64,000 bases of DNA from Synechococcales cyanobacterium CNB (lineage in GTDB: Bacteria; Planctomycetota; Phycisphaerae; Phycisphaerales; UBA1924): NCBI GenBank assembly GCA_030263455.1, contig SZOZ01000001.1, positions 186,001 to 250,000 of the forward strand, read 5' to 3'. The position numbers were made by a program, and so were the translations under genes. The notes beneath the pieces were generated by a model, which saw nothing but the letters and a program-made list of their open reading frames with translations, ran no database searches and had not been told where the DNA came from. Below, one piece after another: positions 1 to 64,000 of this stretch (positions within the stretch are counted from its first letter, which is position 1; every line of letters starts with the position of its first letter).

Positions 1-557
1 GCGTCACCGCCGCCCGCACCGGGTACAACGGCGCGCAGCAGTCGCGCAACGGGTCCAAGGCGTCCACGGTGACCTTCCACACGTCCGAGGACGAGATGGC
101 CGACCTCGGCCGCGACCTCATCAAGACCATCAAGGCCTTCGCCGAGACGACCAACGACCCCAACGTCTACGCGCTCGCCGAGGTGCCCCCCCCCGCGCCG
201 CCCACGCCCGCCGGGCCGCCCGACGCCCCGACCGACCTGCGCGGCTCGATCAACAACGACGGCGCGGTCGAACTGAAGTGGGAGGGCACGCTCAGCCACC
301 GCACGTTCTACGAGGTCTACCGACGCGCCGAGGGCGAGAGCGCGTGGTCGTTCATCGCCAGCATGGGGGCCAAGTCGTTCCTCGACGACACGCTCGCGTC
401 CGGCTGCTCGGCGGTGCTCTACCGCGTGCGCGCCAAGCGCGGCGACCTCGTCAGCGAGTCCGCCGACCCCATCCTCATCCGACTCGGCGTCGAGCCGGTC
501 GGCGCGACGACCAACGCCGCCGAAGAGCCGCCCTCGCAACTCGGCCTCGCGGCCTAG
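1..557 (+). CDS. FN3-domain protein, 3' part (5' end outside window)
   Basis: The reading frame is open from base 3 with no credible start, so the gene begins before the window. A GTG at 69 is in frame but has no ribosome-binding site and cuts into continuous coding sequence. The visible part has a polar stretch, a Pro/Ala-rich linker (PPPAPPTPAGPP), then about 90 residues like a fibronectin type III domain: APTDLRGSI, an ELKWEG strand, YEVYRRAEG and YRVRAKRGD. FN3 domains usually mediate binding in extracellular or multidomain proteins. No catalytic motif is visible in this fragment, so the function of the whole protein cannot be stated. The tail after the FN3 domain is short and polar. Confidence 0.75.
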   Translation, partial: VTAARTGYNGAQQSRNGSKASTVTFHTSEDEMADLGRDLIKTIKAFAETTNDPNVYALAEVPPPAPPTPAGPPDAPTDLRGSINNDGAVELKWEGTLSHRTFYEVYRRAEGESAWSFIASMGAKSFLDDTLASGCSAVLYRVRAKRGDLVSESADPILIRLGVEPVGATTNAAEEPPSQLGLAA

Positions 558-580
558 AGCCTCCCCCCAAACTCCTGATT

Positions 581-654
581 CACCACAGAGGCACAGAGAG
601 CACAGAGGCGGGAATCCAGGCCTTTCTCTCTGTGCCCTCTGTGCCTCTGTGGTG
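581..654. repeat. Long inverted repeat built from CACAGAG/CTCTGTG units
   Basis: Left arm 581-608 and right arm 628-654 are reverse complements over about 27 bases with a single difference, around a loop of about 20 bases. Each arm is made of CACAGAG-type units. It lies in the 240-base gap after the FN3 gene and could fold into a long hairpin. I see no gene here. Confidence 0.85.
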
Positions 655-687
655 AGATTGATTCTCCGAGGTTACGGGAGAGCTTCC

Positions 688-711
688 ACGCGGAGGACGC
701 GGAGGACGCGG
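688..711. repeat. Short tandem repeat, unit ACGCGGAGG
   Basis: Two full copies and a partial third copy of a 9-base unit (ACGCGGAGG) lie just upstream of the next gene. The same ACGCGGAG core recurs near 1790-1960 and inside purL near 51190. Confidence 0.7.
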
Positions 712-784
712 TCAGGGCTGGGAACCCGCGACAGGGGACAGGCCGCGGAGGCCCCTCGATCCCTTCCCCATTCGCCCTTTCCGA

Positions 785-790
785 TATCGT
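785..790 (+). promoter_or_regulatory. -10-like TATCGT, 6 nt before start codon
   Basis: TATCGT ends 6 bases before the GTG at 797. Transcription would begin at or next to the start codon. It is one of about twenty such sites in this window. Confidence 0.45.
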
Positions 791-796
791 GTCGCC

Positions 797-1762
797 GTGA
801 GCGATGCGGCGGCGAGCGGAGGTGACGGCCGGGTGCGGCTGCTGTCGTACTCGGTGCCGTGCGCTTCGTGCGGGTACGACCTGGTCGGGCTGCCGGTTGA
901 GGGCGTGTGCCCGGAGTGCTCGTTCTCGGTGCGTTCGTCGATGGTGCGGCACGGGGGTCGGCGCGCTGCGCCGGTGCGGCGGGTTGACCGGGCCGAGTGC
1001 GTCGGGTGCGGGTACGACCTGCGCGGGCTGCCCCTCGACGCGGTCTGCCCCGAGTGCGCCACGTCGATCCAACGGTCGATGCGCGGCGACCTGCTGCGCA
1101 ACGCGCCTCTCGCGCACCTGAGGCGATTGTCCTCGGCAGGCTCCTACATGAGTGCGCTCGTGTGGATCGTGCTCGTCTCGTGGTGCTTCCCGCCGATTGG
1201 CGTGATCGCGGCGTGGTGCTGGGCCGTCGGTTGGTGGGGCGTCCTCCGCCCCGACCCGGAGTTGCGGGGCAACGCGCCCGGTGAACGATGGCGGATCGCT
1301 GCGTGCCTGCTGACGCCGGTCGCGCTGCTGGCCGGGCTGGTCGCCGTTGCGGCGAAGGTCGTTATGCCGAGCGGTGTGGGGGCCGGCGCACCCCGATTGC
1401 TGGTCGTGCCGTGGTCCGACCTGGCGGTCGCGGTCGCGATCGTCGCGGCCCTCGCGCAGCACCACACGAGCCTGATGTTCGTGCGGCGGTTCGCCCGGCG
1501 CGTGCCCGACCGGACGCTGCGGGCAAGGGCGGGCTGGTTGCTCTGGGTCGGGCCGATTCCCGCGGCCATCTGGCTGGGACGCGAGGCGGCGACCCGGCTG
1601 GGCGTTCCGCCGTCCGTGCGCCTGGATGGCGTCACGATGCCCGCGGCGTTCATTCTCTTCGTGGTCTGGATGTTCGGGTATCTCGGACTGACCGCGCGGC
1701 TCGGAGCGATCCTGGCCGAGGAGTACGTGTACGCGGACGGGTTGAACCAAATGGCCAAATAG
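797..1762 (+). CDS. Membrane protein with two N-terminal zinc ribbons
   Basis: 321 residues. Two four-cysteine zinc-ribbon motifs lie at about residues 22-43 (CASCGYDLVGL...CPEC) and 68-90 (CVGCGYDLRGL...CPEC). They are followed by about five or six hydrophobic segments between residues 120 and 310, so it is an integral membrane protein with a cytosolic metal-binding head. The CGYDLRGL...CPEC signature is common in planctomycete genomes, but no function is known to me. The GTG start is chosen because TATCGT lies 6 bases upstream and there is no Shine-Dalgarno sequence, fitting a leaderless message. The next gene encodes a related protein, suggesting duplication of this architecture. Confidence 0.8.
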   Translation: MSDAAASGGDGRVRLLSYSVPCASCGYDLVGLPVEGVCPECSFSVRSSMVRHGGRRAAPVRRVDRAECVGCGYDLRGLPLDAVCPECATSIQRSMRGDLLRNAPLAHLRRLSSAGSYMSALVWIVLVSWCFPPIGVIAAWCWAVGWWGVLRPDPELRGNAPGERWRIAACLLTPVALLAGLVAVAAKVVMPSGVGAGAPRLLVVPWSDLAVAVAIVAALAQHHTSLMFVRRFARRVPDRTLRARAGWLLWVGPIPAAIWLGREAATRLGVPPSVRLDGVTMPAAFILFVVWMFGYLGLTARLGAILAEEYVYADGLNQMAK

Positions 1763-1782
1763 CCAAATCGCCAAAGGGCCAA
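1751..1782. repeat. 8-base tandem repeat across a stop codon
   Basis: Four consecutive 8-base units, ATGGCCAA, ATAGCCAA, ATCGCCAA and AGGGCCAA, run through the TAG stop (1760-1762) of the preceding gene. The last coding codons are therefore part of the repeat. Confidence 0.85.
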
Positions 1783-1789
1783 AGGGGGA

Positions 1790-1960
1790 GGAACGCGGAG
1801 CGCGCGGAGAGGAACGCGGAGGGGGCGGAGGGGAGCGGCCCCGCTTCCCTCGATCCACTCCTCCGTCAGTCCCTTCTTCGCGCCTTTCGCGCCCTTCGGG
1901 TTCACTCCTCAGTTCCTCTCCGCGCCCTCAGCGTTCCCCTCCGCGAACTCCGCGTTCTGC
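1790..1960. repeat. Degenerate inverted repeat rich in ACGCGGAG/CTCCGCGT
   Basis: The left part (about 1790-1835) is made of AACGCGGAG-like units. The right part (about 1908-1960) carries the complementary CTCCGCGTT-like units. Between them is a run resembling TTCGCGCC/TTCGCGCCC (1876-1898) that recurs near 53510. This fills the 240-base gap between the two zinc-ribbon genes. Confidence 0.7.
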
Positions 1961-1991
1961 CTTCACTGCCACGCCGTGCCTCGTCCGCCGG

Positions 1992-1997
1992 TACATT
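1992..1997 (+). promoter_or_regulatory. -10-like TACATT, 6 nt before start codon
   Basis: TACATT ends 6 bases before the ATG at 2004. No Shine-Dalgarno sequence fits between them, so a leaderless transcript is likely. Confidence 0.45.
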
Positions 1998-2003
1998 CCC
2001 GGC

Positions 2004-3161
2004 ATGAGCCCCATCGATCCGTCCATGCTGAGGCCGGTGGGGGAGGGTCGGCCTGTCGAGCCGGGGCGGTCGTGCGCCAGGTGCGGGTACGACCTGCGCG
2101 GGCTGTTCGTCGGCGGCAACTGCCCCGAGTGCGGGACGCTCATCTCGCGGGCGGGAAGCAAGGCCGCGGTGCGGGACTCGCTCACGCTCGCTCCGCTCGC
2201 GTACCTGCGGTGGCTGATGTGGGTGTGTGTCGGCCTGGCGGTGCTCGGGCCGCTGAACGGCGTGGCGTTCTTCATCGCGGGGGCGACGCGCGCCGCCTGG
2301 CCCGAGGCGCTGCTGGCGGTGGTGGGCCTCGCGTGGGCGTGGATCGTCTGGCAGGTGACGAGGCCCAAGCCGCACCGTGCCGGGCTGTCCGAGTCGCCCG
2401 AGAAGGAGATGCTGCGCGTGCGGCGGTCGGCGCGGCTGACGCAGTGCGCCTGGCCCGTCGCCGGCGCGCTCAAGGCGATCGCGGCCGGCATGGCGGGCGC
2501 GGGTGCGCCGATGCCCGCCGTGCTGCCGTTCCTGATCCTCGCGGGCGTGCTCACGGTGGTCGGGTTCATGGGGTTCGTGCCGCTCTCGCTCTGGCTGGCG
2601 GATCTCGCGGACTGGGCGATGGACACGTCGCTGGGCGACCGGCTGCGCGTGGTGGCGTGGATGATCGCGTTCGGCGGCTCGATCGCCACGATCGCGTGGA
2701 GCGGCGCGGCCGTCGCGGCGGCCGTGGGCGCGGTGGTCGGGCCGTTCGCCCTCGTCGGGTACATCGCGACCATCGCGGCGCTCGTCGGGCTGCTCCTGCT
2801 CATGGTCGCGGAGGTCCAGCTGCTCAACATGGCGCGGTGGGCGAGACGGAACGCCGTGGCCGGGATGGACCGCGACCTGCGCGTGGCGATCCGCAAGGCG
2901 CGAAGGTTCGACGGCACCGGGCCCAAGGCGACGGCCGACGCGCCGATCCCGGCCGGGGCGGGGGCGCACCTCGGCCCGTTCAGCCCCTGCCCGAACTGCG
3001 GGTACGAGCAGGAGGGCCTGCCGCCGGGCGCGCCCTGCCCGGAATGCGGCCGCGAGCCGGAGGGCGGGCCGGGGCGAGGCATCGTGATGCGGCCGCTGAA
3101 GCGGGACCCGACGCTGGACGTGCCGATCCCGCTCAGCGAGAAACCGCCGCCCCGGCCGTAG
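2004..3161 (+). CDS. Membrane protein with N- and C-terminal zinc ribbons
   Basis: 385 residues. The first zinc ribbon is near residues 23-46 (CARCGYDLRGL...CPECG). The second is near the C-terminus at about 332-353 (CPNCGYEQEGL...CPECG). Between them are about six hydrophobic segments, including a long pair around residues 225-270, so the middle is membrane-embedded. It resembles the gene at 797 in the zinc motif but differs in having a ribbon at each end. The TACATT hexamer 6 bases upstream supports the ATG at 2004. The family has no assigned function; the paired ribbons suggest a scaffolding or metal-dependent folding role, which is only a guess. Confidence 0.8.
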   Translation: MSPIDPSMLRPVGEGRPVEPGRSCARCGYDLRGLFVGGNCPECGTLISRAGSKAAVRDSLTLAPLAYLRWLMWVCVGLAVLGPLNGVAFFIAGATRAAWPEALLAVVGLAWAWIVWQVTRPKPHRAGLSESPEKEMLRVRRSARLTQCAWPVAGALKAIAAGMAGAGAPMPAVLPFLILAGVLTVVGFMGFVPLSLWLADLADWAMDTSLGDRLRVVAWMIAFGGSIATIAWSGAAVAAAVGAVVGPFALVGYIATIAALVGLLLLMVAEVQLLNMARWARRNAVAGMDRDLRVAIRKARRFDGTGPKATADAPIPAGAGAHLGPFSPCPNCGYEQEGLPPGAPCPECGREPEGGPGRGIVMRPLKRDPTLDVPIPLSEKPPPRP

Positions 3162-3248
3162 TTCGTGGGGCTTCCGGGGGTCGCGGGCGTCGTGGAGGTT
3201 GTGGGGGTTCGTGGTGGTTCGGGGGCGCGGAGCGTCGAACAATCACGC

Positions 3249-4424
3249 ATGGACGGCCTGCCCCGCGGGGCGAAGGTGCTGGTGGCGATGTCGGGCGGCG
3301 TGGATTCCTCCGTGGCAGCGGCGATGCTGGTGCGCGCCGGGTGCGAGGTCGTGGGGTGCTTCATGCGTCTGGGCACGCCGGGCGAGCCGGCCGAGGGGAT
3401 GGTCCGGTGGGACGCGAAGGCCGAGGCGTGCGCCGCCAACCGCGAGCGGCGGCAGGGCTGCTGCTCGGTGAACGACGCCGCGGACGCGAGGCTGGTGGCG
3501 GCGGAACTGGGCATCCCGTTCTACGTCTGCAACTTCGCGCGCGAGTTCGGGCGCGTCATCGACTACTTCGTCGATGAGTACGCGAACGGACGCACGCCGA
3601 ACCCGTGCGTGCGCTGCAACGACTGGCTGAAGTTCGGCCGCCTGCACGAGTACGCGCGCCGGATCGGGGCGTCGTTCATCGCGTCGGGACACTACGCGCG
3701 CGTCGAGCGGGGAGCGGGCGCGGACCGCTGGGGGCACGACGGGCCTCGGCTGCTGCGGGGCGTCGATCGTGGCAAGGACCAGTCGTACGTGCTCTTCGGC
3801 TCGCCGCGCGAGAGGCTGGGCGAGATGCTGCTGCCCGTCGGCGGGATGCCGAAGCGCGAGGTGCGCGCGCTGGCGGAGCGGTTCGGCCTGCCGGTGTTCG
3901 ACAAGCCGGACAGCCAGGAGATCTGCTTCGTTCCCGACGGCGATTACGCCGCGCTCGTCGAGTCGCGCCGCCCCGGCGCTGCCGCGATGGGGCGGATCGT
4001 AGACACGGACGGGAACGAAGTCGGCGAGCACGCCGGTCAGCACCGCTACACGATCGGGCAGCGGCGGGGCGTGGGCGTCGCGCTCGGGCGCCCGATCTAC
4101 GTCATCGGGCGCGACGCGGAGACGAACACGGTCGTGGTCGGCTCGCGCGAGCGGCTGCTGGCGAACGGGTGCCAGGCGGGACAGGTGAACTGGCTCACGG
4201 AGCGGGAGCCGTTCGACGACTGGAGGCCCTGCCTCGCGCGGTGCCGGTACAACACTGAGCCGGTGGCGGCCCGCTGCCGTCTGTCGAGCGAGCGGCTGGA
4301 GGTCCGGTTCGACGAGCCGCTCGCGGCGGTCGCCCCCGGGCAGGCGGTCGTCGTGTACGACGCCGAAGAGCCGGATTGGGTGCTCGGTGGCGGTTGGATC
4401 GACCGGGGAGTCTTCGGGGGATAG
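3249..4424 (+). CDS. mnmA: tRNA-specific 2-thiouridylase MnmA
   Basis: 391 residues, normal for the family. MnmA adds sulfur to U34 of tRNAs for Lys, Glu and Gln, using ATP and a persulfide relay. Visible motifs: the ATP-pyrophosphatase loop SGGVDSS (residues 15-21), TPNPCVRCN with the nucleophilic Cys at about 123, SGHYARV, and DSQEICFVPDG with the second catalytic Cys at about 226. A Cys-rich stretch (QGCCSVNDAADARLVA) replaces the simpler segment of the E. coli protein; similar CC sequences occur in other phyla. The frame is open back to a GTG at 3165, but those codons are a G-rich repeat (3162-3248), so the ATG at 3249 directly before the conserved core is preferred. Confidence 0.93.
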   Translation: MDGLPRGAKVLVAMSGGVDSSVAAAMLVRAGCEVVGCFMRLGTPGEPAEGMVRWDAKAEACAANRERRQGCCSVNDAADARLVAAELGIPFYVCNFAREFGRVIDYFVDEYANGRTPNPCVRCNDWLKFGRLHEYARRIGASFIASGHYARVERGAGADRWGHDGPRLLRGVDRGKDQSYVLFGSPRERLGEMLLPVGGMPKREVRALAERFGLPVFDKPDSQEICFVPDGDYAALVESRRPGAAAMGRIVDTDGNEVGEHAGQHRYTIGQRRGVGVALGRPIYVIGRDAETNTVVVGSRERLLANGCQAGQVNWLTEREPFDDWRPCLARCRYNTEPVAARCRLSSERLEVRFDEPLAAVAPGQAVVVYDAEEPDWVLGGGWIDRGVFGG

Positions 4425-4496
4425 CCACGCGAAGCGCCTGAGGGGCGTGTCGCGGTCCGGCGGGGATGTTCGGGGGTTTCCGGCCGAGGTAACCCC

Positions 4497-4525
4497 TTTC
4501 ATTCCGCGAACCGATGGTGTAGATT
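4497..4525 (+). promoter_or_regulatory. Possible sigma-70-type promoter for the halogenase-like gene
   Basis: TTTCAT (4497-4502) and TAGATT (4520-4525) are separated by 17 bases. The -35 match is poor. The resulting leader of about 80 bases would contain the AAGGGGG ribosome-binding site before 4611. Confidence 0.3.
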
Positions 4526-4610
4526 GGTTGAATCTCCTGTCCGGGGAATCCCGGTGTGTCCCGCTGCGCCGGACGGGGAGGAGTTGGACCGACCATTCAA
4601 AAGGGGGCTT

Positions 4611-6482
4611 GTGGTGGAGAACGGCGCGGGAACGGACCTGTCGTACGACGTGGCGATCATCGGCGGCGGGCCGTCCGGCTCGACGGCGGGATCAATCCTG
4701 AAGAAGTACAACCCCGCGTTGCGCGTGGGCATCTTCGAGAAGGAGAAGTTCCCGCGCGAGCACGTCGGCGAGAGCCTGCTGCCCGCCATTTCGCCGATCC
4801 TCGACGAGATCGGCGCGTGGGACAAGATCGAGGCCGCGAACTTCCCGATCAAGGTCGGCGCGACGTACCGCTGGGGCCAGAATCACCAGTTGTGGGACTT
4901 CGAGTTCCTGCCGCTCGGGATGTTCAAGGACGAGCCGCGGCCCGCGAAGTTCGAGGGTCAGCGGAAGATCACCGCGTTCCAGGTGGAGCGGTCGAAGTAC
5001 GACGACATCCTGCTCCGGCACGCGGCGGAGTTCGGGTGCGAGGTGCACGAGGAGACGATGGTCCGCGGCATCGACCGCGACGGCGACCGGGTGGCGGGGC
5101 TTCGGCTCGGGGACGGCCGGCGCGTGACGGCCCGGTACTACATCGACGGGTCGGGATACAACGGCACGCTCCGGCGCGGGATGGGCATCGGGCGCACGAT
5201 CCCGACGCACCTGATGAACGTCGCCATCTGGGATTACTGGGAGAATGCGGACTGGGCGGTCGAGATCGGAGTCGGCGGGACGCGGATCCAGATTCTGAGC
5301 GTCGGCTGCGGGTGGGTCTGGTTCATCCCGATCGGGCCGACCCGGACCTCGCTCGGCTTCGTCTGCCCGGTGGAGTACTACAAGACCTGCGGCAAGACGC
5401 CCGCGGAGTTGTACGAGTGGGCCGTCAACGAGGAGCCGCGCGTGCGTGCCCTCACCAAGAACGGCCGACGCGAGAACAACGTGCGGACGACCAGCGACTG
5501 GTCCTACGTCTCGGACCGGCTCGTCGGCGAGAACTGGTTCCTGGTCGGCGAGTCCGCGGGCTTTGCCGACCCCATCCTCTCCGGCGGGGTCACGCTGGCG
5601 CACACCAGCGCCCGCGAGGCGGCGTACTCGATCATGGAGTTTGACCGGGGCGAACTCGACGCCCACTGGCTCAAGGCGAACTACGAGGACCGCCAGAAGA
5701 AGCGGGTGATGCAGTACATCCGCTTCGCGGAGTTCTGGTACGCGGCCAACGGCTGCTTCACCGATCTCGAGGACCACTGCGCGAGGCTGGCGAGCGAGTC
5801 CGGCCTGAAGTTCACCCCGCGAGAGGCGTTCCGGTGGCTGAGTTTCGGCGGCCTCGCGCACGAGGACTTCCTCTTCCCCGGTGTCGGCGGGTTCGACCTG
5901 CTGGCCGTGAAGGAAGTGACCAAAATGTTCACGAAGGAGGAGGGCGGAGGCGACGCGGCGCAGTGGGAGATCAATCGCTACAACGTCTTCAGGCTGAATC
6001 TCGCCGACGCGAAAAAGGGACACATGCCCGTCTATCACGCGGGGAGGATCACACGCACGGAGGCCTACTTCCGCGGCGGGCAGCTGCTCCCGGTCGCCGG
6101 CCTGTACGGACTGATGATCGGCATCCTGAAGGACGCCCCGGACATGACGACGATCGCCAACCGCCTCAACGAGTTCGTTCGGCGGGGCGGGCGGATCGGC
6201 GAGATCACCGGCACGCATCTCGTCGTGCAGGCCGCGGCAACGCTGGAGGCCATGCTGCTCGAAGGCTGGGTGACGGGCAAGCTCGACCCGAAGCGCCCCC
6301 GGATGTCGTACGCCCCGCGCGCGTCGGGCGCGAGCAACTTCCATCCCAACTACGACAATATTGTCGAGGAACCCTCGCCCAGGCAGAAGCCCACCCACTC
6401 CAAGCCGCGTGAAGGTGTCATCCTCGGCGCTTCGGCGGGCGCGGCGTCGACCCCGAACGGCGGACCAGCAGCAGGTGGTTGA
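4611..6482 (+). CDS. Flavin-dependent halogenase-like FAD oxidoreductase
   Basis: 623 residues from the preferred GTG. The N-terminal Rossmann motif IIGGGPSGSTAG (about residues 16-27) binds FAD. GWVWFIP (about 234-240) matches the WxWxIP signature of flavin-dependent halogenases. A lysine in FPIKVGATYRWG (about residue 81) lies where these enzymes keep the active-site Lys. DGSGYNGTL and GESAGFADPILSGG are further FAD-contact motifs. The known reaction of this class uses FADH2, O2 and halide to chlorinate or brominate aromatic or carrier-bound substrates; related members are plain hydroxylases or reductases, so the activity is inferred. About 200 C-terminal residues extend past the usual core. 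A TTG at 4524 is in frame, but AAGGGGG at 4601 supports GTG 4611 or 4614. The 3' end overlaps the convergent methylase gene by 65 bases. No flavin reductase or biosynthetic cluster is adjacent. Confidence 0.75.
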   Translation: MVENGAGTDLSYDVAIIGGGPSGSTAGSILKKYNPALRVGIFEKEKFPREHVGESLLPAISPILDEIGAWDKIEAANFPIKVGATYRWGQNHQLWDFEFLPLGMFKDEPRPAKFEGQRKITAFQVERSKYDDILLRHAAEFGCEVHEETMVRGIDRDGDRVAGLRLGDGRRVTARYYIDGSGYNGTLRRGMGIGRTIPTHLMNVAIWDYWENADWAVEIGVGGTRIQILSVGCGWVWFIPIGPTRTSLGFVCPVEYYKTCGKTPAELYEWAVNEEPRVRALTKNGRRENNVRTTSDWSYVSDRLVGENWFLVGESAGFADPILSGGVTLAHTSAREAAYSIMEFDRGELDAHWLKANYEDRQKKRVMQYIRFAEFWYAANGCFTDLEDHCARLASESGLKFTPREAFRWLSFGGLAHEDFLFPGVGGFDLLAVKEVTKMFTKEEGGGDAAQWEINRYNVFRLNLADAKKGHMPVYHAGRITRTEAYFRGGQLLPVAGLYGLMIGILKDAPDMTTIANRLNEFVRRGGRIGEITGTHLVVQAAATLEAMLLEGWVTGKLDPKRPRMSYAPRASGASNFHPNYDNIVEEPSPRQKPTHSKPREGVILGASAGAASTPNGGPAAGG

Positions 6483-7245
6483 ACCCGCGCAGGAGCGGGC
6501 CGGCTCCCGTCGCCGCTCGCTTTCGACCGGTGTCCTTCAGGTCCGCGTTGCGGCGGACCACCGCGATCCAGTCCACGAGTTCGAAGCGCGGTCGGAGCAG
6601 CGACCACAACTCGGCTCCGATCGGCAGCAGGCGGCCGCTCGCCCATGAATCACTGACGTAGACGGCCGCGTGGCGACCCGGGCGCAGCACGCGGTGCATC
6701 TCGGCAAAGACCTGCCGCATGGCGTCGTAGTACGCGCGGCCCTCGTCTTGTCCGCCCGCGTCGAGTCGGCCGATGCACGCGGGGTCGTCCGAGTAGCGCA
6801 GGTGCGTCGAATACGGCGGATCGATGAACACGAAATCAACGCTCCCGCGGGCCAAGGGGAGACTGCGGGCGTCGGCACGACGAATGTCCGTTCTGCGGGG
6901 GGCGAGATCGAAGCCCATGCCGACACGACCGAGATCGGCTGCGACGTCGAGCGTGGTGCCGGAGCCGCACATGGGGTCGAGCACAGTCTCGCCGGGCGAG
7001 GTGCAGCGCTGGAGGAGTTGCCAGACGACCCAGGAGGGCGTCGCACCCTCGTACTTGGGATCGCCCTGCACACCCTGGGTCGAGCTGGTGCGCACGATCC
7101 GGCCGCCGGGCAACTCTTCGTAGTCGAGGTAGTGCTGGCTGGGAAACTCCCACAGGGAGGTTGTGAAGAGGCGCAGGACGGGCTTGCGGAAGGTTGTGCC
7201 GCGCTGGCGGGAGGGCGTCACCTTGGGTCCGTGCCGACCGGCCAT
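6418..7245 (-). CDS. DNA methylase-like SAM-dependent methyltransferase
   Basis: 275 residues. The SAM-binding motif DPMCGSGTTLD (about residues 89-99) is followed after about 45 residues by the catalytic motif DPPYS. This places it among amino-methyltransferases acting on adenine N6 or cytosine N4 (COG0863/COG1041-like). The gap between the motifs is too short for a full target-recognition domain, so an orphan DNA methylase or an RNA methylase are both possible. No restriction gene is adjacent. The ATG at 7245 has GGAGG upstream, 11 bases after the stop of the nrnA-like gene, so it is probably the third gene of ribF-nrnA-methylase. The C-terminus is basic (RSGSTPRPPKRRG). Confidence 0.72.
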   Translation of the reverse strand: MAGRHGPKVTPSRQRGTTFRKPVLRLFTTSLWEFPSQHYLDYEELPGGRIVRTSSTQGVQGDPKYEGATPSWVVWQLLQRCTSPGETVLDPMCGSGTTLDVAADLGRVGMGFDLAPRRTDIRRADARSLPLARGSVDFVFIDPPYSTHLRYSDDPACIGRLDAGGQDEGRAYYDAMRQVFAEMHRVLRPGRHAAVYVSDSWASGRLLPIGAELWSLLRPRFELVDWIAVVRRNADLKDTGRKRAATGAGPLLRGFNHLLLVRRSGSTPRPPKRRG

Positions 7246-7255
7246 GGAGCCTCCA

Positions 7256-8317
7256 TCAGAGGAGGGCCTGGGTAAGGGCTTCGAGCAGGCGCGTTCTGGT
7301 TTCCGCCAGCGGCGCGGTGACGCGGGCGCCCGCGGCACGGGCGTGCCCCCCCCCGCCGAGCGAGCGGGCGATTTCGTTCACGTCAAGTGCGCCGGGTCCG
7401 TCCTTGCTGCGAAGACTGATCTTCGTGAGGGGCGGTTTGCCCTGCGAGCCGTCGGAGACCTCCGTCAGCACCGCCGCAACCACAACCGTGCGCACGGCGA
7501 GCACCTTGTCGGCAAACCCGCCGGAGTCCGTTGCGTCCGCCTTGGCGTGGTGGAAGTCCTCCATCCGCAGCGACATCAGCGCGATTCGCTCGTCCGCATG
7601 GAACTCGAGCGAGGACAGCGCCGTGGCCAGCAGCCGGAACCGACCCGGCTCGTCCTGCTGCTCGACGACCCGGAACAGTTCGGTATGGTCCGCGCCGGCT
7701 TCGATGAGGTCGGCGGCGAGGCGCATCACGGGCGGTCGCACGTTCGAGTAACGGAACCAGCCCGTGTCGGTGGCGAGGCCCAGGTACAGCGGCGTCGCCA
7801 CCCCGGCGGGCAGACGCGACGGCGAAGGCAGGCCGAGCAGATCGCAGCACACCTGCGCGACCGGCTGGCACGCTGCTGCCGACTCCGTATCCAGCAGACG
7901 GAGTGCGGCGATATCCCCGTCGCCGTGCAAGTGGTGGTCGATCACGAGCGTGCGGTCGGTGCGGGCGGCGAGCCATTGGAGCAGGCCGTCCAACTGAGAC
8001 CAGGAGCCGGTGTCGAGCAGGACGACGCCGTCGGGGTCGGCATCGGCGGAGAGGCCGTCGCGCTCGATCGACCGGATCGGCGTGTCAAGGGCGATCTCGG
8101 CGAGCCAGGGAGGCAGCGCGCCGAGGTACCACACTTCGGTGCGCACACCGCGCGACCGCAGCACCCGCGCGAGGGCGAGCGTCGAGCCGACGGCGTCGCC
8201 GTCGGGCTTCGTGTGTGTCGTGACTACGACAAACGTCTTGTCCGCGAGCCAGCGTGCCGCGCCGGCGGCGTCGGTGTTCGCGGCCCACCGGTGCAAATCC
8301 GCGCCGGTCTCTGTCAT
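7256..8317 (-). CDS. nrnA: DHH/DHHA1 phosphoesterase, NrnA-like
   Basis: 353 residues. NrnA-type enzymes degrade short RNA oligonucleotides and dephosphorylate 3'-phosphoadenosine 5'-phosphate using Mn2+. Visible motifs: TKPDGDAVGS (motif I), LLDTGSW, VIDHHLHGD (the DHH motif), LGLATDTGWFRY, and the C-terminal DHHA1 substrate-binding motif GGGGHARAAG. The ATG overlaps the ribF stop as ATGA (8314-8317), so translation is coupled to ribF. A run of nine C bases (nine G in the coding strand) encodes the GGGG of the DHHA1 motif. Assignment to NrnA rather than another DHH subfamily rests on length and motif set. Confidence 0.88.
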   Translation of the reverse strand: MTETGADLHRWAANTDAAGAARWLADKTFVVVTTHTKPDGDAVGSTLALARVLRSRGVRTEVWYLGALPPWLAEIALDTPIRSIERDGLSADADPDGVVLLDTGSWSQLDGLLQWLAARTDRTLVIDHHLHGDGDIAALRLLDTESAAACQPVAQVCCDLLGLPSPSRLPAGVATPLYLGLATDTGWFRYSNVRPPVMRLAADLIEAGADHTELFRVVEQQDEPGRFRLLATALSSLEFHADERIALMSLRMEDFHHAKADATDSGGFADKVLAVRTVVVAAVLTEVSDGSQGKPPLTKISLRSKDGPGALDVNEIARSLGGGGHARAAGARVTAPLAETRTRLLEALTQALL

Positions 8318-9279
8318 GAGTGCGCTCCTGCGGCGGCGGGTTGAGGCGTGGAGACCCGGGCGACGATGCCCCGTACGCGGTTGCAGTCGCGGTGCATCTG
8401 GGCGATCAGCGAATCGACGCTCTCGAAGCGGAGCTGTTCGCGCACCCAGCCGACAAGGGCGATGCGGAGGTTCCAGCCATACTCTGGCAGTCCGGCAAGG
8501 CACGGTCCATCCCCCGTGGGCGCGTCGAGGAGAGAGGCCTCGACCGCGCGAGCGGCGCCGTTGAACATGGGCTTGCTGCCGACGCTGACGGCCGCAGGGA
8601 ACGAGCGGCCGTCGTCGAGGAACGCCACGCCGGCGTACACGCCGTCGGCCGGCGGCAAACAGGGCGTATCGAGGTTCGCGGTCGGGAAACCGAGGCCTCT
8701 GCCGCGCCTGTCGCCCCGGACGACGCGGCCCGTGAGCTCGTGCGGCCGCGTCAGCACGGCCCACGCGTCGCGTACTCGTCCATGCTGCACGAGCCATCGG
8801 GCGATGGTGCTGGAAGCCGTGACGACCGATTGATCGTTGAGCGCGACGGCGACGGGCGGCACGACATCGACGGCGAAGCCGTGCCGCTTTCCGATCGAGG
8901 CGAGGACGGAGGTGTCGCCGGTGCGCCCCTTGCCGAATCTGAAGTCCGGTCCTTCAACGAAGGCGATCGGCGCGAGACGGTCAGCGATCGACTCGACGAA
9001 TGACTCGGGCGACTGCGAGAGCAGTTCGGACGTGGGTTCGAGGCGTTCGACACGGTCCGCGCCGGCCTGGCGGAGCAGTTCCGATCGTCGCTCGAACGAG
9101 CCGAGCCGCGGCGGTGCGGATTCAGGGTGCAGGCGCGTCGCGGGGTGCGGATCGAACGCCAGCACGACCACCTCTGCACCGCTGGCCCTGTCCGCGATGG
9201 ATCGGGCGCGGGCGATCAGCGCGGCGTGTCCGGCATGGACACCGTCGAACGTGCCGACGCTGACCACCGAGCGGGGCAT
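8314..9279 (-). CDS. ribF: Bifunctional riboflavin kinase/FMN adenylyltransferase RibF
   Basis: 321 residues, the usual length. It converts riboflavin to FMN and then FAD in the cytosol. The N-terminal adenylyltransferase shows GTFDGVHAGH (residues 9-18) and a SSTIARWL-type motif near residue 155. The C-terminal kinase shows GRVVRGDRRGRGLGFPTAN. The ATG at 9279 is supported by TACGCT 8 bases upstream and by the first residues leading directly into the core strand. It heads a ribF-nrnA-methylase operon through an ATGA overlap with nrnA. It is divergent from putA, whose product needs FAD, and supplies FAD for this and the nearby halogenase-like enzyme in a general sense. Confidence 0.95.
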   Translation of the reverse strand: MPRSVVSVGTFDGVHAGHAALIARARSIADRASGAEVVVLAFDPHPATRLHPESAPPRLGSFERRSELLRQAGADRVERLEPTSELLSQSPESFVESIADRLAPIAFVEGPDFRFGKGRTGDTSVLASIGKRHGFAVDVVPPVAVALNDQSVVTASSTIARWLVQHGRVRDAWAVLTRPHELTGRVVRGDRRGRGLGFPTANLDTPCLPPADGVYAGVAFLDDGRSFPAAVSVGSKPMFNGAARAVEASLLDAPTGDGPCLAGLPEYGWNLRIALVGWVREQLRFESVDSLIAQMHRDCNRVRGIVARVSTPQPAAAGAHS

Positions 9280-9287
9280 AAGAGGAG

Positions 9288-9293
9288 AGCGTA
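9288..9293 (-). promoter_or_regulatory. -10-like TACGCT, 8 nt before ribF start
   Basis: Read on the minus strand, TACGCT lies 8 bases upstream of the ribF ATG, consistent with a leaderless transcript. Confidence 0.45.
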
Positions 9294-9374
9294 GGCGCGA
9301 TCATGCCCCGCGACGGGAGGCGCATTGCGGACGACTTTCGCGCCGGAGTAGTCCGGGTTCGTCCGGGCCGTCCG

Positions 9375-9380
9375 TATACT
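9375..9380 (+). promoter_or_regulatory. Candidate -10 (TATACT) for putA
   Basis: TATACT is a good -10 match in the ribF-putA divergent gap, 61 bases before the putA ATG. No clear -35 element is visible. Confidence 0.35.
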
Positions 9381-9441
9381 CCTTCGCCCTCGATCGTGCG
9401 ATCGTGCCGGCGCGCCCGCCTCCTGCGTCTGGACTCACGCG

Positions 9442-12400
9442 ATGTCGATCTTCCGCCGCAAGTCTGCTTCTGCCGTCATCGTCGAACCTCCGCCCCCGAC
9501 GGGGGGAGAGGAACGCACCTACCAACTCGGCCGGGACCTGCTGGAGCGTGCCCGTGGGCACCGCGCTGGCCTGCTTTCCGCGAAGTTCTACTCGGACAAG
9601 CTCATGGACTGGTCGATGCGCGACCGGGACTTCAAGGTCCAGTTGTTCCGGTTCGTGGACGCGTTCCCGATGCTTCGGACGCCGGACGCGGTGCACGACC
9701 ACCTCGTCGATTACCTCTCTCAGCCGGGTGTGAAGCTGCCTCCGGGCATGGACCTCGGGCTTCGGGCGGGGGGCGTGGCGAAGGGGCTGCTCACTTCCAC
9801 GGTCTCGTCGCAGATCAAGGGCATGGCGTCGAAGTTCATCGCGGGCGCCGACGCGGCGAGCGCGCTCCCGGGGTTGCGCGATCTCTGGAAGGAAGGCATC
9901 GCGTTCAGCGTGGACCTTCTGGGCGAGGCGTGCGTGTCCGATGCGGAGGCGGACGCCTATCGCGACAAGTACCTCGACCTCGTGACAAATCTTCCCGGCG
10001 AGGTCGCCTCGTGGAAGCCGAACCCGAGGCTTGAGTCCGACCATCTCGGCGGCATCCCCCGCACGAACGTCTCCATCAAGGTCAGTTCGCTGAGCGCGAA
10101 GTGCGATCCGATCGACACGGAGGGGGCGATCCGCGACTCGATGACGCGGATCGTGCCGATCCTGGAGGCGGCGCGGGAGCGGGGCGTGCTGATCAACTTC
10201 GACATGGAGCAGCACTCGCTCAAGGACCTGACGATCGAGTTGTTCATGCGGTGCTGCGAGGCGGTGGACTTTCACGCGGGACTCGCCATGCAGGCCTACC
10301 TCAAGAGCGGAGTGGAAGACGCACGCCGCGTGTGCGACTGGGCGAAGCGCACGGGCCGCGTCGTGACGGTGCGCCTCGTGAAGGGGGCGTACTGGGATTT
10401 CGAGACGATCCACGCCGAGCAGCAGGGTTGGCCCTGCCCGGTCTGGAACGAAAAGTGGCAGACGGACCGGTGCTTCGAGGAGATGACGGGCGTGTTCCTG
10501 GACGCCTGCCCGAGGGCGGAGAGCGGACAGCGGGCGGCGGAGAGCGGGCGGTTGGGGCCGACGAGACTCGCGCCCGGGGCGGGGGGGGTGAAACTGGCGC
10601 TCGGGTCGCACAACGTGCGGTCGATCGCCAGCGCCATCTCGGGGCTGGAGCGGCGGTCACTGCCGACGGGCGCGATCGAACTCCAGATGTTGCACGGCAT
10701 GGCGGACCAGTTGAAGCACGCGGCGGCCGAGACCGGGCTGCGAATCCGCGAGTACGTGCCGGTGGGGGAGATGATCCCCGGCATGGCGTACCTGGTGCGC
10801 CGACTGCTGGAGAACACGTCGAACGAGTCGTGGCTGAAGGCGGGGTTCCTCGACAACGCCGACCCGCGGACACTGCTGCGCGAACCCGCGCCGACGCTGA
10901 ACGGCGAGCCCGCGCCGAAGCCGAACCGGGACCTGTACGAGCTCGCGCCGGAGCGGCATCGGCTGTCGCACGCGGAGCCTGGCGTGGGCGACGGCAAGCC
11001 CTTCATCAACGAACCGCTGCGGGACTTCTCCCGCCGCCCGGTGCGAGAGAACTTCGCCGCCGCGGTCGCAGGCGCGACCGTGCCGAACGTGGCCAACGAC
11101 CGGACGCCGACGGACGCCGCCCGCATGGTGGAGTCCGCGCACCGCGTCTTTCCTGCGTGGCGTGACGCGGACCCGACGCTGCGTGCCCGTGTGCTCGTGC
11201 AGGCGGCGGCGGCGATGCGGGCGAGGCGAGACGAACTGGCGGGCATCGTCATCAAGGAGAACGGCAAGTGCTGGCGTGACGCCGACGCCGACGTGGCCGA
11301 GGCGATCGACTTCTGCGAGTACTACGCCCGCGAAGCCGTGCGGCTCTTCCGGCGCGAGCGGATCGGTCGGTTCATCGGCGAGCTGGACGAGCAGTGGTAC
11401 CAGCCGCGCGGCGTGGCGGCCGTCATCAGCCCGTGGAACTTCCCGCTCGCGATCTCGTGCGGCATGGCGACGGCTGCGCTCGTCACGGGCAACCCGGTCG
11501 TGCTGAAGCCCGCCGAGCAGACGCCGGGCATCGCGAAGACGCTGTGCGAGGTGCTATGGCGCGCGATGGAAGAGGCGGGTGTTCGTCGCACGGGTGTCGA
11601 TCCTACGAACGTGCTGCACTTCTGCCCCGCACCGGGCGAGACGACCGGGGCCGCGCTGGTGCGAGACCCGCGCGTGGCGGTGATCGCCTTTACGGGGTCG
11701 AAGGCCGTCGGGCTGGACATCATCCGCGCCGCTGGGGTCACGCCGGAGGAGCAGCCGTTCGTGAAGCGCGTGGTGTGCGAGATGGGCGGTAAGAACGCGA
11801 TCATCATCGATACCTCTGCCGACCTCGACGAGGCGGTTCTCGGCGTTCGGCACTCGGCGTTCGGGTTCCAGGGGCAGAAGTGCTCTGCTTGCTCGCGCTG
11901 CATCGTCGTCGATCCCGAGGGGCCGGGCGGCGCGGCGACGCGAACCTTCGTCATGCGGCTCGTGGAGGCGACACGCTCGCTCGTCATCGGCGACCCGACG
12001 CGTCCGGGGACCGACATCGGGCCGGTCATCGACGAGGAGTCGGCGCAGCGTATTCGTCGATACATCGAGACAGCCCGCTTGGAGGGATGCTGTGAGGAAC
12101 TGTCGATGGACCTTCCCGCGCCCGCCGGTGTGGCGGGCGATTCGTCCCCCCGCGTGAGCGGGCTTCAGCCGACGCACTACGTCGGTCCGCACATCTTCAG
12201 CCGCGTCGAGCCGCGTCACACCATCGCGCGCGAGGAGATCTTCGGACCCGTGCTCGCCGTCATGCACGCGCGGACGTTCGACCAGGCCCTCGCGATCGCC
12301 AACGACCACCCGTACAAGCTCACGGGCGGCGTCTTCAGCCGCAAGCCGGCGCACCTGGAACTGGCCAAGCGCGAGTTCCGTGTCGGCAACCTGTACCTCA

Positions 12401-12564
12401 ATCGCGGGTGCACCGGCGCGCTCGTCGCCCGCCAGCCTTTCGGCGGCTTCGGCATGAGCGGTGTCGGCTCGAAGGCGGGAGGACGGGACTATCTGCTCCA
12501 GTTCGTCGAGCCGCGGGCGACTTGCGAGAACACCATGCGCCGCGGGTTCGCGCCGGAACTCTGA
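9442..12564 (+). CDS. putA: Bifunctional proline dehydrogenase/P5C dehydrogenase PutA
   Basis: 1040 residues, the short bifunctional type without an N-terminal DNA-binding domain. It oxidises proline to glutamate in two steps, with FAD and then NAD+. The proline dehydrogenase half shows VRLVKGAYWD (about residue 310), GSHNVRS (about 388) and LHGMADQLK. The aldehyde dehydrogenase half shows SPWNFPLAI, FTGSKAVGL, the general base in CEMGGKN (Glu about 780), the nucleophile in GQKCSACSR (Cys about 814) and EEIFGPVLAV. Two low-complexity insertions stand out: about residues 356-379 (10507-10578), before the GSHN motif, and about residues 890-911 (12110-12172). No good Shine-Dalgarno sequence precedes the ATG, which is the first Met before the conserved region. 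Confidence 0.95.
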   Translation: MSIFRRKSASAVIVEPPPPTGGEERTYQLGRDLLERARGHRAGLLSAKFYSDKLMDWSMRDRDFKVQLFRFVDAFPMLRTPDAVHDHLVDYLSQPGVKLPPGMDLGLRAGGVAKGLLTSTVSSQIKGMASKFIAGADAASALPGLRDLWKEGIAFSVDLLGEACVSDAEADAYRDKYLDLVTNLPGEVASWKPNPRLESDHLGGIPRTNVSIKVSSLSAKCDPIDTEGAIRDSMTRIVPILEAARERGVLINFDMEQHSLKDLTIELFMRCCEAVDFHAGLAMQAYLKSGVEDARRVCDWAKRTGRVVTVRLVKGAYWDFETIHAEQQGWPCPVWNEKWQTDRCFEEMTGVFLDACPRAESGQRAAESGRLGPTRLAPGAGGVKLALGSHNVRSIASAISGLERRSLPTGAIELQMLHGMADQLKHAAAETGLRIREYVPVGEMIPGMAYLVRRLLENTSNESWLKAGFLDNADPRTLLREPAPTLNGEPAPKPNRDLYELAPERHRLSHAEPGVGDGKPFINEPLRDFSRRPVRENFAAAVAGATVPNVANDRTPTDAARMVESAHRVFPAWRDADPTLRARVLVQAAAAMRARRDELAGIVIKENGKCWRDADADVAEAIDFCEYYAREAVRLFRRERIGRFIGELDEQWYQPRGVAAVISPWNFPLAISCGMATAALVTGNPVVLKPAEQTPGIAKTLCEVLWRAMEEAGVRRTGVDPTNVLHFCPAPGETTGAALVRDPRVAVIAFTGSKAVGLDIIRAAGVTPEEQPFVKRVVCEMGGKNAIIIDTSADLDEAVLGVRHSAFGFQGQKCSACSRCIVVDPEGPGGAATRTFVMRLVEATRSLVIGDPTRPGTDIGPVIDEESAQRIRRYIETARLEGCCEELSMDLPAPAGVAGDSSPRVSGLQPTHYVGPHIFSRVEPRHTIAREEIFGPVLAVMHARTFDQALAIANDHPYKLTGGVFSRKPAHLELAKREFRVGNLYLNRGCTGALVARQPFGGFGMSGVGSKAGGRDYLLQFVEPRATCENTMRRGFAPEL

Positions 12565-12681
12565 GATCAGGCCGGTCAATCGCCTCGCACAGGGACGCAC
12601 GAACCGCCCGCTTCCGGGATAACTGCGTCTCGGGCACCGAACGTTCCGCGAAACAGGCTCCAGCCTCCCCCCGGGCCGTCC

Positions 12682-12687
12682 GATAGT
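12682..12687 (+). promoter_or_regulatory. -10-like GATAGT, 6 nt before start codon
   Basis: GATAGT ends 6 bases before the ATG at 12694. Its first base departs from the TANNNT pattern, so it is weaker than the others. Confidence 0.3.
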
Positions 12688-12693
12688 GCCGGT

Positions 12694-15501
12694 ATGGCGT
12701 CCGCTCGGCCCGACCAGCCCGGTCCGCCCCGCGATCGAGCCGCGCCCGCGTTTCGCGGCGTGGTTCGATCCGCGATCGGTTCCTCGCCGTGGATGGTGCC
12801 GATCGGAGTGCTCACGGCCCTGCTCTTCGTCGCGGTCGCAGTCGAGGTCGTCACCGCGTTATTTCTGCCGCAGTTGCTCCCGACCGGCACGCCCTTCTGG
12901 GTCGAGGCCGCGATCGACACGGTTGCGCTCGCGGTGCTGGTGGGCGTGACGGCGATCCCGCTCGCGGTTCGGCCCGCCATGCTCGCTCGGAGGCGCATCG
13001 CCGGACACATCGGGCTGCTCGAGCGTGTCGCGGCCGGCGCTCACCTTCCCGAGTGCCTTGACCTCATCACCCGATTCATCGAGAGCGAGTGCCCGGGCAC
13101 AAAGGCCTCCATCCTGCTTCTCAAGGACGGTCGCCATCTCGTCCTCGGGTCCGCGCCGAGCCTTTCCGGCGAGTACAACGCGGCTGTCGATGGGATTGAG
13201 ATCGGACCATCGGTCGGCTCCTGCGGCACGGCTGCATGGAGCGGGCGGCGCGTGATCGTCTCCGACATCTCGGCCGATTCCCGCTGGGCCGGTTGGCGCG
13301 ATCTCGCCCTCAGGTACGGGCTGCGGTCCTGCTGGTCGCAGCCGATCCGATCGTCGAAGGGGGAGATCCTGGGTACGTTCGCGATGTACAGGCCGGTCGT
13401 CCATCGGCCGAATGCGGCCGAAGCCCGCACCGTCGAAGAGGCGTGCCATATCGCGTCCATCGCCATCGAGCGGCATCTCGCTTGGCAGGCGGAGCGGCGA
13501 AGCGAGGCGAGGCTGCGCGCCGTCGTCGCTTCTGCGCCCGACGCGATTCTCACAGCCGATGGGAGCGCGGTCATCACGTGGACGAACGCGCAGGCGGAGA
13601 GGCTGCTCGGCTACGGCCCGGGCGAACTCCAGGGCGTGCCGCTCGGGCGACTGATCCCGGACCGGTTCCGTGCCGCCCACCAGGCGGCCTTCAGGCGAGT
13701 CGTGCAGTCAGGCGGAGAACGAACGCTCGGCGGCCCGCGCGAGGTGCGAATCCTCGGCCGCGACGGAGAGGAAATCCCGGCCGAACTCTGCCTCGGGTTC
13801 GGGAGCGCGGGCGACGAGGCCGTCGTTACGGCCGTCATCCGCGACGTGCGAGAGCGGCTCGCGCGCGAGAGCAAACTCCGTCGGCTCGCGCGCGTCGTCG
13901 ATGCCGCCGATGACGGCATTCTCCTCACCGACGCCTCGGGCGCGGTCCTCGACGTCAACACGGCGTTCACGCGCATCACCGGGTACAGCGCCGACGACGT
14001 GCGGGGCCAGACCCCGCGCTTTCTCAAGAGCGGGAGACATGCGGACGACTTCTACCGGGAGATGTGGGAGACCATCCGAGCGGGCAGGGCGTGGTCAGGG
14101 CGCGTGATCGACCGTCGCAAGGACGGCTCGCTGTATCACGCCTCGCTGAGCATCTCTCCGGTCACAGGCGAGGACGGCCGAATCGAGGGCTACGTCGGCA
14201 TCCAGCGCGACGTGACCGCGGACGTGGAGCGTGAACGCGTGCTGCTGCTCGCGACAAGGCAGGCCGAGGCGGCCAGCAGGGCAAAGACCCGCTTTCTCGC
14301 CAACATGAGCCACGAGATCCGAACCCCGCTGACGGCCATCCTTGGCTACGCCGAACTGCTGGAGATCGAGACTGACGACCGGATGCTCACGCCCGAAGCC
14401 CGGCGGGAGTACGTCTCCACCATCAAGCGGCAGGGAACGCACCTCCTCTCGATCATCAATGACGTGCTCGACCTTGCCAAGATCGAGGCGGACAAACTGA
14501 CGGTCGAGCGAGAGTCCGTCAGCCCGGCAGGGATCGTCGACGAGGTGCTCGCTCTCATGCGCGTTCGGGCCGCGGAACGAGGCGTCGAGCTGCACGCGGA
14601 ATACCTCTCCTCGCTCCCGCGGTACGTCAGCACCGATCCGGTCAGAGTCCGCCAGGTGCTGCTCAATCTCGTGGGCAATGCCATCAAGTTCACCATGCGC
14701 GGCGAGGTTGTCATCCGTGCTTCGTTCGACGCTGCTGGCGCCAAGAACCCGGTCCTCCGCATCGCCGTCCACGACACAGGGATCGGCATGGACAGAGCGC
14801 AGGTCGAACGCCTGTTCACGCCGTTCGAGCAGGGTGATTCCTCCACCACTCGCCGATTTGGCGGAACTGGACTCGGCCTCGTCATCAGCCGCGGGCTGGC
14901 GCACATGCTCGGCGGCGGAATTTCCGTCGAGTCTGAGCCGGGGCGAGGAAGCGTCTTCACGCTCTCGATCCCCGCCGGTCCGCTCGACGGCGTCGAACTC
15001 GTGGAACCCGCGGAACTCGCCCGCCTGACAAGCGACACGGCGTCCAGAAACCTCGCCGCCATGCCACAGGGCGCAGCGCCGACCCTCGCCGGCGCCCGCA
15101 TCCTGCTCGCCGAGGACGGACCCGACAATCAGCGGTTGATCTCGGCGTTTCTGCGCCTCGCGGGTGCGGAGGTCGAGATCGCTTCCAACGGGCGCGACGC
15201 TGTCGATCTTGCCACCTCGGGGCCATCCCGCGACGGAAAGCCGTTCGACCTCGTCCTGATGGACCTCCAGATGCCGGAGCTCGACGGGTACGCGGCGACC
15301 CGGCTGCTCCGGCAGCGGGGATACCGAGGGCCGATCGTCGCGCTGACCGCGCATGCGATGGAAGGCGACAGGCAGCGGTGCCTCGACGCCGGATTCGATG
15401 ATTACGTGCCCAAGCCCATCGATCGGGAACACCTGATCAACGAGTGCGTGCGACGGACGCGGTCGGCGCGGCCTGAAACCGAGCGCAAGACCGCCGCATA
15501 G
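12694..15501 (+). CDS. Hybrid sensor histidine kinase (GAF-PAS-PAS-HisKA-HATPase-REC)
   Basis: 935 residues. Order: two membrane segments (about 33-58 and 69-92), a GAF domain (about 105-260), two PAS domains (about 270-395 and 395-520), HisKA with MSHEIRTPLTAILGY (phospho-acceptor His about 540), HATPase_c with NLVGNAIKFT, DTGIGM and GGTGLGL, then a receiver with MDLQMPELDGY (phospho-acceptor Asp about 857) and a conserved Lys in YVPKPID. It senses a signal at or in the cytoplasm via GAF/PAS and relays phosphate His to Asp internally; an external phosphotransfer protein is expected but none is adjacent. The ATG is supported by GATAGT 6 bases upstream. The gene is alone; the next gene is convergent after 3 bases. 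Confidence 0.93.
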   Translation: MASARPDQPGPPRDRAAPAFRGVVRSAIGSSPWMVPIGVLTALLFVAVAVEVVTALFLPQLLPTGTPFWVEAAIDTVALAVLVGVTAIPLAVRPAMLARRRIAGHIGLLERVAAGAHLPECLDLITRFIESECPGTKASILLLKDGRHLVLGSAPSLSGEYNAAVDGIEIGPSVGSCGTAAWSGRRVIVSDISADSRWAGWRDLALRYGLRSCWSQPIRSSKGEILGTFAMYRPVVHRPNAAEARTVEEACHIASIAIERHLAWQAERRSEARLRAVVASAPDAILTADGSAVITWTNAQAERLLGYGPGELQGVPLGRLIPDRFRAAHQAAFRRVVQSGGERTLGGPREVRILGRDGEEIPAELCLGFGSAGDEAVVTAVIRDVRERLARESKLRRLARVVDAADDGILLTDASGAVLDVNTAFTRITGYSADDVRGQTPRFLKSGRHADDFYREMWETIRAGRAWSGRVIDRRKDGSLYHASLSISPVTGEDGRIEGYVGIQRDVTADVERERVLLLATRQAEAASRAKTRFLANMSHEIRTPLTAILGYAELLEIETDDRMLTPEARREYVSTIKRQGTHLLSIINDVLDLAKIEADKLTVERESVSPAGIVDEVLALMRVRAAERGVELHAEYLSSLPRYVSTDPVRVRQVLLNLVGNAIKFTMRGEVVIRASFDAAGAKNPVLRIAVHDTGIGMDRAQVERLFTPFEQGDSSTTRRFGGTGLGLVISRGLAHMLGGGISVESEPGRGSVFTLSIPAGPLDGVELVEPAELARLTSDTASRNLAAMPQGAAPTLAGARILLAEDGPDNQRLISAFLRLAGAEVEIASNGRDAVDLATSGPSRDGKPFDLVLMDLQMPELDGYAATRLLRQRGYRGPIVALTAHAMEGDRQRCLDAGFDDYVPKPIDREHLINECVRRTRSARPETERKTAA

Positions 15502-15504
15502 CGA

Positions 15505-15963
15505 TCAAGCCTTCGCCGGCGTGCCGCATTCAGGACAGGTCGCATCGGGCGCAAGCCCGGCGCGGGGATATCCGCACGCCAGGCACCTCCCGCGCAAGCG
15601 CCGAACCACCGGCAGCGAAAGCGTGACACCCGGCAGGATGAGCAGGAGGAACGCGACGCTCCACAGCGGCACGCGGAGGGCGTAGAAGCCGTGCCGGTCC
15701 GGGAGACTGGCGGAGAACCACCAGCGAACCGGCCCGTCGATGGGTCCGAACGTCCAGGATCGGTGTATGCCGAAGAAGCGCGTGGGGTGGTACGTGCCAT
15801 AGATATAACCGCGGCCGAGCCCGATCTGCACCGTCGGCCCGTCGCCATCCGCGCGGGGCTGGGAGTTGTAGACCACGCCTCGGAAGAGGCTCACCCCCCA
15901 CGCGACGGCGACCAGCCCGCACAGGACGAGGCACGCCAGACACAGCCGCGAGACTCGTGGCAT
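15505..15963 (-). CDS. Small membrane protein with C-terminal zinc ribbon
   Basis: 152 residues. An N-terminal membrane segment (residues 6-26) and a second one (about 96-118) flank an extracytoplasmic stretch. The C-terminus is a zinc ribbon, CLACGYPRAGLAPDATCPECG, like that of the two membrane proteins at 797 and 2004, so it is a third member of that family in the window. The frame is open up to 16029, but the ATG at 15963 has TATCAT 8 bases upstream and starts right before the membrane segment. The stop is 3 bases from the stop of the convergent kinase. Function unknown. Confidence 0.72.
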   Translation of the reverse strand: MPRVSRLCLACLVLCGLVAVAWGVSLFRGVVYNSQPRADGDGPTVQIGLGRGYIYGTYHPTRFFGIHRSWTFGPIDGPVRWWFSASLPDRHGFYALRVPLWSVAFLLLILPGVTLSLPVVRRLRGRCLACGYPRAGLAPDATCPECGTPAKA

Positions 15964-15971
15964 GATTCGCG

Positions 15972-15977
15972 ATGATA
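15972..15977 (-). promoter_or_regulatory. -10-like TATCAT, 8 nt before start codon
   Basis: On the minus strand TATCAT lies 8 bases upstream of the ATG at 15963, fitting the leaderless pattern. Confidence 0.45.
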
Positions 15978-15997
15978 CAGAGAGGCCGAGCGAGCGT

Positions 15998-16459
15998 TCA
16001 GCCCTGCGTGATGTACGCCTCCATTGCACGGACGGTGACCATGAGGTCCTGGTTCAGCGCGGCGTTGAGGTCGCCGATCGAGACCATGCCGATTGGCCGG
16101 CCTTCATCCAGCACAGGGACGTGGCGGATGCGTCGCTCGCGCATCGTCCGCCGAACCTCGTCGAGTGTCGTCTGCGGAGTGCAACTGAGCACCGCCCGCG
16201 TCATGATCTCGCCGACGGTGGTGGAGTCGGGAGGCTTGGCGACGGCCACGAGCCGGCGCAACACGTCGCGTTCGGTGACAATCCCAACCATCCGTCCCGC
16301 CGGGTCCGTAACGACGAGCGCGCCGACATGGCGATCGCTCATCAGCCGGGCCGCATCGCGAGCGGTGGCCTCCGGTTTGATGGTCACCACCGCCTCGACC
16401 CGGTCGTACGAGTCGTCCCAGTGCTGCTTGGCGGTGAGCAGGTTCGCGACGGTGTGCAT
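15998..16459 (-). CDS. Tandem CBS-domain protein
   Basis: 153 residues. It consists almost entirely of two CBS domains (about residues 20-75 and 85-145), with repeated features DAARLMSDRHVGALVV...GIVTERDVLR and EVRRTMRERRIRHVPVLDEG...GMVSIGDL. Paired CBS domains bind adenosyl ligands such as AMP or ATP and usually regulate a partner; none is fused or adjacent. The frame extends to 16573, but AAGGAG sits 6 bases upstream of the ATG at 16459, which fixes the start. This is an SD-led gene, unlike many neighbours. Confidence 0.85.
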   Translation of the reverse strand: MHTVANLLTAKQHWDDSYDRVEAVVTIKPEATARDAARLMSDRHVGALVVTDPAGRMVGIVTERDVLRRLVAVAKPPDSTTVGEIMTRAVLSCTPQTTLDEVRRTMRERRIRHVPVLDEGRPIGMVSIGDLNAALNQDLMVTVRAMEAYITQG

Positions 16460-16608
16460 GGCGATCTCCTTTCGCATGTCGGGCACGAGCGTCCCTGACC
16501 CGCGGGCACGATCCGTGCGCCACCCCCAGTATGCCAAGACGGGCCTTTGAGGGGAAGCCCTTTTCGGCAACAATGCGGGGAAAACCGGCTCCCGGGGCCG
16601 TGCAGGGG

Positions 16609-17904
16609 TCAGGACCAGCGCGACAGGTGCCAGGTTTTCTTACCCCGGCGCAGGGCGAGGAAACGTCCGTGGAGGAGGTCGCCCGTTGTCAGGGTTCGGT
16701 CTCCCCCTGCCACCGTGCCGTTCACGGAGACCGACCCCGAGGCGAGGAACTCGCGGGCCTCGCGCTTGCTCTTGGCCAGGCCCGTCTCGACAAGGAGGTC
16801 GAGCAGGGCGACGCCCCCCCCCGCGAGGCGATCGCGCGGGTGGTCGCTGGTGGGCGCGCCGGCGAGCGCCTGCTCGAGCGTCGCGGGCGGGAGTCCTGCG
16901 ATGTCGCCGGAGAAGAGGGCCTGCGACGCGCGCTCGGCGAGGTCGGCCTCGGTCGGGCCATGCACGCGCGCCGTCACCTGTCTGGCCAGCGTCCGCTGGG
17001 CCTCGCGCGCCCCGGGGTTGCTCGCGTGCGCTACCGAGAGGGCCGCGATCTCCTCACGCGAAAGGAACGTGAAGAGTTTGAGGTAGCGGACCACGTCGTC
17101 ATCGGTGGAGTTGAGCCAGAACTGGTAGAAGGCGTACGGGCTGCTCCGTTCGGGCGTGAGCCAGACCGCGCCCGCCTCGGTCTTGCCGAACTTGCCTCCG
17201 TCGGAGCGGGTCACGAGCGGGGCGGTCAGGCCGAAGGTTTCGACGGTGTGATCGTGCGCCATGCGGCGGATGAGGTCCGCGCCGCAGACGATGTTGCCCC
17301 ACTGATCGGAGCCGCCCAGCTGGATGGTGACGCCCATCCTGCTGTGCAGATGCCAGAAGTCGTAGGCCTGCAGGATCATGTAGCTGAACTCGGTGTACGA
17401 GATGCCGTGGTCGCGGTTGTGCAGCCGCTCGCGCACGGACTCCTTCTGGATCATCATGTTCACGGAGAAGTGCTTGCCCACGTCGCGCAGCACGTCGAGG
17501 TAGCCCAGCCCGCAGAGCCAGTCCGCGTTGTTGACGATCACGGCCGCGTTCCGGCCGGAGAAGTCGAGCAGCGCCTCGAAGATGCGCCGCTGGCAGTTGA
17601 CGTTGGCATCGACCTGTTCACGCGTCAACAGTTGGCGCTCGGCGGACTTGCCGGAGGGGTCGCCGATCAGGCCAGTCCCCCCCCCCATGACCACGACCGG
17701 CGTGTGCCCCGCCCGCTGCAGGTGCGCGAGGGCGGTGATCGGCACGAGGTTGCCGATGGTCAGCGAGTCCGCCGTCGGGTCGAAACCGGCGTAGGCGCGG
17801 CGCGTGCCGGTGGCGAGGTGGCGACGCAGGCCGGCTTCGTCCGTGCACTGGTGGAGCAGGCCGCGCCAAGCGATCTCTTCGAGAAAGTCCGGTCGTGCCG
17901 TCAT
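16609..17904 (-). CDS. tyrS: Tyrosyl-tRNA synthetase
   Basis: 431 residues, standard bacterial length. It charges tRNA-Tyr. The class I core shows YAGFDPTADSLTIGNL (HIGH-equivalent), GGGTGLIGDPSGKS, QLGGSDQWGNI and KFGKTEAG (KMSKS-equivalent). The C-terminal S4 RNA-binding domain shows SKREAREFLASGSVSVNG. The ATG at 17904 is supported by TACCCT 8 bases upstream; earlier in-frame codons lack any family similarity. Two long C runs on the plus strand (ten near 17687, nine near 16814) encode glycines and look like chance products of high GC. Confidence 0.96.
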   Translation of the reverse strand: MTARPDFLEEIAWRGLLHQCTDEAGLRRHLATGTRRAYAGFDPTADSLTIGNLVPITALAHLQRAGHTPVVVMGGGTGLIGDPSGKSAERQLLTREQVDANVNCQRRIFEALLDFSGRNAAVIVNNADWLCGLGYLDVLRDVGKHFSVNMMIQKESVRERLHNRDHGISYTEFSYMILQAYDFWHLHSRMGVTIQLGGSDQWGNIVCGADLIRRMAHDHTVETFGLTAPLVTRSDGGKFGKTEAGAVWLTPERSSPYAFYQFWLNSTDDDVVRYLKLFTFLSREEIAALSVAHASNPGAREAQRTLARQVTARVHGPTEADLAERASQALFSGDIAGLPPATLEQALAGAPTSDHPRDRLAGGGVALLDLLVETGLAKSKREAREFLASGSVSVNGTVAGGDRTLTTGDLLHGRFLALRRGKKTWHLSRWS

Positions 17905-17912
17905 CGGGGCGA

Positions 17913-17918
17913 AGGGTA
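17913..17918 (-). promoter_or_regulatory. -10-like TACCCT, 8 nt before tyrS start
   Basis: TACCCT on the minus strand lies 8 bases upstream of the tyrS ATG. Confidence 0.4.
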
Positions 17919-18020
17919 CACCGGGATCGTGCCGGTCGCGTCGCGGTCTTGACGACGAGGATGTCCACGGATACGGTTGGGCGCAGTTGCGAATCAGTCT
18001 CATTTGTGACGGGGTACGCC

Positions 18021-18194
18021 ATGAACGACCAACCACGGCAGGCCGCGCCCGGGCAACCTTCCCCGAAGCCGGGATTCCGGGGCTGGGTCGCCCGGTTCGG
18101 CGTGGTCGGGCTGATCTTCTTCACGCTGAAGGGGCTGCTGTGGCTCCTCGTTCCCGCGCTTGCCGCCGCAGGCATCTTCAAGTCCGTAGGTTGA
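18021..18194 (+). CDS. Small single-span membrane protein
   Basis: 57 residues. A polar, Pro/Gln-rich N-terminus (about 20 residues) is followed by one long hydrophobic segment, VGLIFFTLKGLLWLLVPALAAAG. A GGGG stretch lies 6 bases upstream of the ATG. It sits 18 bases before the heme oxygenase gene and probably shares its transcript. No family recognised; a membrane anchor or small regulatory subunit is possible. Confidence 0.6.
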   Translation: MNDQPRQAAPGQPSPKPGFRGWVARFGVVGLIFFTLKGLLWLLVPALAAAGIFKSVG

Positions 18195-18212
18195 TGGGAG
18201 AGGGGCGTACGG

Positions 18213-18851
18213 ATGCACACAACACCCGACGTGATGGACCGGTTGAAGCAGGAGACGGCCGACCTGCACGCGGCCGCTGAACGGCACCCGTTCCAAGCCG
18301 CCATGATCCGTGGGGCACTCGGCCGCGAAGGGTACGCCGCCTACCTCGGCCAGATTCTGCTCGTGCATCGCGCGTTGGAGGACCGGCTCGGGTCGCTCCG
18401 CGCCGACGCGCGCGTCGCGGCTATCGCTACGGACGCCAGATTCCGAACCGCCGCGATCGTCGAGGATCTCGCGGCTCTCGACGGGCGCGACACCGACCAT
18501 GCTGCAACACAGGGGACGGCGCGACTGATTCAGTCGATCGAGGTCGCCGAGATTCCTGAGTTGCTGGGGATGCTGTACGTTCTCGAAGGCAGCACGAACG
18601 GCGGGCGGTTCATCGCCAGGGCCGTTGGCCGGTCGTTGGGCCTCTCGCCGGGTCCGGGGCTGCGCTATCTCGACCCGTACGGCGACGAGCAGCCGGCGCG
18701 ATGGGAGGCGTTCAAGGACGATCTCCGTGCCGCAGCCTTCACCCCCGCCGAGCACGGCCGCATGGTCGATGGGGCGAAGGCGATGTTCAGGGGGCTTGTG
18801 CGCGTGTTCGACGATCTCCAGAAGGTATCTGCCAGACCGCTCGCCTCGTGA
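18213..18851 (+). CDS. Biliverdin-producing heme oxygenase
   Basis: 212 residues, all-helical, matching bacterial heme oxygenases (BphO/HemO-like). These open heme to biliverdin, CO and iron. The proximal His is in ETADLHAAAE (about residue 19). The distal helix glycine motif is MLYVLEGSTNGG (about 112-123). The ribosome-binding site GGGAGAGGGG lies about 7 bases upstream of the ATG at 18213. It follows the small membrane protein gene. No bacteriophytochrome is present in the window, so the role could be iron scavenging, heme turnover or chromophore supply. Confidence 0.85.
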   Translation: MHTTPDVMDRLKQETADLHAAAERHPFQAAMIRGALGREGYAAYLGQILLVHRALEDRLGSLRADARVAAIATDARFRTAAIVEDLAALDGRDTDHAATQGTARLIQSIEVAEIPELLGMLYVLEGSTNGGRFIARAVGRSLGLSPGPGLRYLDPYGDEQPARWEAFKDDLRAAAFTPAEHGRMVDGAKAMFRGLVRVFDDLQKVSARPLAS

Positions 18852-18921
18852 CCTTGAGCGGGACAGGATCGTCGCCCGGGGACGCGGAGTTGCGTCCGGG
18901 CTGGTGATGCCGAATGTGGAT

Positions 18922-20025
18922 TCAGACACGATCATCCGGTCGGGCGCGAGCGAGTGTTTCGGGCTCGAGACCACACACCCGGCTCTCGCGTCCCTCGACT
19001 GTCAGCGGGACCGTGCCGTAGAGGTCGGCGGTGACGACGGGTTTCTGCACGCGGATGCGCCGGTCGGCATCGGGATGGTCGCGGTCCTTCATGATGCGTC
19101 GCAGGTTGCCGGGGAGGGCGAACTCGACGTCCTCGTCGAAGACGTCGCGGGTTTCGATCGTCGCCCCGTAGCGTTGAACAAGGGTGCGGCAGACGCCGGC
19201 GACGAGGTCCTCAGGCGCTGATGCGCCGGCGGTGACGAGGACGGTGAAGCCCTCCGAGTTTGTGAACCACTCATCTTCGACACCGGAAGCGTCGTCGATG
19301 AGGCGGGCGGGGGCGCCGGCGTTTTCGGCGATCTCGGTCAGGCGGACGGAGTTCGAGGAGTTGCGGCTGCCGACGACGAGCACCAGGTCGCACTCGGGGG
19401 CGAGCATCCGGACGGCGTGCTGGCGGTTCGTGGTCGCGTAGCAGATGTCCTCGCTCGGCGGGGCCTTGATGTTGGGGAAGGCTTGTTTGAGGGCGTCGAT
19501 GATGACGGCCGCGTCGTCGGTGGAGAGCGTGGTCTGCGTGAGATACACGAGGCGGTCGGGGTCGCGGATGGTCAGGTGGGGGATGTCGTCCGGGGTCTCG
19601 ACGACCTGGGTGGCGTCGGGGGCCTCGCCGGTGGTGCCGATGACCTCCTGGTGGTTGCGGTGGCCGATCAGGAGGATCTGGTACCCCTGGCGGGCGTAGC
19701 GGATCGCTTCGGAGTGGACCTTGGTGACGAGTGGGCAGGTGGCGTCGATGGCGTGCAGGCCGCGCTCGGCGGCTCGGGCGCGAACGGCGGGGGGGATGCC
19801 GTGGGCAGAGAAGACGAGGATCGAGCCGGGGGGCGGGTCCTCGACGGACTCGACGAAGACGACGCCGCGGCCGCGGAACCGGCCGACGACGTGGCGGTTG
19901 TGGACGATCTCGTGGTAGACGTAGATGGTTTCGCCGGGGAAGAGGTCGAGGACGCGGTCGACGACGTCGATGGCCATGCGAACGCCGGCACAGAAGCCGC
20001 GGGGATTGATGAGGAGGAGGCGCAC
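18922..20025 (-). CDS. ispH: 4-Hydroxy-3-methylbut-2-enyl diphosphate reductase IspH
   Basis: 367 residues from GTG 20025. This is the last step of the MEP isoprenoid pathway, making IPP and DMAPP with a [4Fe-4S] cluster. The three cluster cysteines lie in NPRGFCAGV (Cys12, the E. coli number), DATCPLVTKVH and DICYATTNRQ. HEIVHN and SAHGIPP are substrate-site motifs. Length exceeds E. coli (about 316) because of a C-terminal extension. An ATG at 20046 is in frame, but TATCCT lies 6 bases before the GTG at 20025, and only that start gives the usual MxLLLINPRGFC beginning. Confidence 0.95.
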   Translation of the reverse strand: MRLLLINPRGFCAGVRMAIDVVDRVLDLFPGETIYVYHEIVHNRHVVGRFRGRGVVFVESVEDPPPGSILVFSAHGIPPAVRARAAERGLHAIDATCPLVTKVHSEAIRYARQGYQILLIGHRNHQEVIGTTGEAPDATQVVETPDDIPHLTIRDPDRLVYLTQTTLSTDDAAVIIDALKQAFPNIKAPPSEDICYATTNRQHAVRMLAPECDLVLVVGSRNSSNSVRLTEIAENAGAPARLIDDASGVEDEWFTNSEGFTVLVTAGASAPEDLVAGVCRTLVQRYGATIETRDVFDEDVEFALPGNLRRIMKDRDHPDADRRIRVQKPVVTADLYGTVPLTVEGRESRVCGLEPETLARARPDDRV

Positions 20026-20031
20026 CGGGGG

Positions 20032-20037
20032 AGGATA
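20032..20037 (-). promoter_or_regulatory. -10-like TATCCT, 6 nt before ispH GTG
   Basis: On the minus strand TATCCT ends 6 bases before the GTG at 20025. It lies inside the longer alternative reading frame, which argues against the upstream ATG. Confidence 0.45.
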
Positions 20038-20055
20038 GAGGGCCATGCCCGCCTC

Positions 20056-20140
20056 CGAGCCACGACCGTGAGGGAGTGGCGGGGGTTCACAATCGCCCCA
20101 CGCCAGGAGGGGGAGACCGCTCCCTGACGGTCGCGGCTCG
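20056..20140. repeat. REP-like inverted repeat upstream of ispH
   Basis: Left arm 20056-20079 and right arm 20117-20140 are complementary at 21 of 24 positions. Each arm carries GACCGT and AGGGAG (or their complements). A 37-base spacer lies between. The 250-base gap holds no gene. Similar GAGCCGCGACCGT motifs are, to my knowledge, common between planctomycete genes. Confidence 0.8.
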
Positions 20141-20224
20141 TTGATCCCACCCCGCCCCCGATGCCCCCCCATGAAGACTGCGCAAGCGGCGTGCGGCGGC
20201 CGGGCGGGGGTCGGAGGCGGTCGG

Positions 20225-20230
20225 TATACT
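20225..20230 (+). promoter_or_regulatory. Candidate -10 (TATACT) upstream of the prepilin operon
   Basis: TATACT lies about 67 bases before the ATG at 20298. No convincing -35 is visible. Confidence 0.3.
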
Positions 20231-20297
20231 GCGGCCGCGTGGGGTCGCCCGGTTGCGGGCGGCGAGTCTCAGGCCCCGGTTCGGGGCGCGGGTCGGG

Positions 20298-20729
20298 ATG
20301 GGAATCGAGCCGATGGGACAGAAGGTCAAAGCGTGGCAGATCGCCCTGTTCGTGGCGGCGGCGGCCGTGCTGGCGGTATCCATCGCGTACACGTTTCGGG
20401 GGTCTGGTGTCGAGTTCGCAGACAAAGTGATGCTCGTTGACGTGAAGACCGGTCAGGTGTTTTCCGTCGACACCTCGAAGCGCACCATCGGCATTCCTGC
20501 CCGTCACCCAGAGACCGGCGAACGGACTCTGTACCCGATCAGACGAGAGAATGGCGGTGAGTGGGTCATCGAACCGAGAGCGCTCGGCGCTCTTGTGAGC
20601 GCTGGGGTGGCAGCGCCGGACGTGGTAGACCCAAACTCTGGGAAAGTGATCGGAGCAACCAGCAGGGTTCGGAGTCTCTCTCCCAGAGACTTGATGTCCA
20701 AGAACAGTCCAGGGGTGATCGGAGGCTGA
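20298..20729 (+). CDS. Single-span membrane protein of unknown function
   Basis: 143 residues from ATG 20298 (a second ATG at 20313 is equally possible). One N-terminal membrane segment (about residues 13-32, IALFVAAAAVLAVSIAYTF) is followed by a soluble, probably periplasmic domain. This has short strands (KVMLVDVKTGQVFSVD, GERTLYPIR) and a tail ending in SKNSPGVIGG. No known domain recognised. It ends 3 bases before the prepilin gene, so the two are almost certainly co-transcribed and translationally linked. It may be an accessory of the prepilin. Base composition is less GC-rich than in flanking housekeeping genes. Confidence 0.65.
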   Translation: MGIEPMGQKVKAWQIALFVAAAAVLAVSIAYTFRGSGVEFADKVMLVDVKTGQVFSVDTSKRTIGIPARHPETGERTLYPIRRENGGEWVIEPRALGALVSAGVAAPDVVDPNSGKVIGATSRVRSLSPRDLMSKNSPGVIGG

Positions 20730-20732
20730 TCG

Positions 20733-21821
20733 ATGGCAATCACTCGTGTTCAGGCCGGGCTTCCCAGGGCGTTCACCTTGATTGAACTGCTCGTTGTGAT
20801 CGCGATCATCGCGATGCTCATCGGTCTCCTGCTTCCGTCGCTCGGCAAGGCGCGAGAAGCGGCCCAATCCATGGTGTGTTCTGGAACGCAGCGGTCCTTG
20901 GGACAGGGCCAGCAGTACTACATCAACGACAATCAGGGGTACCTCGCCGGGCCGCACACTTCGTCGTTCAAGTATGCGCTCATGGTCGCCAGGAAGCAGG
21001 CGACGCTGAAGTCGATATTCAACTTTGAGACCTCGTCGGATACGCCGACAACCAACTGGGACTGGGTCAGCCCAACCATCGGACAGGGGGGGGTTTTCTC
21101 GTCCAATCGTTCGCAGCGAACGCTTCAGTTGCTCAACATGTACGGCTGCGCCTCCGCGAAAGTACTGAATGACGAAGTGTGGCCGGGGCCTTCCGCCGCG
21201 GACGACTTCGACCAGTTCGATGACGTGGCGCTGAGCACCGGCTACCGCCAAGTGAGTTTCATTGCGCCAGCCGGCTTCTTGCTCGACTCGCACGAGCGAT
21301 GGAAGGCGACATTCGACTTTTATCTCAAGTCAGAGCAGATATTCCTCACGACGACGATCTACCCGAAGATGCAAGGTGACGGACCGCAGTTCCAGGTCAT
21401 TCGTGACCGAAACTACCGTCCGAGAGAGGACTTCCTCGGTGTGCAGGTGAGCAACAAGGTGCTCGTCGCGGACGGAACGAGATACTACGATTTCCCGCGC
21501 AGAGTACTCGACTTCGACGTGTCTCCGATGGCCGAGAACTTCAGTTTCTTCTCCGACGGTGGCCCCATCTACCACGGCTCAAGAGTCTACGGCCGGGAAC
21601 CGCTTGGTCACGATGGAACCGGGTACAACATCAAGCTCAGCGCGCGCCACTCCCGGTCGAGCATCAACGCGACATACTGGGATGGTCATGTGGGTAGCAT
21701 GACAATTCAAGAGGCGTGGACGGACCCCGTCCCGTGGTACCCCGGTCGTACGCAGTACATCGGGAACTCCGCAACGCCGGAGTCGAGGGCGTACTTCAAG
21801 GCAGGGGAGTTCATTCCCTGA
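20733..21821 (+). CDS. Prepilin-like (type II pseudopilin family) protein
   Basis: 362 residues. The N-terminus has the prepilin peptidase/methylation site RAFTLIELLVVIAIIAML, with cleavage before Phe and the conserved Glu at +5, then a hydrophobic helix to about residue 40. The C-terminal part ends with RHSRSS...WDGHV, close to the H-x9-DG motif of planctomycete DUF1559-type pseudopilins (the spacing here is 10). These proteins are very numerous in Planctomycetes and probably form short pseudopili or surface layers. GGAGG lies 7 bases upstream. The GC content is visibly lower (28 of 60 bases in 21301-21360 are G or C). Confidence 0.88.
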   Translation: MAITRVQAGLPRAFTLIELLVVIAIIAMLIGLLLPSLGKAREAAQSMVCSGTQRSLGQGQQYYINDNQGYLAGPHTSSFKYALMVARKQATLKSIFNFETSSDTPTTNWDWVSPTIGQGGVFSSNRSQRTLQLLNMYGCASAKVLNDEVWPGPSAADDFDQFDDVALSTGYRQVSFIAPAGFLLDSHERWKATFDFYLKSEQIFLTTTIYPKMQGDGPQFQVIRDRNYRPREDFLGVQVSNKVLVADGTRYYDFPRRVLDFDVSPMAENFSFFSDGGPIYHGSRVYGREPLGHDGTGYNIKLSARHSRSSINATYWDGHVGSMTIQEAWTDPVPWYPGRTQYIGNSATPESRAYFKAGEFIP

Positions 21822-21863
21822 TTCAGCGAGGCGGAGCAAACTGCTATAAGAGAGGAGATAAGC

Positions 21864-23162
21864 ATGTCGACCGCACGCGTGTTGGTTCTTCTGGTTGCGG
21901 CCACACTTGCTATGACGTTCTCGACAGCCTGCAGAGCCCAGGATTGCATCTACGGGTGGACGTTCGCAGACATCGACGTCACTGCTCACACAGGGACGAC
22001 CTTCGTGCTGGACGAGGCGTACTCGATCGCCTTCGCTGCTGGTGTCGCGGCCACGTTCGGTGAAGACTGCAACTGTCCCTGCGTGCTGTCCGCTGCAGAC
22101 GCCGAGGTCGATTTCGACCCCGACCACGACGGCTTCACAGTGGCGCGAGCAGGGGTCTCGCTCGGCGGCGTTGACAGGGGGTTCCGTCATGAGGTGTTTT
22201 CGGAAGCCGCCACCTGGTTCGGGTCTTGGTTTGCCGGGCTCCATCTTCACGGTTACATCGAGAAATGCGACGACGGGCTTCCACACTGCTGGACGTTGGC
22301 GGGACTTGTGGCGCACGCGGATCCAGCGATCAGTTTTACGGTTGATGGACCCTGGGATGCAACCGTGACAATCACGCTCGGCGGTGGGATGAGCGCGCCG
22401 CTCAGCAGACCCCGCCGGGTGTCGGGAATGTTCGGACGGATTGGTACGGTTGGATCGACGCAGCCGATCGCGCTCGTCCTGATCGAGACGGACGCTGGCT
22501 CGAACGGCATCGGAGTCACGGAGGATTCGCCAGGTGAGTACATCGGCGAGATGAATCTCTCCGGCGGGGCTGGGGATTTTGTCGCATTCACGTTCATGGC
22601 ATCTTTTTCTGACGGCGATGTGGATGTGGACGGCGACGGCAGGTTCTCTCAGTCCGATGTGGACGCGCTCTCTGACGTCGTGGGCACTCAGGATGCGACG
22701 AACCCCGAGTACACTGACTGGTGGGACTTTGACCGCGATGGAGAGATTACAAGCAACGATGTCGAGATCATGCAGTCCTTCATCGATGCCGGGTGTGGCA
22801 GCGGCATCCTCGGTGACTTCAACCTCGACAATGTCGCCGACTGCGATGACCTGGCGGCGATTCTCGACGCGATCGACAACGAGGAAGACCCCTTCGACGA
22901 CTACGTGATCGGCGATGCGGAGTATCGGATCGAACTCGATGCCGATCTCGACGGCGACAACGACGCGGACGATTGGAACATCATCTACGGTTTGCTCCAG
23001 CCTGCGGACATCAACCGTGACGGCGAGGTCAACAGTGTGGATTTCGTGCAGTACCTGAACCTGTACAACGCGCAGGACCCCGCGGCCGACATGAACGGCG
23101 ACGGGCAGGTCAACTCCGTGGATTTCGTGATCTACCTGAACTCCTACAACAACCCCTGCTGA
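21864..23162 (+). CDS. Secreted protein with C-terminal dockerin-like calcium repeats
   Basis: 432 residues. The signal peptide ends near residue 25 (TFSTACRAQDC). The central part is an acidic, Gly-rich beta-type domain without a recognised catalytic motif. Residues from about 250 on hold several EF-hand-like loops (DVDGDGRFSQSDVD, DFDRDGEITSNDVE). The last 50 residues are a typical dockerin pair, DINRDGEVNSVDFVQYLN and DMNGDGQVNSVDFVIYLN, ending in NSYNNPC. Dockerins bind cohesins in cellulosomes; in Planctomycetes such tails are widespread and more likely anchor proteins at the surface. A strong AGAGGAG site precedes the ATG. Arrays of hairpins follow the stop. Confidence 0.85.
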   Translation: MSTARVLVLLVAATLAMTFSTACRAQDCIYGWTFADIDVTAHTGTTFVLDEAYSIAFAAGVAATFGEDCNCPCVLSAADAEVDFDPDHDGFTVARAGVSLGGVDRGFRHEVFSEAATWFGSWFAGLHLHGYIEKCDDGLPHCWTLAGLVAHADPAISFTVDGPWDATVTITLGGGMSAPLSRPRRVSGMFGRIGTVGSTQPIALVLIETDAGSNGIGVTEDSPGEYIGEMNLSGGAGDFVAFTFMASFSDGDVDVDGDGRFSQSDVDALSDVVGTQDATNPEYTDWWDFDRDGEITSNDVEIMQSFIDAGCGSGILGDFNLDNVADCDDLAAILDAIDNEEDPFDDYVIGDAEYRIELDADLDGDNDADDWNIIYGLLQPADINRDGEVNSVDFVQYLNLYNAQDPAADMNGDGQVNSVDFVIYLNSYNNPC

Positions 23163-23165
23163 CGA

Positions 23166-23304
23166 GCAGCCCTTCGGGCTGCCGAGGGAACGTGGGTTTT
23201 TTCCGGGGGTCGCTGGCGCGACACCCCCGGCTACTTACGAACAGCCCTTCGGGCTCTATCTGCTGACGGACCTTCGGGATCTACTTGCTGACGGCCCTTC
23301 GGGC
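23166..23304. repeat. Array of CCCTTCGGG hairpins
   Basis: Within 140 bases after the dockerin gene lie GCAGCCC-TTC-GGGCTGC (23166-23182), AGCCCTTCGGGCT (23243-23255) and GCCCTTCGGGC (23294-23304). A weaker CCTTCGGG copy lies at 23271. A separate stem, CCGGGGGTCGC...GCGACACCCCCGG, lies at 23203-23230. Six T bases (23197-23202) follow the first hairpin by 14 bases, so the region may also terminate transcription. Confidence 0.8.
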
Positions 23305-23351
23305 TGAGGGCAACGAGCAACGGGTGCAACGACCTTCGCCGGGAGTGATCC

Positions 23352-24785
23352 ATGTCGTCCGAAACTGCACTAGCGTGGCTGGGGGCACACGAGAAGGAGT
23401 CGATTTCCCGGCTCGTGGACTGGCTGCGCATCCCGAGCGTCTCGACGCAGCCGAAGCACAAGGGGGACTGCGAGCGGGCGGCCGCGTGGGCGGCGGATCG
23501 GTTGCGGGAGTGCGGGCTGAGCGTCGAGGTGCTGCCGACGGGGGAGCCGCCCGGTTCGGGGCATCCCGTGGTGCTCGCGGAGGCTCCGGGGGCTGCTGGG
23601 TATCGCGGGCCGCATGTGCTGTTCTACGGGCACTACGACGTGCAGCCGCCGGAGCCGCTGGAGTTGTGGGAGAGTCCGCCGTTCGAGCCTGTGATCCGGC
23701 CCGCGTCGGGAGAGGTGGGTGAGCGGATCGTCGCGCGCGGGGCGGTGGACGACAAGGGGCAGGTGATGACCTTCCTTGAGGCGCTGCGGGCGTGGAAGGA
23801 GTCCGGGGGGGCTGCCGCGGCCGGGGTGCGTCTCACGGTGCTGCTGGAGGGTGAGGAGGAGTCGGGCTCGGTGAACCTCGAGCGGTTCGTGCAGCAGCAC
23901 GCGGAGCGCCTGGGCAAGTGCGACGTGTGCGTGATCAGCGACACAGGGATGCTGGGACGCGGGCGGCCCGCGATCACCTACGGCGTGCGTGGGCTGACGT
24001 ACACGGAGGTCGTGCTGCACGGGCCGAACCAGGATCTGCACTCGGGGCTGTGGGGCGGGCGGTGCCCGAACCCGATCAATGAACTGGTCACGGTGCTCGC
24101 GGGCCTGTGGGACAAGGACCGGCGCGTCACCATCCCCGGTTTCTACGACGACGTGCGCGAACCGACGGCCGAGGAGCGGGAGGCGTGGCGGCGGCTGGGG
24201 TTCGACGCCGCGGACGCGCTGCGGAAGATCGGCCTGCCGCCGGAGGCGGACGTGGGCGAGGCGGGATTCACGGCGATGGAGCGCGAGTGGGGCCGGCCGA
24301 CGTGCGACATCAACGGCATCGTGGGCGGCTACACGGGCGAAGGGGCGAAGACGGTCATCGCGTCGCACGCCTCGGCGAAGGTGAGTTTCCGGCTGGTCGC
24401 GGACCAGGACCCGGCGAAAGTGACGGCGGCGTTCTTCGCGTGGCTGCGCGAGCGCACGCCGCCGGGATGCCGGTGGGAGTTCATCGAGCACGGCGGCGGG
24501 TTCCCGGCGACGGTGCCGACGGACTCGCCGACGCTGCGTGTGGCCCGGCGTGCGCTGGAGCGTGCGGCCGGGCGCGCCCCGGATCTGATCAAGTCCGGCG
24601 GGTCGATCCCCGTGGCTGGGCTGCTCAAGCAGCGGCTCGGGCTGGACACGGTGTTCATGGGGTTCGGGCTGGATGACGACCGGGTGCACTCGCCGAACGA
24701 GAAGTTCGAGTTGGAGTGCTTCAGATTGGGGGCGCGGGCGCATGTCGCGCTGCTGGATGAGTTGGCGAGGATGGGGAGGGAGTGA
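23352..24785 (+). CDS. M20-family dipeptidase
   Basis: 477 residues, typical of the M20 dipeptidase/carnosinase group, which use two zinc ions to hydrolyse dipeptides or N-acyl amino acids. Visible metal ligands and catalytic residues: GHYDVQPP (His, Asp), ARGAVDDKG (bridging Asp), EGEEESGS (Glu base and ligand), SDTGML, and HSPNEKFELE near the C-terminus. The lid/dimerisation domain lies around residues 200-380. No signal peptide, so cytosolic. GGGAG lies 6 bases upstream of the ATG. No linked peptide transporter is present. Confidence 0.9.
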   Translation: MSSETALAWLGAHEKESISRLVDWLRIPSVSTQPKHKGDCERAAAWAADRLRECGLSVEVLPTGEPPGSGHPVVLAEAPGAAGYRGPHVLFYGHYDVQPPEPLELWESPPFEPVIRPASGEVGERIVARGAVDDKGQVMTFLEALRAWKESGGAAAAGVRLTVLLEGEEESGSVNLERFVQQHAERLGKCDVCVISDTGMLGRGRPAITYGVRGLTYTEVVLHGPNQDLHSGLWGGRCPNPINELVTVLAGLWDKDRRVTIPGFYDDVREPTAEEREAWRRLGFDAADALRKIGLPPEADVGEAGFTAMEREWGRPTCDINGIVGGYTGEGAKTVIASHASAKVSFRLVADQDPAKVTAAFFAWLRERTPPGCRWEFIEHGGGFPATVPTDSPTLRVARRALERAAGRAPDLIKSGGSIPVAGLLKQRLGLDTVFMGFGLDDDRVHSPNEKFELECFRLGARAHVALLDELARMGRE

Positions 24786-24823
24786 GCGGCGGCTGCAACG
24801 CCTCGCCCCGAGTCGTGGAGCGG

Positions 24824-25075
24824 TCAGGCGGCGGCGCGGGTGGCTGGCTCGTCTTCGAGAATGATGACGTCTCCCGGCTCGTCGTCGTCCACGATCGTGA
24901 TCGAAGCGTTCAGGTGTTCCTCGGCGCGGCGCTTGAGGTCGGCCACGCGCCTGCGGAGGGTGATCTCGGCTCGGGTGTCGCGGATCTGGCCGGCGATCGC
25001 GTTGAGCATCCCCAGCACGCACAGCCCGATGATCAGGGCGATCAGGATCAGGCTCTCGGAGGGAATGGCAGCCAC
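24824..25075 (-). CDS. Small membrane protein with coiled-coil tail
   Basis: 83 residues from a GTG. One N-terminal membrane segment (SLILIALIIGLCVLGMLNAI) is followed by a charged helix (RDTRAEITLRRRVADLKRRAEEHLN) that could form a coiled coil, and an acidic tail (VDDDEPGDVIILEDEP). The protein looks real by composition and by lying in an otherwise empty 345-base gap, but no ribosome-binding site is seen. Divergent from the large membrane protein gene at 25130. Function unknown. Confidence 0.55.
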   Translation of the reverse strand: MAAIPSESLILIALIIGLCVLGMLNAIAGQIRDTRAEITLRRRVADLKRRAEEHLNASITIVDDDEPGDVIILEDEPATRAAA

Positions 25076-25116
25076 AAGGGGGAAATCGGCCGCAACCGGG
25101 CGGGGCTTGAGCCTAT

Positions 25117-25122
25117 TAGAAT
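25117..25122 (+). promoter_or_regulatory. -10-like TAGAAT, 7 nt before start codon
   Basis: TAGAAT ends 7 bases before the ATG at 25130, fitting a leaderless start. Confidence 0.45.
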
Positions 25123-25129
25123 CCTGACA

Positions 25130-27622
25130 ATGACGGATTCCCTCGGGAACCTGGTGCGGGCGGTCGTGTGGTCGCTAGCGGCACTCTTGGCGGTCGGCCC
25201 GGCGGCGGCCCAGCGCGACCTGCTCGCGCCCGAAGGGGCGGATTCAGTCCCGGCCGCGCCGATGGGCGAGGTGCAGGTCGATCTCGACCGGTTCGGCTTC
25301 TCCGGCGCGGCACGAGCGGGGGAGTGGACCGGAATCAGGCTGCGGGTCTTGGACCGGGCGGAGCGGCAGCGTGACGTGCTGATCCGTGTGTCCGTGCCGG
25401 ACCCGGACGGCGACGTGACGCAGTACCGCGTTGCGATGACGACGAACCCGGGGCTGTCACAGCCGGTGTGGGTCTACCTGCGTCTGCCGGGACGGTTCGA
25501 GTCGGCGGACCTGCTGAACGTGACGGTGTTCGAGGCGGAGGAGGGTGGCGGCGGCGAGGTGCGCGAGGGGCGCGTGATCGGACAGACCAGGGTGACTCCG
25601 CCTCGGCTGCTGGAGGCCACCGAGTCCGTCGCGGCGGTGATCGGCGACCGCTCGCACGGTCTCGGGCAGTACGGGACGCGGTACCAGAACTCGTCGTATG
25701 CACCGCTGGGGCATGAGCTGCTCGACGCGCGGACCGGGAACACGCCGGACGACGTGCCGGACCGGTGGCTCGGGATGGCGCCGGTGGAGGCGGTGGTGTG
25801 GACGCGCGGCTCGCCGGGCGACCTGACGATCGAGCAGGTGCGTGCGCTGCGGGAGTGGGTCGAGCGGGGGGGGCACCTGATCGTGTGCCTGCCGCCGGTG
25901 GGGCAGGACTGGATCACGATCGCGAACCGCGAGTTGGCGGAGATGATGCCGGCGGTGAGCATCGGTCGGCGCACGGGCGTGGACCTCGGCGCGTATTCGA
26001 CGCTGCTCACGTCGCGCGCGGACGCCGTGCTGCCGCAGGGCGGGACGGTGCATTCGTTGACACCTCGCGCGGATACGGACCCGGGGCAGGCGATGCGCGT
26101 CCTGAACGGGCCGGATGGTGAGTGTGTGGTGGCGCGTCGGCTGGTGGGGGCGGGGGCGGTGACGCTGATCGGGATTGATCTCGGGCATCCGGGGCTGATG
26201 CAGGCGGGGTTGCCGGAGGCGGCCGTGTTCTGGCATCGTGTGCTCGGGCGGCGCGGGCAGGTGATGTCGCAGGCGGAACTGGCGCAGTTGGAGGCGCGGA
26301 GCAGCCGGCCGCTGGGGTTCCGGACGACGGTGGACTATGACCAGGACCTGCCGTCATCGATCGCGAAGTCCGGGCGTGCCGTGGCGGGCGTCTTCCTCGG
26401 GTTCGTGGTGTTCGCGGTGTACTGGATCGCGGCCGGGCCAGGCGGGTTCGGCCTGCTGAAGCGGCGGCAGGCGGTGCGGCACGCGTGGGTGGCGTTCCTG
26501 GCGACGAGCCTGGTGTTCACGGGGTTGGCGTGGGGTGGCGCGCTGTTGCTCAGGCCGAAGCGGCTGGAGGCGACGCACCTGACGTTCCTCGACCATGTCT
26601 ACGGCGAGCGCAAGCAGCGCACGCGGACGTGGATGAGCCTGCTCGTGCCGAGTTACGGCGAGGCAACCGTGACCGTGGGCGAAGAGCCGGATGTTGTCGG
26701 GGGGCCGCGGGTGCATCAAGCGATCGCGCCGTGGGATCAGCCGCGCACGCTCGGCATCTCTGGCCGGGGCGGGTTCCCTGACGCGAGAGGGTACACGGTG
26801 GACGGCCGCTCACCGAACTCGATGACGTTCCCGACGCGTGCGACGGTGAAGCAACTTGTGTCGGACTGGTCGGGCGGCATGGCGTGGCGATCGATCCGGC
26901 CCATCGTTGATGCGACTGGCAACCCCGACACGGCGATCCGGTTCCGGCGCAGTGACATCGGCAACCACCTGCTCGAAGGCGTCCTGACGCATGAACTGCC
27001 GGGTGTGCTGGAGAACGTGGTGATTGTGGTGGTGCGTCGGCAGCAGCCGATGTGGGTGCCGCCGGGCGACCAGTTGATCTGCACGGCGTATGCGTTCAAG
27101 CGGACCGGCGTCTGGCAGCCGGGCGAATCGCTGAACCTCGAACTGGCGACGGTGCTCTCGGGCACGGACGTGCTGGCGCAGAACTACCTGGGCGACCTGA
27201 CGCGGATGTCGTCGAGCGTACCGGGCGGGTTCGGCGAGCAGACGGCGGACCCGCGGCGTGCGCCGGATCGTCTGGCCGCGCTCGCGCTGTTCAGCCACCT
27301 CGCGCCCCCGGACTTCAGCCGCGGGGTGACGGACACCTCCGCGCCGGTGTTGGCGAGGCGGGCGGGGGCGCAGCGGTGGGATCTGGGGAGGTGGTTCACG
27401 CAGCCGTGCGTGATCGTGATCGGGCACCTGAAGGCGTCGGGGAAGGACGCGTGCCCAACGCCGATGCGTGTGTCGATCGGCGGGCAGGAGCGGACGGTTC
27501 ACTTCGACGGGACAACGGTGGTCCGCTGGATCTATCCTCTGCCCGACGATCCGCCGCTGGTCGTGCGTCCGGCGCGAGGGGATGAGCCCGCGGCGGTCGG
27601 CGGAACGGAAGGCGGCGGTTGA
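25130..27622 (+). CDS. Large membrane protein with GATase-like periplasmic region
   Basis: 830 residues. A signal or anchor segment (residues 9-27) is followed by a beta-rich region, then about residues 195-260 resembling a type 1 glutamine-amidotransferase-like fold (EAVVWTRGSPGDLTIEQVRALREWVERGG-type sequence, with HLIVCLPP). Two membrane helices lie near residues 413-436 and 447-470. A large C-terminal domain follows. No catalytic Cys-His pair is obvious, so it is probably not an enzyme. The ATG is supported by TAGAAT 7 bases upstream. The ABC ATPase gene starts 19 bases after its stop. Proteins of this kind next to ABC-2 ATPases occur in gliding or envelope transport clusters; a role in such a complex is inference. 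Confidence 0.7.
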   Translation: MTDSLGNLVRAVVWSLAALLAVGPAAAQRDLLAPEGADSVPAAPMGEVQVDLDRFGFSGAARAGEWTGIRLRVLDRAERQRDVLIRVSVPDPDGDVTQYRVAMTTNPGLSQPVWVYLRLPGRFESADLLNVTVFEAEEGGGGEVREGRVIGQTRVTPPRLLEATESVAAVIGDRSHGLGQYGTRYQNSSYAPLGHELLDARTGNTPDDVPDRWLGMAPVEAVVWTRGSPGDLTIEQVRALREWVERGGHLIVCLPPVGQDWITIANRELAEMMPAVSIGRRTGVDLGAYSTLLTSRADAVLPQGGTVHSLTPRADTDPGQAMRVLNGPDGECVVARRLVGAGAVTLIGIDLGHPGLMQAGLPEAAVFWHRVLGRRGQVMSQAELAQLEARSSRPLGFRTTVDYDQDLPSSIAKSGRAVAGVFLGFVVFAVYWIAAGPGGFGLLKRRQAVRHAWVAFLATSLVFTGLAWGGALLLRPKRLEATHLTFLDHVYGERKQRTRTWMSLLVPSYGEATVTVGEEPDVVGGPRVHQAIAPWDQPRTLGISGRGGFPDARGYTVDGRSPNSMTFPTRATVKQLVSDWSGGMAWRSIRPIVDATGNPDTAIRFRRSDIGNHLLEGVLTHELPGVLENVVIVVVRRQQPMWVPPGDQLICTAYAFKRTGVWQPGESLNLELATVLSGTDVLAQNYLGDLTRMSSSVPGGFGEQTADPRRAPDRLAALALFSHLAPPDFSRGVTDTSAPVLARRAGAQRWDLGRWFTQPCVIVIGHLKASGKDACPTPMRVSIGGQERTVHFDGTTVVRWIYPLPDDPPLVVRPARGDEPAAVGGTEGGG

Positions 27623-27641
27623 TCGGCGAGGGAGACACTGC

Positions 27642-28607
<966 letters not shown>

Positions 28608-28687
28608 GCGAGCATCCCCGATCGGGGTGTAACCGGGGTGGGGTGACCGTTGCACGGCGGAGTTGGGATCAGCCCCGTGACAAAGAT

Positions 28688-28713
28688 GCCCCGGGGCTTG
28701 AATCCCGGGGCTT
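28688..28713. repeat. GC-rich hairpin with direct CCCGGGGCTT copies
   Basis: GCCCCGGG and CCCGGGGC (28688-28695, 28704-28711) form an 8-base stem around an 8-base loop. CCCGGGGCTT also occurs twice as a direct repeat. A TTCTCTCTCTCTC tract follows, so it could act as a weak terminator for the ABC gene. The rest of the 380-base gap holds no clear gene except a possible tiny ORF at 28775-28855. Confidence 0.6.
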
Positions 28714-28774
28714 CTCTCTCTCTCTGCCTCCCGCGCGGTCGCGCCTCAACTAGACTGGCGCGAGACCATTCGCC

Positions 28775-28855
28775 CTAGCACAGGGCGAGAAAGCTGAGCA
28801 GCGCCAGCAGGGCAACGCGGCGCTGGTTGGGTGTGATCGTGAGAAGAGACTTCAC
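28775..28855 (-). CDS. Possible 26-residue hydrophobic peptide
   Basis: A GTG at 28855 (minus strand), preceded by GGGAGAG at about 6 bases, opens a 26-codon frame. It begins with a basic, polar half (MKSLLTITPNQRR) and ends in a hydrophobic half (VALLALLSFLALC). It is too short for statistical support. The ribosome-binding site and membrane-peptide composition are the only evidence. Confidence 0.25.
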   Translation of the reverse strand: MKSLLTITPNQRRVALLALLSFLALC

Positions 28856-28988
28856 CGTGCGCTCTCCCGCTGTCGATCCGTCACTCACGCTTCAACGCGC
28901 GTGCCGGACCGATGTGCGCGGGGCCGATCGCCCTTTACAGTGTGCCAGCGACATCCGGTCGCCCGATAACGCTCGGCGCTGGTCGCGG

Positions 28989-30854
28989 ATGTTGCCGGTT
29001 CGCAACGCGGTCCGTTGCGTCGTCGCAGCGTTGTGCGTGGCGGCAGTCGGCATGGCTGGGGGGCGTGCGGCCCAGCCGACGGGGCAGCGTCATGGTGAGC
29101 CGACGCCGGCAGAGGCCATGAGAGCGTTCCAGCAGGTGGAGGCTTGGTTTGCTGCGTGGGCTGTGCCGAGGCAGGGAGAGGTTGAGCGGGGCTTGGAAAG
29201 GCCCCGCCACGAAGAACGGGGAGGCGTGGAAGGGGGCCAGCAAGTCACTGCTACGGGAGGGCGAGGAGGGGGGGTGTGCGTCACGGTGCGGCTCGGTGGG
29301 ACGGTGCTGGCGAGGGAGGTTTCGCTGGTGGAGGGCGAGGATGGGATAGCGCGGGCTGCGGCAGCGGCGATGTCCGCGGTCGAGGAGCGCCTCGCGGTCG
29401 TGCGCGACGCGACATGGCGAGAACGGATGACCGCGTTTGCTCCGACCCTCGAAGTGACGCTGGAACTCGCAGGGCCGCTTGTGCCGCTGACGCAGGAGGA
29501 GCTGGCCCGCCCGTCGTCGATGCTGTCGCCCGGTGTGCACGGCGTGGCGGTGAGAGTGGGGGATTCGTGGCGGGCGACGTTCCCGGCCGAGATGCTCGCG
29601 TCGGGCGCACCGTTCGAAGTCGAGCTCTCGTCGCTCGTGGCGCGTGCGGTCGGCGATCCGCAACTCGGGGCGCGCACACCGACCGATCTTGCACGCTCGG
29701 AGGGGGTTGTCTTCTACCGCTTCCGTACGGTGCATCTTGCACATCCGGCGCGGGGCGAGCCGCCGGTCTTCCTGTACCGGGGCGCGAGGCTCGTCGATCG
29801 GGCATCGCTCGGCACGGGCGACCTGCGTGCGCTCGCGGATCGCTACGCGGATCACTTGATGGCGCGGCGGTGGCGCGACGCGGGGCGGTACGGGATGGTG
29901 GGGACGCTGTTGCCGGTTGCCGGTCGGGCGGAGCCGCCGTTCGCATCGCCGTTGCAGCAGGGGTTGGTGGCGTTCGCGCTGGCGGAGTATGCAGCGGGAG
30001 CGAAGCCCGACCGATCGGAAAGGGCACGATCTTTCGCGATGTCGCTCCTCGAGGACCTGGCCGTGGTTGAGCCTGGGGAGACCGACCCGCTTCGGGACTC
30101 GGCGTCGGTCGCCATGCTGTGGGTGGCGGTACATCGGCTCGGAGCACGCGCACACGCAGACGACGACGTGCGGGGTTTCCTTGACGCGCTGGACGCGGCG
30201 ATGGCCGAGTTGGAGCGTGCGCCGCTCGGAAGTCCGCCTTCGGCGCGGGACGCGGTGGTAATCTGGGCACGGGCGGTACGGGCTGCGGCCGGGCACGGGG
30301 ATGCGGGTGCCGCGGAGCGAGACCTGCGGGCTGTGTATGGAGCGATCGGTACGGCGAGCATGGTGTCGCTGTTGCCGTGGCTGGGTTGGGCGGAACTGGC
30401 GCTCCACCCTGCGGGCGAGGTGCCGGCCGCGCAGGCGATGTGGGACGTCCGCGACCTGGTGTGGGAGCACCAGCTGTCGGACAGAGACGCGACGGCGGAT
30501 GCTCTGGACCTCGTGGGGGGCGTGGTGTTCACGCGGTCGGAGAACCCGTTGCCGACCTGGCATACGGTGCGCGTGCTGCCGCTCATGGCGACGATGCTGG
30601 CGGACGAGCGTCTGACAGAGCGTGAGCTGGTGCTGCCGGAGTTGTCGCGACTGCTGGCATCGCTGCGGTTCGTGCGCCAGTTGACGGCGGATGAAGCGGT
30701 GTGCCATCTGTACGCGGACCGTGAACGGGCAGCGTTCGGCGTTCGGAGCGCGCCGTGGGACCAGCGGATGCCGCCGGAGGCGACCGCGCTGGCTTTGTTG
30801 ACGCTGACGGAGGTGTTTCAAGCCATGGATGCGCGTGCAGAGAAGACGCCGTGA
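28989..30854 (+). CDS. Secreted protein of unknown function
   Basis: 621 residues from ATG 28989. A signal peptide covers about residues 1-28 (RNAVRCVVAALCVAAVGMAGGRAAQ). Residues 65-95 are a charged, Gly/Arg-rich insertion encoded by a GC-rich repeat. The rest looks like an alpha-helical repeat protein (many Ala/Leu/Arg helices), with no recognised enzyme motif. TACAGT at 28936-28941 may be the -10. Earlier in-frame codons back to 28827 lack coding character. The neighbours (ABC ATPase upstream, gyrA downstream) give no functional hint. Confidence 0.65.
   Translation: MLPVRNAVRCVVAALCVAAVGMAGGRAAQPTGQRHGEPTPAEAMRAFQQVEAWFAAWAVPRQGEVERGLERPRHEERGGVEGGQQVTATGGRGGGVCVTVRLGGTVLAREVSLVEGEDGIARAAAAAMSAVEERLAVVRDATWRERMTAFAPTLEVTLELAGPLVPLTQEELARPSSMLSPGVHGVAVRVGDSWRATFPAEMLASGAPFEVELSSLVARAVGDPQLGARTPTDLARSEGVVFYRFRTVHLAHPARGEPPVFLYRGARLVDRASLGTGDLRALADRYADHLMARRWRDAGRYGMVGTLLPVAGRAEPPFASPLQQGLVAFALAEYAAGAKPDRSERARSFAMSLLEDLAVVEPGETDPLRDSASVAMLWVAVHRLGARAHADDDVRGFLDALDAAMAELERAPLGSPPSARDAVVIWARAVRAAAGHGDAGAAERDLRAVYGAIGTASMVSLLPWLGWAELALHPAGEVPAAQAMWDVRDLVWEHQLSDRDATADALDLVGGVVFTRSENPLPTWHTVRVLPLMATMLADERLTERELVLPELSRLLASLRFVRQLTADEAVCHLYADRERAAFGVRSAPWDQRMPPEATALALLTLTEVFQAMDARAEKTP
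29183..29235. repeat. GC-rich repeat inside a coding sequence
   Basis: GAGCGGGGCTTGGAAAGGCC and the bases after it form a stem (GCGGGGC/GCCCCGC). The stretch resembles intergenic sequence at 38140-38165 (TGAGCGGGG, then CAAGGCCCCGCC). Here it is translated in frame as a low-complexity segment. Confidence 0.5.
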
Positions 30855-30935
30855 GCGGGTTTCTCCCGAGCACAGGCGGTGGTCCGTGGCGCGGGGAAGG
30901 GCGGCTTGCAGCAGGAAACGAAGGGCGGTTTTGCC

Positions 30936-30941
30936 TATGAT
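30936..30941 (+). promoter_or_regulatory. Candidate -10 (TATGAT) for gyrA
   Basis: TATGAT lies 59 bases before the gyrA ATG. No clear -35 is visible. This would give a leadered transcript. Confidence 0.3.
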
Positions 30942-31000
30942 TTCCCGTCCATCCCGGCGCCTTCCGACCGCACCCCGCGACGCCCTGAGAGACCTCCCGA

Positions 31001-33703
<2,703 letters not shown>

Positions 33704-33722
33704 CCGGGCGGACCCGATGCGG

Positions 33723-33728
33723 TACACT
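33723..33728 (+). promoter_or_regulatory. -10-like TACACT, 7 nt before STAS gene; possible -35 CTGACC
   Basis: TACACT ends 7 bases before the ATG at 33736. CTGACC (33700-33705) lies 17 bases upstream of it and overlaps the gyrA stop region, making this one of the few sites with a plausible -35. Confidence 0.5.
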
Positions 33729-33735
33729 GCGGCCC

Positions 33736-34086
33736 ATGCCCATCGACTGGTCCGACACGATCGTCGTCGCGGAACTGGCCGACGAGCCTGCGCTCTCGGA
33801 CGAGTTCAACGCGCTCTTCGAGCGGCTGGGCGACGCCCCGCCGAACAAGGTGCCGCACGTCGTGCTGAACTTCGCGAACGTGACCTACGTGAACAGCTCG
33901 AACCTGGCGCAGCTGCTGCGGCTGCGGAAGATGCTGGCGGACGCGGGTCGTTCGCTGCGGGTCTGCTCGGTGACGGACGAGGTGTGGTCGGTGCTGATGG
34001 TGACCGGCCTGGACAAGGTGTTCAAGTTTGCGCCGGATCCGCTGACCGCGCTGGCAGGGTTGCAGTTGGAGGATGCGGAGGGGTGA
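33736..34086 (+). CDS. STAS-domain anti-sigma factor antagonist
   Basis: 116 residues, a single STAS domain like SpoIIAA/RsbV. The phosphorylatable serine is in TYVNSSNLAQLLRL (about residue 55). In partner switching the unphosphorylated antagonist binds an anti-sigma kinase and frees a sigma factor; a PP2C phosphatase reactivates it. Such a phosphatase gene (34928-36193) lies just downstream on the other strand, which supports this role. No RsbW/SpoIIAB-type kinase or sigma factor is seen nearby. It has its own leaderless-type promoter. Confidence 0.88.
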   Translation: MPIDWSDTIVVAELADEPALSDEFNALFERLGDAPPNKVPHVVLNFANVTYVNSSNLAQLLRLRKMLADAGRSLRVCSVTDEVWSVLMVTGLDKVFKFAPDPLTALAGLQLEDAEG

Positions 34087-34115
34087 GCGGCCGCAACCTC
34101 GGCGGCTTCGACACC

Positions 34116-34121
34116 TACACT
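34116..34121 (+). promoter_or_regulatory. -10-like TACACT, 8 nt before start codon
   Basis: TACACT ends 8 bases before the ATG at 34130, giving the ABC gene its own leaderless start 30 bases after the STAS stop codon. Confidence 0.45.
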
Positions 34122-34129
34122 TCAATCCC

Positions 34130-34861
34130 ATGCCCGATTCCGCAACCGCTCCGCCCGTCGCTGAACTGATCGGCGTCCGGAAGACCTACTACAAGCCCGA
34201 CGGCTCGGTGATGGTCGAGGCCCTGCGCGGCATCGACCTCGCCATCCGGCGGGGTGAGTACGTTGCGATCATGGGGGCTTCAGGGTCGGGCAAGTCCACG
34301 CTGATGAACGTGCTGGGTTGCCTCGACCAGCCGACGGAGGGGCGGTACCACCTCGCGGGCAAGGACGTCCAGAGCATGAGCGACGAGGAGCTTTCGGACT
34401 TCCGGGGGCGTACGGTCGGGTTCATCTTCCAGGCCTTCAACCTGATCCCGCAGCTGACCTTGGAGGACAACGTGGAGGTGCCGCTGGTGTATCAGCGCGT
34501 CCCGAAGATGGAGCGGCGGCGCCGCGCGCTGGAGGCGATGGCGCTGGTGGGGCTGGCGGATCGCGTGGGCCACCGTCCGCGAGAACTCTCGGGAGGGCAG
34601 CAGCAGCGGACGGCGATTGCGCGCGCGCTGGTGACCCGACCGGTGATCCTGATGGCGGACGAGCCGACGGGGAACCTGGACTCGACGACGGGCGAGGCGA
34701 TCCTGCGGGTGTTCGAGAACCTGCACGCGCAGGGGATGACGATCCTCATGGTGACGCACGACGACAGCATCGCCGACCGGTGCGAGCGGATCGTGCGGCT
34801 GCGGGACGGTCTGATCGAGACGGACACGGTGCTGCGCAAGCGTGCGCCTGTGCCGGCGTGA
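34130..34861 (+). CDS. LolD/MacB-type ABC transporter ATP-binding protein
   Basis: 243 residues. Walker A is GASGSGKSTLMN, then GFIFQAFNLIPQLT at the Q-loop, the signature LSGGQQQRTAIARAL, Walker B VILMADEPTGNLD and MVTHDDS (switch His). The motifs match the LolD/MacB/FtsE group, whose members work with FtsX/MacB-fold permeases in lipoprotein release or efflux. No permease is adjacent. The ATG at 34130 is preceded by TACACT 8 bases upstream; an in-frame start at 34073 would overlap the STAS gene and lacks support. Confidence 0.9.
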   Translation: MPDSATAPPVAELIGVRKTYYKPDGSVMVEALRGIDLAIRRGEYVAIMGASGSGKSTLMNVLGCLDQPTEGRYHLAGKDVQSMSDEELSDFRGRTVGFIFQAFNLIPQLTLEDNVEVPLVYQRVPKMERRRRALEAMALVGLADRVGHRPRELSGGQQQRTAIARALVTRPVILMADEPTGNLDSTTGEAILRVFENLHAQGMTILMVTHDDSIADRCERIVRLRDGLIETDTVLRKRAPVPA

Positions 34862-34927
34862 CCTGAGGAAAGCGGTTGAACGCGACGGGTTTGAAGAGCG
34901 CGAAGTGGCGAGCGTTTCGAGCGGGCT

Positions 34928-36193
34928 TTATGCGGCTGCGCGGTGCTGGACAGCCGCGGCGTCAGTTCGCCGGATGGCAAGAGCCGTGACATCGTCCCGC
35001 TGGTGGAGCGAGCCGGACTGGGCGTCGAGGAGGCCGGTGAGCTCGAGGAGTGCCGCGCCGACGCTTCCGGTTGCATCCGCGCGGTTGCCGAGGCTGCCGA
35101 GGTGGCGCAGGTAGGCGGAGGTCGGCTTGCCGAGCGATCGGCGGTCGGCGCCGGTGGGGAACGCTGTTTCGAAGCCGTCGCTGTAGATGAGGAGCGTCTC
35201 GCCCGGGGCGAGGCGGAATCGGGACTGCTCGAACTCGGCTGCGTCGAAGACGCCGAGGAGCGGGCCGTCGGCGGGGATCCGGTCCACCGTTCCTGCACGC
35301 AGCCGCAGAGGGGACGGATGGCCTGCGACGCAAGCGGTGACTTCCCATGTCTCGGCATCGACGACGCCGAAGACCGCGGTGGCGAACTGGAAGGAGCCGG
35401 CGCCCGCGCCGCAGAGATCTCGGTTCAGGCGGCGCATGGCCTCGGCGGGATCGACCGCGCCGCTCGGCCCCGCGTCGTCGAGCGTGCGGCGCAGCGAGCG
35501 GCTGATGACCATGGTGAGGAGTGCGGCGGGCACGCCGTGGCCGACCGCGTCCGCGAGCAGGAAAGCAACGCGGCGTTCGCCGATGCGCACGCAGTCGTAG
35601 ACGTCGCCGCTGACGAAGCCCGCCGGACGGAAGAGAACGCCCAGGTCCAACCCCTCGACCCGGGGCAGTTCGCGCGGCATGAGTTCGCGCTGGACCGAGG
35701 AGGCGAGGTTGAGTTCCTCGTGGAGTTGAGCCATTTGTCCGCTGAGGCCGCCGTGGGCGGCGCGGGTGAGGTTCAGTTCGCGTGAGAGGCGTTCGATCAT
35801 GCACTCGCGCTGGCAGAGGGCGTGCAGAGCGGCGGCGAGGGTTGCGGGATTGGTATCCCACGATTCGATGAGGACACCCTCGGCTTCGAGGTCGTGCGCC
35901 TGGAGCGCGTTCTCGGCGGGAAGGAGGATGAATCCGGCGGTCCGCGCGGCGATGAGGTCGTCCACGAGGCGTGCGACGCCGGCTCTGCTGTCATTCTTGT
36001 CGAGGACGGCGAGCGCGAGTTGGGCGATGGGACGCTCGAGGAGGGCCTCCGGCAGGTGCTCGAACTCAACGTCCACGATGGTGGGACTGTGGCCGGCTCT
36101 TGGCCAGGATTCGAGAACGGCTGCGCCGAGATGTTCCCGGACCTTTGGCGGAACGGAGGGCGAGGCGACGAGGAGAATCCTCTGCTGGCGCAT
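34928..36193 (-). CDS. PP2C-type serine phosphatase (RsbU/SpoIIE-like)
   Basis: 421 residues. The N-terminal about 130 residues look like a receiver-like or sensing domain (ILLVASPSV...VEFEHLPEALLERP). A short coiled-coil linker (ELNLASSVQRELMP) leads into the SpoIIE phosphatase domain, with the metal-binding motifs GFVSGDVYDC, LADAVGHGVPAALLT, GHPSPL and IYSDGFETA. It would dephosphorylate a STAS antagonist; the one encoded at 33736 is the obvious candidate. The typical receiver Asp is not clear, so the N-terminus may be a pseudo-receiver. GGAGGT lies 8 bases before the ATG. Confidence 0.88.
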   Translation of the reverse strand: MRQQRILLVASPSVPPKVREHLGAAVLESWPRAGHSPTIVDVEFEHLPEALLERPIAQLALAVLDKNDSRAGVARLVDDLIAARTAGFILLPAENALQAHDLEAEGVLIESWDTNPATLAAALHALCQRECMIERLSRELNLTRAAHGGLSGQMAQLHEELNLASSVQRELMPRELPRVEGLDLGVLFRPAGFVSGDVYDCVRIGERRVAFLLADAVGHGVPAALLTMVISRSLRRTLDDAGPSGAVDPAEAMRRLNRDLCGAGAGSFQFATAVFGVVDAETWEVTACVAGHPSPLRLRAGTVDRIPADGPLLGVFDAAEFEQSRFRLAPGETLLIYSDGFETAFPTGADRRSLGKPTSAYLRHLGSLGNRADATGSVGAALLELTGLLDAQSGSLHQRDDVTALAIRRTDAAAVQHRAAA

Positions 36194-36271
36194 GTCGGGC
36201 GACCTCCGGCGCGCGGCCGCCTGCGGCGCGCCGTGACGCCGCCCGGGGCCGACCCCGGAGCGACTATCGGT

Positions 36272-36775
36272 CTATTTCGCCCGTGCCTTCAGCCTGGCGG
36301 TGTCGAGTGAGATGCGGTCGCCGGCCTTGAGTTCGAGGGTTTCGAGCGTGCCCCCGGCGAGTTCGATGACGAACTGGCAGTCGAACCGGCTGGAGTAGCG
36401 TTTGAGGCGTTCCTCATACTGCCAGTCAGACTCGCCCTCACGCCGCGGTTCTTCGGCCTCCATGTGGTGCATGGCGACGACGCGGCCGCTGGGGTCGAGG
36501 AAGATGATATCGATGGAGATGGGGCAATCGCGCATGACGAAGGAGCGCTTGGCGGCGGCGGGGAAGACGAAGAGCATGCCGCCGTCCGGCTCGATGAACC
36601 CGCGACCCCCAAGTCCTTTCATGCGTGTCGGTTCGTCGAGAGCGAGTTCGAGGTGGAACCACTTGCCGGCGATCTGGACGCTCTCGACGTTCGCGCTGAC
36701 GGCCTTGTCGGAGCAGGAGGCAAGGGCCAGGCCGATGGTGCAGAGCGCGAGGACCATTCCACCAATGCGATTCAT
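36272..36775 (-). CDS. DUF192 lipoprotein
   Basis: 167 residues. A lipoprotein signal peptide has its lipobox at LALASC (Cys about 21). The DUF192 domain follows: ELALDEPTRMKGLGGR, GMLFVFP, RSFVMRDCPISIDIIFLD and the late LELKAGD. DUF192 proteins are small beta proteins of unknown biochemical role. The ATG overlaps the gluQ stop as ATGA (36772-36775), so translation is coupled to gluQ even though the products act in different compartments. Confidence 0.88.
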   Translation of the reverse strand: MNRIGGMVLALCTIGLALASCSDKAVSANVESVQIAGKWFHLELALDEPTRMKGLGGRGFIEPDGGMLFVFPAAAKRSFVMRDCPISIDIIFLDPSGRVVAMHHMEAEEPRREGESDWQYEERLKRYSSRFDCQFVIELAGGTLETLELKAGDRISLDTARLKARAK

Positions 36776-37791
36776 CCTTTCAGGAGCCATCGTTCGTCCT
36801 CCGGGCGCATGACGGCCGCCGACCCGGGCATGGTAGCAGGATCGAGGCGGTCGCTGAACTCTCGTGCGTCCATCTCGTCGGCGTCGATGCCGCACCAGCG
36901 AGCGAGGAGGCCGATGATGCGCTCGGGTGAAACACCGCGCGCCCGATAGGTGTCGAGCCGCGTGTCGCCGTGGCGTTTGGCGAGGCGTCGGCCGTCGGGG
37001 CCGACGACGAGGGGGAGGTGCAGGTAGCGTGGCTCAGGGGCGAAGCCCAGAGCACGATAGAGCAGGAGCTGGCGAGCGGCGGAGTCGAGCAGGTCGTTGC
37101 CGCGGATGATGTCGGTAATGCCCTGACGGTGATCGTCAACGACGACGGCGAGCTGGTAGGCTGGCTGGGCGCGCCTGGTCCAGACGACGAAATCGCCGAT
37201 GGTGTCTGCGGGCGAGATCGCCCGTGGGCCTGCAATGGCGTCGTGGAAGCGGACGACGCCGTCCGCGCCGGTGGGCACGGCGAATCGCCAGTTGGTTTCG
37301 CGCTCGTCAAAGTCGCGCGGCGTGAGGGGGGGGCGGAGTTCGGGCGGAAATCTCACCTCTCGTCCACCGAACGATGGGGAGGGTGTCTCACCCGCCGCGC
37401 GCATCGGCTCGTCGTGCGGGGCCGAGGCCGCGGCCTCGATCTCTGAGCGGCTCAGTTCGCAGGGGTAGACGTGCCCCTCCTTGGCGAGCAGGCGCATGGC
37501 TTCGACGTGGGGTTCGAGGTCGTGCGACTGCACGATCGGTCCCACGTCCCAGTCCATACCGAGCCATTCGAGCAGCGAGATGCAGGACTCGGTCGCGCCC
37601 GGCTTGACGCGCGGGCTGTCGAGGTCCTCGACGCGGAGGACGATCCGCCAACCGGCGCGGCGTGCGATGGCCCAGGTGACCAGAAACGTGCGGGCGTTGC
37701 CAAGGTGGAGCGCGCCCGTGGGCGATGGCGCAAGGCGAGTGACCCCGGAGGCGTGGCGAGAGACGGGTTTTCCTCGGGTATCGTCGCTCAC
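36772..37791 (-). CDS. gluQ: Glutamyl-Q tRNA(Asp) synthetase
   Basis: 339 residues: the catalytic half of a glutamyl-tRNA synthetase without an anticodon-binding domain. It attaches glutamate to queuosine in tRNA-Asp. Visible: TRLAPSPTGALHLGNARTF (HIGH-equivalent), RVEDLDSPR, DFVVWTRRAQPAYQLAVVVDD and the KMSKS-equivalent RLAKRHGDT. The usual zinc-binding cysteines are mostly missing: only YPCELSR remains, and the YpGtCR segment is replaced by a Pro-rich insertion. The start is GTG 37791. DUF192 follows by ATGA overlap. Confidence 0.88.
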   Translation of the reverse strand: MSDDTRGKPVSRHASGVTRLAPSPTGALHLGNARTFLVTWAIARRAGWRIVLRVEDLDSPRVKPGATESCISLLEWLGMDWDVGPIVQSHDLEPHVEAMRLLAKEGHVYPCELSRSEIEAAASAPHDEPMRAAGETPSPSFGGREVRFPPELRPPLTPRDFDERETNWRFAVPTGADGVVRFHDAIAGPRAISPADTIGDFVVWTRRAQPAYQLAVVVDDHRQGITDIIRGNDLLDSAARQLLLYRALGFAPEPRYLHLPLVVGPDGRRLAKRHGDTRLDTYRARGVSPERIIGLLARWCGIDADEMDAREFSDRLDPATMPGSAAVMRPEDERWLLKG

Positions 37792-37800
37792 GGGCCGGGC

Positions 37801-37806
37801 ATGGTA
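37801..37806 (-). promoter_or_regulatory. -10-like TACCAT, 9 nt before gluQ start
   Basis: On the minus strand TACCAT ends 9 bases before GTG 37791. It shares bases with the divergent -10 TAGACT (37805-37810). Confidence 0.35.
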
Positions 37807-37810
37807 GACT
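37805..37810 (+). promoter_or_regulatory. Candidate -10 (TAGACT) for phhB
   Basis: TAGACT lies 36 bases before GTG 37847, leaving room for the GCAGGGGAG ribosome-binding site. It overlaps the divergent gluQ -10 by two bases. Confidence 0.4.
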
Positions 37811-37846
37811 GGTGTTCCCGCCCATCGAACCGCAGGGGAGCGCCGC

Positions 37847-38131
37847 GTGACGACGAAACTGAGCGAATCGGAGATTCAGGACGCTCTCGCAGAGACGCCG
37901 GAGTGGTCGGAAGTCAGCGGCGCCATCCAACGCACCTACGACTTCAAGGACTTCGTCCAGGCGATGCGGTTCGTCAACAGGGTGGCGGAGTACGCGGAGA
38001 AGGTCCAGCACCACCCCGACATCCTGGTGCGGTACAACAAGGTGACGATTTCGGTGAGCACACACGATGCGGGGGGCATCACCGAGAAGGACTTCGCGCT
38101 GGCGAAGGCGGTGGATGGAATGCAGCGATGA
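37847..38131 (+). CDS. phhB: Pterin-4a-carbinolamine dehydratase
   Basis: 94 residues, standard length. It dehydrates 4a-hydroxytetrahydropterins, recycling the cofactor of aromatic amino acid hydroxylases, and in some bacteria supports other pterin reactions. The signature is intact: QHHPDILVRYNKVTISVSTH (the HHP...THxxGG motif, His about 55-56). The GTG start has CAGGGGAG 6 bases upstream. No phenylalanine hydroxylase gene is nearby. The gene is divergent from gluQ. Confidence 0.92.
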   Translation: MTTKLSESEIQDALAETPEWSEVSGAIQRTYDFKDFVQAMRFVNRVAEYAEKVQHHPDILVRYNKVTISVSTHDAGGITEKDFALAKAVDGMQR

Positions 38132-38202
38132 AGAGGGCTGAGCGGGGACTGCAAGGCCCCGCCCGGAAGGGACGGAAGGAAGGGCTTTGAAAGGCTCCGC
38201 GG

Positions 38203-38922
38203 CTAGCGGAGTTCGACGGACCAGTAGGCTTCGTCGAGGAAGGCCTTCCACGAGGCGTACTTCTCGCTGCCGAGGCGGAGCGAGATCATCGGGTTGCGCT
38301 TAGGGCGAACGACAGGCCTGACCAGCCGCATGTGGGCCTGCTCCGGGGTGCGTCCACCCTTGCGGGCGTTGCAGGGGACGCAGGCGCAGACGAGGTTCTC
38401 CCAGGTGTCGCCGCCGCCTTGGGCGCGCGGGACGACGTGGTCGATGGTCAGTTCACTGGTCGGGAAGAAAGCCCCGCAGTACTGGCAGCGGTTGCGGTCG
38501 CGGGCGAAGAGATTGCGGCGGTTCAGTTTCACCTGCTGCACCGGCAGGCGGTCGTAGCCAAGCAGGCGGATGATGCGGGGCACGGCGAGATCGCAGCGGA
38601 CGGTGCGCACCCAGTCGTGCTTGGCCGGCTCGAACTCGCGCTGCAGCTCGGCGATCTCCGCCCAGGTGGCGAAGTCGTAGTTCAGGTACTTGCCGTTCTC
38701 GACGTGGATGACCTCGGCGTGGTTGCGGAAGAGGAGGGCGAAGGCCCGACGCGCGGAGACGACGCGCACGGCAACGTACAGCCGGTTGAGCACCAGCACC
38801 TTGGCCGACATGCCCTCGTTTCGCGGCAGGGAGAGCGATACCCCCGAAGGCAACCCGTCCTCCGAAAGCCCGTCCGCTTCGTTGAGCGGAACACCGACAG
38901 TCTGGTCCAGGTACCGGCTCAT
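38203..38922 (-). CDS. HNH endonuclease-family protein
   Basis: 239 residues from ATG 38922. The N-terminal about 140 residues include [23 protein letters not shown] and a basic region. The C-terminal HNH domain shows two zinc-binding CxxC pairs (CQYCG, CVPCN) around [20 protein letters not shown], ending in [11 protein letters not shown]. This small HNH family is widespread in environmental bacteria, and its substrate is unknown. The frame extends to 39105, but GAGGGAG lies 5 bases upstream of ATG 38922. No phage or restriction genes flank it. Confidence 0.82.
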
Positions 38923-38964
38923 GCTCCCTCGGGCGGTCTTGACCCGTTCGGCCGCCCCAATGTC

Positions 38965-38992
38965 ATAGTAGGTCGTCCCGGCCCGATCAACA
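38965..38992 (-). promoter_or_regulatory. Possible promoter of the HNH gene
   Basis: On the minus strand TGTTGA and TACTAT are separated by 16 bases. The leader of about 40 bases would include the GAGGGAG ribosome-binding site. The match is moderate. Confidence 0.3.
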
Positions 38993-39068
38993 CTTTCCCC
39001 GATGTTGGGCATCAGGGCGAGGCGGGGATCTCGTCCTGTCTCTCGCCTTCGGCCTGTGGCCATGGGCC

Positions 39069-40664
39069 TCAATGACGGAATCGCCTGATGCCGGTCGTCA
39101 CGCACGTCACGCCTCGGTCTTGACAGAGCGTGAACGTCTCGGCGTCGCGTCTGGAGCCGCCCGGGTGGACGATCATCGTCACGCCGGCGTCGATGAGCAC
39201 GCGCGGTCCGTCAGGGAAGGGAAAGAAGGCGTCGCTGACGGCGATCGCGCCACGGGAGAGGACGCCCGCCTTCTCGGCGGCGATGCGGCAGGAAGCGAGG
39301 CGGTCCATCTGACCCGCGCCCGCACCGAAGAGCCGCACCCCCCCCCCTTCAGGGGCCGTGCCGCCGATGGCGACGGCGTTGCTGGACAGAGCGCGGACGA
39401 CGGCTTCCAGGGCGCGGGCCTCGGCGAGGCGCTCTGGCGTCGGGGACGGGCCTGCGGCGTGGACCCACGAAGTGGTGTCGCCGGGCCTGTCGTCGCGCTC
39501 CTGCAGCAGCAGCCCGCCGGCGATCGATCGGGCCTCGAGCGTGCCGAACGGGCGCGCGCCACGGCCGGTTTGCAGGATGCGGAGGTTCTTCCAGCGTTCG
39601 CGGAGGCGTTCGAGCGCGGCCCACTCGAAGGATGGCGCGACGACGACCTCGAAGAAGGCGTCCTCGGCGCAGAGGCGCTCCGCGGCCGCGGCGTCCACCT
39701 CCGCGCTGAGCGCGACGATGCCGCCGTAGCCCGCGAGGGGGTCGCCGGCGATCGCGAGTTCGACGGCGAGCGTGGCGTCGTCGGCGAGGGCCGCGCCGCA
39801 TGGGTTGGTGTGCTTAACGACGCACGCGCCGACACGGCCCGAATCGCACGCCGCGAGCATGAGCGCAAGGTCGAGGGCGGCCGCGGCGTCGAGCAGGTTG
39901 TTGTAACTGAGCGGCTTGCCGTGCAGTTGCTCGGCGGTGACCACGCTCGGACCGGTCCAGGCCGAAAAGGCGTATGCGGCGGCGGCCTGGTGGGGGTTCT
40001 CGCCGTAGCGGAGTTGGGCGCGCCGCTCGTAAACCAGCCGGAGTTGGAGAGGGAATCGCTCGCCGCTCGTGCCGAGCAGGTAGGCCGCGACCGCGGCGTC
40101 GTACGCGCTGGTGTGGGCGAAGGCGGTGGCAGCGAGGTCGGTGCGGAGGGCACGGGTGGTCGCGCCACCGGTGCGTTCGATGACGTCGAGCACGCGCCGG
40201 TAGTCCGCGGGATCGGAGACGACTGCGACCCACTCGTGGTTCTTCGCCGCCGAGCGGACCATCGCCGGGCCGCCGATGTCGATTTGCTCGACGGCTTCAT
40301 CCCGCGCGACGCCAGGTCTGGCGATGGTTCGTTCGAAAGGGTAGAGGTTGACGCAGACGAGGTCGATGGGGCCGATGGTGTGGCGGCGCATCGCTTCGGC
40401 GTGGTCGGGGTTGTCGCGCAGGGCGAGGATGCCGCCGTGGATGGCGGGGTGAAGGGTCTTGACTCGGCCGTCCATCATCTCGGGGAAGCCGGTCACACGC
40501 TCAACGGGTGTGACGGTGAGGCCGGCGTCGGCGAGTGCGCGAGCGGTGCCGCCGGTGGAGACGAGTTCGACGCTCAGGGCGGCGAGGGCGCGTGCGAACT
40601 CGACGATGCCGGTCTTGTCGCTGACGGAGAGCAGCGCACGGCGGATCGGGACGAGGTCGGGCAT
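39069..40664 (-). CDS. purH: Bifunctional AICAR transformylase/IMP cyclohydrolase PurH
   Basis: 531 residues, normal length. It catalyses the last two steps of IMP synthesis, using 10-formyl-THF. The N-terminal cyclohydrolase shows [29 protein letters not shown] and NLYPFE, with [15 protein letters not shown]. The C-terminal transformylase shows [16 protein letters not shown] (catalytic Lys-His) and DAFFPFPDG. Start ATG 40664 has TATCAT 7 bases upstream. A run of nine C bases near 39340 encodes glycines. Confidence 0.95.
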
Positions 40665-40671
40665 CGCGCGG

Positions 40672-40677
40672 ATGATA
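40672..40677 (-). promoter_or_regulatory. -10-like TATCAT, 7 nt before purH start
   Basis: On the minus strand TATCAT ends 7 bases before the purH ATG. It lies between purH and the upstream propeller gene, giving purH its own start. Confidence 0.45.
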
Positions 40678-40689
40678 CCGTGGCGAGAA

Positions 40690-41892
40690 TCAGGAGCGCG
40701 GGACGAACTTGGCGACGACTCCCTGCGCGCTGACGGCGTAGAGGTTGCCGTCCACGAAGGCGTCGGGCCGCAGGATGGCGACCCCGGGGAGCGCGGCCCG
40801 TTCCACGACGTCGCCGGTGTCCGGGTCGAGGGTGAGGGCTTCGCGGCCGTTGAAGACGAGCAGGCGGCCGGCGCGGACGCCGATGACGGTGCCGGTGACG
40901 CCCGAGGCGGCCCAGCGTTCCGTGCCGGTTGCGGCGTCGAGGGCGAGCAGGCCGCGATCCTCGGTGCCGACGTAGACGACGCCCTGATGATGAGTGGGCT
41001 GTTGGCGGAGCGGCCGCGCGGTGCGTACGCGCCAGGCGAGTTCGCCACCGTGGGCGTGGAAGGCATAGATGGACTGGTCGAGGCTGGCGATGAACATGGT
41101 GGAGCCGTCGGCTGCAGGGGTCGCGTCGCTTCCTGCGAAGATGCGTGCGCGGCCGACGAGGCTGCCGGAGGCGGCGTCGAGGAAGGCGACGTTGCCGGAG
41201 CGAGAGACGAGGCCGACGGCATCGCCGACAATGACGGGGTCGGTGTCGATCGGATCGCCCATGCCGAAGGCCCAGGCGCGAACGGGCGCGCCGAGCAGGT
41301 ACGCCGAGGCCTCGCCGGCGGGCGTGCCGTTGATGATGAGCCCCTCGGCGAGCATGGGGCTGGTGCTGGCGACTTTGGCGAGAGGCTTGCGGTCGAGGAG
41401 GTTGCCGGTCGTCACGTCGATGGCGAAGAGTTCGGATTCGCTGGAGACGATGACCCGTGAGCCGTCGCGGACGTGGCCGAGAAAGCGCGTGAGCGGCGTT
41501 GCGAGTTCGTTTGCGTTGCGGAGCGCGCCCGTATCGGCTTCGAGAACGCTGAGCACGCTGCCGGACTCGTGGACGACGACAATGTCGTCGTAGGGGGTCA
41601 GGTGGGTGACGCGCTGGCGCGGGCCGACGTGGGCGAAGCCGCGCCAGTCGAGGCGGTAGCCGAGGCGGCCCCAGTCGTCGTGATTGACCTGGAAGGCCCT
41701 GCGCCTGGCTTCGATTGTTGACGCGCCGGGCGAACGAGCGGAAGTCGTGCGGGTAGTCGAGGCGGATGACGACGGCCCTTCGTCGCTCGTGCAGGCTGCC
41801 GTGCCGCAGAGTGATGCGAGCGTCAGCAGGCCCCCCAGCCCGACTGACAGAGCCATCCGGGCCGTCCGCTTCCGATCGCCACGCTGTGCCAT
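40690..41892 (-). CDS. PQQ-like beta-propeller lipoprotein
   Basis: 400 residues. A lipoprotein-type signal (LGGLLTLASLCGTAAC) is followed by a Ser/Thr-rich linker and repeated propeller blades, each with an A/G-hydrophobic-D-TG core: VLEADTGALR, AIDVTTGNLLD, FLDAASGSLVG, ALDAATGTERW and LDPDTGDVVE. This resembles BamB-like or PQQ-dehydrogenase-like propellers, but no enzymatic cofactor motif is seen; a scaffolding role in the envelope is likely. GGGAGG lies 9 bases upstream of ATG 41892. It lies upstream of purH on the same strand. Confidence 0.83.
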   Translation of the reverse strand: MAQRGDRKRTARMALSVGLGGLLTLASLCGTAACTSDEGPSSSASTTRTTSARSPGASTIEARRRAFQVNHDDWGRLGYRLDWRGFAHVGPRQRVTHLTPYDDIVVVHESGSVLSVLEADTGALRNANELATPLTRFLGHVRDGSRVIVSSESELFAIDVTTGNLLDRKPLAKVASTSPMLAEGLIINGTPAGEASAYLLGAPVRAWAFGMGDPIDTDPVIVGDAVGLVSRSGNVAFLDAASGSLVGRARIFAGSDATPAADGSTMFIASLDQSIYAFHAHGGELAWRVRTARPLRQQPTHHQGVVYVGTEDRGLLALDAATGTERWAASGVTGTVIGVRAGRLLVFNGREALTLDPDTGDVVERAALPGVAILRPDAFVDGNLYAVSAQGVVAKFVPRS

Positions 41893-42046
41893 CCGCATCA
41901 GCCTCCCGGGTGTCCGAGGGTGGAGGGTCGGGGGACCGGTGGGCGTTCGCACGCCCCGGCCCCGCCCGCAGGGACCGGCAGTATCCGGCCTGACCCTCCG
42001 TTGGTCAAGCCTAGGACGGGTTGGCGCGTTCGCTCGGCGAGGTTTC

Positions 42047-42052
42047 TACGCT
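42047..42052 (+). promoter_or_regulatory. -10-like TACGCT, 6 nt before ribE start
   Basis: TACGCT ends 6 bases before GTG 42059. No FMN riboswitch is evident in the short upstream gap. Confidence 0.45.
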
Positions 42053-42058
42053 GTCGGC

Positions 42059-42664
42059 GTGTTCACCGGCATCGTTCAGGCTGTCGGGCGGGTGGATGCC
42101 CTCACGCCGATCCCGGCGGGGCTGCGGATCCAGATCGACCCGCAGGGGTGGGCGTGCCGGCCCGAGCCTGGGGAGTCGATCGCGGTCAACGGGGTGTGCC
42201 TGACCTGCCATGCCCTTCCGGACGAGTTGCCGATGCTGGTCTTCGACGCGGTTCCTGAGACGCTGACGCGGACGACTCTCGGCTCGCTCGCTCCCGGGTC
42301 GCGGGTGAACCTCGAGCGATCGCTGCGTGCGGACTCACTGCTCGGCGGGCACCTCGTGCAGGGGCACGTCGATGCGCTGGGGACGGTGGAGCGCATCGCG
42401 CGCGAGCCGGAGTGGCGCGTGCGAATCCGCACGCCGGAGTCGCTCACGCCGCTGGTGGTGCCGAAGGGGTCGATCGCGGTGGACGGCGTGTCGCTGACGA
42501 TCGCTTGCACGGAGCCGGGACGGGCGGCGTTCGAGGTTGCGCTGATCCCCGCGACACTGGAACGGACGACGCTCGGTGGCCTGGTCGAGGGAACGCACGT
42601 GAACCTCGAGACGGACATCATCGCGCGGACTGTGGTGCACGCGCTGGCGCGCATCCGCGGATGA
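42059..42664 (+). CDS. ribE: Riboflavin synthase alpha chain
   Basis: 201 residues with two lumazine-binding repeats, as usual. It makes riboflavin from two 6,7-dimethyl-8-ribityllumazine molecules. The start MFTGIVQAVG is diagnostic and fixes GTG 42059. The first repeat holds SIAVNGVCLTC and SLLGGHLVQGHVD; the second holds SIAVDGVSLTIA and HVNLETDIIAR. The gene stands alone; ribF is 33 kb away. The leaderless start leaves no space for a leader riboswitch. Confidence 0.95.
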   Translation: MFTGIVQAVGRVDALTPIPAGLRIQIDPQGWACRPEPGESIAVNGVCLTCHALPDELPMLVFDAVPETLTRTTLGSLAPGSRVNLERSLRADSLLGGHLVQGHVDALGTVERIAREPEWRVRIRTPESLTPLVVPKGSIAVDGVSLTIACTEPGRAAFEVALIPATLERTTLGGLVEGTHVNLETDIIARTVVHALARIRG

Positions 42665-42701
42665 CCGCACTGGGTGGCGGGTGCGAGCGAGTGTGATGAA
42701 A

Positions 42702-42732
42702 GCCGGCGCACCCTTTGATGGGGTGCGCCGGC
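42702..42732 (-). terminator. Strong hairpin between convergent ribE and M23 genes
   Basis: GCCGGCGCACCC (42702-42713) pairs perfectly with GGGTGCGCCGGC (42721-42732) around a 7-base loop. On the minus strand it is followed by TTTCATC, so it best serves the M23 peptidase gene; it may also stop ribE transcripts. Confidence 0.7.
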
Positions 42733-42773
42733 GAGGCGTGCGGGGCGTCTCTCTCGTGTCGCCCCGGGGAGCC

Positions 42774-44423
42774 TCAGGCGAGGCGTCGGCGGCGTACGGG
42801 GATGAGGAGCGTGCCGCCGAGGAGCGCGAGTGTCGCGGGGCCGGGGACGACGTTGAAGCGGTCGAAGGCATCGAGCCGGCGGGTGAAGTAGTCATCGCCG
42901 TCGTAGTCAGCGACGAGCCAGTAGGAGCCCATCTCGCTGAGGGGCGAGAGCGTGTGATTGAAGAGTTCGCCCTCGCTGTCCATCGGGGCGTAGGTGAGGA
43001 TTTGTCCCTGGAGAGAGAGGGGGAGGTCGCGGTCGGGGCGCGCGGTGAGGAGCATCAGGGGAACGCCGGCGTCGGGGAGGAAGTTGAGCATCGACTCGAT
43101 GATGAGCGGCTTGCCCATGGCGTAGTTGGTCTTCTCGAGTTCGACGGTCTGGATGAAGTTGTCGAGAAGGATGCGTTGGACCTTGGTGTTCTTGTTGCCC
43201 GAGTAGTCCTCGACGGTGATCGTGACGTCGTAGAAGTCGTCGGGGAAGAGGGCGTGCGCGTTCTTCGCGGCGTCGTTGGCCTCGCTGCTCGGCGTGTTCC
43301 ACTTCCGACCTTCGCCCTTCCTGACGTTGGAGTTCCAGTAGAGGTCCATGTTCGCCTTCTTGACGACACCCGTGCCGTCGGCGTTGGTGACGGTGAAGCA
43401 GTGCACGAGGTCCTTGTTGTCGCCGCTGCCGTCGTTCGAGTTTGCTCGCTTGTCGTTCGAGAAGAGTGCGCGGACGAGTTCGTGGTTGCGGAAGTCGTCG
43501 TAGTCCTGGCCCGCGCCGAGGAACTGTCCACGGAAGTCCACGGTGTTGACAGCCCCGGTGTCGCCGGCGGCGGTGACGCCCTTGGCCTGGAATCCGATCT
43601 TGCGGACACCTATGTAGCGTCCGTCCTTGTGCCACTGGTCCCACGCTGAGGCGACGATGTCGAAGTCGGCCGAGCCGTCGTGGTCTTCCTTGCCGGCCTT
43701 GATGCTGCGGGTGGCGGCGCGAGCGCCGACGATGGCGGCGTCCTTGCCGGGGCCGCCGGGAACCTTGAGGAAGAAGTAGTCGTTGTCGTCGCGTTCGGTC
43801 TCGTCCATCATGCCGTGGGTGTTTTTGGTGTGAGTGCCGAGGCGGTCGTGGGCGGCGACGCGGAACCGCACCGCGCCGACAGAAGGCTTGTGGGTGTCCT
43901 CGTTTCCCTTCGCGGGCGTGACGTGGGCGAGCAGGTCGTCCACGGGCTTGCCGATCTTGGTCCACGCGCTCTCGTTGTTGGCCCAATCGAAGTGGAGGTG
44001 GGCGGGGTGACCCGTGCCCTTGCGCACCTTGCCGAGGGTCGTGCCTGCGGCGATCTTGTCGCCGACCTTGAGGTCCTTGTGCGGCTCAAGGTGGACGAGG
44101 TTGAATGTCTGTCCATAGGCGCCGGCCTTGTTCTCCGCCAGAACGAGGTAGGAGTTGTATCCATCGCTCTTGATCGCGCGGACGAAGTAGTCCTTCATCC
44201 ACGCGGGCGCCTTCATCTCGTCGCCGGCCTTCACCTCGATGTCCACGCCCTCGTGGAAGTGCAGCCCGCCGGCCCTTTCCTGGTACTGGCCGTAGCCGTT
44301 GTAGAGCGGACTCTTCCAGTCGTTGGGCGTGATGGGCCAGTCGTTCTGGGCCTTGGCGGAGGAGGTCAGGGCGGAGGCCGCGGTCAGGGCGGCTGCGATC
44401 ACGATCTTGCTCACGGTTCGCAT
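42774..44423 (-). CDS. Secreted M23-type peptidase-domain protein with PEP-CTERM-like tail
   Basis: 549 residues. The signal peptide ends near residue 25 (ALTSSAKAQ). An M23/LytM domain (about 40-170) keeps both metal motifs, HFHEGVDIEV (HxxxD) and HPAHLHFDW (HxH), consistent with an active peptidoglycan or peptide endopeptidase. A long beta-rich region follows. The C-terminus VVPGPATLALLGG...RRRR has the layout of PEP-CTERM sorting signals (P-x-P box, hydrophobic helix, Arg cluster), with VPGP replacing VPEP. AAGGAG lies 7 bases before the ATG. Confidence 0.83.
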   Translation of the reverse strand: MRTVSKIVIAAALTAASALTSSAKAQNDWPITPNDWKSPLYNGYGQYQERAGGLHFHEGVDIEVKAGDEMKAPAWMKDYFVRAIKSDGYNSYLVLAENKAGAYGQTFNLVHLEPHKDLKVGDKIAAGTTLGKVRKGTGHPAHLHFDWANNESAWTKIGKPVDDLLAHVTPAKGNEDTHKPSVGAVRFRVAAHDRLGTHTKNTHGMMDETERDDNDYFFLKVPGGPGKDAAIVGARAATRSIKAGKEDHDGSADFDIVASAWDQWHKDGRYIGVRKIGFQAKGVTAAGDTGAVNTVDFRGQFLGAGQDYDDFRNHELVRALFSNDKRANSNDGSGDNKDLVHCFTVTNADGTGVVKKANMDLYWNSNVRKGEGRKWNTPSSEANDAAKNAHALFPDDFYDVTITVEDYSGNKNTKVQRILLDNFIQTVELEKTNYAMGKPLIIESMLNFLPDAGVPLMLLTARPDRDLPLSLQGQILTYAPMDSEGELFNHTLSPLSEMGSYWLVADYDGDDYFTRRLDAFDRFNVVPGPATLALLGGTLLIPVRRRRLA

Positions 44424-44591
44424 GTCTGGACTCCTTGTCGTGTCGGCCGCACGCCGGCCGGGGTGGTCGATACCCGATGGCACGAACGGAGCCGCACGTG
44501 AACACTCACGCTGGGAGTTTCCGAGGGTTGTCCTCGAAGTGCGTGTTTCGGGAGTTGGGGAGGCTCTCGGCCCTCGTTCCGCGAGGGACGC

Positions 44592-44597
44592 TACTCT
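44592..44597 (+). promoter_or_regulatory. -10-like TACTCT, 6 nt before ruvC start
   Basis: TACTCT ends 6 bases before GTG 44604, in the leaderless arrangement. Confidence 0.45.
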
Positions 44598-44603
44598 GAT
44601 CTC

Positions 44604-45143
44604 GTGCGCGTTCTGGGCGTCGATCCCGGCCTGCGGCTGACCGGCTACGGGTGCGTGGACGGGCTGGGTGAGCGGCCCGCGCTGGTCGAGGCGGGGGTGT
44701 TGCGGCTGGGCGCGCCGCGGCCTCGCGGGGCGGATGAGCCGCGTCGTCCGCCGGACGCTGTGAGTGTGTCGGCGAGACTGGCGGAGCTGGACGGGGACTT
44801 CCGCGAGTTGTTGGTACGGCTTCGGCCTGACGTTGTGGCGGTCGAGTCGCTCTTCGCGCACTACAAGCACCCTGCGACCGCGATCGTGATGGGGCACGCG
44901 CGGGGGGTGCTGCTGCTGGCGATCCGGTCGGCTGGCGTGCGGCTGGTGGAGTACAGGCCGAACGAGGTGAAGAAGTCGCTGACGGGGTTCGGGCACGCGA
45001 GCAAGGAGCAGATGCAGGCGGCGGTGCAGGCGTTCTTTTCTTTGGCTGAGCCGCCCGAGCCGCCGGACGTGGCCGATGCGCTGGCGGTGGCGCTGTGCGC
45101 GGCGCGGCGTTTGGCGGTCGATCCGGTCAAGACGGGGTGGTGA
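44604..45143 (+). CDS. ruvC: Holliday junction resolvase RuvC
   Basis: 179 residues. The endonuclease cuts Holliday junctions with RuvAB. The four acidic catalytic residues are present: Asp7 (VLGVDPG), Glu81 (VAVESLF), Asp155 and Asp158 (PPDVADALAVA). A loop of about 15 extra residues around 36-52 (LGAPRPRGADEPRRPPD) lengthens the N-terminal half. The GTG start leads at once into the first beta strand. ruvA and ruvB are not in the window. Confidence 0.95.
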   Translation: MRVLGVDPGLRLTGYGCVDGLGERPALVEAGVLRLGAPRPRGADEPRRPPDAVSVSARLAELDGDFRELLVRLRPDVVAVESLFAHYKHPATAIVMGHARGVLLLAIRSAGVRLVEYRPNEVKKSLTGFGHASKEQMQAAVQAFFSLAEPPEPPDVADALAVALCAARRLAVDPVKTGW

Positions 45144-45178
45144 GGGGCAAACCGGAACTCGCCGATCGTCCTGCCCTC

Positions 45179-45184
45179 TAGACT
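45179..45184 (+). promoter_or_regulatory. -10-like TAGACT, 8 nt before start codon
   Basis: TAGACT ends 8 bases before ATG 45193. The same hexamer is used before the tRNA gene (60999-61004). Confidence 0.5.
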
Positions 45185-45192
45185 GTGTGCCC

Positions 45193-46668
45193 ATGACGGA
45201 GCGCGACAGACAAGGCGGAGGGCGGCTGGTCGCTCAGGTGCTGATCGTGGAGGACGAGCCGGACCACGCGGAGGTCATGGCCGACGCCCTTCGCAAACCG
45301 GGGCACGTCTGCACGATCGTCGGGTCGGTGGACGCGGCGATGGCGGAACTCAGGGGGGGGGCGTTCGACGTCATCGTGACGGACCTGCGGATGCCCGCGT
45401 CGGCGGGGCAGGCAACGCTCGGCGGCCGGCGCGTCGGGCCGGACGGAGCGGACGCGGGGCTGCTGGTGCTGGCGGCGGCCCGGGAACTTCAGCCCGCGGC
45501 CGAGACGATCATGGTGACGGCGCACGGCGACGTGCCGACGGCGCGGGCAGCGTTCAAGGAGGGGGCGTACGACTTCGTCGAGAAGCCGCTGGACCTCGAG
45601 GTCTTCCGCGGGGTGGTGAATCGGGCGGCGGAGACGGTGCTGCTGCGGCACGAGTCCGGCCCGCTCGACGACTTGGTGCAGCACGGCGGGTTCGAGGGGA
45701 TCATCGCCGGGTCGGAGCCGATGCGGCGCATCCTGCGCACCGTGAAGACGGTCGCGGCGAGCAACATCCCCGTGCTGATCACGGGCGAGAGCGGGACGGG
45801 CAAGGAGCTGATCGCGCAGGCGGTGCACCGCAACTCGGCGCGCGCGAAGGCGCGGTACGTGGCATTCAACTGCGCCGGGCAGGCCGAGAGCCTGCTGGAG
45901 GACCAGCTGTTCGGGCACGTGCGCGGAGCGTTCACGGGTGCGGAGCGTGACCGCGAGGGCGTGTTCGAGTACGCGAACGGGGGGACGCTGTTCCTCGACG
46001 AAATCGGGGACATGCCGCTCTCGATGCAGGCAAAGCTGCTGAGGGTGCTGGAATCGGGCGAGGTCGTTCGGCTTGGCTCGAACGAGCCGCGGAAGACAGA
46101 CGTGCGGTTCGTGAGCGCGACAAACCAGGACCTGCAGAAGATGGTGCGTGAAGGGACGTTCCGTGAGGATCTGTTCTTCCGCATCAACGGGGCGCACGTG
46201 CATCTGCCGCCGCTGCGGGAACGACGCGAGGACGTGCCTCGGATCGTGCGGCACGCGATCGCGAAGTACGCGTCGCAGCTCGCGCCGGACCGTCCGACGC
46301 CGGGGATCACCGACGCCGCACTGATGCGTCTGACAGCGTGCCCGTGGCCGGGCAATGTTCGGCAGTTGCTGAACGTGGTGCAGAACATGGTGGTGACCGC
46401 GCTGGGCGAGGCGGGAGAGAAGCGCGGCGAGGTGACGCTGGACTCGCGGCACATCCCGGACGAGGTGCGCGCGGCAGAGACGGACGACGCCGACGAGAGC
46501 TCGGGTGCGGCAGGCTCGCTCGCGGGAACGAGCCTCGAAGCGATCGAGAAGAGAGCGATCCGAGAGACGCTGCGGCTGACGGCGGGGAACCGCGAGCAGG
46601 CGGCGAAGTTGCTCGGGATCGGGGAGCGGACGCTCTATCGAAAACTGAAGGAGTACGGGCTTCGGTGA
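45193..46668 (+). CDS. Sigma-54-dependent response regulator (NtrC family)
   Basis: 491 residues. The receiver domain has EDEP, phospho-acceptor Asp about 64 (VTDLRMP) and Lys about 131 (VEKPLD). The AAA+ domain has Walker A GESGTGKE (198-205), the sigma-54 contact loop GAFTGA (245-250), Walker B GTLFLDEIGD and the arginine region FREDLFFR. The C-terminal Fis-type helix-turn-helix shows NREQAAKLLGIGERTLYRKL. The receiver carries an insertion of about 15-20 residues right after the phosphorylation loop (SAGQATLGGRRVGPDGADAG), unusual for the fold. No partner kinase is adjacent; the hybrid kinase at 12694 is far away. Confidence 0.94.
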   Translation: MTERDRQGGGRLVAQVLIVEDEPDHAEVMADALRKPGHVCTIVGSVDAAMAELRGGAFDVIVTDLRMPASAGQATLGGRRVGPDGADAGLLVLAAARELQPAAETIMVTAHGDVPTARAAFKEGAYDFVEKPLDLEVFRGVVNRAAETVLLRHESGPLDDLVQHGGFEGIIAGSEPMRRILRTVKTVAASNIPVLITGESGTGKELIAQAVHRNSARAKARYVAFNCAGQAESLLEDQLFGHVRGAFTGAERDREGVFEYANGGTLFLDEIGDMPLSMQAKLLRVLESGEVVRLGSNEPRKTDVRFVSATNQDLQKMVREGTFREDLFFRINGAHVHLPPLRERREDVPRIVRHAIAKYASQLAPDRPTPGITDAALMRLTACPWPGNVRQLLNVVQNMVVTALGEAGEKRGEVTLDSRHIPDEVRAAETDDADESSGAAGSLAGTSLEAIEKRAIRETLRLTAGNREQAAKLLGIGERTLYRKLKEYGLR

Positions 46669-46671
46669 CGG

Positions 46672-47304
46672 CTACCGACCGGCTCGCCGTGCGGACTCGG
46701 AGACGGCATCGGCGAGGGCGGCGACGCCTCGTTTGGCCATCTGGATCACCTTCGGTCCGGAGTAAAGGCTCGATACTTTGTGAGCGAGTTCGGTGCCGCC
46801 CCAGAGGACGACGCGGTCGGCACGGGCGATATCGTCGCGGGCCTGGCGCGCGCTCCGAGACGACGTGCCTTCGACGAAGGTAACGTCGAGGCGACCGGCG
46901 ACGGCTTGGCGTACGTCCTCGCGCGTCGCGGGTGAGCCGCCGACGATGCAGAGGCGCGTCCAGCCCGCCGCCCGACAGGCCTCGATCATGCGGTCGATGG
47001 CGGCGGTGTTGGCGGAGCCGCCACAGATTTCGCAGGCGTCGGGGCCGGCGGCGGGGGCGATGGCGCGCCCGCGTGCGAGCCGCTCGGCGGCGGCTCGGCA
47101 GTCGCCGCGCGTGCAGACGGGCATGAAGCGTTCGCGGAGGACTCGCTCGACGTTGTCGCGTTTCGCCGACGAGATGGCGCGTTTCTCGGGGCGAGAGAGG
47201 CCGGCTTCGCGAAGGGCGGCGTCGTAGAAGGCTGGATCGCCGCCGAAGCCGAGCGAGCGGAGGAGTTCGTCCTTGGGCAGGTCGCGGTGCGGTCCGGCGG
47301 TCAT
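46672..47304 (-). CDS. Conserved cytosolic protein, DUF2325-like C-terminus
   Basis: 210 residues from ATG 47304. The N-terminal half is helical and basic. The middle has a CTRGDC motif and CEICGGS, which may bind zinc. The C-terminal about 95 residues (RLCIVGGSPATREDVRQAV, TFVEG, ADRVVLWGGTELAHKVSSLY) resemble the DUF2325/Rossmann-like fold. No catalytic residues recognised, so function is unknown. The stop is 3 bases from the convergent response regulator. GGGGG precedes the ATG by about 6 bases. Confidence 0.6.
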   Translation of the reverse strand: MTAGPHRDLPKDELLRSLGFGGDPAFYDAALREAGLSRPEKRAISSAKRDNVERVLRERFMPVCTRGDCRAAAERLARGRAIAPAAGPDACEICGGSANTAAIDRMIEACRAAGWTRLCIVGGSPATREDVRQAVAGRLDVTFVEGTSSRSARQARDDIARADRVVLWGGTELAHKVSSLYSGPKVIQMAKRGVAALADAVSESARRAGR

Positions 47305-47408
47305 GGCGCCCCCGGCGGGAGTGTACCTCCGGTCGTGGGAGATCGAAAAGAGAAGCCCGGGGCACAGGGCGCGCCGGGCGTCGGAGGGGAGAGCGGGGGT
47401 GGCGGTGG

Positions 47409-49694
47409 TCAGATGTCGTCGCTGACGTCGCTGACGAGGAATGGCTGTATGGTGATGAGGAGGCTGGAGGTCGTGTCGCTTTCGGATCGGGCTGAGAAGA
47501 GGCCGCCGAGAACGGGGATGTCGCCGAGGACAGGGACGCGGCCGCGGTAGAGGAGGTTGCCGTCGGATCGTCCTATGAGGCGCGTCTGTCCGTCGGGCAC
47601 GACGACATTGGACTTCTGGAGGTCGCCGCCGACCGTCTGGTGCGACCAGTCCTGTGCGAACTCCCATCGGAAGATGGAGATGTCGGAGTCGTCGTTTCGG
47701 ATTGCGAAGTTGTAGAAGTCGCCGGTGACACGGTCGAAGTGGAGGGCGGTGGAGTCGGGCCGGAGGTTGGTGGCGGGTTCGCCGAAGATGCCCGAGAAGT
47801 CGGAGGCGACCCAGTTGCCGATGAGTTCGGGCGCCCACCAGACGTGCCAGAGGGTGCCGCCGACGGTGAGGCTGACGTGGATGGCCTGCCAGTCGGTGGT
47901 GATGGCGCTGATGCCGGTGGCGTCGATGTTGCGCAGGCCGGAGTTGGTGGAGAGGTTGTTGTTGAAGTAGTCGTTGAGGCCCGGCGCGGTCCAGACGACG
48001 CGGAGGTCGCCGATCCCGTCGATGTAGAAGAAGTGCCAGGCGTTCCAGGGCGTGACGTGCATGTCGGCGACGGCGGTGGGGGCCGCGGGATCGCCGTCGG
48101 GGTTGACGACTTCATCGAGCACGGTGGCGACCTCGTTGCCGTTGATGTCGTAGCGGAGCGGCGTGCCGTTCTGGTTGAAGCCGGCGAAGGTTCGGTTGCC
48201 GTCGTTGTCGAGGCCGGAGACGGGTGTGATGCCGAAGGCGTCGGCGGCGGACTGGTTGACCTTCTGGGTGCTCCACTCGCCCGCGGGGCTTCGGCGGACG
48301 ATGTAAACGCCGGAATCGTTGGCGCCGAAGCACTTGAGCCCCTGTCCGCCGTCGGTGAGTCCCACGGTCAGCCCGAAGGTGAACGGCCCGACGCCGCCCT
48401 GCTGTGTGACGTTGAATCGGATCTGTCGGGCGTCGGTGGTCTGGGCGATGACGTAGTGGTTGCCGTCGTCGTCGGCGACGACGGAGGCGGAGGTGAAGGT
48501 GTAGACGTTGGGGGTGCCGGGGTCGTCGTCGTCGTTGTCGTCGCCTGGGCTGAGGTCCACGGCGGGGAAGTCGCCCGGCGCGCCGTCGCGGATGAGGGTT
48601 CCGCCGCCGAAGGTGTGCTTGAACTCGGCCGCAAGGGCGGTTCGGTAGTGCCCGGTGAGGATCGTGGAGAGGTCGTCGCCGAGTTTGAAGCCGATGGATC
48701 GCTCGCCGTCGCGGGCGGTGAGAGAGAGCCAGTCCTGGTTGACGGCGTACGACCCGTCGAAGACGACGGGGGCGTTGTCACGGCCGAGGGCATAAAGGTC
48801 GTGGAGCCAGTAGTAGCGGAAGGTGGCGGCGTCGGCGAGTTCGAGGGCGCCGGTGTAGGAGAAGAACCGCTCGCTGGTGGGCGTGACGCCGAAGAAGTCC
48901 GCGAGGGCGGGGGAGCCGGCGATGGTCATGGCGTAGATGTTGCCCGCCAGGTCGGAGGCCTGGAAGTTGGCTTCGGGGTTCACCTTGATTCCGAGCGAGT
49001 AGCTGCGGAAGCCGTCGGAGCCGTCGAAGTCGGCCTGGAGAACGGTTCGGGCGGAGTTGCCGAAGAGGGCGATGGAGGAGTGACCGTCGAACTGGGTGAA
49101 CCCGTCGGCGAACATGCCCGTGGAGAGGAAGTTGTAAGAGAACGGGACAGGGTCGCCGGTCTCGAAGCGTTGCTCGCCCGTGAGGCTGGTCCCGCTGATG
49201 ATCCCGGGGCCCTTGGCGAGCATGAAGGTGTCGTTGACGACGTCGTTGACGAAGCCGTTGAACCAGAAGTTGCCGTCGCGTGAGCCGGGGCCTTCGGACA
49301 GGTTGGTGGCCTGGTTCATCAGGTAGGTGATCGAGACGTGGTAGTTGTTCGGCTCGTAGCCGAAGGAGAAGCCCCAGGGCCGGTTGGCGAAGCCGACGGT
49401 AGTTCTCTCCGAGAAGGCATCGGGATCGGTGAACCCGATCGAGCCTTGGAACAGGTTGTTCGCGTCGCCGAAGGTGAAGTTCGAGAACGGCGTGAGCGAG
49501 CCGCCCGCCGTGCCGTTGCGCGAGCCGAAGATGATCTGCCCGTCGTCGTCGTACTGTCCGAACTCCTGGAAGAAGTCAACAGAGGCGTTGTAGTTCACCC
49601 CCGCGGCGAAGTAGCCGGAAAGCAGGCACCGACTCTCGAGATGTTCGAGGAGCGAGGCGTGATCTCGACAAGACGAGCGTTGTTGCGGCTTCAT
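47409..49694 (-). CDS. LExR-type secreted protein ending in a secretin signature
   Basis: 761 residues. The N-terminus has EHLESRCLLSG (about 17-27), the planctomycete LExRxLLSG leader motif of exported proteins. The body is Gly/Asp-rich, probably beta-structured, with an acidic linker (PGDDNDDDDPGTP, about residue 390). The last 69 residues match the end of type II/III secretins: NVVVPDGQTRLIG, a variable loop, then RVPVLGDIPVLGGLFSARSE, and LLITIQPFLV before the tail. In GspD-like secretins this is the C-terminal part of the outer-membrane barrel. The rest of a secretin barrel is not recognisable, so this is not an ordinary secretin. GGAGGACGCC precedes the ATG. No other secretion genes are nearby. 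Confidence 0.75.
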   Translation of the reverse strand: MKPQQRSSCRDHASLLEHLESRCLLSGYFAAGVNYNASVDFFQEFGQYDDDGQIIFGSRNGTAGGSLTPFSNFTFGDANNLFQGSIGFTDPDAFSERTTVGFANRPWGFSFGYEPNNYHVSITYLMNQATNLSEGPGSRDGNFWFNGFVNDVVNDTFMLAKGPGIISGTSLTGEQRFETGDPVPFSYNFLSTGMFADGFTQFDGHSSIALFGNSARTVLQADFDGSDGFRSYSLGIKVNPEANFQASDLAGNIYAMTIAGSPALADFFGVTPTSERFFSYTGALELADAATFRYYWLHDLYALGRDNAPVVFDGSYAVNQDWLSLTARDGERSIGFKLGDDLSTILTGHYRTALAAEFKHTFGGGTLIRDGAPGDFPAVDLSPGDDNDDDDPGTPNVYTFTSASVVADDDGNHYVIAQTTDARQIRFNVTQQGGVGPFTFGLTVGLTDGGQGLKCFGANDSGVYIVRRSPAGEWSTQKVNQSAADAFGITPVSGLDNDGNRTFAGFNQNGTPLRYDINGNEVATVLDEVVNPDGDPAAPTAVADMHVTPWNAWHFFYIDGIGDLRVVWTAPGLNDYFNNNLSTNSGLRNIDATGISAITTDWQAIHVSLTVGGTLWHVWWAPELIGNWVASDFSGIFGEPATNLRPDSTALHFDRVTGDFYNFAIRNDDSDISIFRWEFAQDWSHQTVGGDLQKSNVVVPDGQTRLIGRSDGNLLYRGRVPVLGDIPVLGGLFSARSESDTTSSLLITIQPFLVSDVSDDI

Positions 49695-49797
49695 GGCGTC
49701 CTCCACGGTGCGATGGGGTGACGTTCCCCGGATGCGAGCAGTAGAACACCTGCCGCCCCGAGCCGCAAGTCGAGGGACCATGGGTTCCGCGTCCCCT

Positions 49798-52700
49798 TTA
49801 CCAGTCGAGCGGAGCGCGCCAGGCCCGGGCGAGGTCTTCGACCTGGGCGTCGAGCGAGGCCGCGGGCCAGCGGAGTCGGCCGGAGAAGTCGAGGACGCCG
49901 ATCTGTTGGACGACGGCGCCGGTGGCGTGCTGCTGCACGATCTCCCGCACTCGGGCGACGCCGAGGGGGGGCACTTCGAGCAGGTAGCGGGACGGGGTCT
50001 CGGCGAAGGCCCAGACGGTCGCCCCGAGATCGTCGGGATCGTGGGTGAGTTCCGCGCCGATCGGTGCGTGCGGACGCGAGCCGGCGATGAGCATCTCGGC
50101 GATGGCGACGAGCGTGCCCCCATCGGAACAATCGTGCGCCGATGCGGCCAGACCCTCGGCGATCACGGCCGCGACCGCGCGGGCCTTGGCGGGTCCGAGT
50201 TCGAGGTCGGTGGTCGGAACGGCGGGGCTGGTCCAACCGCGCCTGGCGGCGTCCGCGATGGCGTTCACGATCGCTGCGGCCCGCTCGCGTCCGACCTCGG
50301 CTTCGAGGCTTTCCGCCTGCTCGCGGCCGACGAGTTTCGCCAGCCGGCGCACGGCCTGTTCGGCCTTGGAAGCGCCGAGCGCGACGGCCTCGCCGAGGTG
50401 ATCCACGATCACCGGCGCGATGCCGTGCAACAGCGTGTCCACGTGGCGGCGGGCTGTCTCCGGGAGCGGGCCGACGACGGACTCGACGCGCGCGGCGACA
50501 TCATCGGCGAGCGAGCGTGCGGGATCACCCAGGCCGAACGTCTGCTGGTAGTGCGACCCGCCCATCGAGGGGGACGTGCGGCCGATGAGGAGCAGCACGT
50601 TGCCGGGTCGCTTGGCATCGCTGGTGACGCACCTGGCGAGGTCGGGCACGATGCCGAGGCCGGTGATGAGCAGCGTCGGCGGGATGGCGATGGTCCGGCC
50701 GTCCTCCGTGGTGAACTGGTTGTTGAGCGAGTCCTTGCCCGAGACGAAGGGCGTGCGATAGGCCTTGGCGGCGTCGTAACAGCCCTCGGCGGCGCGGACG
50801 AGAGAGCCCAGGTTCATGGGATCCTTGCAACTCGGCCAGCAGAAGTTGTCGAGGATGGCGGTGCGGGCAGGGTCCGCGCCGACGCACACGAGGTTTCGCA
50901 CGCATTCGTCCACGGCGGCCAGCGCCATCAGGTACGGATCGCCGCCGATGGCCGGATCGCCGATGCCCGTCGCAAGCCCGGACGCGATGGCGATGCCGCG
51001 GCCCGAGCCGGGCACGGGTTCGAGGACGGCGGCGTCGCCCGGGCCGCGCGAGGTCGGGCCGACGAGCGGCTTGACGACGGTGTTGCCCTGCACCTCGTGG
51101 TCGTACTGGCGGATGATCCAGTGCTTGGAGGCGATGTTGGGGTGGGCCAGCAGCCGCAGGAGCGCATCCTGAACGGACGGAATGAACGCGGAGGGCGCGG
51201 AGCGGGGCGATGAGAACGCGGAGTCGGTCGTTGACTCGGCGCTTGGCATCCACACCGCGTCGCGGGTGGGCATGGGCAGGCCGTCGTGGAGGAAGTCCAT
51301 GGAGAGGCGGCCGACTTCGGCGCCGTCGTAGCGGAGGACCAGGTCTTCGTCGGGCGTGCCGAACTCGCCCAGGACGGCGGCCTCGACGTGCTCCTCCTCG
51401 CAGATGCGCCGCAGGGCGTCGAGATTCTCCGGCGGAACGGCGAGGACCATGCGCTCCTGGGCCTCGCTGATCCAGACCTCGGTGTAGGTCAGTCCTTCGT
51501 ACTTGAGCGGGGCGCGGTCAAGGTGGACCTCCGCGCCGAGGCGCCGGCCCATCTCGCCGACGGCGGAGGAGAAGCCGCCCGCACCGCAATCGGTGATCGC
51601 GTGGTAGAGCGGCTCGCCGTGCTCGTCGCGCGCTCGCAGGATCGCGTCCAGCACGCGTTTTTCCTCGATGGCGTTGCCGATCTGGACCGCGTGGGCGAAC
51701 TCGTCGGCGTGGGTGTCGGTGAGTTCGGCGGAGGAGAAGGTCGCGCCGTGGATGCCGTCGCGCCCCGTGCGCCCGCCGAGGGCGACGATGAGGTCGCCGT
51801 GGCGGGCCTTGCCGCGCACGCGGTCGCGCGGGAGCAGCCCGACGCAGCCGCAGAAGACGAGCGGGTTGCCGACGTAGCGGTCGTCGAACCAGACCGCGCC
51901 GTTGACGGTGGGGATGCCCATGCGGTTGCCGTAGTCGCGGACGCCCGCGACGACCTCGGTGAGCGTGCGGCGCGGGTGCAGGCAGCCGGCGGGCAGGGCG
52001 AACGCGGCGTTGTTCTCCGTGCTCTCCGCGTTCCAGTTCCCTGGGAACGCGACGCAGAAGACGTCCGTGCTGGCGATGGGCTTGGCGCCGAGTCCGGTGC
52101 CGATGACGTCGCGGATGCACCCTCCGATGCCGGTGGCCGCGCCGCCGTAGGGTTCGATGGCGGAGGGGTGATTGTGGGTCTCGACCTTGATGCAGACGGC
52201 GTGGGTGTCGTCGAACGCGACGACGCCGGAGTTGTCCTCGAAGACGGAGAGCGTCCAGTCCACGCCGTCGGCGATGAGTTCGTGCGTGGCGGCGGCGACG
52301 GTGCGCTTGAGCAGGTTGTCGATCTCGACGGTGCCGTCGGGGTGGATCGTGTGGCCGGGGCGATCGTTCCAGTCGATCGGGTCGGCGGGGCGCGGTTCGT
52401 CGCCGTCGGACGCCGCGTGCCCGCGGTAGCGGATGCGGCTCTTGAGCGTCTTGTGAACGCAGTGCTCGGACCAGGTCTGCGCGAGGGTCTCGAGTTCGAC
52501 ATCCGTCGGCTCGCGGCCGAGCGCGCGGTAGTGCTCGCGGATCGCCCGCATCTCGTCGAGGCTCAGGAACAGGTGGGCATCGCGGCTCAGGCGTTCGAGG
52601 TCGGCATCCGCGAGCGGCGTGAGCGTGACGTGCCGGACGTGCTGTTCCACGCGCCGGCCCGCGGGCAGGCGGTCGGGGTGGAACGGCCGCGTGTGCACCG

Positions 52701-53175
52701 CGTGGACGACCGTGTTCGCGAGCAGCCGCCGGGCGATCTCCTCAGCGCGGGGGGCATCGGGGCCGGCCAGGTCGTAGCGCCAGCCGGTAGAGACGCGGAC
52801 CGCCTCGCCGGTCAGCTCGCGGATGGCGTCGGTGACGGTCCGAGCCGTCGGGTCCATGACGCCGGGGAGCGGGTGGACTTCGATGAGACCGGGAGCGGCG
52901 GGCGATGCGCCGAGGGTGGATCGCTCCGCGACCGGGTCGGTGAGCAGCCGCGCGGCCAGGTCGCCCGCCTCAGCGGCGTCGAGCGCCCCCTCGACGAGGT
53001 AGACCCGCGCCACGGCGATCGAGTCCAGCCTGAAGCCGAGCGAGGCCGCATCGGCGAGCAGACGCCGCCCCCGCGGGTCCGCGGCCGGATCGGCGGGACG
53101 CACCTCGACACGATGCACGGCGACACCGGGCGCGGTGGGCGCGGCGGGGGTGGTGGGGGTCGTGGGAGTGGGCAT
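49798..53175 (-). CDS. purL: Phosphoribosylformylglycinamidine synthase PurL (PurS-PurS-PurL)
   Basis: 1125 residues. It catalyses ATP-dependent conversion of FGAR to FGAM. The N-terminal about 170 residues are two PurS-like units (HRVEVRPADPAADPRGRRLL...LLTDPVAE and IEVHPLPGVMDPTARTVTDA...LLANTVVH), like the N-domain of large PurL. The AIR-synthase core shows QTWSEHCVHKT, KVETHNHPSAIEPYGGAATG and DCGAGGFSSAVGEMG. No C-terminal glutaminase domain exists, so a separate PurQ is needed; it is not in the window. About residues 647-664 (TDSAFSSPRSAPSAFIPS) are encoded by a sequence like the intergenic ACGCGGAG repeat. The Pro/Thr-rich N-terminus follows ATG 53175. Confidence 0.93.
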   Translation of the reverse strand: MPTPTTPTTPAAPTAPGVAVHRVEVRPADPAADPRGRRLLADAASLGFRLDSIAVARVYLVEGALDAAEAGDLAARLLTDPVAERSTLGASPAAPGLIEVHPLPGVMDPTARTVTDAIRELTGEAVRVSTGWRYDLAGPDAPRAEEIARRLLANTVVHAVHTRPFHPDRLPAGRRVEQHVRHVTLTPLADADLERLSRDAHLFLSLDEMRAIREHYRALGREPTDVELETLAQTWSEHCVHKTLKSRIRYRGHAASDGDEPRPADPIDWNDRPGHTIHPDGTVEIDNLLKRTVAAATHELIADGVDWTLSVFEDNSGVVAFDDTHAVCIKVETHNHPSAIEPYGGAATGIGGCIRDVIGTGLGAKPIASTDVFCVAFPGNWNAESTENNAAFALPAGCLHPRRTLTEVVAGVRDYGNRMGIPTVNGAVWFDDRYVGNPLVFCGCVGLLPRDRVRGKARHGDLIVALGGRTGRDGIHGATFSSAELTDTHADEFAHAVQIGNAIEEKRVLDAILRARDEHGEPLYHAITDCGAGGFSSAVGEMGRRLGAEVHLDRAPLKYEGLTYTEVWISEAQERMVLAVPPENLDALRRICEEEHVEAAVLGEFGTPDEDLVLRYDGAEVGRLSMDFLHDGLPMPTRDAVWMPSAESTTDSAFSSPRSAPSAFIPSVQDALLRLLAHPNIASKHWIIRQYDHEVQGNTVVKPLVGPTSRGPGDAAVLEPVPGSGRGIAIASGLATGIGDPAIGGDPYLMALAAVDECVRNLVCVGADPARTAILDNFCWPSCKDPMNLGSLVRAAEGCYDAAKAYRTPFVSGKDSLNNQFTTEDGRTIAIPPTLLITGLGIVPDLARCVTSDAKRPGNVLLLIGRTSPSMGGSHYQQTFGLGDPARSLADDVAARVESVVGPLPETARRHVDTLLHGIAPVIVDHLGEAVALGASKAEQAVRRLAKLVGREQAESLEAEVGRERAAAIVNAIADAARRGWTSPAVPTTDLELGPAKARAVAAVIAEGLAASAHDCSDGGTLVAIAEMLIAGSRPHAPIGAELTHDPDDLGATVWAFAETPSRYLLEVPPLGVARVREIVQQHATGAVVQQIGVLDFSGRLRWPAASLDAQVEDLARAWRAPLDW
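51183..51225. repeat. ACGCGGAG-type repeat inside purL
   Basis: GAACGCGGAGGGCGCGGAGC and a second AACGCGGAG copy (51214-51222) match the unit composition of the intergenic repeats at 688-711 and 1790-1960. The length keeps the purL frame open. Confidence 0.6.
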
Positions 53176-53180
53176 GGGCG

Positions 53181-53186
53181 ATGGTA
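53181..53186 (-). promoter_or_regulatory. -10-like TACCAT, 5 nt before purL start
   Basis: On the minus strand TACCAT ends 5 bases before ATG 53175. Confidence 0.4.
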
Positions 53187-53209
53187 GAGCGGGGTGCGGG
53201 CAGAACGTC

Positions 53210-53277
53210 GGGGGCGCGGAGGGGGCGAAGGGGGAGGGATCGGGGGGAGAGGGGTCGGGCGGCGAGAAAGGGGGGGG
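53210..53277 (+). other. G-run cluster, potential G-quadruplex
   Basis: In 68 bases there are about seven runs of three to eight G separated by short loops (GGGGGCGCGGAGGGGGCGAA, and later runs at 53231-53277). It lies between divergent purL and rnhA. The 408-base gap 53176-53583 contains this, the 21-base repeats and a TTCGCGCCCTTCGCG stretch near 53510, but no gene I can support. Confidence 0.5.
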
Positions 53278-53401
53278 CCGGATCGCGGCCGCTCGGGGCG
53301 GGGCCTCGGATGCCCTCACGAAGGGCCGGAATCGGGGGAACACCTCGGGTTTCGCGCAGGCCATGCGCACGAAACGCTCCATCCCCGAGCGCGAACGGAA
53401 G

Positions 53402-53464
53402 GTTCGCGCACGCGAACATGACATTCGCGCGCGGGAAGACGAGGTTCGCGCTCGCGGGCCGGAC
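53402..53464. repeat. Three 21-base tandem repeats
   Basis: Three consecutive 21-base units begin GTTCGCGCACGCGAAC, ATTCGCGCGCGGGAAG and GTTCGCGCTCGCGGGC. A partial copy precedes them. Translated on the plus strand they give a seven-residue repeat (VRAREHD, IRAREDE, VRARGPD), but no supported gene covers them. Confidence 0.7.
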
Positions 53465-53570
53465 CCTCGCGTCGCCGGCCCGACCCGCCGCCGCGTGAGT
53501 TGCTTGCGCGTCCTTCGCGCCCTTCGCGTTCCGCCTTCAATCCTTGATCCCCCGCTCCCTCGCCTGCCGC

Positions 53571-53576
53571 TACAGT
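53571..53576 (+). promoter_or_regulatory. -10-like TACAGT, 7 nt before rnhA start
   Basis: TACAGT ends 7 bases before ATG 53584. Confidence 0.45.
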
Positions 53577-53583
53577 GCGGGCC

Positions 53584-54042
53584 ATGGCCGAGCGGCATGA
53601 GACTGTGCATCTGTTCACGGACGGCGCGTGCTCGGGGAATCCGGGGCCGGGGGGGTGGGCGTATATCCTGCGCGACGAGCGGACGGGCGTGGAGAAGGAG
53701 GCGTCCGGGGGCGAACCGGAGACGACGAACAACCGCATGGAACTCGTGGCGGTGATCGAGGGGCTGGGCGCGCTCAGGCGGCCGACGGTCGTCGAGCTGC
53801 ACTCGGACTCGCAGTACGTGCTCAACGGGATGCGCGAGTGGCTCCCCGCGTGGAAGGCCCGTGGCTGGCGCACCGCGGGCAGGCAGCCGGTGAAGAACCG
53901 CGACCTGTGGGAACGGCTGGACGCGCTGCTCGCCATGCACGAGGTCCGGTTCAACTGGGTCCGCGGGCACTCGGACCACCCCGAGAACGAGCGGTGCGAC
54001 CGGCTGGCCGTCGCGGCCCGGGAGCGGCAGGCGGGCCGCTGA
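53584..54042 (+). CDS. rnhA: Ribonuclease HI
   Basis: 152 residues, standard length. It degrades the RNA strand of RNA-DNA hybrids, including Okazaki primers and R-loops. Catalytic residues are all present: Asp13 ([11 protein letters not shown]), Glu53 (NNRMEL), Asp75 (HSDSQYV), His129 (VRGHS) and Asp139 (ERCDRLA). The basic handle region is present ([20 protein letters not shown]). ATG 53584 follows a leaderless-type TACAGT. Divergent from purL, with M42 peptidase downstream. Confidence 0.95.
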
Positions 54043-54120
54043 TCCGGGGCACCCTACCCTTCCGGCTCCGCGTCGGCGGGCGTTCGAGGCCGGCCGTGCG
54101 ACACTGAAAGGCGATTCCCC

Positions 54121-55209
54121 ATGGCCAAGCGTGATGCGTTGAACCTGGACCTGCTCAAGCGGCTCTGCGAGACGCCCGGCGTGCCGGGGCGCGAGGAGCG
54201 CGTGCGTGCGTTGATCGAGAAGGAGGTCAAGGGGCTGTTCGACGAGGCGCGGACGGACGCGATGGGGTCGCTGATCTGCACGCGCGGGCCGCGTGGGGCT
54301 GCGGGGAAGAAGACCGGCAAGGGTTCGCGTCCGACGCGGGTGATGATCCTGTGCCACATGGACGAGATCGGGTTCTACGTCTCGCACGTGAGCGACAAGG
54401 GGTTCATCTACGTCGATCCGGCGGGCGGATTCGACGCGCGCAACCTGTTCTCGCGGCGTGTGCTGGTCTGCACGGAGGACGGCGACCTGCCGGGCGTGAT
54501 GAACCCCGGTGGGCGGCCGATCCACATCTCGTCGCCGGAGGAGCGGACGAAGGTGCCGGAGACCAAGGAGTTCTTCATCGACGTGGGGCTGCCGGTAGAA
54601 GAGGTGAAGCAGCGCGTGCGGGTCGGGGACTTCGTGGTCATGCACGAGCCGGCGATGGCCATGGGCGAGAAGTTCGTGAGCAAGGCGCTGGACAACCGCG
54701 TGGCGTGCTGGCTGGGGATCGAGGGCGTGCGTGAACTGGACCGGCTCGGCGGCGAGCACGCCTGCGAGGTGGTGGTCGCGTTTACGACGCAGGAGGAGGT
54801 CGGGCTGCGCGGTGCGAAGGCGGCCGCGTACGCGGTCAAGCCGGACATCGGGCTGGGGATCGACGTGACGCTGGCGTGCGATACGCCGGGCGTCCCCGAG
54901 CCGGAGTGGGTGACGAAGCAGGGCGACGGCTTCGGGCTGCACGTGAAGGACGCCTCGTTCATCGCGGACAAGGCGCTGGTGGACGAGGTCGAAGCGGTGG
55001 CGAAGAAGCACAAGATCGCGTATCAGCGGACGATCCTCGCCCGGGGCGGCCAGGACGGGGCGGCGGCGCAGCAGGCCGCTGCCGGCGCGCGGGCGGTGGG
55101 GATCACGGTGGGGACGCGGTACATCCACACCGTGACGGAGATGATCGACGTCCGCGACCTGAAGGCGGCGCGGGACGTGATCGCGCGGTATCTGGCGGAA
55201 GTCGAGTAG
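54121..55209 (+). CDS. M42-family aminopeptidase
   Basis: 362 residues. M42 enzymes are dinuclear metal aminopeptidases (FrvX/PepA-like) that form large tetrahedral assemblies. Ligands visible: CHMDEIGF (His), SKALDNRVACW (Asp), TQEEVGLRGA (catalytic Glu and Glu ligand), GIDVTLA (Asp) and RYIHTVTEM (His). A small insertion with Lys/Gly (GPRGAAGKKTGKG) lies near residue 63. AAAGG lies 10 bases upstream of the ATG. Cytosolic. It ends 13 bases before the convergent ligA stop. Confidence 0.92.
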   Translation: MAKRDALNLDLLKRLCETPGVPGREERVRALIEKEVKGLFDEARTDAMGSLICTRGPRGAAGKKTGKGSRPTRVMILCHMDEIGFYVSHVSDKGFIYVDPAGGFDARNLFSRRVLVCTEDGDLPGVMNPGGRPIHISSPEERTKVPETKEFFIDVGLPVEEVKQRVRVGDFVVMHEPAMAMGEKFVSKALDNRVACWLGIEGVRELDRLGGEHACEVVVAFTTQEEVGLRGAKAAAYAVKPDIGLGIDVTLACDTPGVPEPEWVTKQGDGFGLHVKDASFIADKALVDEVEAVAKKHKIAYQRTILARGGQDGAAAQQAAAGARAVGITVGTRYIHTVTEMIDVRDLKAARDVIARYLAEVE

Positions 55210-55222
55210 ACACGGCGCGGGG

Positions 55223-58395
<3,173 letters not shown>

Positions 58396-58452
58396 CCCGG
58401 CCTCTGCCGGGGGCTTGAATTGCTGGACCCCTCCGGGGTGATTGGAGACGCG

Positions 58453-58755
58453 ATGAACGCTCTGACTTTCGGGCTTCTCCCGAACATCGGCACGTGGGAG
58501 ATGCTGCTCATCCTGGCGATCGGCCTGCTGTTGTTCGGCCGTCGTCTCCCCGAAGTCGGCAGGAGCTTGGGAAAGGGCATCGTGGAGTTCAAGAAGGGCC
58601 TCAAGGGGATCGAAGAGGACATCGAGCACCAGTCCAGCGCACCCCCTGCGAAGTCTCCGGATTCGATCCGTCCTCCCCTGACGAGCGGCGGCGAGGACGC
58701 ACGCGTGTCGCAGGGCCAGCCGATCGAGCAAACGGCGACCAGGACAGCAGAGTGA
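58453..58755 (+). CDS. tatA: Sec-independent translocase subunit TatA
   Basis: 100 residues. A short N-terminus, a membrane helix (EMLLILAIGLLLFG), the hinge FGRRLPEVG and an amphipathic helix (RSLGKGIVEFKKGLKGIEED), then a polar tail. This is the TatA/E layout rather than TatB, judged by the FGxxxLPEVG hinge and short tail. TatA forms the variable-size pore for folded, twin-arginine proteins. GGAG lies 5 bases upstream of ATG 58453. tatC is not in the window. Confidence 0.9.
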   Translation: MNALTFGLLPNIGTWEMLLILAIGLLLFGRRLPEVGRSLGKGIVEFKKGLKGIEEDIEHQSSAPPAKSPDSIRPPLTSGGEDARVSQGQPIEQTATRTAE

Positions 58756-58774
58756 GCGACCGGGGCTGAGCGGG

Positions 58775-58780
58775 TACCAT
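58775..58780 (+). promoter_or_regulatory. -10-like TACCAT, 6 nt before start codon
   Basis: TACCAT ends 6 bases before ATG 58787. Confidence 0.45.
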
Positions 58781-58786
58781 CCGATC

Positions 58787-60970
58787 ATGCACCCGATCCT
58801 TCTTGCGTTGTTGACGGCCGTGCCCCCCCAGCCCGACCTGCCGATCGTCGAGGTCCGCGCTGACAACACGGTCATCGACCGGTCGTGCAGGGTCGTCGTT
58901 CCGGGTGGGCGCGTGATCGCCGACGCGGACGGGAACGGCGTAGTTCACATCCGGGCGAGCGGCATCACTGTCGAGTTCGCGGAGGGATCAGCGTTGCGCG
59001 GCGCGGCGTCGGACGTGCCCTGGGATGAACACACGGGTATCGGCATCCGCATCGACGGGCAGACCGATGTGACCCTGCGCAACGCCCGCACGCACGGCTT
59101 CAGGGTCGGCATCTGGGCGACGAACGCCGACGGGCTGACGGTCGAAGGGGCGGACGTCTCGGACGGGTACGCGATGCGGCTCCGATCCACGCCGCAGGCC
59201 GAGGACGGCGGGGACTGGCTCTGGCCGCACGAAAACGACAAGCACGAGTGGATGGAGCGCTATGGCGCTGGGCTGTACGTCGAGCGGTCGTCGGGCGTCA
59301 CGGTCCGGGATTGCTTCGCCCGGCGGCGTCAGAACGGCATCATCCTCGACCGCGTGACGGATTCGCGCGTGTTCGACAACGACTGCTCGTTCCTGTCGGG
59401 CTGGGGCCTGGCGATGTGGAGGTCCAGCGACAACGTCATCAGCCGCAATGCGTTCGACTTCTGCGTCCGGGGCTACTCGCACGGCGTGTACAACAGGGGG
59501 CAGGACTCCGCGGGCATCCTCGTGTTCGAGCAGTGTTCGCGGAACGTCTTCGCCGAGAACTCCGCCACGCACGGCGGCGATGGATTCTTCGGGTTCGCCG
59601 GCAAGGAGGCGCTGGGCGAGAACCCCGGCCCCGCCTGGTTCTCCGTCGAACGGGCAGGCTGCAACGACAACCTGCTCATCAACAACGACTTCTCCTACGC
59701 CCCGGCCCACGGCATCGAACTCACCTTCTCGTTCGGCAACCGCTTCATCGGGAACCGGCTGGTCGAGAACGCGATCTGCGGCGTGTGGGGGGGTTACTCG
59801 CAGGACACGCTCATCGCGATCAATCACGTCGAGGGCAACGGCGAGATGGCCTACGGCCTCGAACGCGGCGGCATCAACATCGAGCACGGGGCGAATAACC
59901 TCATCCGCGAGAATGTCTTCCGCAACAACAAGTGCGCCGTGCACCTCTGGTGGGACGACGACCAGCACCTCCTGAAATCGGCGTGGGCGAAGGCCAACCA
60001 CAAGGGGTGCGCAGAGAACGTCGTCATCAAGAACCGCTTCGAGGGCGACGATCTCGCCCTCCACCTGCGCGATTGCCAAGGCACGAAAGTCGGGGCGAAC
60101 CTGATGGAGGGCGTGAAACGCGAGGTCGACGCGACGCCGGGCTCCGAGCCGGAGGAGGTGCTCGTCACGATGGATATCTTCTCGCCTCCGGAGTATCCGG
60201 CGTTCGGCGAGCGGAGCCCGGTCGGTGCTCGCGCGCACCTCGCGGGACGGCGGAACATCGTGATGGGCGAGTTCTTCCCGTGGGACCACGAGTCGCCGTT
60301 CGCCCGGCGTGGGCACGCCGATGCAGGAACCGCCTACGAGGTGTTCGGCGGGAGCGATTCGCTCTCCGTCGTGCTCAACGCCGACAAGGTAACGTTCGCC
60401 TGGGAGGAGCCGAAGGACGGCGGACCGAACCGCTTCGTGCTCGGCGCGCCGGCGGGCGTGCACCCCTACGCGATCACTTTCCGCGACGGAGCATGGAGCG
60501 AGCGCTTCGAGGGCACGATCGTCGGCGCGCTCTGGACCATTCGCGTCTTTCCCTGGACAATCGACCCGCGCGAGAACCTCGAGGGCTGGCGGGCCGAGGC
60601 CCAGGGTCCCGGCGCGATGGAAGCGACGGCCAACGCGCTCCAACTCAAGTTCGCCCACGGCGGCCCCCGGACGGTCGGCCTCTCGGATGAGATCACCACC
60701 GCCGGTCCAGGCCCGGATCGCTTCGGCGTGATCGCATCGACCCGCATCCGACTCTCGCCCGGTCGGTGGCGGGTCTCGACGCTCAGCGACGACGGCGTTC
60801 GGGTGACCGTGGACGGCAGCGTCTTGCTCGAGAACTGGACTTGGCACGCCCCGACCCGCGACAAAGCAGAGTTCGTCATCGCCGAGGAACGAATCGTCGA
60901 GGTCGTGGTCGAGCACTTCGAGATCGACGGGTACGCGGTCCTGACGTTCGACATCGAGCCGGCGCCCTGA
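58787..60970 (+). CDS. Secreted right-handed beta-helix protein with PA14-like C-terminus
   Basis: 727 residues. A very short hydrophobic start (MHPILLALLTAVP) may be a signal peptide. Residues 20-400 are parallel beta-helix coils, shown by regular N/D-x-hydrophobic repeats (GIGIRIDGQTDVTLRNARTH, NNLIRENVFRNNKCAVHLWW), like NosD/pectate-lyase-type proteins. The last about 120 residues (GRWRVSTLSDDGVRVTVDG, LLENWTWH) resemble PA14-type carbohydrate-binding modules. A polysaccharide-acting enzyme or binder is likely, but no catalytic set is identified. TACCAT 6 bases upstream supports the start. Confidence 0.8.
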   Translation: MHPILLALLTAVPPQPDLPIVEVRADNTVIDRSCRVVVPGGRVIADADGNGVVHIRASGITVEFAEGSALRGAASDVPWDEHTGIGIRIDGQTDVTLRNARTHGFRVGIWATNADGLTVEGADVSDGYAMRLRSTPQAEDGGDWLWPHENDKHEWMERYGAGLYVERSSGVTVRDCFARRRQNGIILDRVTDSRVFDNDCSFLSGWGLAMWRSSDNVISRNAFDFCVRGYSHGVYNRGQDSAGILVFEQCSRNVFAENSATHGGDGFFGFAGKEALGENPGPAWFSVERAGCNDNLLINNDFSYAPAHGIELTFSFGNRFIGNRLVENAICGVWGGYSQDTLIAINHVEGNGEMAYGLERGGINIEHGANNLIRENVFRNNKCAVHLWWDDDQHLLKSAWAKANHKGCAENVVIKNRFEGDDLALHLRDCQGTKVGANLMEGVKREVDATPGSEPEEVLVTMDIFSPPEYPAFGERSPVGARAHLAGRRNIVMGEFFPWDHESPFARRGHADAGTAYEVFGGSDSLSVVLNADKVTFAWEEPKDGGPNRFVLGAPAGVHPYAITFRDGAWSERFEGTIVGALWTIRVFPWTIDPRENLEGWRAEAQGPGAMEATANALQLKFAHGGPRTVGLSDEITTAGPGPDRFGVIASTRIRLSPGRWRVSTLSDDGVRVTVDGSVLLENWTWHAPTRDKAEFVIAEERIVEVVVEHFEIDGYAVLTFDIEPAP

Positions 60971-60976
60971 CCCTCG

Positions 60977-61004
60977 TTGCCGCCCGGGGCGGCGGGGCTA
61001 GACT
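60977..61004 (+). promoter_or_regulatory. Promoter of the tRNA gene
   Basis: TTGCCG (60977-60982) and TAGACT (60999-61004) are separated by 16 bases and end 14 bases before the tRNA. This is the clearest two-box promoter in the window, and its -10 is identical to that before 45193. Confidence 0.5.
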
Positions 61005-61018
61005 TATCCACGGCTGAC

Positions 61019-61093
61019 GGCGAGGTAGCTCAGCTGGTTTAGAGCGGCGGATTCATAACCCGCAGGTCGAGGGTTCGAGTCCCTCCCTCGCCA
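61019..61093 (+). tRNA. tRNA with CAU anticodon (Met or Ile2)
   Basis: 75 bases fold as a full cloverleaf. Acceptor GGCGAGG/CCTCGCC (61019-61025/61086-61092), D stem GCTC/GAGC, anticodon loop TTCATAA with CAT at 61054-61056, and T stem GAGGG/CCCTC with loop TTCGAGT. The discriminator is A and CCA is not encoded. Base pair 1-72 is G-C, so it is not initiator tRNA. Elongator Met or lysidine-modified Ile2 cannot be told apart by eye. The last anticodon-stem pair is A-C. Confidence 0.93.
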
Positions 61094-61116
61094 TTCCGTT
61101 TGCAGCCCGCTCGGTT

Positions 61117-62331
<1,215 letters not shown>

Positions 62332-62486
62332 GGGAACTCCCTCATTCCGGACCGTCGTCGGCCGGGCCATGACGATAGCCGGCATCAGAGCGGGTTGACG
62401 TGAGCAGAGGCATCCCGGCCTTCGGCTTCGGGGCGTCGAGAGGATCACGGTGGCGGTAGGATGAATGCTGCCACGGAGACCAAGCC

Positions 62487-63278
62487 ATGGTTCGTCTGAT
62501 GCTGGTGTCGTTGCTGTCCTTGCTGGGACTGATGCCGAAGGCGGCCCTCGCTTCGATGGAGAACGGACCGGAGTTTCGCGTGCTGCTCTACAGCCGAACG
62601 GCCGGTTTCCGGCACGGGTCGATCGCGGCCGGCATCGCGGCGGTGACGAAACTGGGCGAGAAGCACGGGTTCGTCGTGGATGCAACCGAAGACCCCTCCG
62701 AGTTCACCGACGAGAACTTGGAGCGGTACGCCGTGGTGCTGTTCCTGAACACAACGGGCACGGTGCTCGACGCCGAGCAGAAGGCTGCGTTCGAGCGGTT
62801 CATCGCCAAGGGTCGGGGCTGGGTCGGCGTGCACTCCGCTTCGGACACGGAGTACGAGTGGCCGTGGTACGCGGGGCTGGTGGGGGCGTATTTCAAAGGG
62901 CACCCGGCGATCCAGGAGGCGACGATCCTGGTCCACGATCGGGATCACCCATCGACGAAGATGCTCCCGGAGCGCTGGGTGCGCACGGACGAATGGTACA
63001 CCTTCCGCGACAGCCCGCGCGGCCGCGTCCACGTGCTGATGTCGGTCGATGAGCGGACCTACGAGGGCGGCGGAATGGGTGACGACCACCCGATCGCGTG
63101 GTGCCACGAGTACCGGGGCGGCCGGGCATGGTACACCGCGCTGGGGCACACCAACGAGTCGTACGAGGAGCCGCTCTTTCTGGAGCACCTGCTCGGGGGA
63201 ATCCGGTGGGCTGCGGGGGTGGAGGAGGGCGCTCCTGCTCAGGCGCCGGCTGGCACGCCCGTGTCGTCGTCGCCTTGA
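62487..63278 (+). CDS. Secreted ThuA-domain protein
   Basis: 263 residues. A signal peptide covers about residues 1-22 ([19 protein letters not shown]). The ThuA fold, which is glutamine-amidotransferase-like, follows: [61 protein letters not shown] and the late [13 protein letters not shown]. ThuA proteins were linked to trehalose use in rhizobia; in Planctomycetes they are abundant and probably act on sugars outside the cytosol. CGGAG lies about 10 bases before the ATG. The Ala/Pro-rich tail is probably unstructured. Confidence 0.88.
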
Positions 63279-63290
63279 GGCGGACTGCGA

Positions 63291-64000
63291 TCACACGAGC
63301 AGCGAGGCAGGTCGTTCGAGCATCTGCTTGACGGTGTTGAGGTACTGGGCAGCCATCGCGCCGTCGATGATGCGGTGGTCGCTGGACATCGTCATCGCCA
63401 TCTCGCGGAGGGTGGCGATGCGGGTCTTGCCGTCGTCGTCCTGCTCGATGGCGGGGCGTTCGATGGCCCGCCCGACGGCGAGAATTGCGGCGTTCGGGGG
63501 GTTGATGATGGCGGTGAAGTGATCGACGCCGAACATGCCGAGGTTGGAGATGGTGAAGGTTGAGTCGCTCATTTCCTCGACGGAGAGGCCTTTCTCCCGG
63601 GCCTTGGCGGCGAGGCGGCGTGTCTCGTCGGAGATCTGGCGCAGGCCGACCCGGTCGGCATCGCGGATGACGCCGACGACGAGGCCGCCGCCCTTTTCGG
63701 CGGGGAGCGCGATGGCGACGCCGATGTTGACGCGCCCGTGCAGGCGGATGGCGGGTGGGTCGTTGCCCTTGCTCTCAACCCAGGATGAGTTGACGAAGGG
63801 ATGCTGGTGCATGGCGAGGGCGCAGGCGCGGACGAGGAAGTCGTTCACGCTGAGTTTCACGCCCTGCGGCTCCAGCTGCTCGTTCAGTTGCTCGCGGAGC
63901 GAGAGCAGCGCGTCCATGCGCGCGCTGACCGTCACCTGGTAGTGGGGGATGGTGGCCTTGCTCTCGACGAGGCGGCGGGCGATCGTCGCTCGCATGTTCG
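63291..64000 (-). CDS. 2-Oxoacid dehydrogenase E2 acyltransferase, C-terminal part
   Basis: The gene runs off the right edge; the frame is open to base 64000. About 235 residues of the catalytic domain are visible, from MRATIARRLVESK through SVNDFLVRACALAM and FTISNLGMFGVDHFTAIINPP to the catalytic SSDHRIIDGAMAA (HxxxD). E2 transfers acyl groups from lipoyl to CoA in pyruvate or related dehydrogenase complexes. The lipoyl and peripheral-subunit-binding domains should lie beyond the window. Pyruvate, 2-oxoglutarate or branched-chain specificity cannot be decided from this part. Confidence 0.92.
   Translation of the reverse strand, partial: NMRATIARRLVESKATIPHYQVTVSARMDALLSLREQLNEQLEPQGVKLSVNDFLVRACALAMHQHPFVNSSWVESKGNDPPAIRLHGRVNIGVAIALPAEKGGGLVVGVIRDADRVGLRQISDETRRLAAKAREKGLSVEEMSDSTFTISNLGMFGVDHFTAIINPPNAAILAVGRAIERPAIEQDDDGKTRIATLREMAMTMSSDHRIIDGAMAAQYLNTVKQMLERPASLLV

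What the first reader, a model, noticed from the sequence alone, without database searches (positions are those of the whole stretch)
47412..47618. Secretin C-terminal signature grafted onto an LExR-type secreted protein
The last 69 residues of the 761-residue protein read VVVPDGQTRLIG, a variable loop, then VPVLGDIPVLGGLF and LLITIQPFLV. This is the order and spacing of the terminal barrel segment of type II/III secretins (PulD/GspD family). The conserved GGL after the first strand is degenerate (GRS). The other 690 residues show no N-domains or full barrel but carry the planctomycete EHLESRCLLSG leader and an acidic linker. It may be a chimera, a highly divergent outer-membrane pore, or a new surface-anchoring tail derived from secretins.
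Basis: partly seen in the sequence, partly recalled or inferred. Interest (0 to 1): 0.75.

Follow-up and report, generated by a model that had tools for sequence, protein, structure and literature searches.

The report
Lectin-like propeller with secretin tail
An exported-type planctomycete protein built around a lectin-type propeller ends in a 60-residue piece taken from the pore-forming part of secretins; the fusion is real and inherited across several genera, but the piece no longer looks able to make a pore and what it now does is open.

Summary
Residues 694-754 of the 761-aa minus-strand protein (47409-49694) match positions 106-168 of Pfam Secretin at 38.2 bits, above the curated 27.5; alone, the tail finds solved GspD chains (E 7.3e-8). 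It is no assembly error: two other genomes of the genus carry the same architecture, and four remoter homologues in three more genera end at the same place in a secretin-type or eroded tail (7 of 163 genomes of the family). In six of seven the gene lies beside purL. The rest is not a secretin: residues 398-690 model as a PLL-type lectin propeller (Z 20.4). Related propellers without the tail are about one blade longer, so the tail follows where a seventh blade would come. The GG/SG turn seen in 26 of 26 genuine secretin tails is missing in 7 of 7 members, and tail dN/dS is 0.52, 0.64 and 0.88 in three pairs, against 0-0.16 for genuine secretin tails of the same genomes. It is an old gene chimera whose secretin piece was released from pore duty. 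Most likely it is now a beta-appendage of the propeller; a fading relic or a membrane anchor remain live rivals.

The parts
47409..49694 (-). Whole gene, 761 aa plus stop; LExR-type propeller protein with secretin-derived tail
   Evidence: ORF list and translation; orthologues L009 88% and L010 74% identical
49617..49694 (-). Residues 1-26, leader with LEHLESRCLLSG (LExR type)
   Evidence: Sequence; L19, E20, R22 invariant in 7 of 7 members. The name of the leader type is recalled; no NCBIfam model matched it
48546..49616 (-). Residues 27-383, beta-rich N-terminal domain, no family or fold assigned
   Evidence: No Pfam match above cut-off here; AF2 strands; profile A3 matches 8 of 400 genomes of the order, seven with members of this family
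48510..48545 (-). Residues 384-395, linker with the acidic run GDDNDDDDPG
   Evidence: Sequence; length varies in homologues
47625..48503 (-). Residues 398-690, PLL-type lectin propeller with six canonical blades (my count)
   Evidence: Foldseek E 2.3e-10 and VIA Z 20.4 to PLL/PHL-type lectins; comparison with 14 related propellers
47412..47624 (-). Residues 691-761, C-terminal tail derived from the end of a secretin domain
   Evidence: PF00263; secretin-tail HMM 49.4 bits; PDB GspD match; alignment A6
47496..47537 (-). Residues 720-733, VPVLGDIPVLGGLF secretin signature
   Evidence: Alignment A6 with 22 genuine secretin tails
47433..47462 (-). Residues 745-754, LLITIQPFLV, last secretin strand
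   Evidence: Alignment A6; L745 invariant in 7 of 7 members
49798..52900 (-). purL, upstream neighbour (start approximate), marks the conserved locus
   Evidence: AIR synthase domains PF00586 and PF02769 over cut-off, FGAR-AT linker at 26.5 bits just under its 26.6; adjacent in 6 of 7 family loci
45193..46668 (+). Sigma-54 response regulator on the other side of the locus
   Evidence: PF00158, PF00072, PF02954; also on that side in G001, G002 and G073

Best explanation
Shown: this is an LExR-type protein with a beta-rich N-terminal domain and a PLL-type propeller, whose gene ends in an in-frame copy of the last third of a secretin domain. The architecture is inherited: seven proteins (this one included) in four genera end in a tail at this position. 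Shown: the tail has left secretin duty (GG turn lost in all seven, relaxed dN/dS in the genus, gate and most of the barrel missing). Inferred: the fusion happened once in an ancestor, beside purL, when the propeller came to be one blade short; the secretin hairpin now works as a C-terminal beta-appendage that packs on, or partly fills the place of, the missing seventh blade, and the whole is a cell-envelope or surface carbohydrate-binding protein. It is not a pore.
For: PF00263 match 694-754 over cut-off and GspD match of the tail alone. Same architecture in L009 and L010; remote members L059 (40.8 bits to PF00263) and L072 (19.8 bits, under cut-off); eroded tails in L011 and L073. Of 21 ORFs that match the window protein, two are family members, two are true secretins matched by the tail, and the other 17 have no secretin-tail match at E 10. 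Propeller: Foldseek E 2.3e-10, VIA Z 20.4. Length: family propeller about 293 aa against about 350 in 14 relatives; the best local profile alignment stops 52 columns before the relatives' end. The VIA alignment to the seven-bladed PLL runs from model residue 398 to 755. Tail identity keeps pace with the body in several pairs between genera: window-L072 0.40 against 0.42 and 0.35; L072-L073 0.49 against 0.47 and 0.38. Relaxation: tail dN/dS 0.52 and 0.64 (and 0.88 for L009-L010), genuine secretin tails of the same genomes 0-0.16.
Against: AF2 has no confidence in the tail (pLDDT blocks 26-48 in the full model, mean 48 for the tail alone), so a blade-like placing is only suggestive. The dN/dS intervals reach 1.1, and two of seven tails are not recognised by HMM, as expected of a relic. 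Tail identity is lower than body identity in the genus and in some remote pairs (L073-L059 0.15; L011-L059 0.22 against 0.28 and 0.41). Which blade was lost is ambiguous: the last canonical blade looks slightly more like blade 7 than blade 6 of the relatives (weak scores), which fits an inner blade loss followed by an added tail, hence possibly a closed six-bladed propeller with a free tail.
Confidence: 0.42

Rival explanations
1. Fading relic: a secretin 3' end was fused to the propeller gene long ago and is tolerated, without a specific task of its own.
For: Tail dN/dS 0.52 and 0.64 with intervals 0.25-1.10 and 0.37-1.12, and 0.88 for L009-L010; two of seven tails at or below HMM noise; GG turn lost in 7 of 7; AF2 finds no confident fold.
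Against: A tail of about 60-70 codons stays open in 7 of 7 members; tail identity about equals body identity in several pairs between genera; L059 still scores 43.8 bits with the tail model though the protein is only 24% identical to the window protein.
Confidence: 0.28
2. Membrane or sorting tail: the last secretin strands act as an outer-membrane signal or, by oligomerising, as a minimal multi-chain barrel that anchors the propeller at the cell surface.
For: The retained piece is the end of the secretin barrel domain, with the signature loop and the last strand; a hydrophobic last strand is kept in 6 of 7 by eye; LExR leader and lectin fold suggest an envelope location (inference).
Against: Roughly two strands per chain; the GG turn is gone; strong relaxation compared with genuine secretins; L073 has lost the last-strand pattern. 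Location was not testable here.
Confidence: 0.18
3. Docking strand: the tail adds to the barrel or lip of a genuine secretin ring (type II secretion or type IV pilus) and displays the propeller on the machine.
For: Each genome searched with PF00263 has three or more matches, nearly all to the whole domain; in G073 a T2SSE (PilT-like) and a T2SSF (PilC-like) gene lie on the other side of purL.
Against: I saw no secretion gene among the genes shared beside the gene in the other loci (best 70 matches listed); a docking strand should be more constrained than observed.
Confidence: 0.08
4. Assembly or gene-calling artefact joining two genes.
For: None beyond the odd architecture.
Against: Same junction in three genomes of the genus, and comparable architecture in four others, one of them (G146) held as a single 4.1-Mb contig; no stop inside.
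Confidence: 0.01

Closest known systems
Secretins (PF00263; GspD, PilQ, SctC)
   Same: The last third of the secretin domain, with the VPxLGDxPxLG signature and last strand; 32-42% identical to 22 secretin tails from relatives; best solved match 6i1x, GspD
   Different: No N-domains, no gate, no positions 1-105; GG turn lost; relaxed evolution; body is a propeller
PLL/PHL/CV39L/BP39L seven-bladed lectins
   Same: Fold of residues 398-690 (Foldseek E 2.3e-10; VIA Z 20.4, rmsd 4.0 over 291 residues to PLL)
   Different: Six canonical blades, 11-16% sequence identity in those alignments, an extra N-terminal domain and a secretin tail; sugar binding untested
LExR-type proteins with PLL-like propellers in the same genomes (e.g. 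L074, L039, L044, L040 here)
   Same: Leader type, propeller, and in L074, L039 and L044 also alignment through the N-terminal domain
   Different: They end with a propeller blade and have no secretin tail

Membership tests
Secretin (PF00263) | Sequence match over the curated cut-off (27.5 bits) | tested here: met
   Window protein 38.2 bits. Other members: L059 40.8, L009 26.6, L010 25.6, L011 none, L072 19.8, L073 none. In the six-frame search the stretches of L009 and L010 score 29.2 and 28.2
Secretin (PF00263) | Complete secretin domain (gate and barrel, positions 1-168) | tested here: not met
   Only positions 106-168 match; the four other matches in this genome cover 1-168, 2-168, 1-168 and 3-168
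Secretin (PF00263) | N-domains ahead of the secretin domain | tested here: not met
   No such Pfam or NCBIfam match at E up to 10; residues 398-690 model as a propeller
Secretin (PF00263) | GG (or SG) turn after the first strand of the tail, as in genuine tails | tested here: not met
   GG in 24 and SG in 2 of 26 genuine tails; neither in 7 of 7 members (read)
Secretin (PF00263) | Glu just before the last strand | tested here: inconclusive
   Glu in 22 and Thr in 4 of 26 genuine tails, two of the four being secretins of this genome; family has Ser in 4, Asp in 2, Asn in 1 (read)
Secretin (PF00263) | Multimeric outer-membrane ring | not testable with these tools
   Needs biochemistry or imaging
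PLL-type lectin propeller | PLL propeller fold | tested here: met
   Foldseek and VIA on the AF2 model; pLDDT blocks 58-90 over residues 401-690
PLL-type lectin propeller | Seven canonical blades | tested here: not met
   Six canonical blades by my count of AF2 strands and motifs; about one blade (52 columns) short of 14 relatives. Whether the tail makes a seventh is open
PLL-type lectin propeller | Sugar binding | not testable with these tools
   No assay
LExR (LEPR-XLL) proteins | N-terminal LExR motif | tested here: inconclusive
   L, E and R invariant in 7 of 7, but no NCBIfam model matched; the family name is recalled

The most novel reading that the evidence does not exclude
The secretin hairpin has switched fold: a segment of a membrane pore barrel now forms (part of) the seventh blade that closes a soluble lectin-type propeller, a traceable case of a barrel piece re-used as a propeller blade.
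Probability: 0.2. Interest if true: 0.75.

Novelty: new variant of a known kind. Interest (0 to 1): 0.5.

Why it matters
It is an inherited fusion of a pore-barrel fragment to a lectin-type propeller, kept across genera while losing pore features. If the tail closes the propeller, it would be a clean natural example of a barrel segment re-used in a different beta fold; if it anchors the protein, planctomycetes would have a new surface-attachment tail. It also warns that a Secretin match over the Pfam cut-off need not mean a secretin.

Tried and rejected
AlphaFold2 on the tail alone with 29 sequences gave mean pLDDT 48 and no secondary structure, so no structural claim about the tail rests on it. 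Foldseek and VIA lists are filled by propellers; the N-terminal domain was barely tested, so no fold or absence of fold is claimed for it. The absence of secretins from those fold lists says nothing.

Void rows: the second protein and the query were read in a wrong frame (my coordinates); their empty results mean nothing. The PDB search was redone in frame.

Donor secretin: the nearest genuine tails are 32-42% identical with no clear winner; no tree of 60 residues was attempted.

Glu before the last strand: at first taken as a second lost feature; two secretins of this very genome have Thr there and two members have Asp, so it is not used as evidence.

Split-secretin idea: some relatives have short proteins matching only about positions 1-125 of the secretin domain (L087, L088, L089), the complement of the tail. 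Rejected as partner: G015 has one without the tail gene, and the window's genome has the tail gene without one.

Other grafts: PF00263 in 24 genomes that I picked (147 matches) gave C-terminal-only matches at E below 0.01 only in four members of this family. In 22 genomes from other families of the phylum, G721 was a genuine secretin with a glycine-rich insertion, G723 a neighbouring pair of half matches, and a 43-aa frame in G725 was not followed. The list was cut, so it is not used as a count.

Weak relatives of the N-terminal profile: G101 and G069, G000:C6 and G001:C4 (L083, L085, L086) end in propeller blades; the tail model finds nothing in them.

Empty sites: 20 purL-downstream stretches from other genera hold no match to this family or to secretin domains at E 1e-4. 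The ORFs of five gaps were listed; by eye none is a propeller, but I did not identify them.

Literature: searches (listings and abstract openings only; no paper was opened) showed nothing on this architecture; that is an absence in those six searches only.

Full report
What is there. The minus-strand gene 47409-49694 encodes 761 residues. It begins with an LExR-type leader (LEHLESRCLLSG), has a beta-rich domain (27-383), a short acidic linker, a propeller (398-690) and a 71-residue tail (691-761). Pfam Secretin matches 694-754 at positions 106-168 of 169, 38.2 bits, cut-off 27.5; no other Pfam model matches above its cut-off. NCBIfam secretin models hit within this stretch only. The tail alone finds solved GspD, PilQ and related chains, best 6i1x at E 7.3e-8.

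It is inherited. The same architecture is found in two other genomes of the genus, 88% and 74% identical; these coincide with the named contigs JACTNA010000018.1 (Planctomycetota bacterium) and JAHCJE010000082.1 (Phycisphaeraceae bacterium). A search with the N-terminal domain matched 8 of 163 genomes of the family: seven with members of this family, and G101 (E 6.7e-4), whose protein ends without a secretin tail. In the order, 8 of 400 genomes match: the same seven and G069 (E 1.2e-8), whose protein also ends in a propeller blade. In a class sample, 3 of 397, all known already. The remote members are L072 (G148) and L073 (G146), 38% and 33% identical to the window protein, L011 (G026) 27% and L059 (G073) 24%. 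All end in a tail at the same place. By a model built from 26 genuine secretin tails (22 from relatives, 4 from this genome) they score 49.4 (window), 43.8 (L059), 37.2 (L009), 34.1 (L010), 21.1 (L072), 6.0 (L011, at noise: best of 1400 shuffles 7.7) and no match (L073). L073's tail is 49% identical to that of L072, so I take it as an eroded version; that of L011 is called homologous from its position and its LLVFIAPTIV ending only.

Locus. In six of the seven genomes the gene lies directly beside purL (in G146 purL is read in two frames); G026 is the exception. In G000, G001, G002 and G073 the sigma-54 response regulator lies on the other side. Of 20 purL-downstream stretches from other genera, none holds a match to the family or to secretins at E 1e-4; in five the regulator follows purL at about 0.6-2.4 kb on the opposite strand without the gene. 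So the gene arose or was inserted at this place, or was lost from it elsewhere.

The body. The AF2 model from seven sequences has moderate to good confidence from about residue 141 to 370 and over the propeller, and none in the first 140 residues taken together or in the tail (mean 66.5; blocks 26-48 in the tail). Foldseek and VIA name PLL-type lectins of Photorhabdus and relatives (E 2.3e-10; Z 20.4, rmsd 4.0 over 291 residues). Of 21 ORFs matching the window protein, two are members, two are true secretins and 17 show no tail. The 14 related propellers compared were taken as the last 350 residues; I count seven blades in L040 and L074 by eye, and the rest align with them. The family's propeller has six canonical blades in about 293 residues. 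The local profile alignment pairs family columns 12-308 with relatives' columns 8-306 of 358, leaving about one blade. A global alignment instead drops an inner blade, and single-blade models weakly favour a blade-7-like last blade. Either way the family is about one blade short and the tail follows.

What happened to the tail. Of 26 genuine tails, 24 have GG and 2 SG at the turn; the family has neither in 7 of 7 (my reading). Tail dN/dS is 0.52 (interval 0.25-1.10) for window-L009 and 0.64 (0.37-1.12) for window-L010, where the propeller gives 0.13 and 0.21, and 0.88 for L009-L010; genuine secretin tails in the same three genomes give 0 to 0.16 in six comparisons. Yet between genera the tail is in several pairs as similar as the body (window-L072: tail 0.40, N-domain 0.42, propeller 0.35), while in others it is lower (L073-L059 0.15; L011-L059 0.22 against 0.28 and 0.41). 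So constraint is weak but hardly nil.

Is it unique? In the 24 genomes the Secretin matches below E 0.01 are full or nearly full domains, contig-edge pieces, N-part-only proteins, or one of four members of this family. In 22 genomes of other families in the phylum no graft was confirmed; G721 is a genuine secretin with an insertion, and one 43-aa frame in G725 was not followed.

Reading. The chimera is shown; a pore is not supported. I take the tail to be a beta-appendage of the propeller, perhaps standing in for the missing blade (inferred); a fading relic is the main rival, a membrane anchor the next. Export by the leader and sugar binding by the propeller are inferred from leader type and fold, not tested.

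Noticed in passing
G000:C3:23896-24393 (L001, L096) and counterparts in relatives: Giant open frames with a secretin domain recur in the family and order (4288 aa here; 4616, 5018, 3931, 4660 and others).
   Followed up: no
L087:1095-1856 (+), L088:2059-3225 (-), L089:2091-2969 (+): Short proteins, some with lipoprotein-like starts by eye, that match only about positions 1-125 of the secretin domain, over the Pfam cut-off: the complement of the tail described here.
   Followed up: partly
window about 50230-50511 (-), within purL: The PurL C-terminal part seems to carry about 95 residues that many relatives lack: the query aligns in one piece in G000, G001 and G073 but only in part or in two pieces in the other genomes listed.
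   Followed up: no
L075:1-2220 (-): In G073 a T2SSE (PilT-like) and a T2SSF (PilC-like) gene lie on the other side of purL from the propeller-secretin-tail gene.
   Followed up: partly
L038-L055, L074, L077: A large set of LExR-type proteins with PLL-like propellers joined to varied N-terminal parts (some look like CAP/SCP, peptidyl-prolyl isomerase or FG-GAP domains, by eye only) in several of these genomes.
   Followed up: partly
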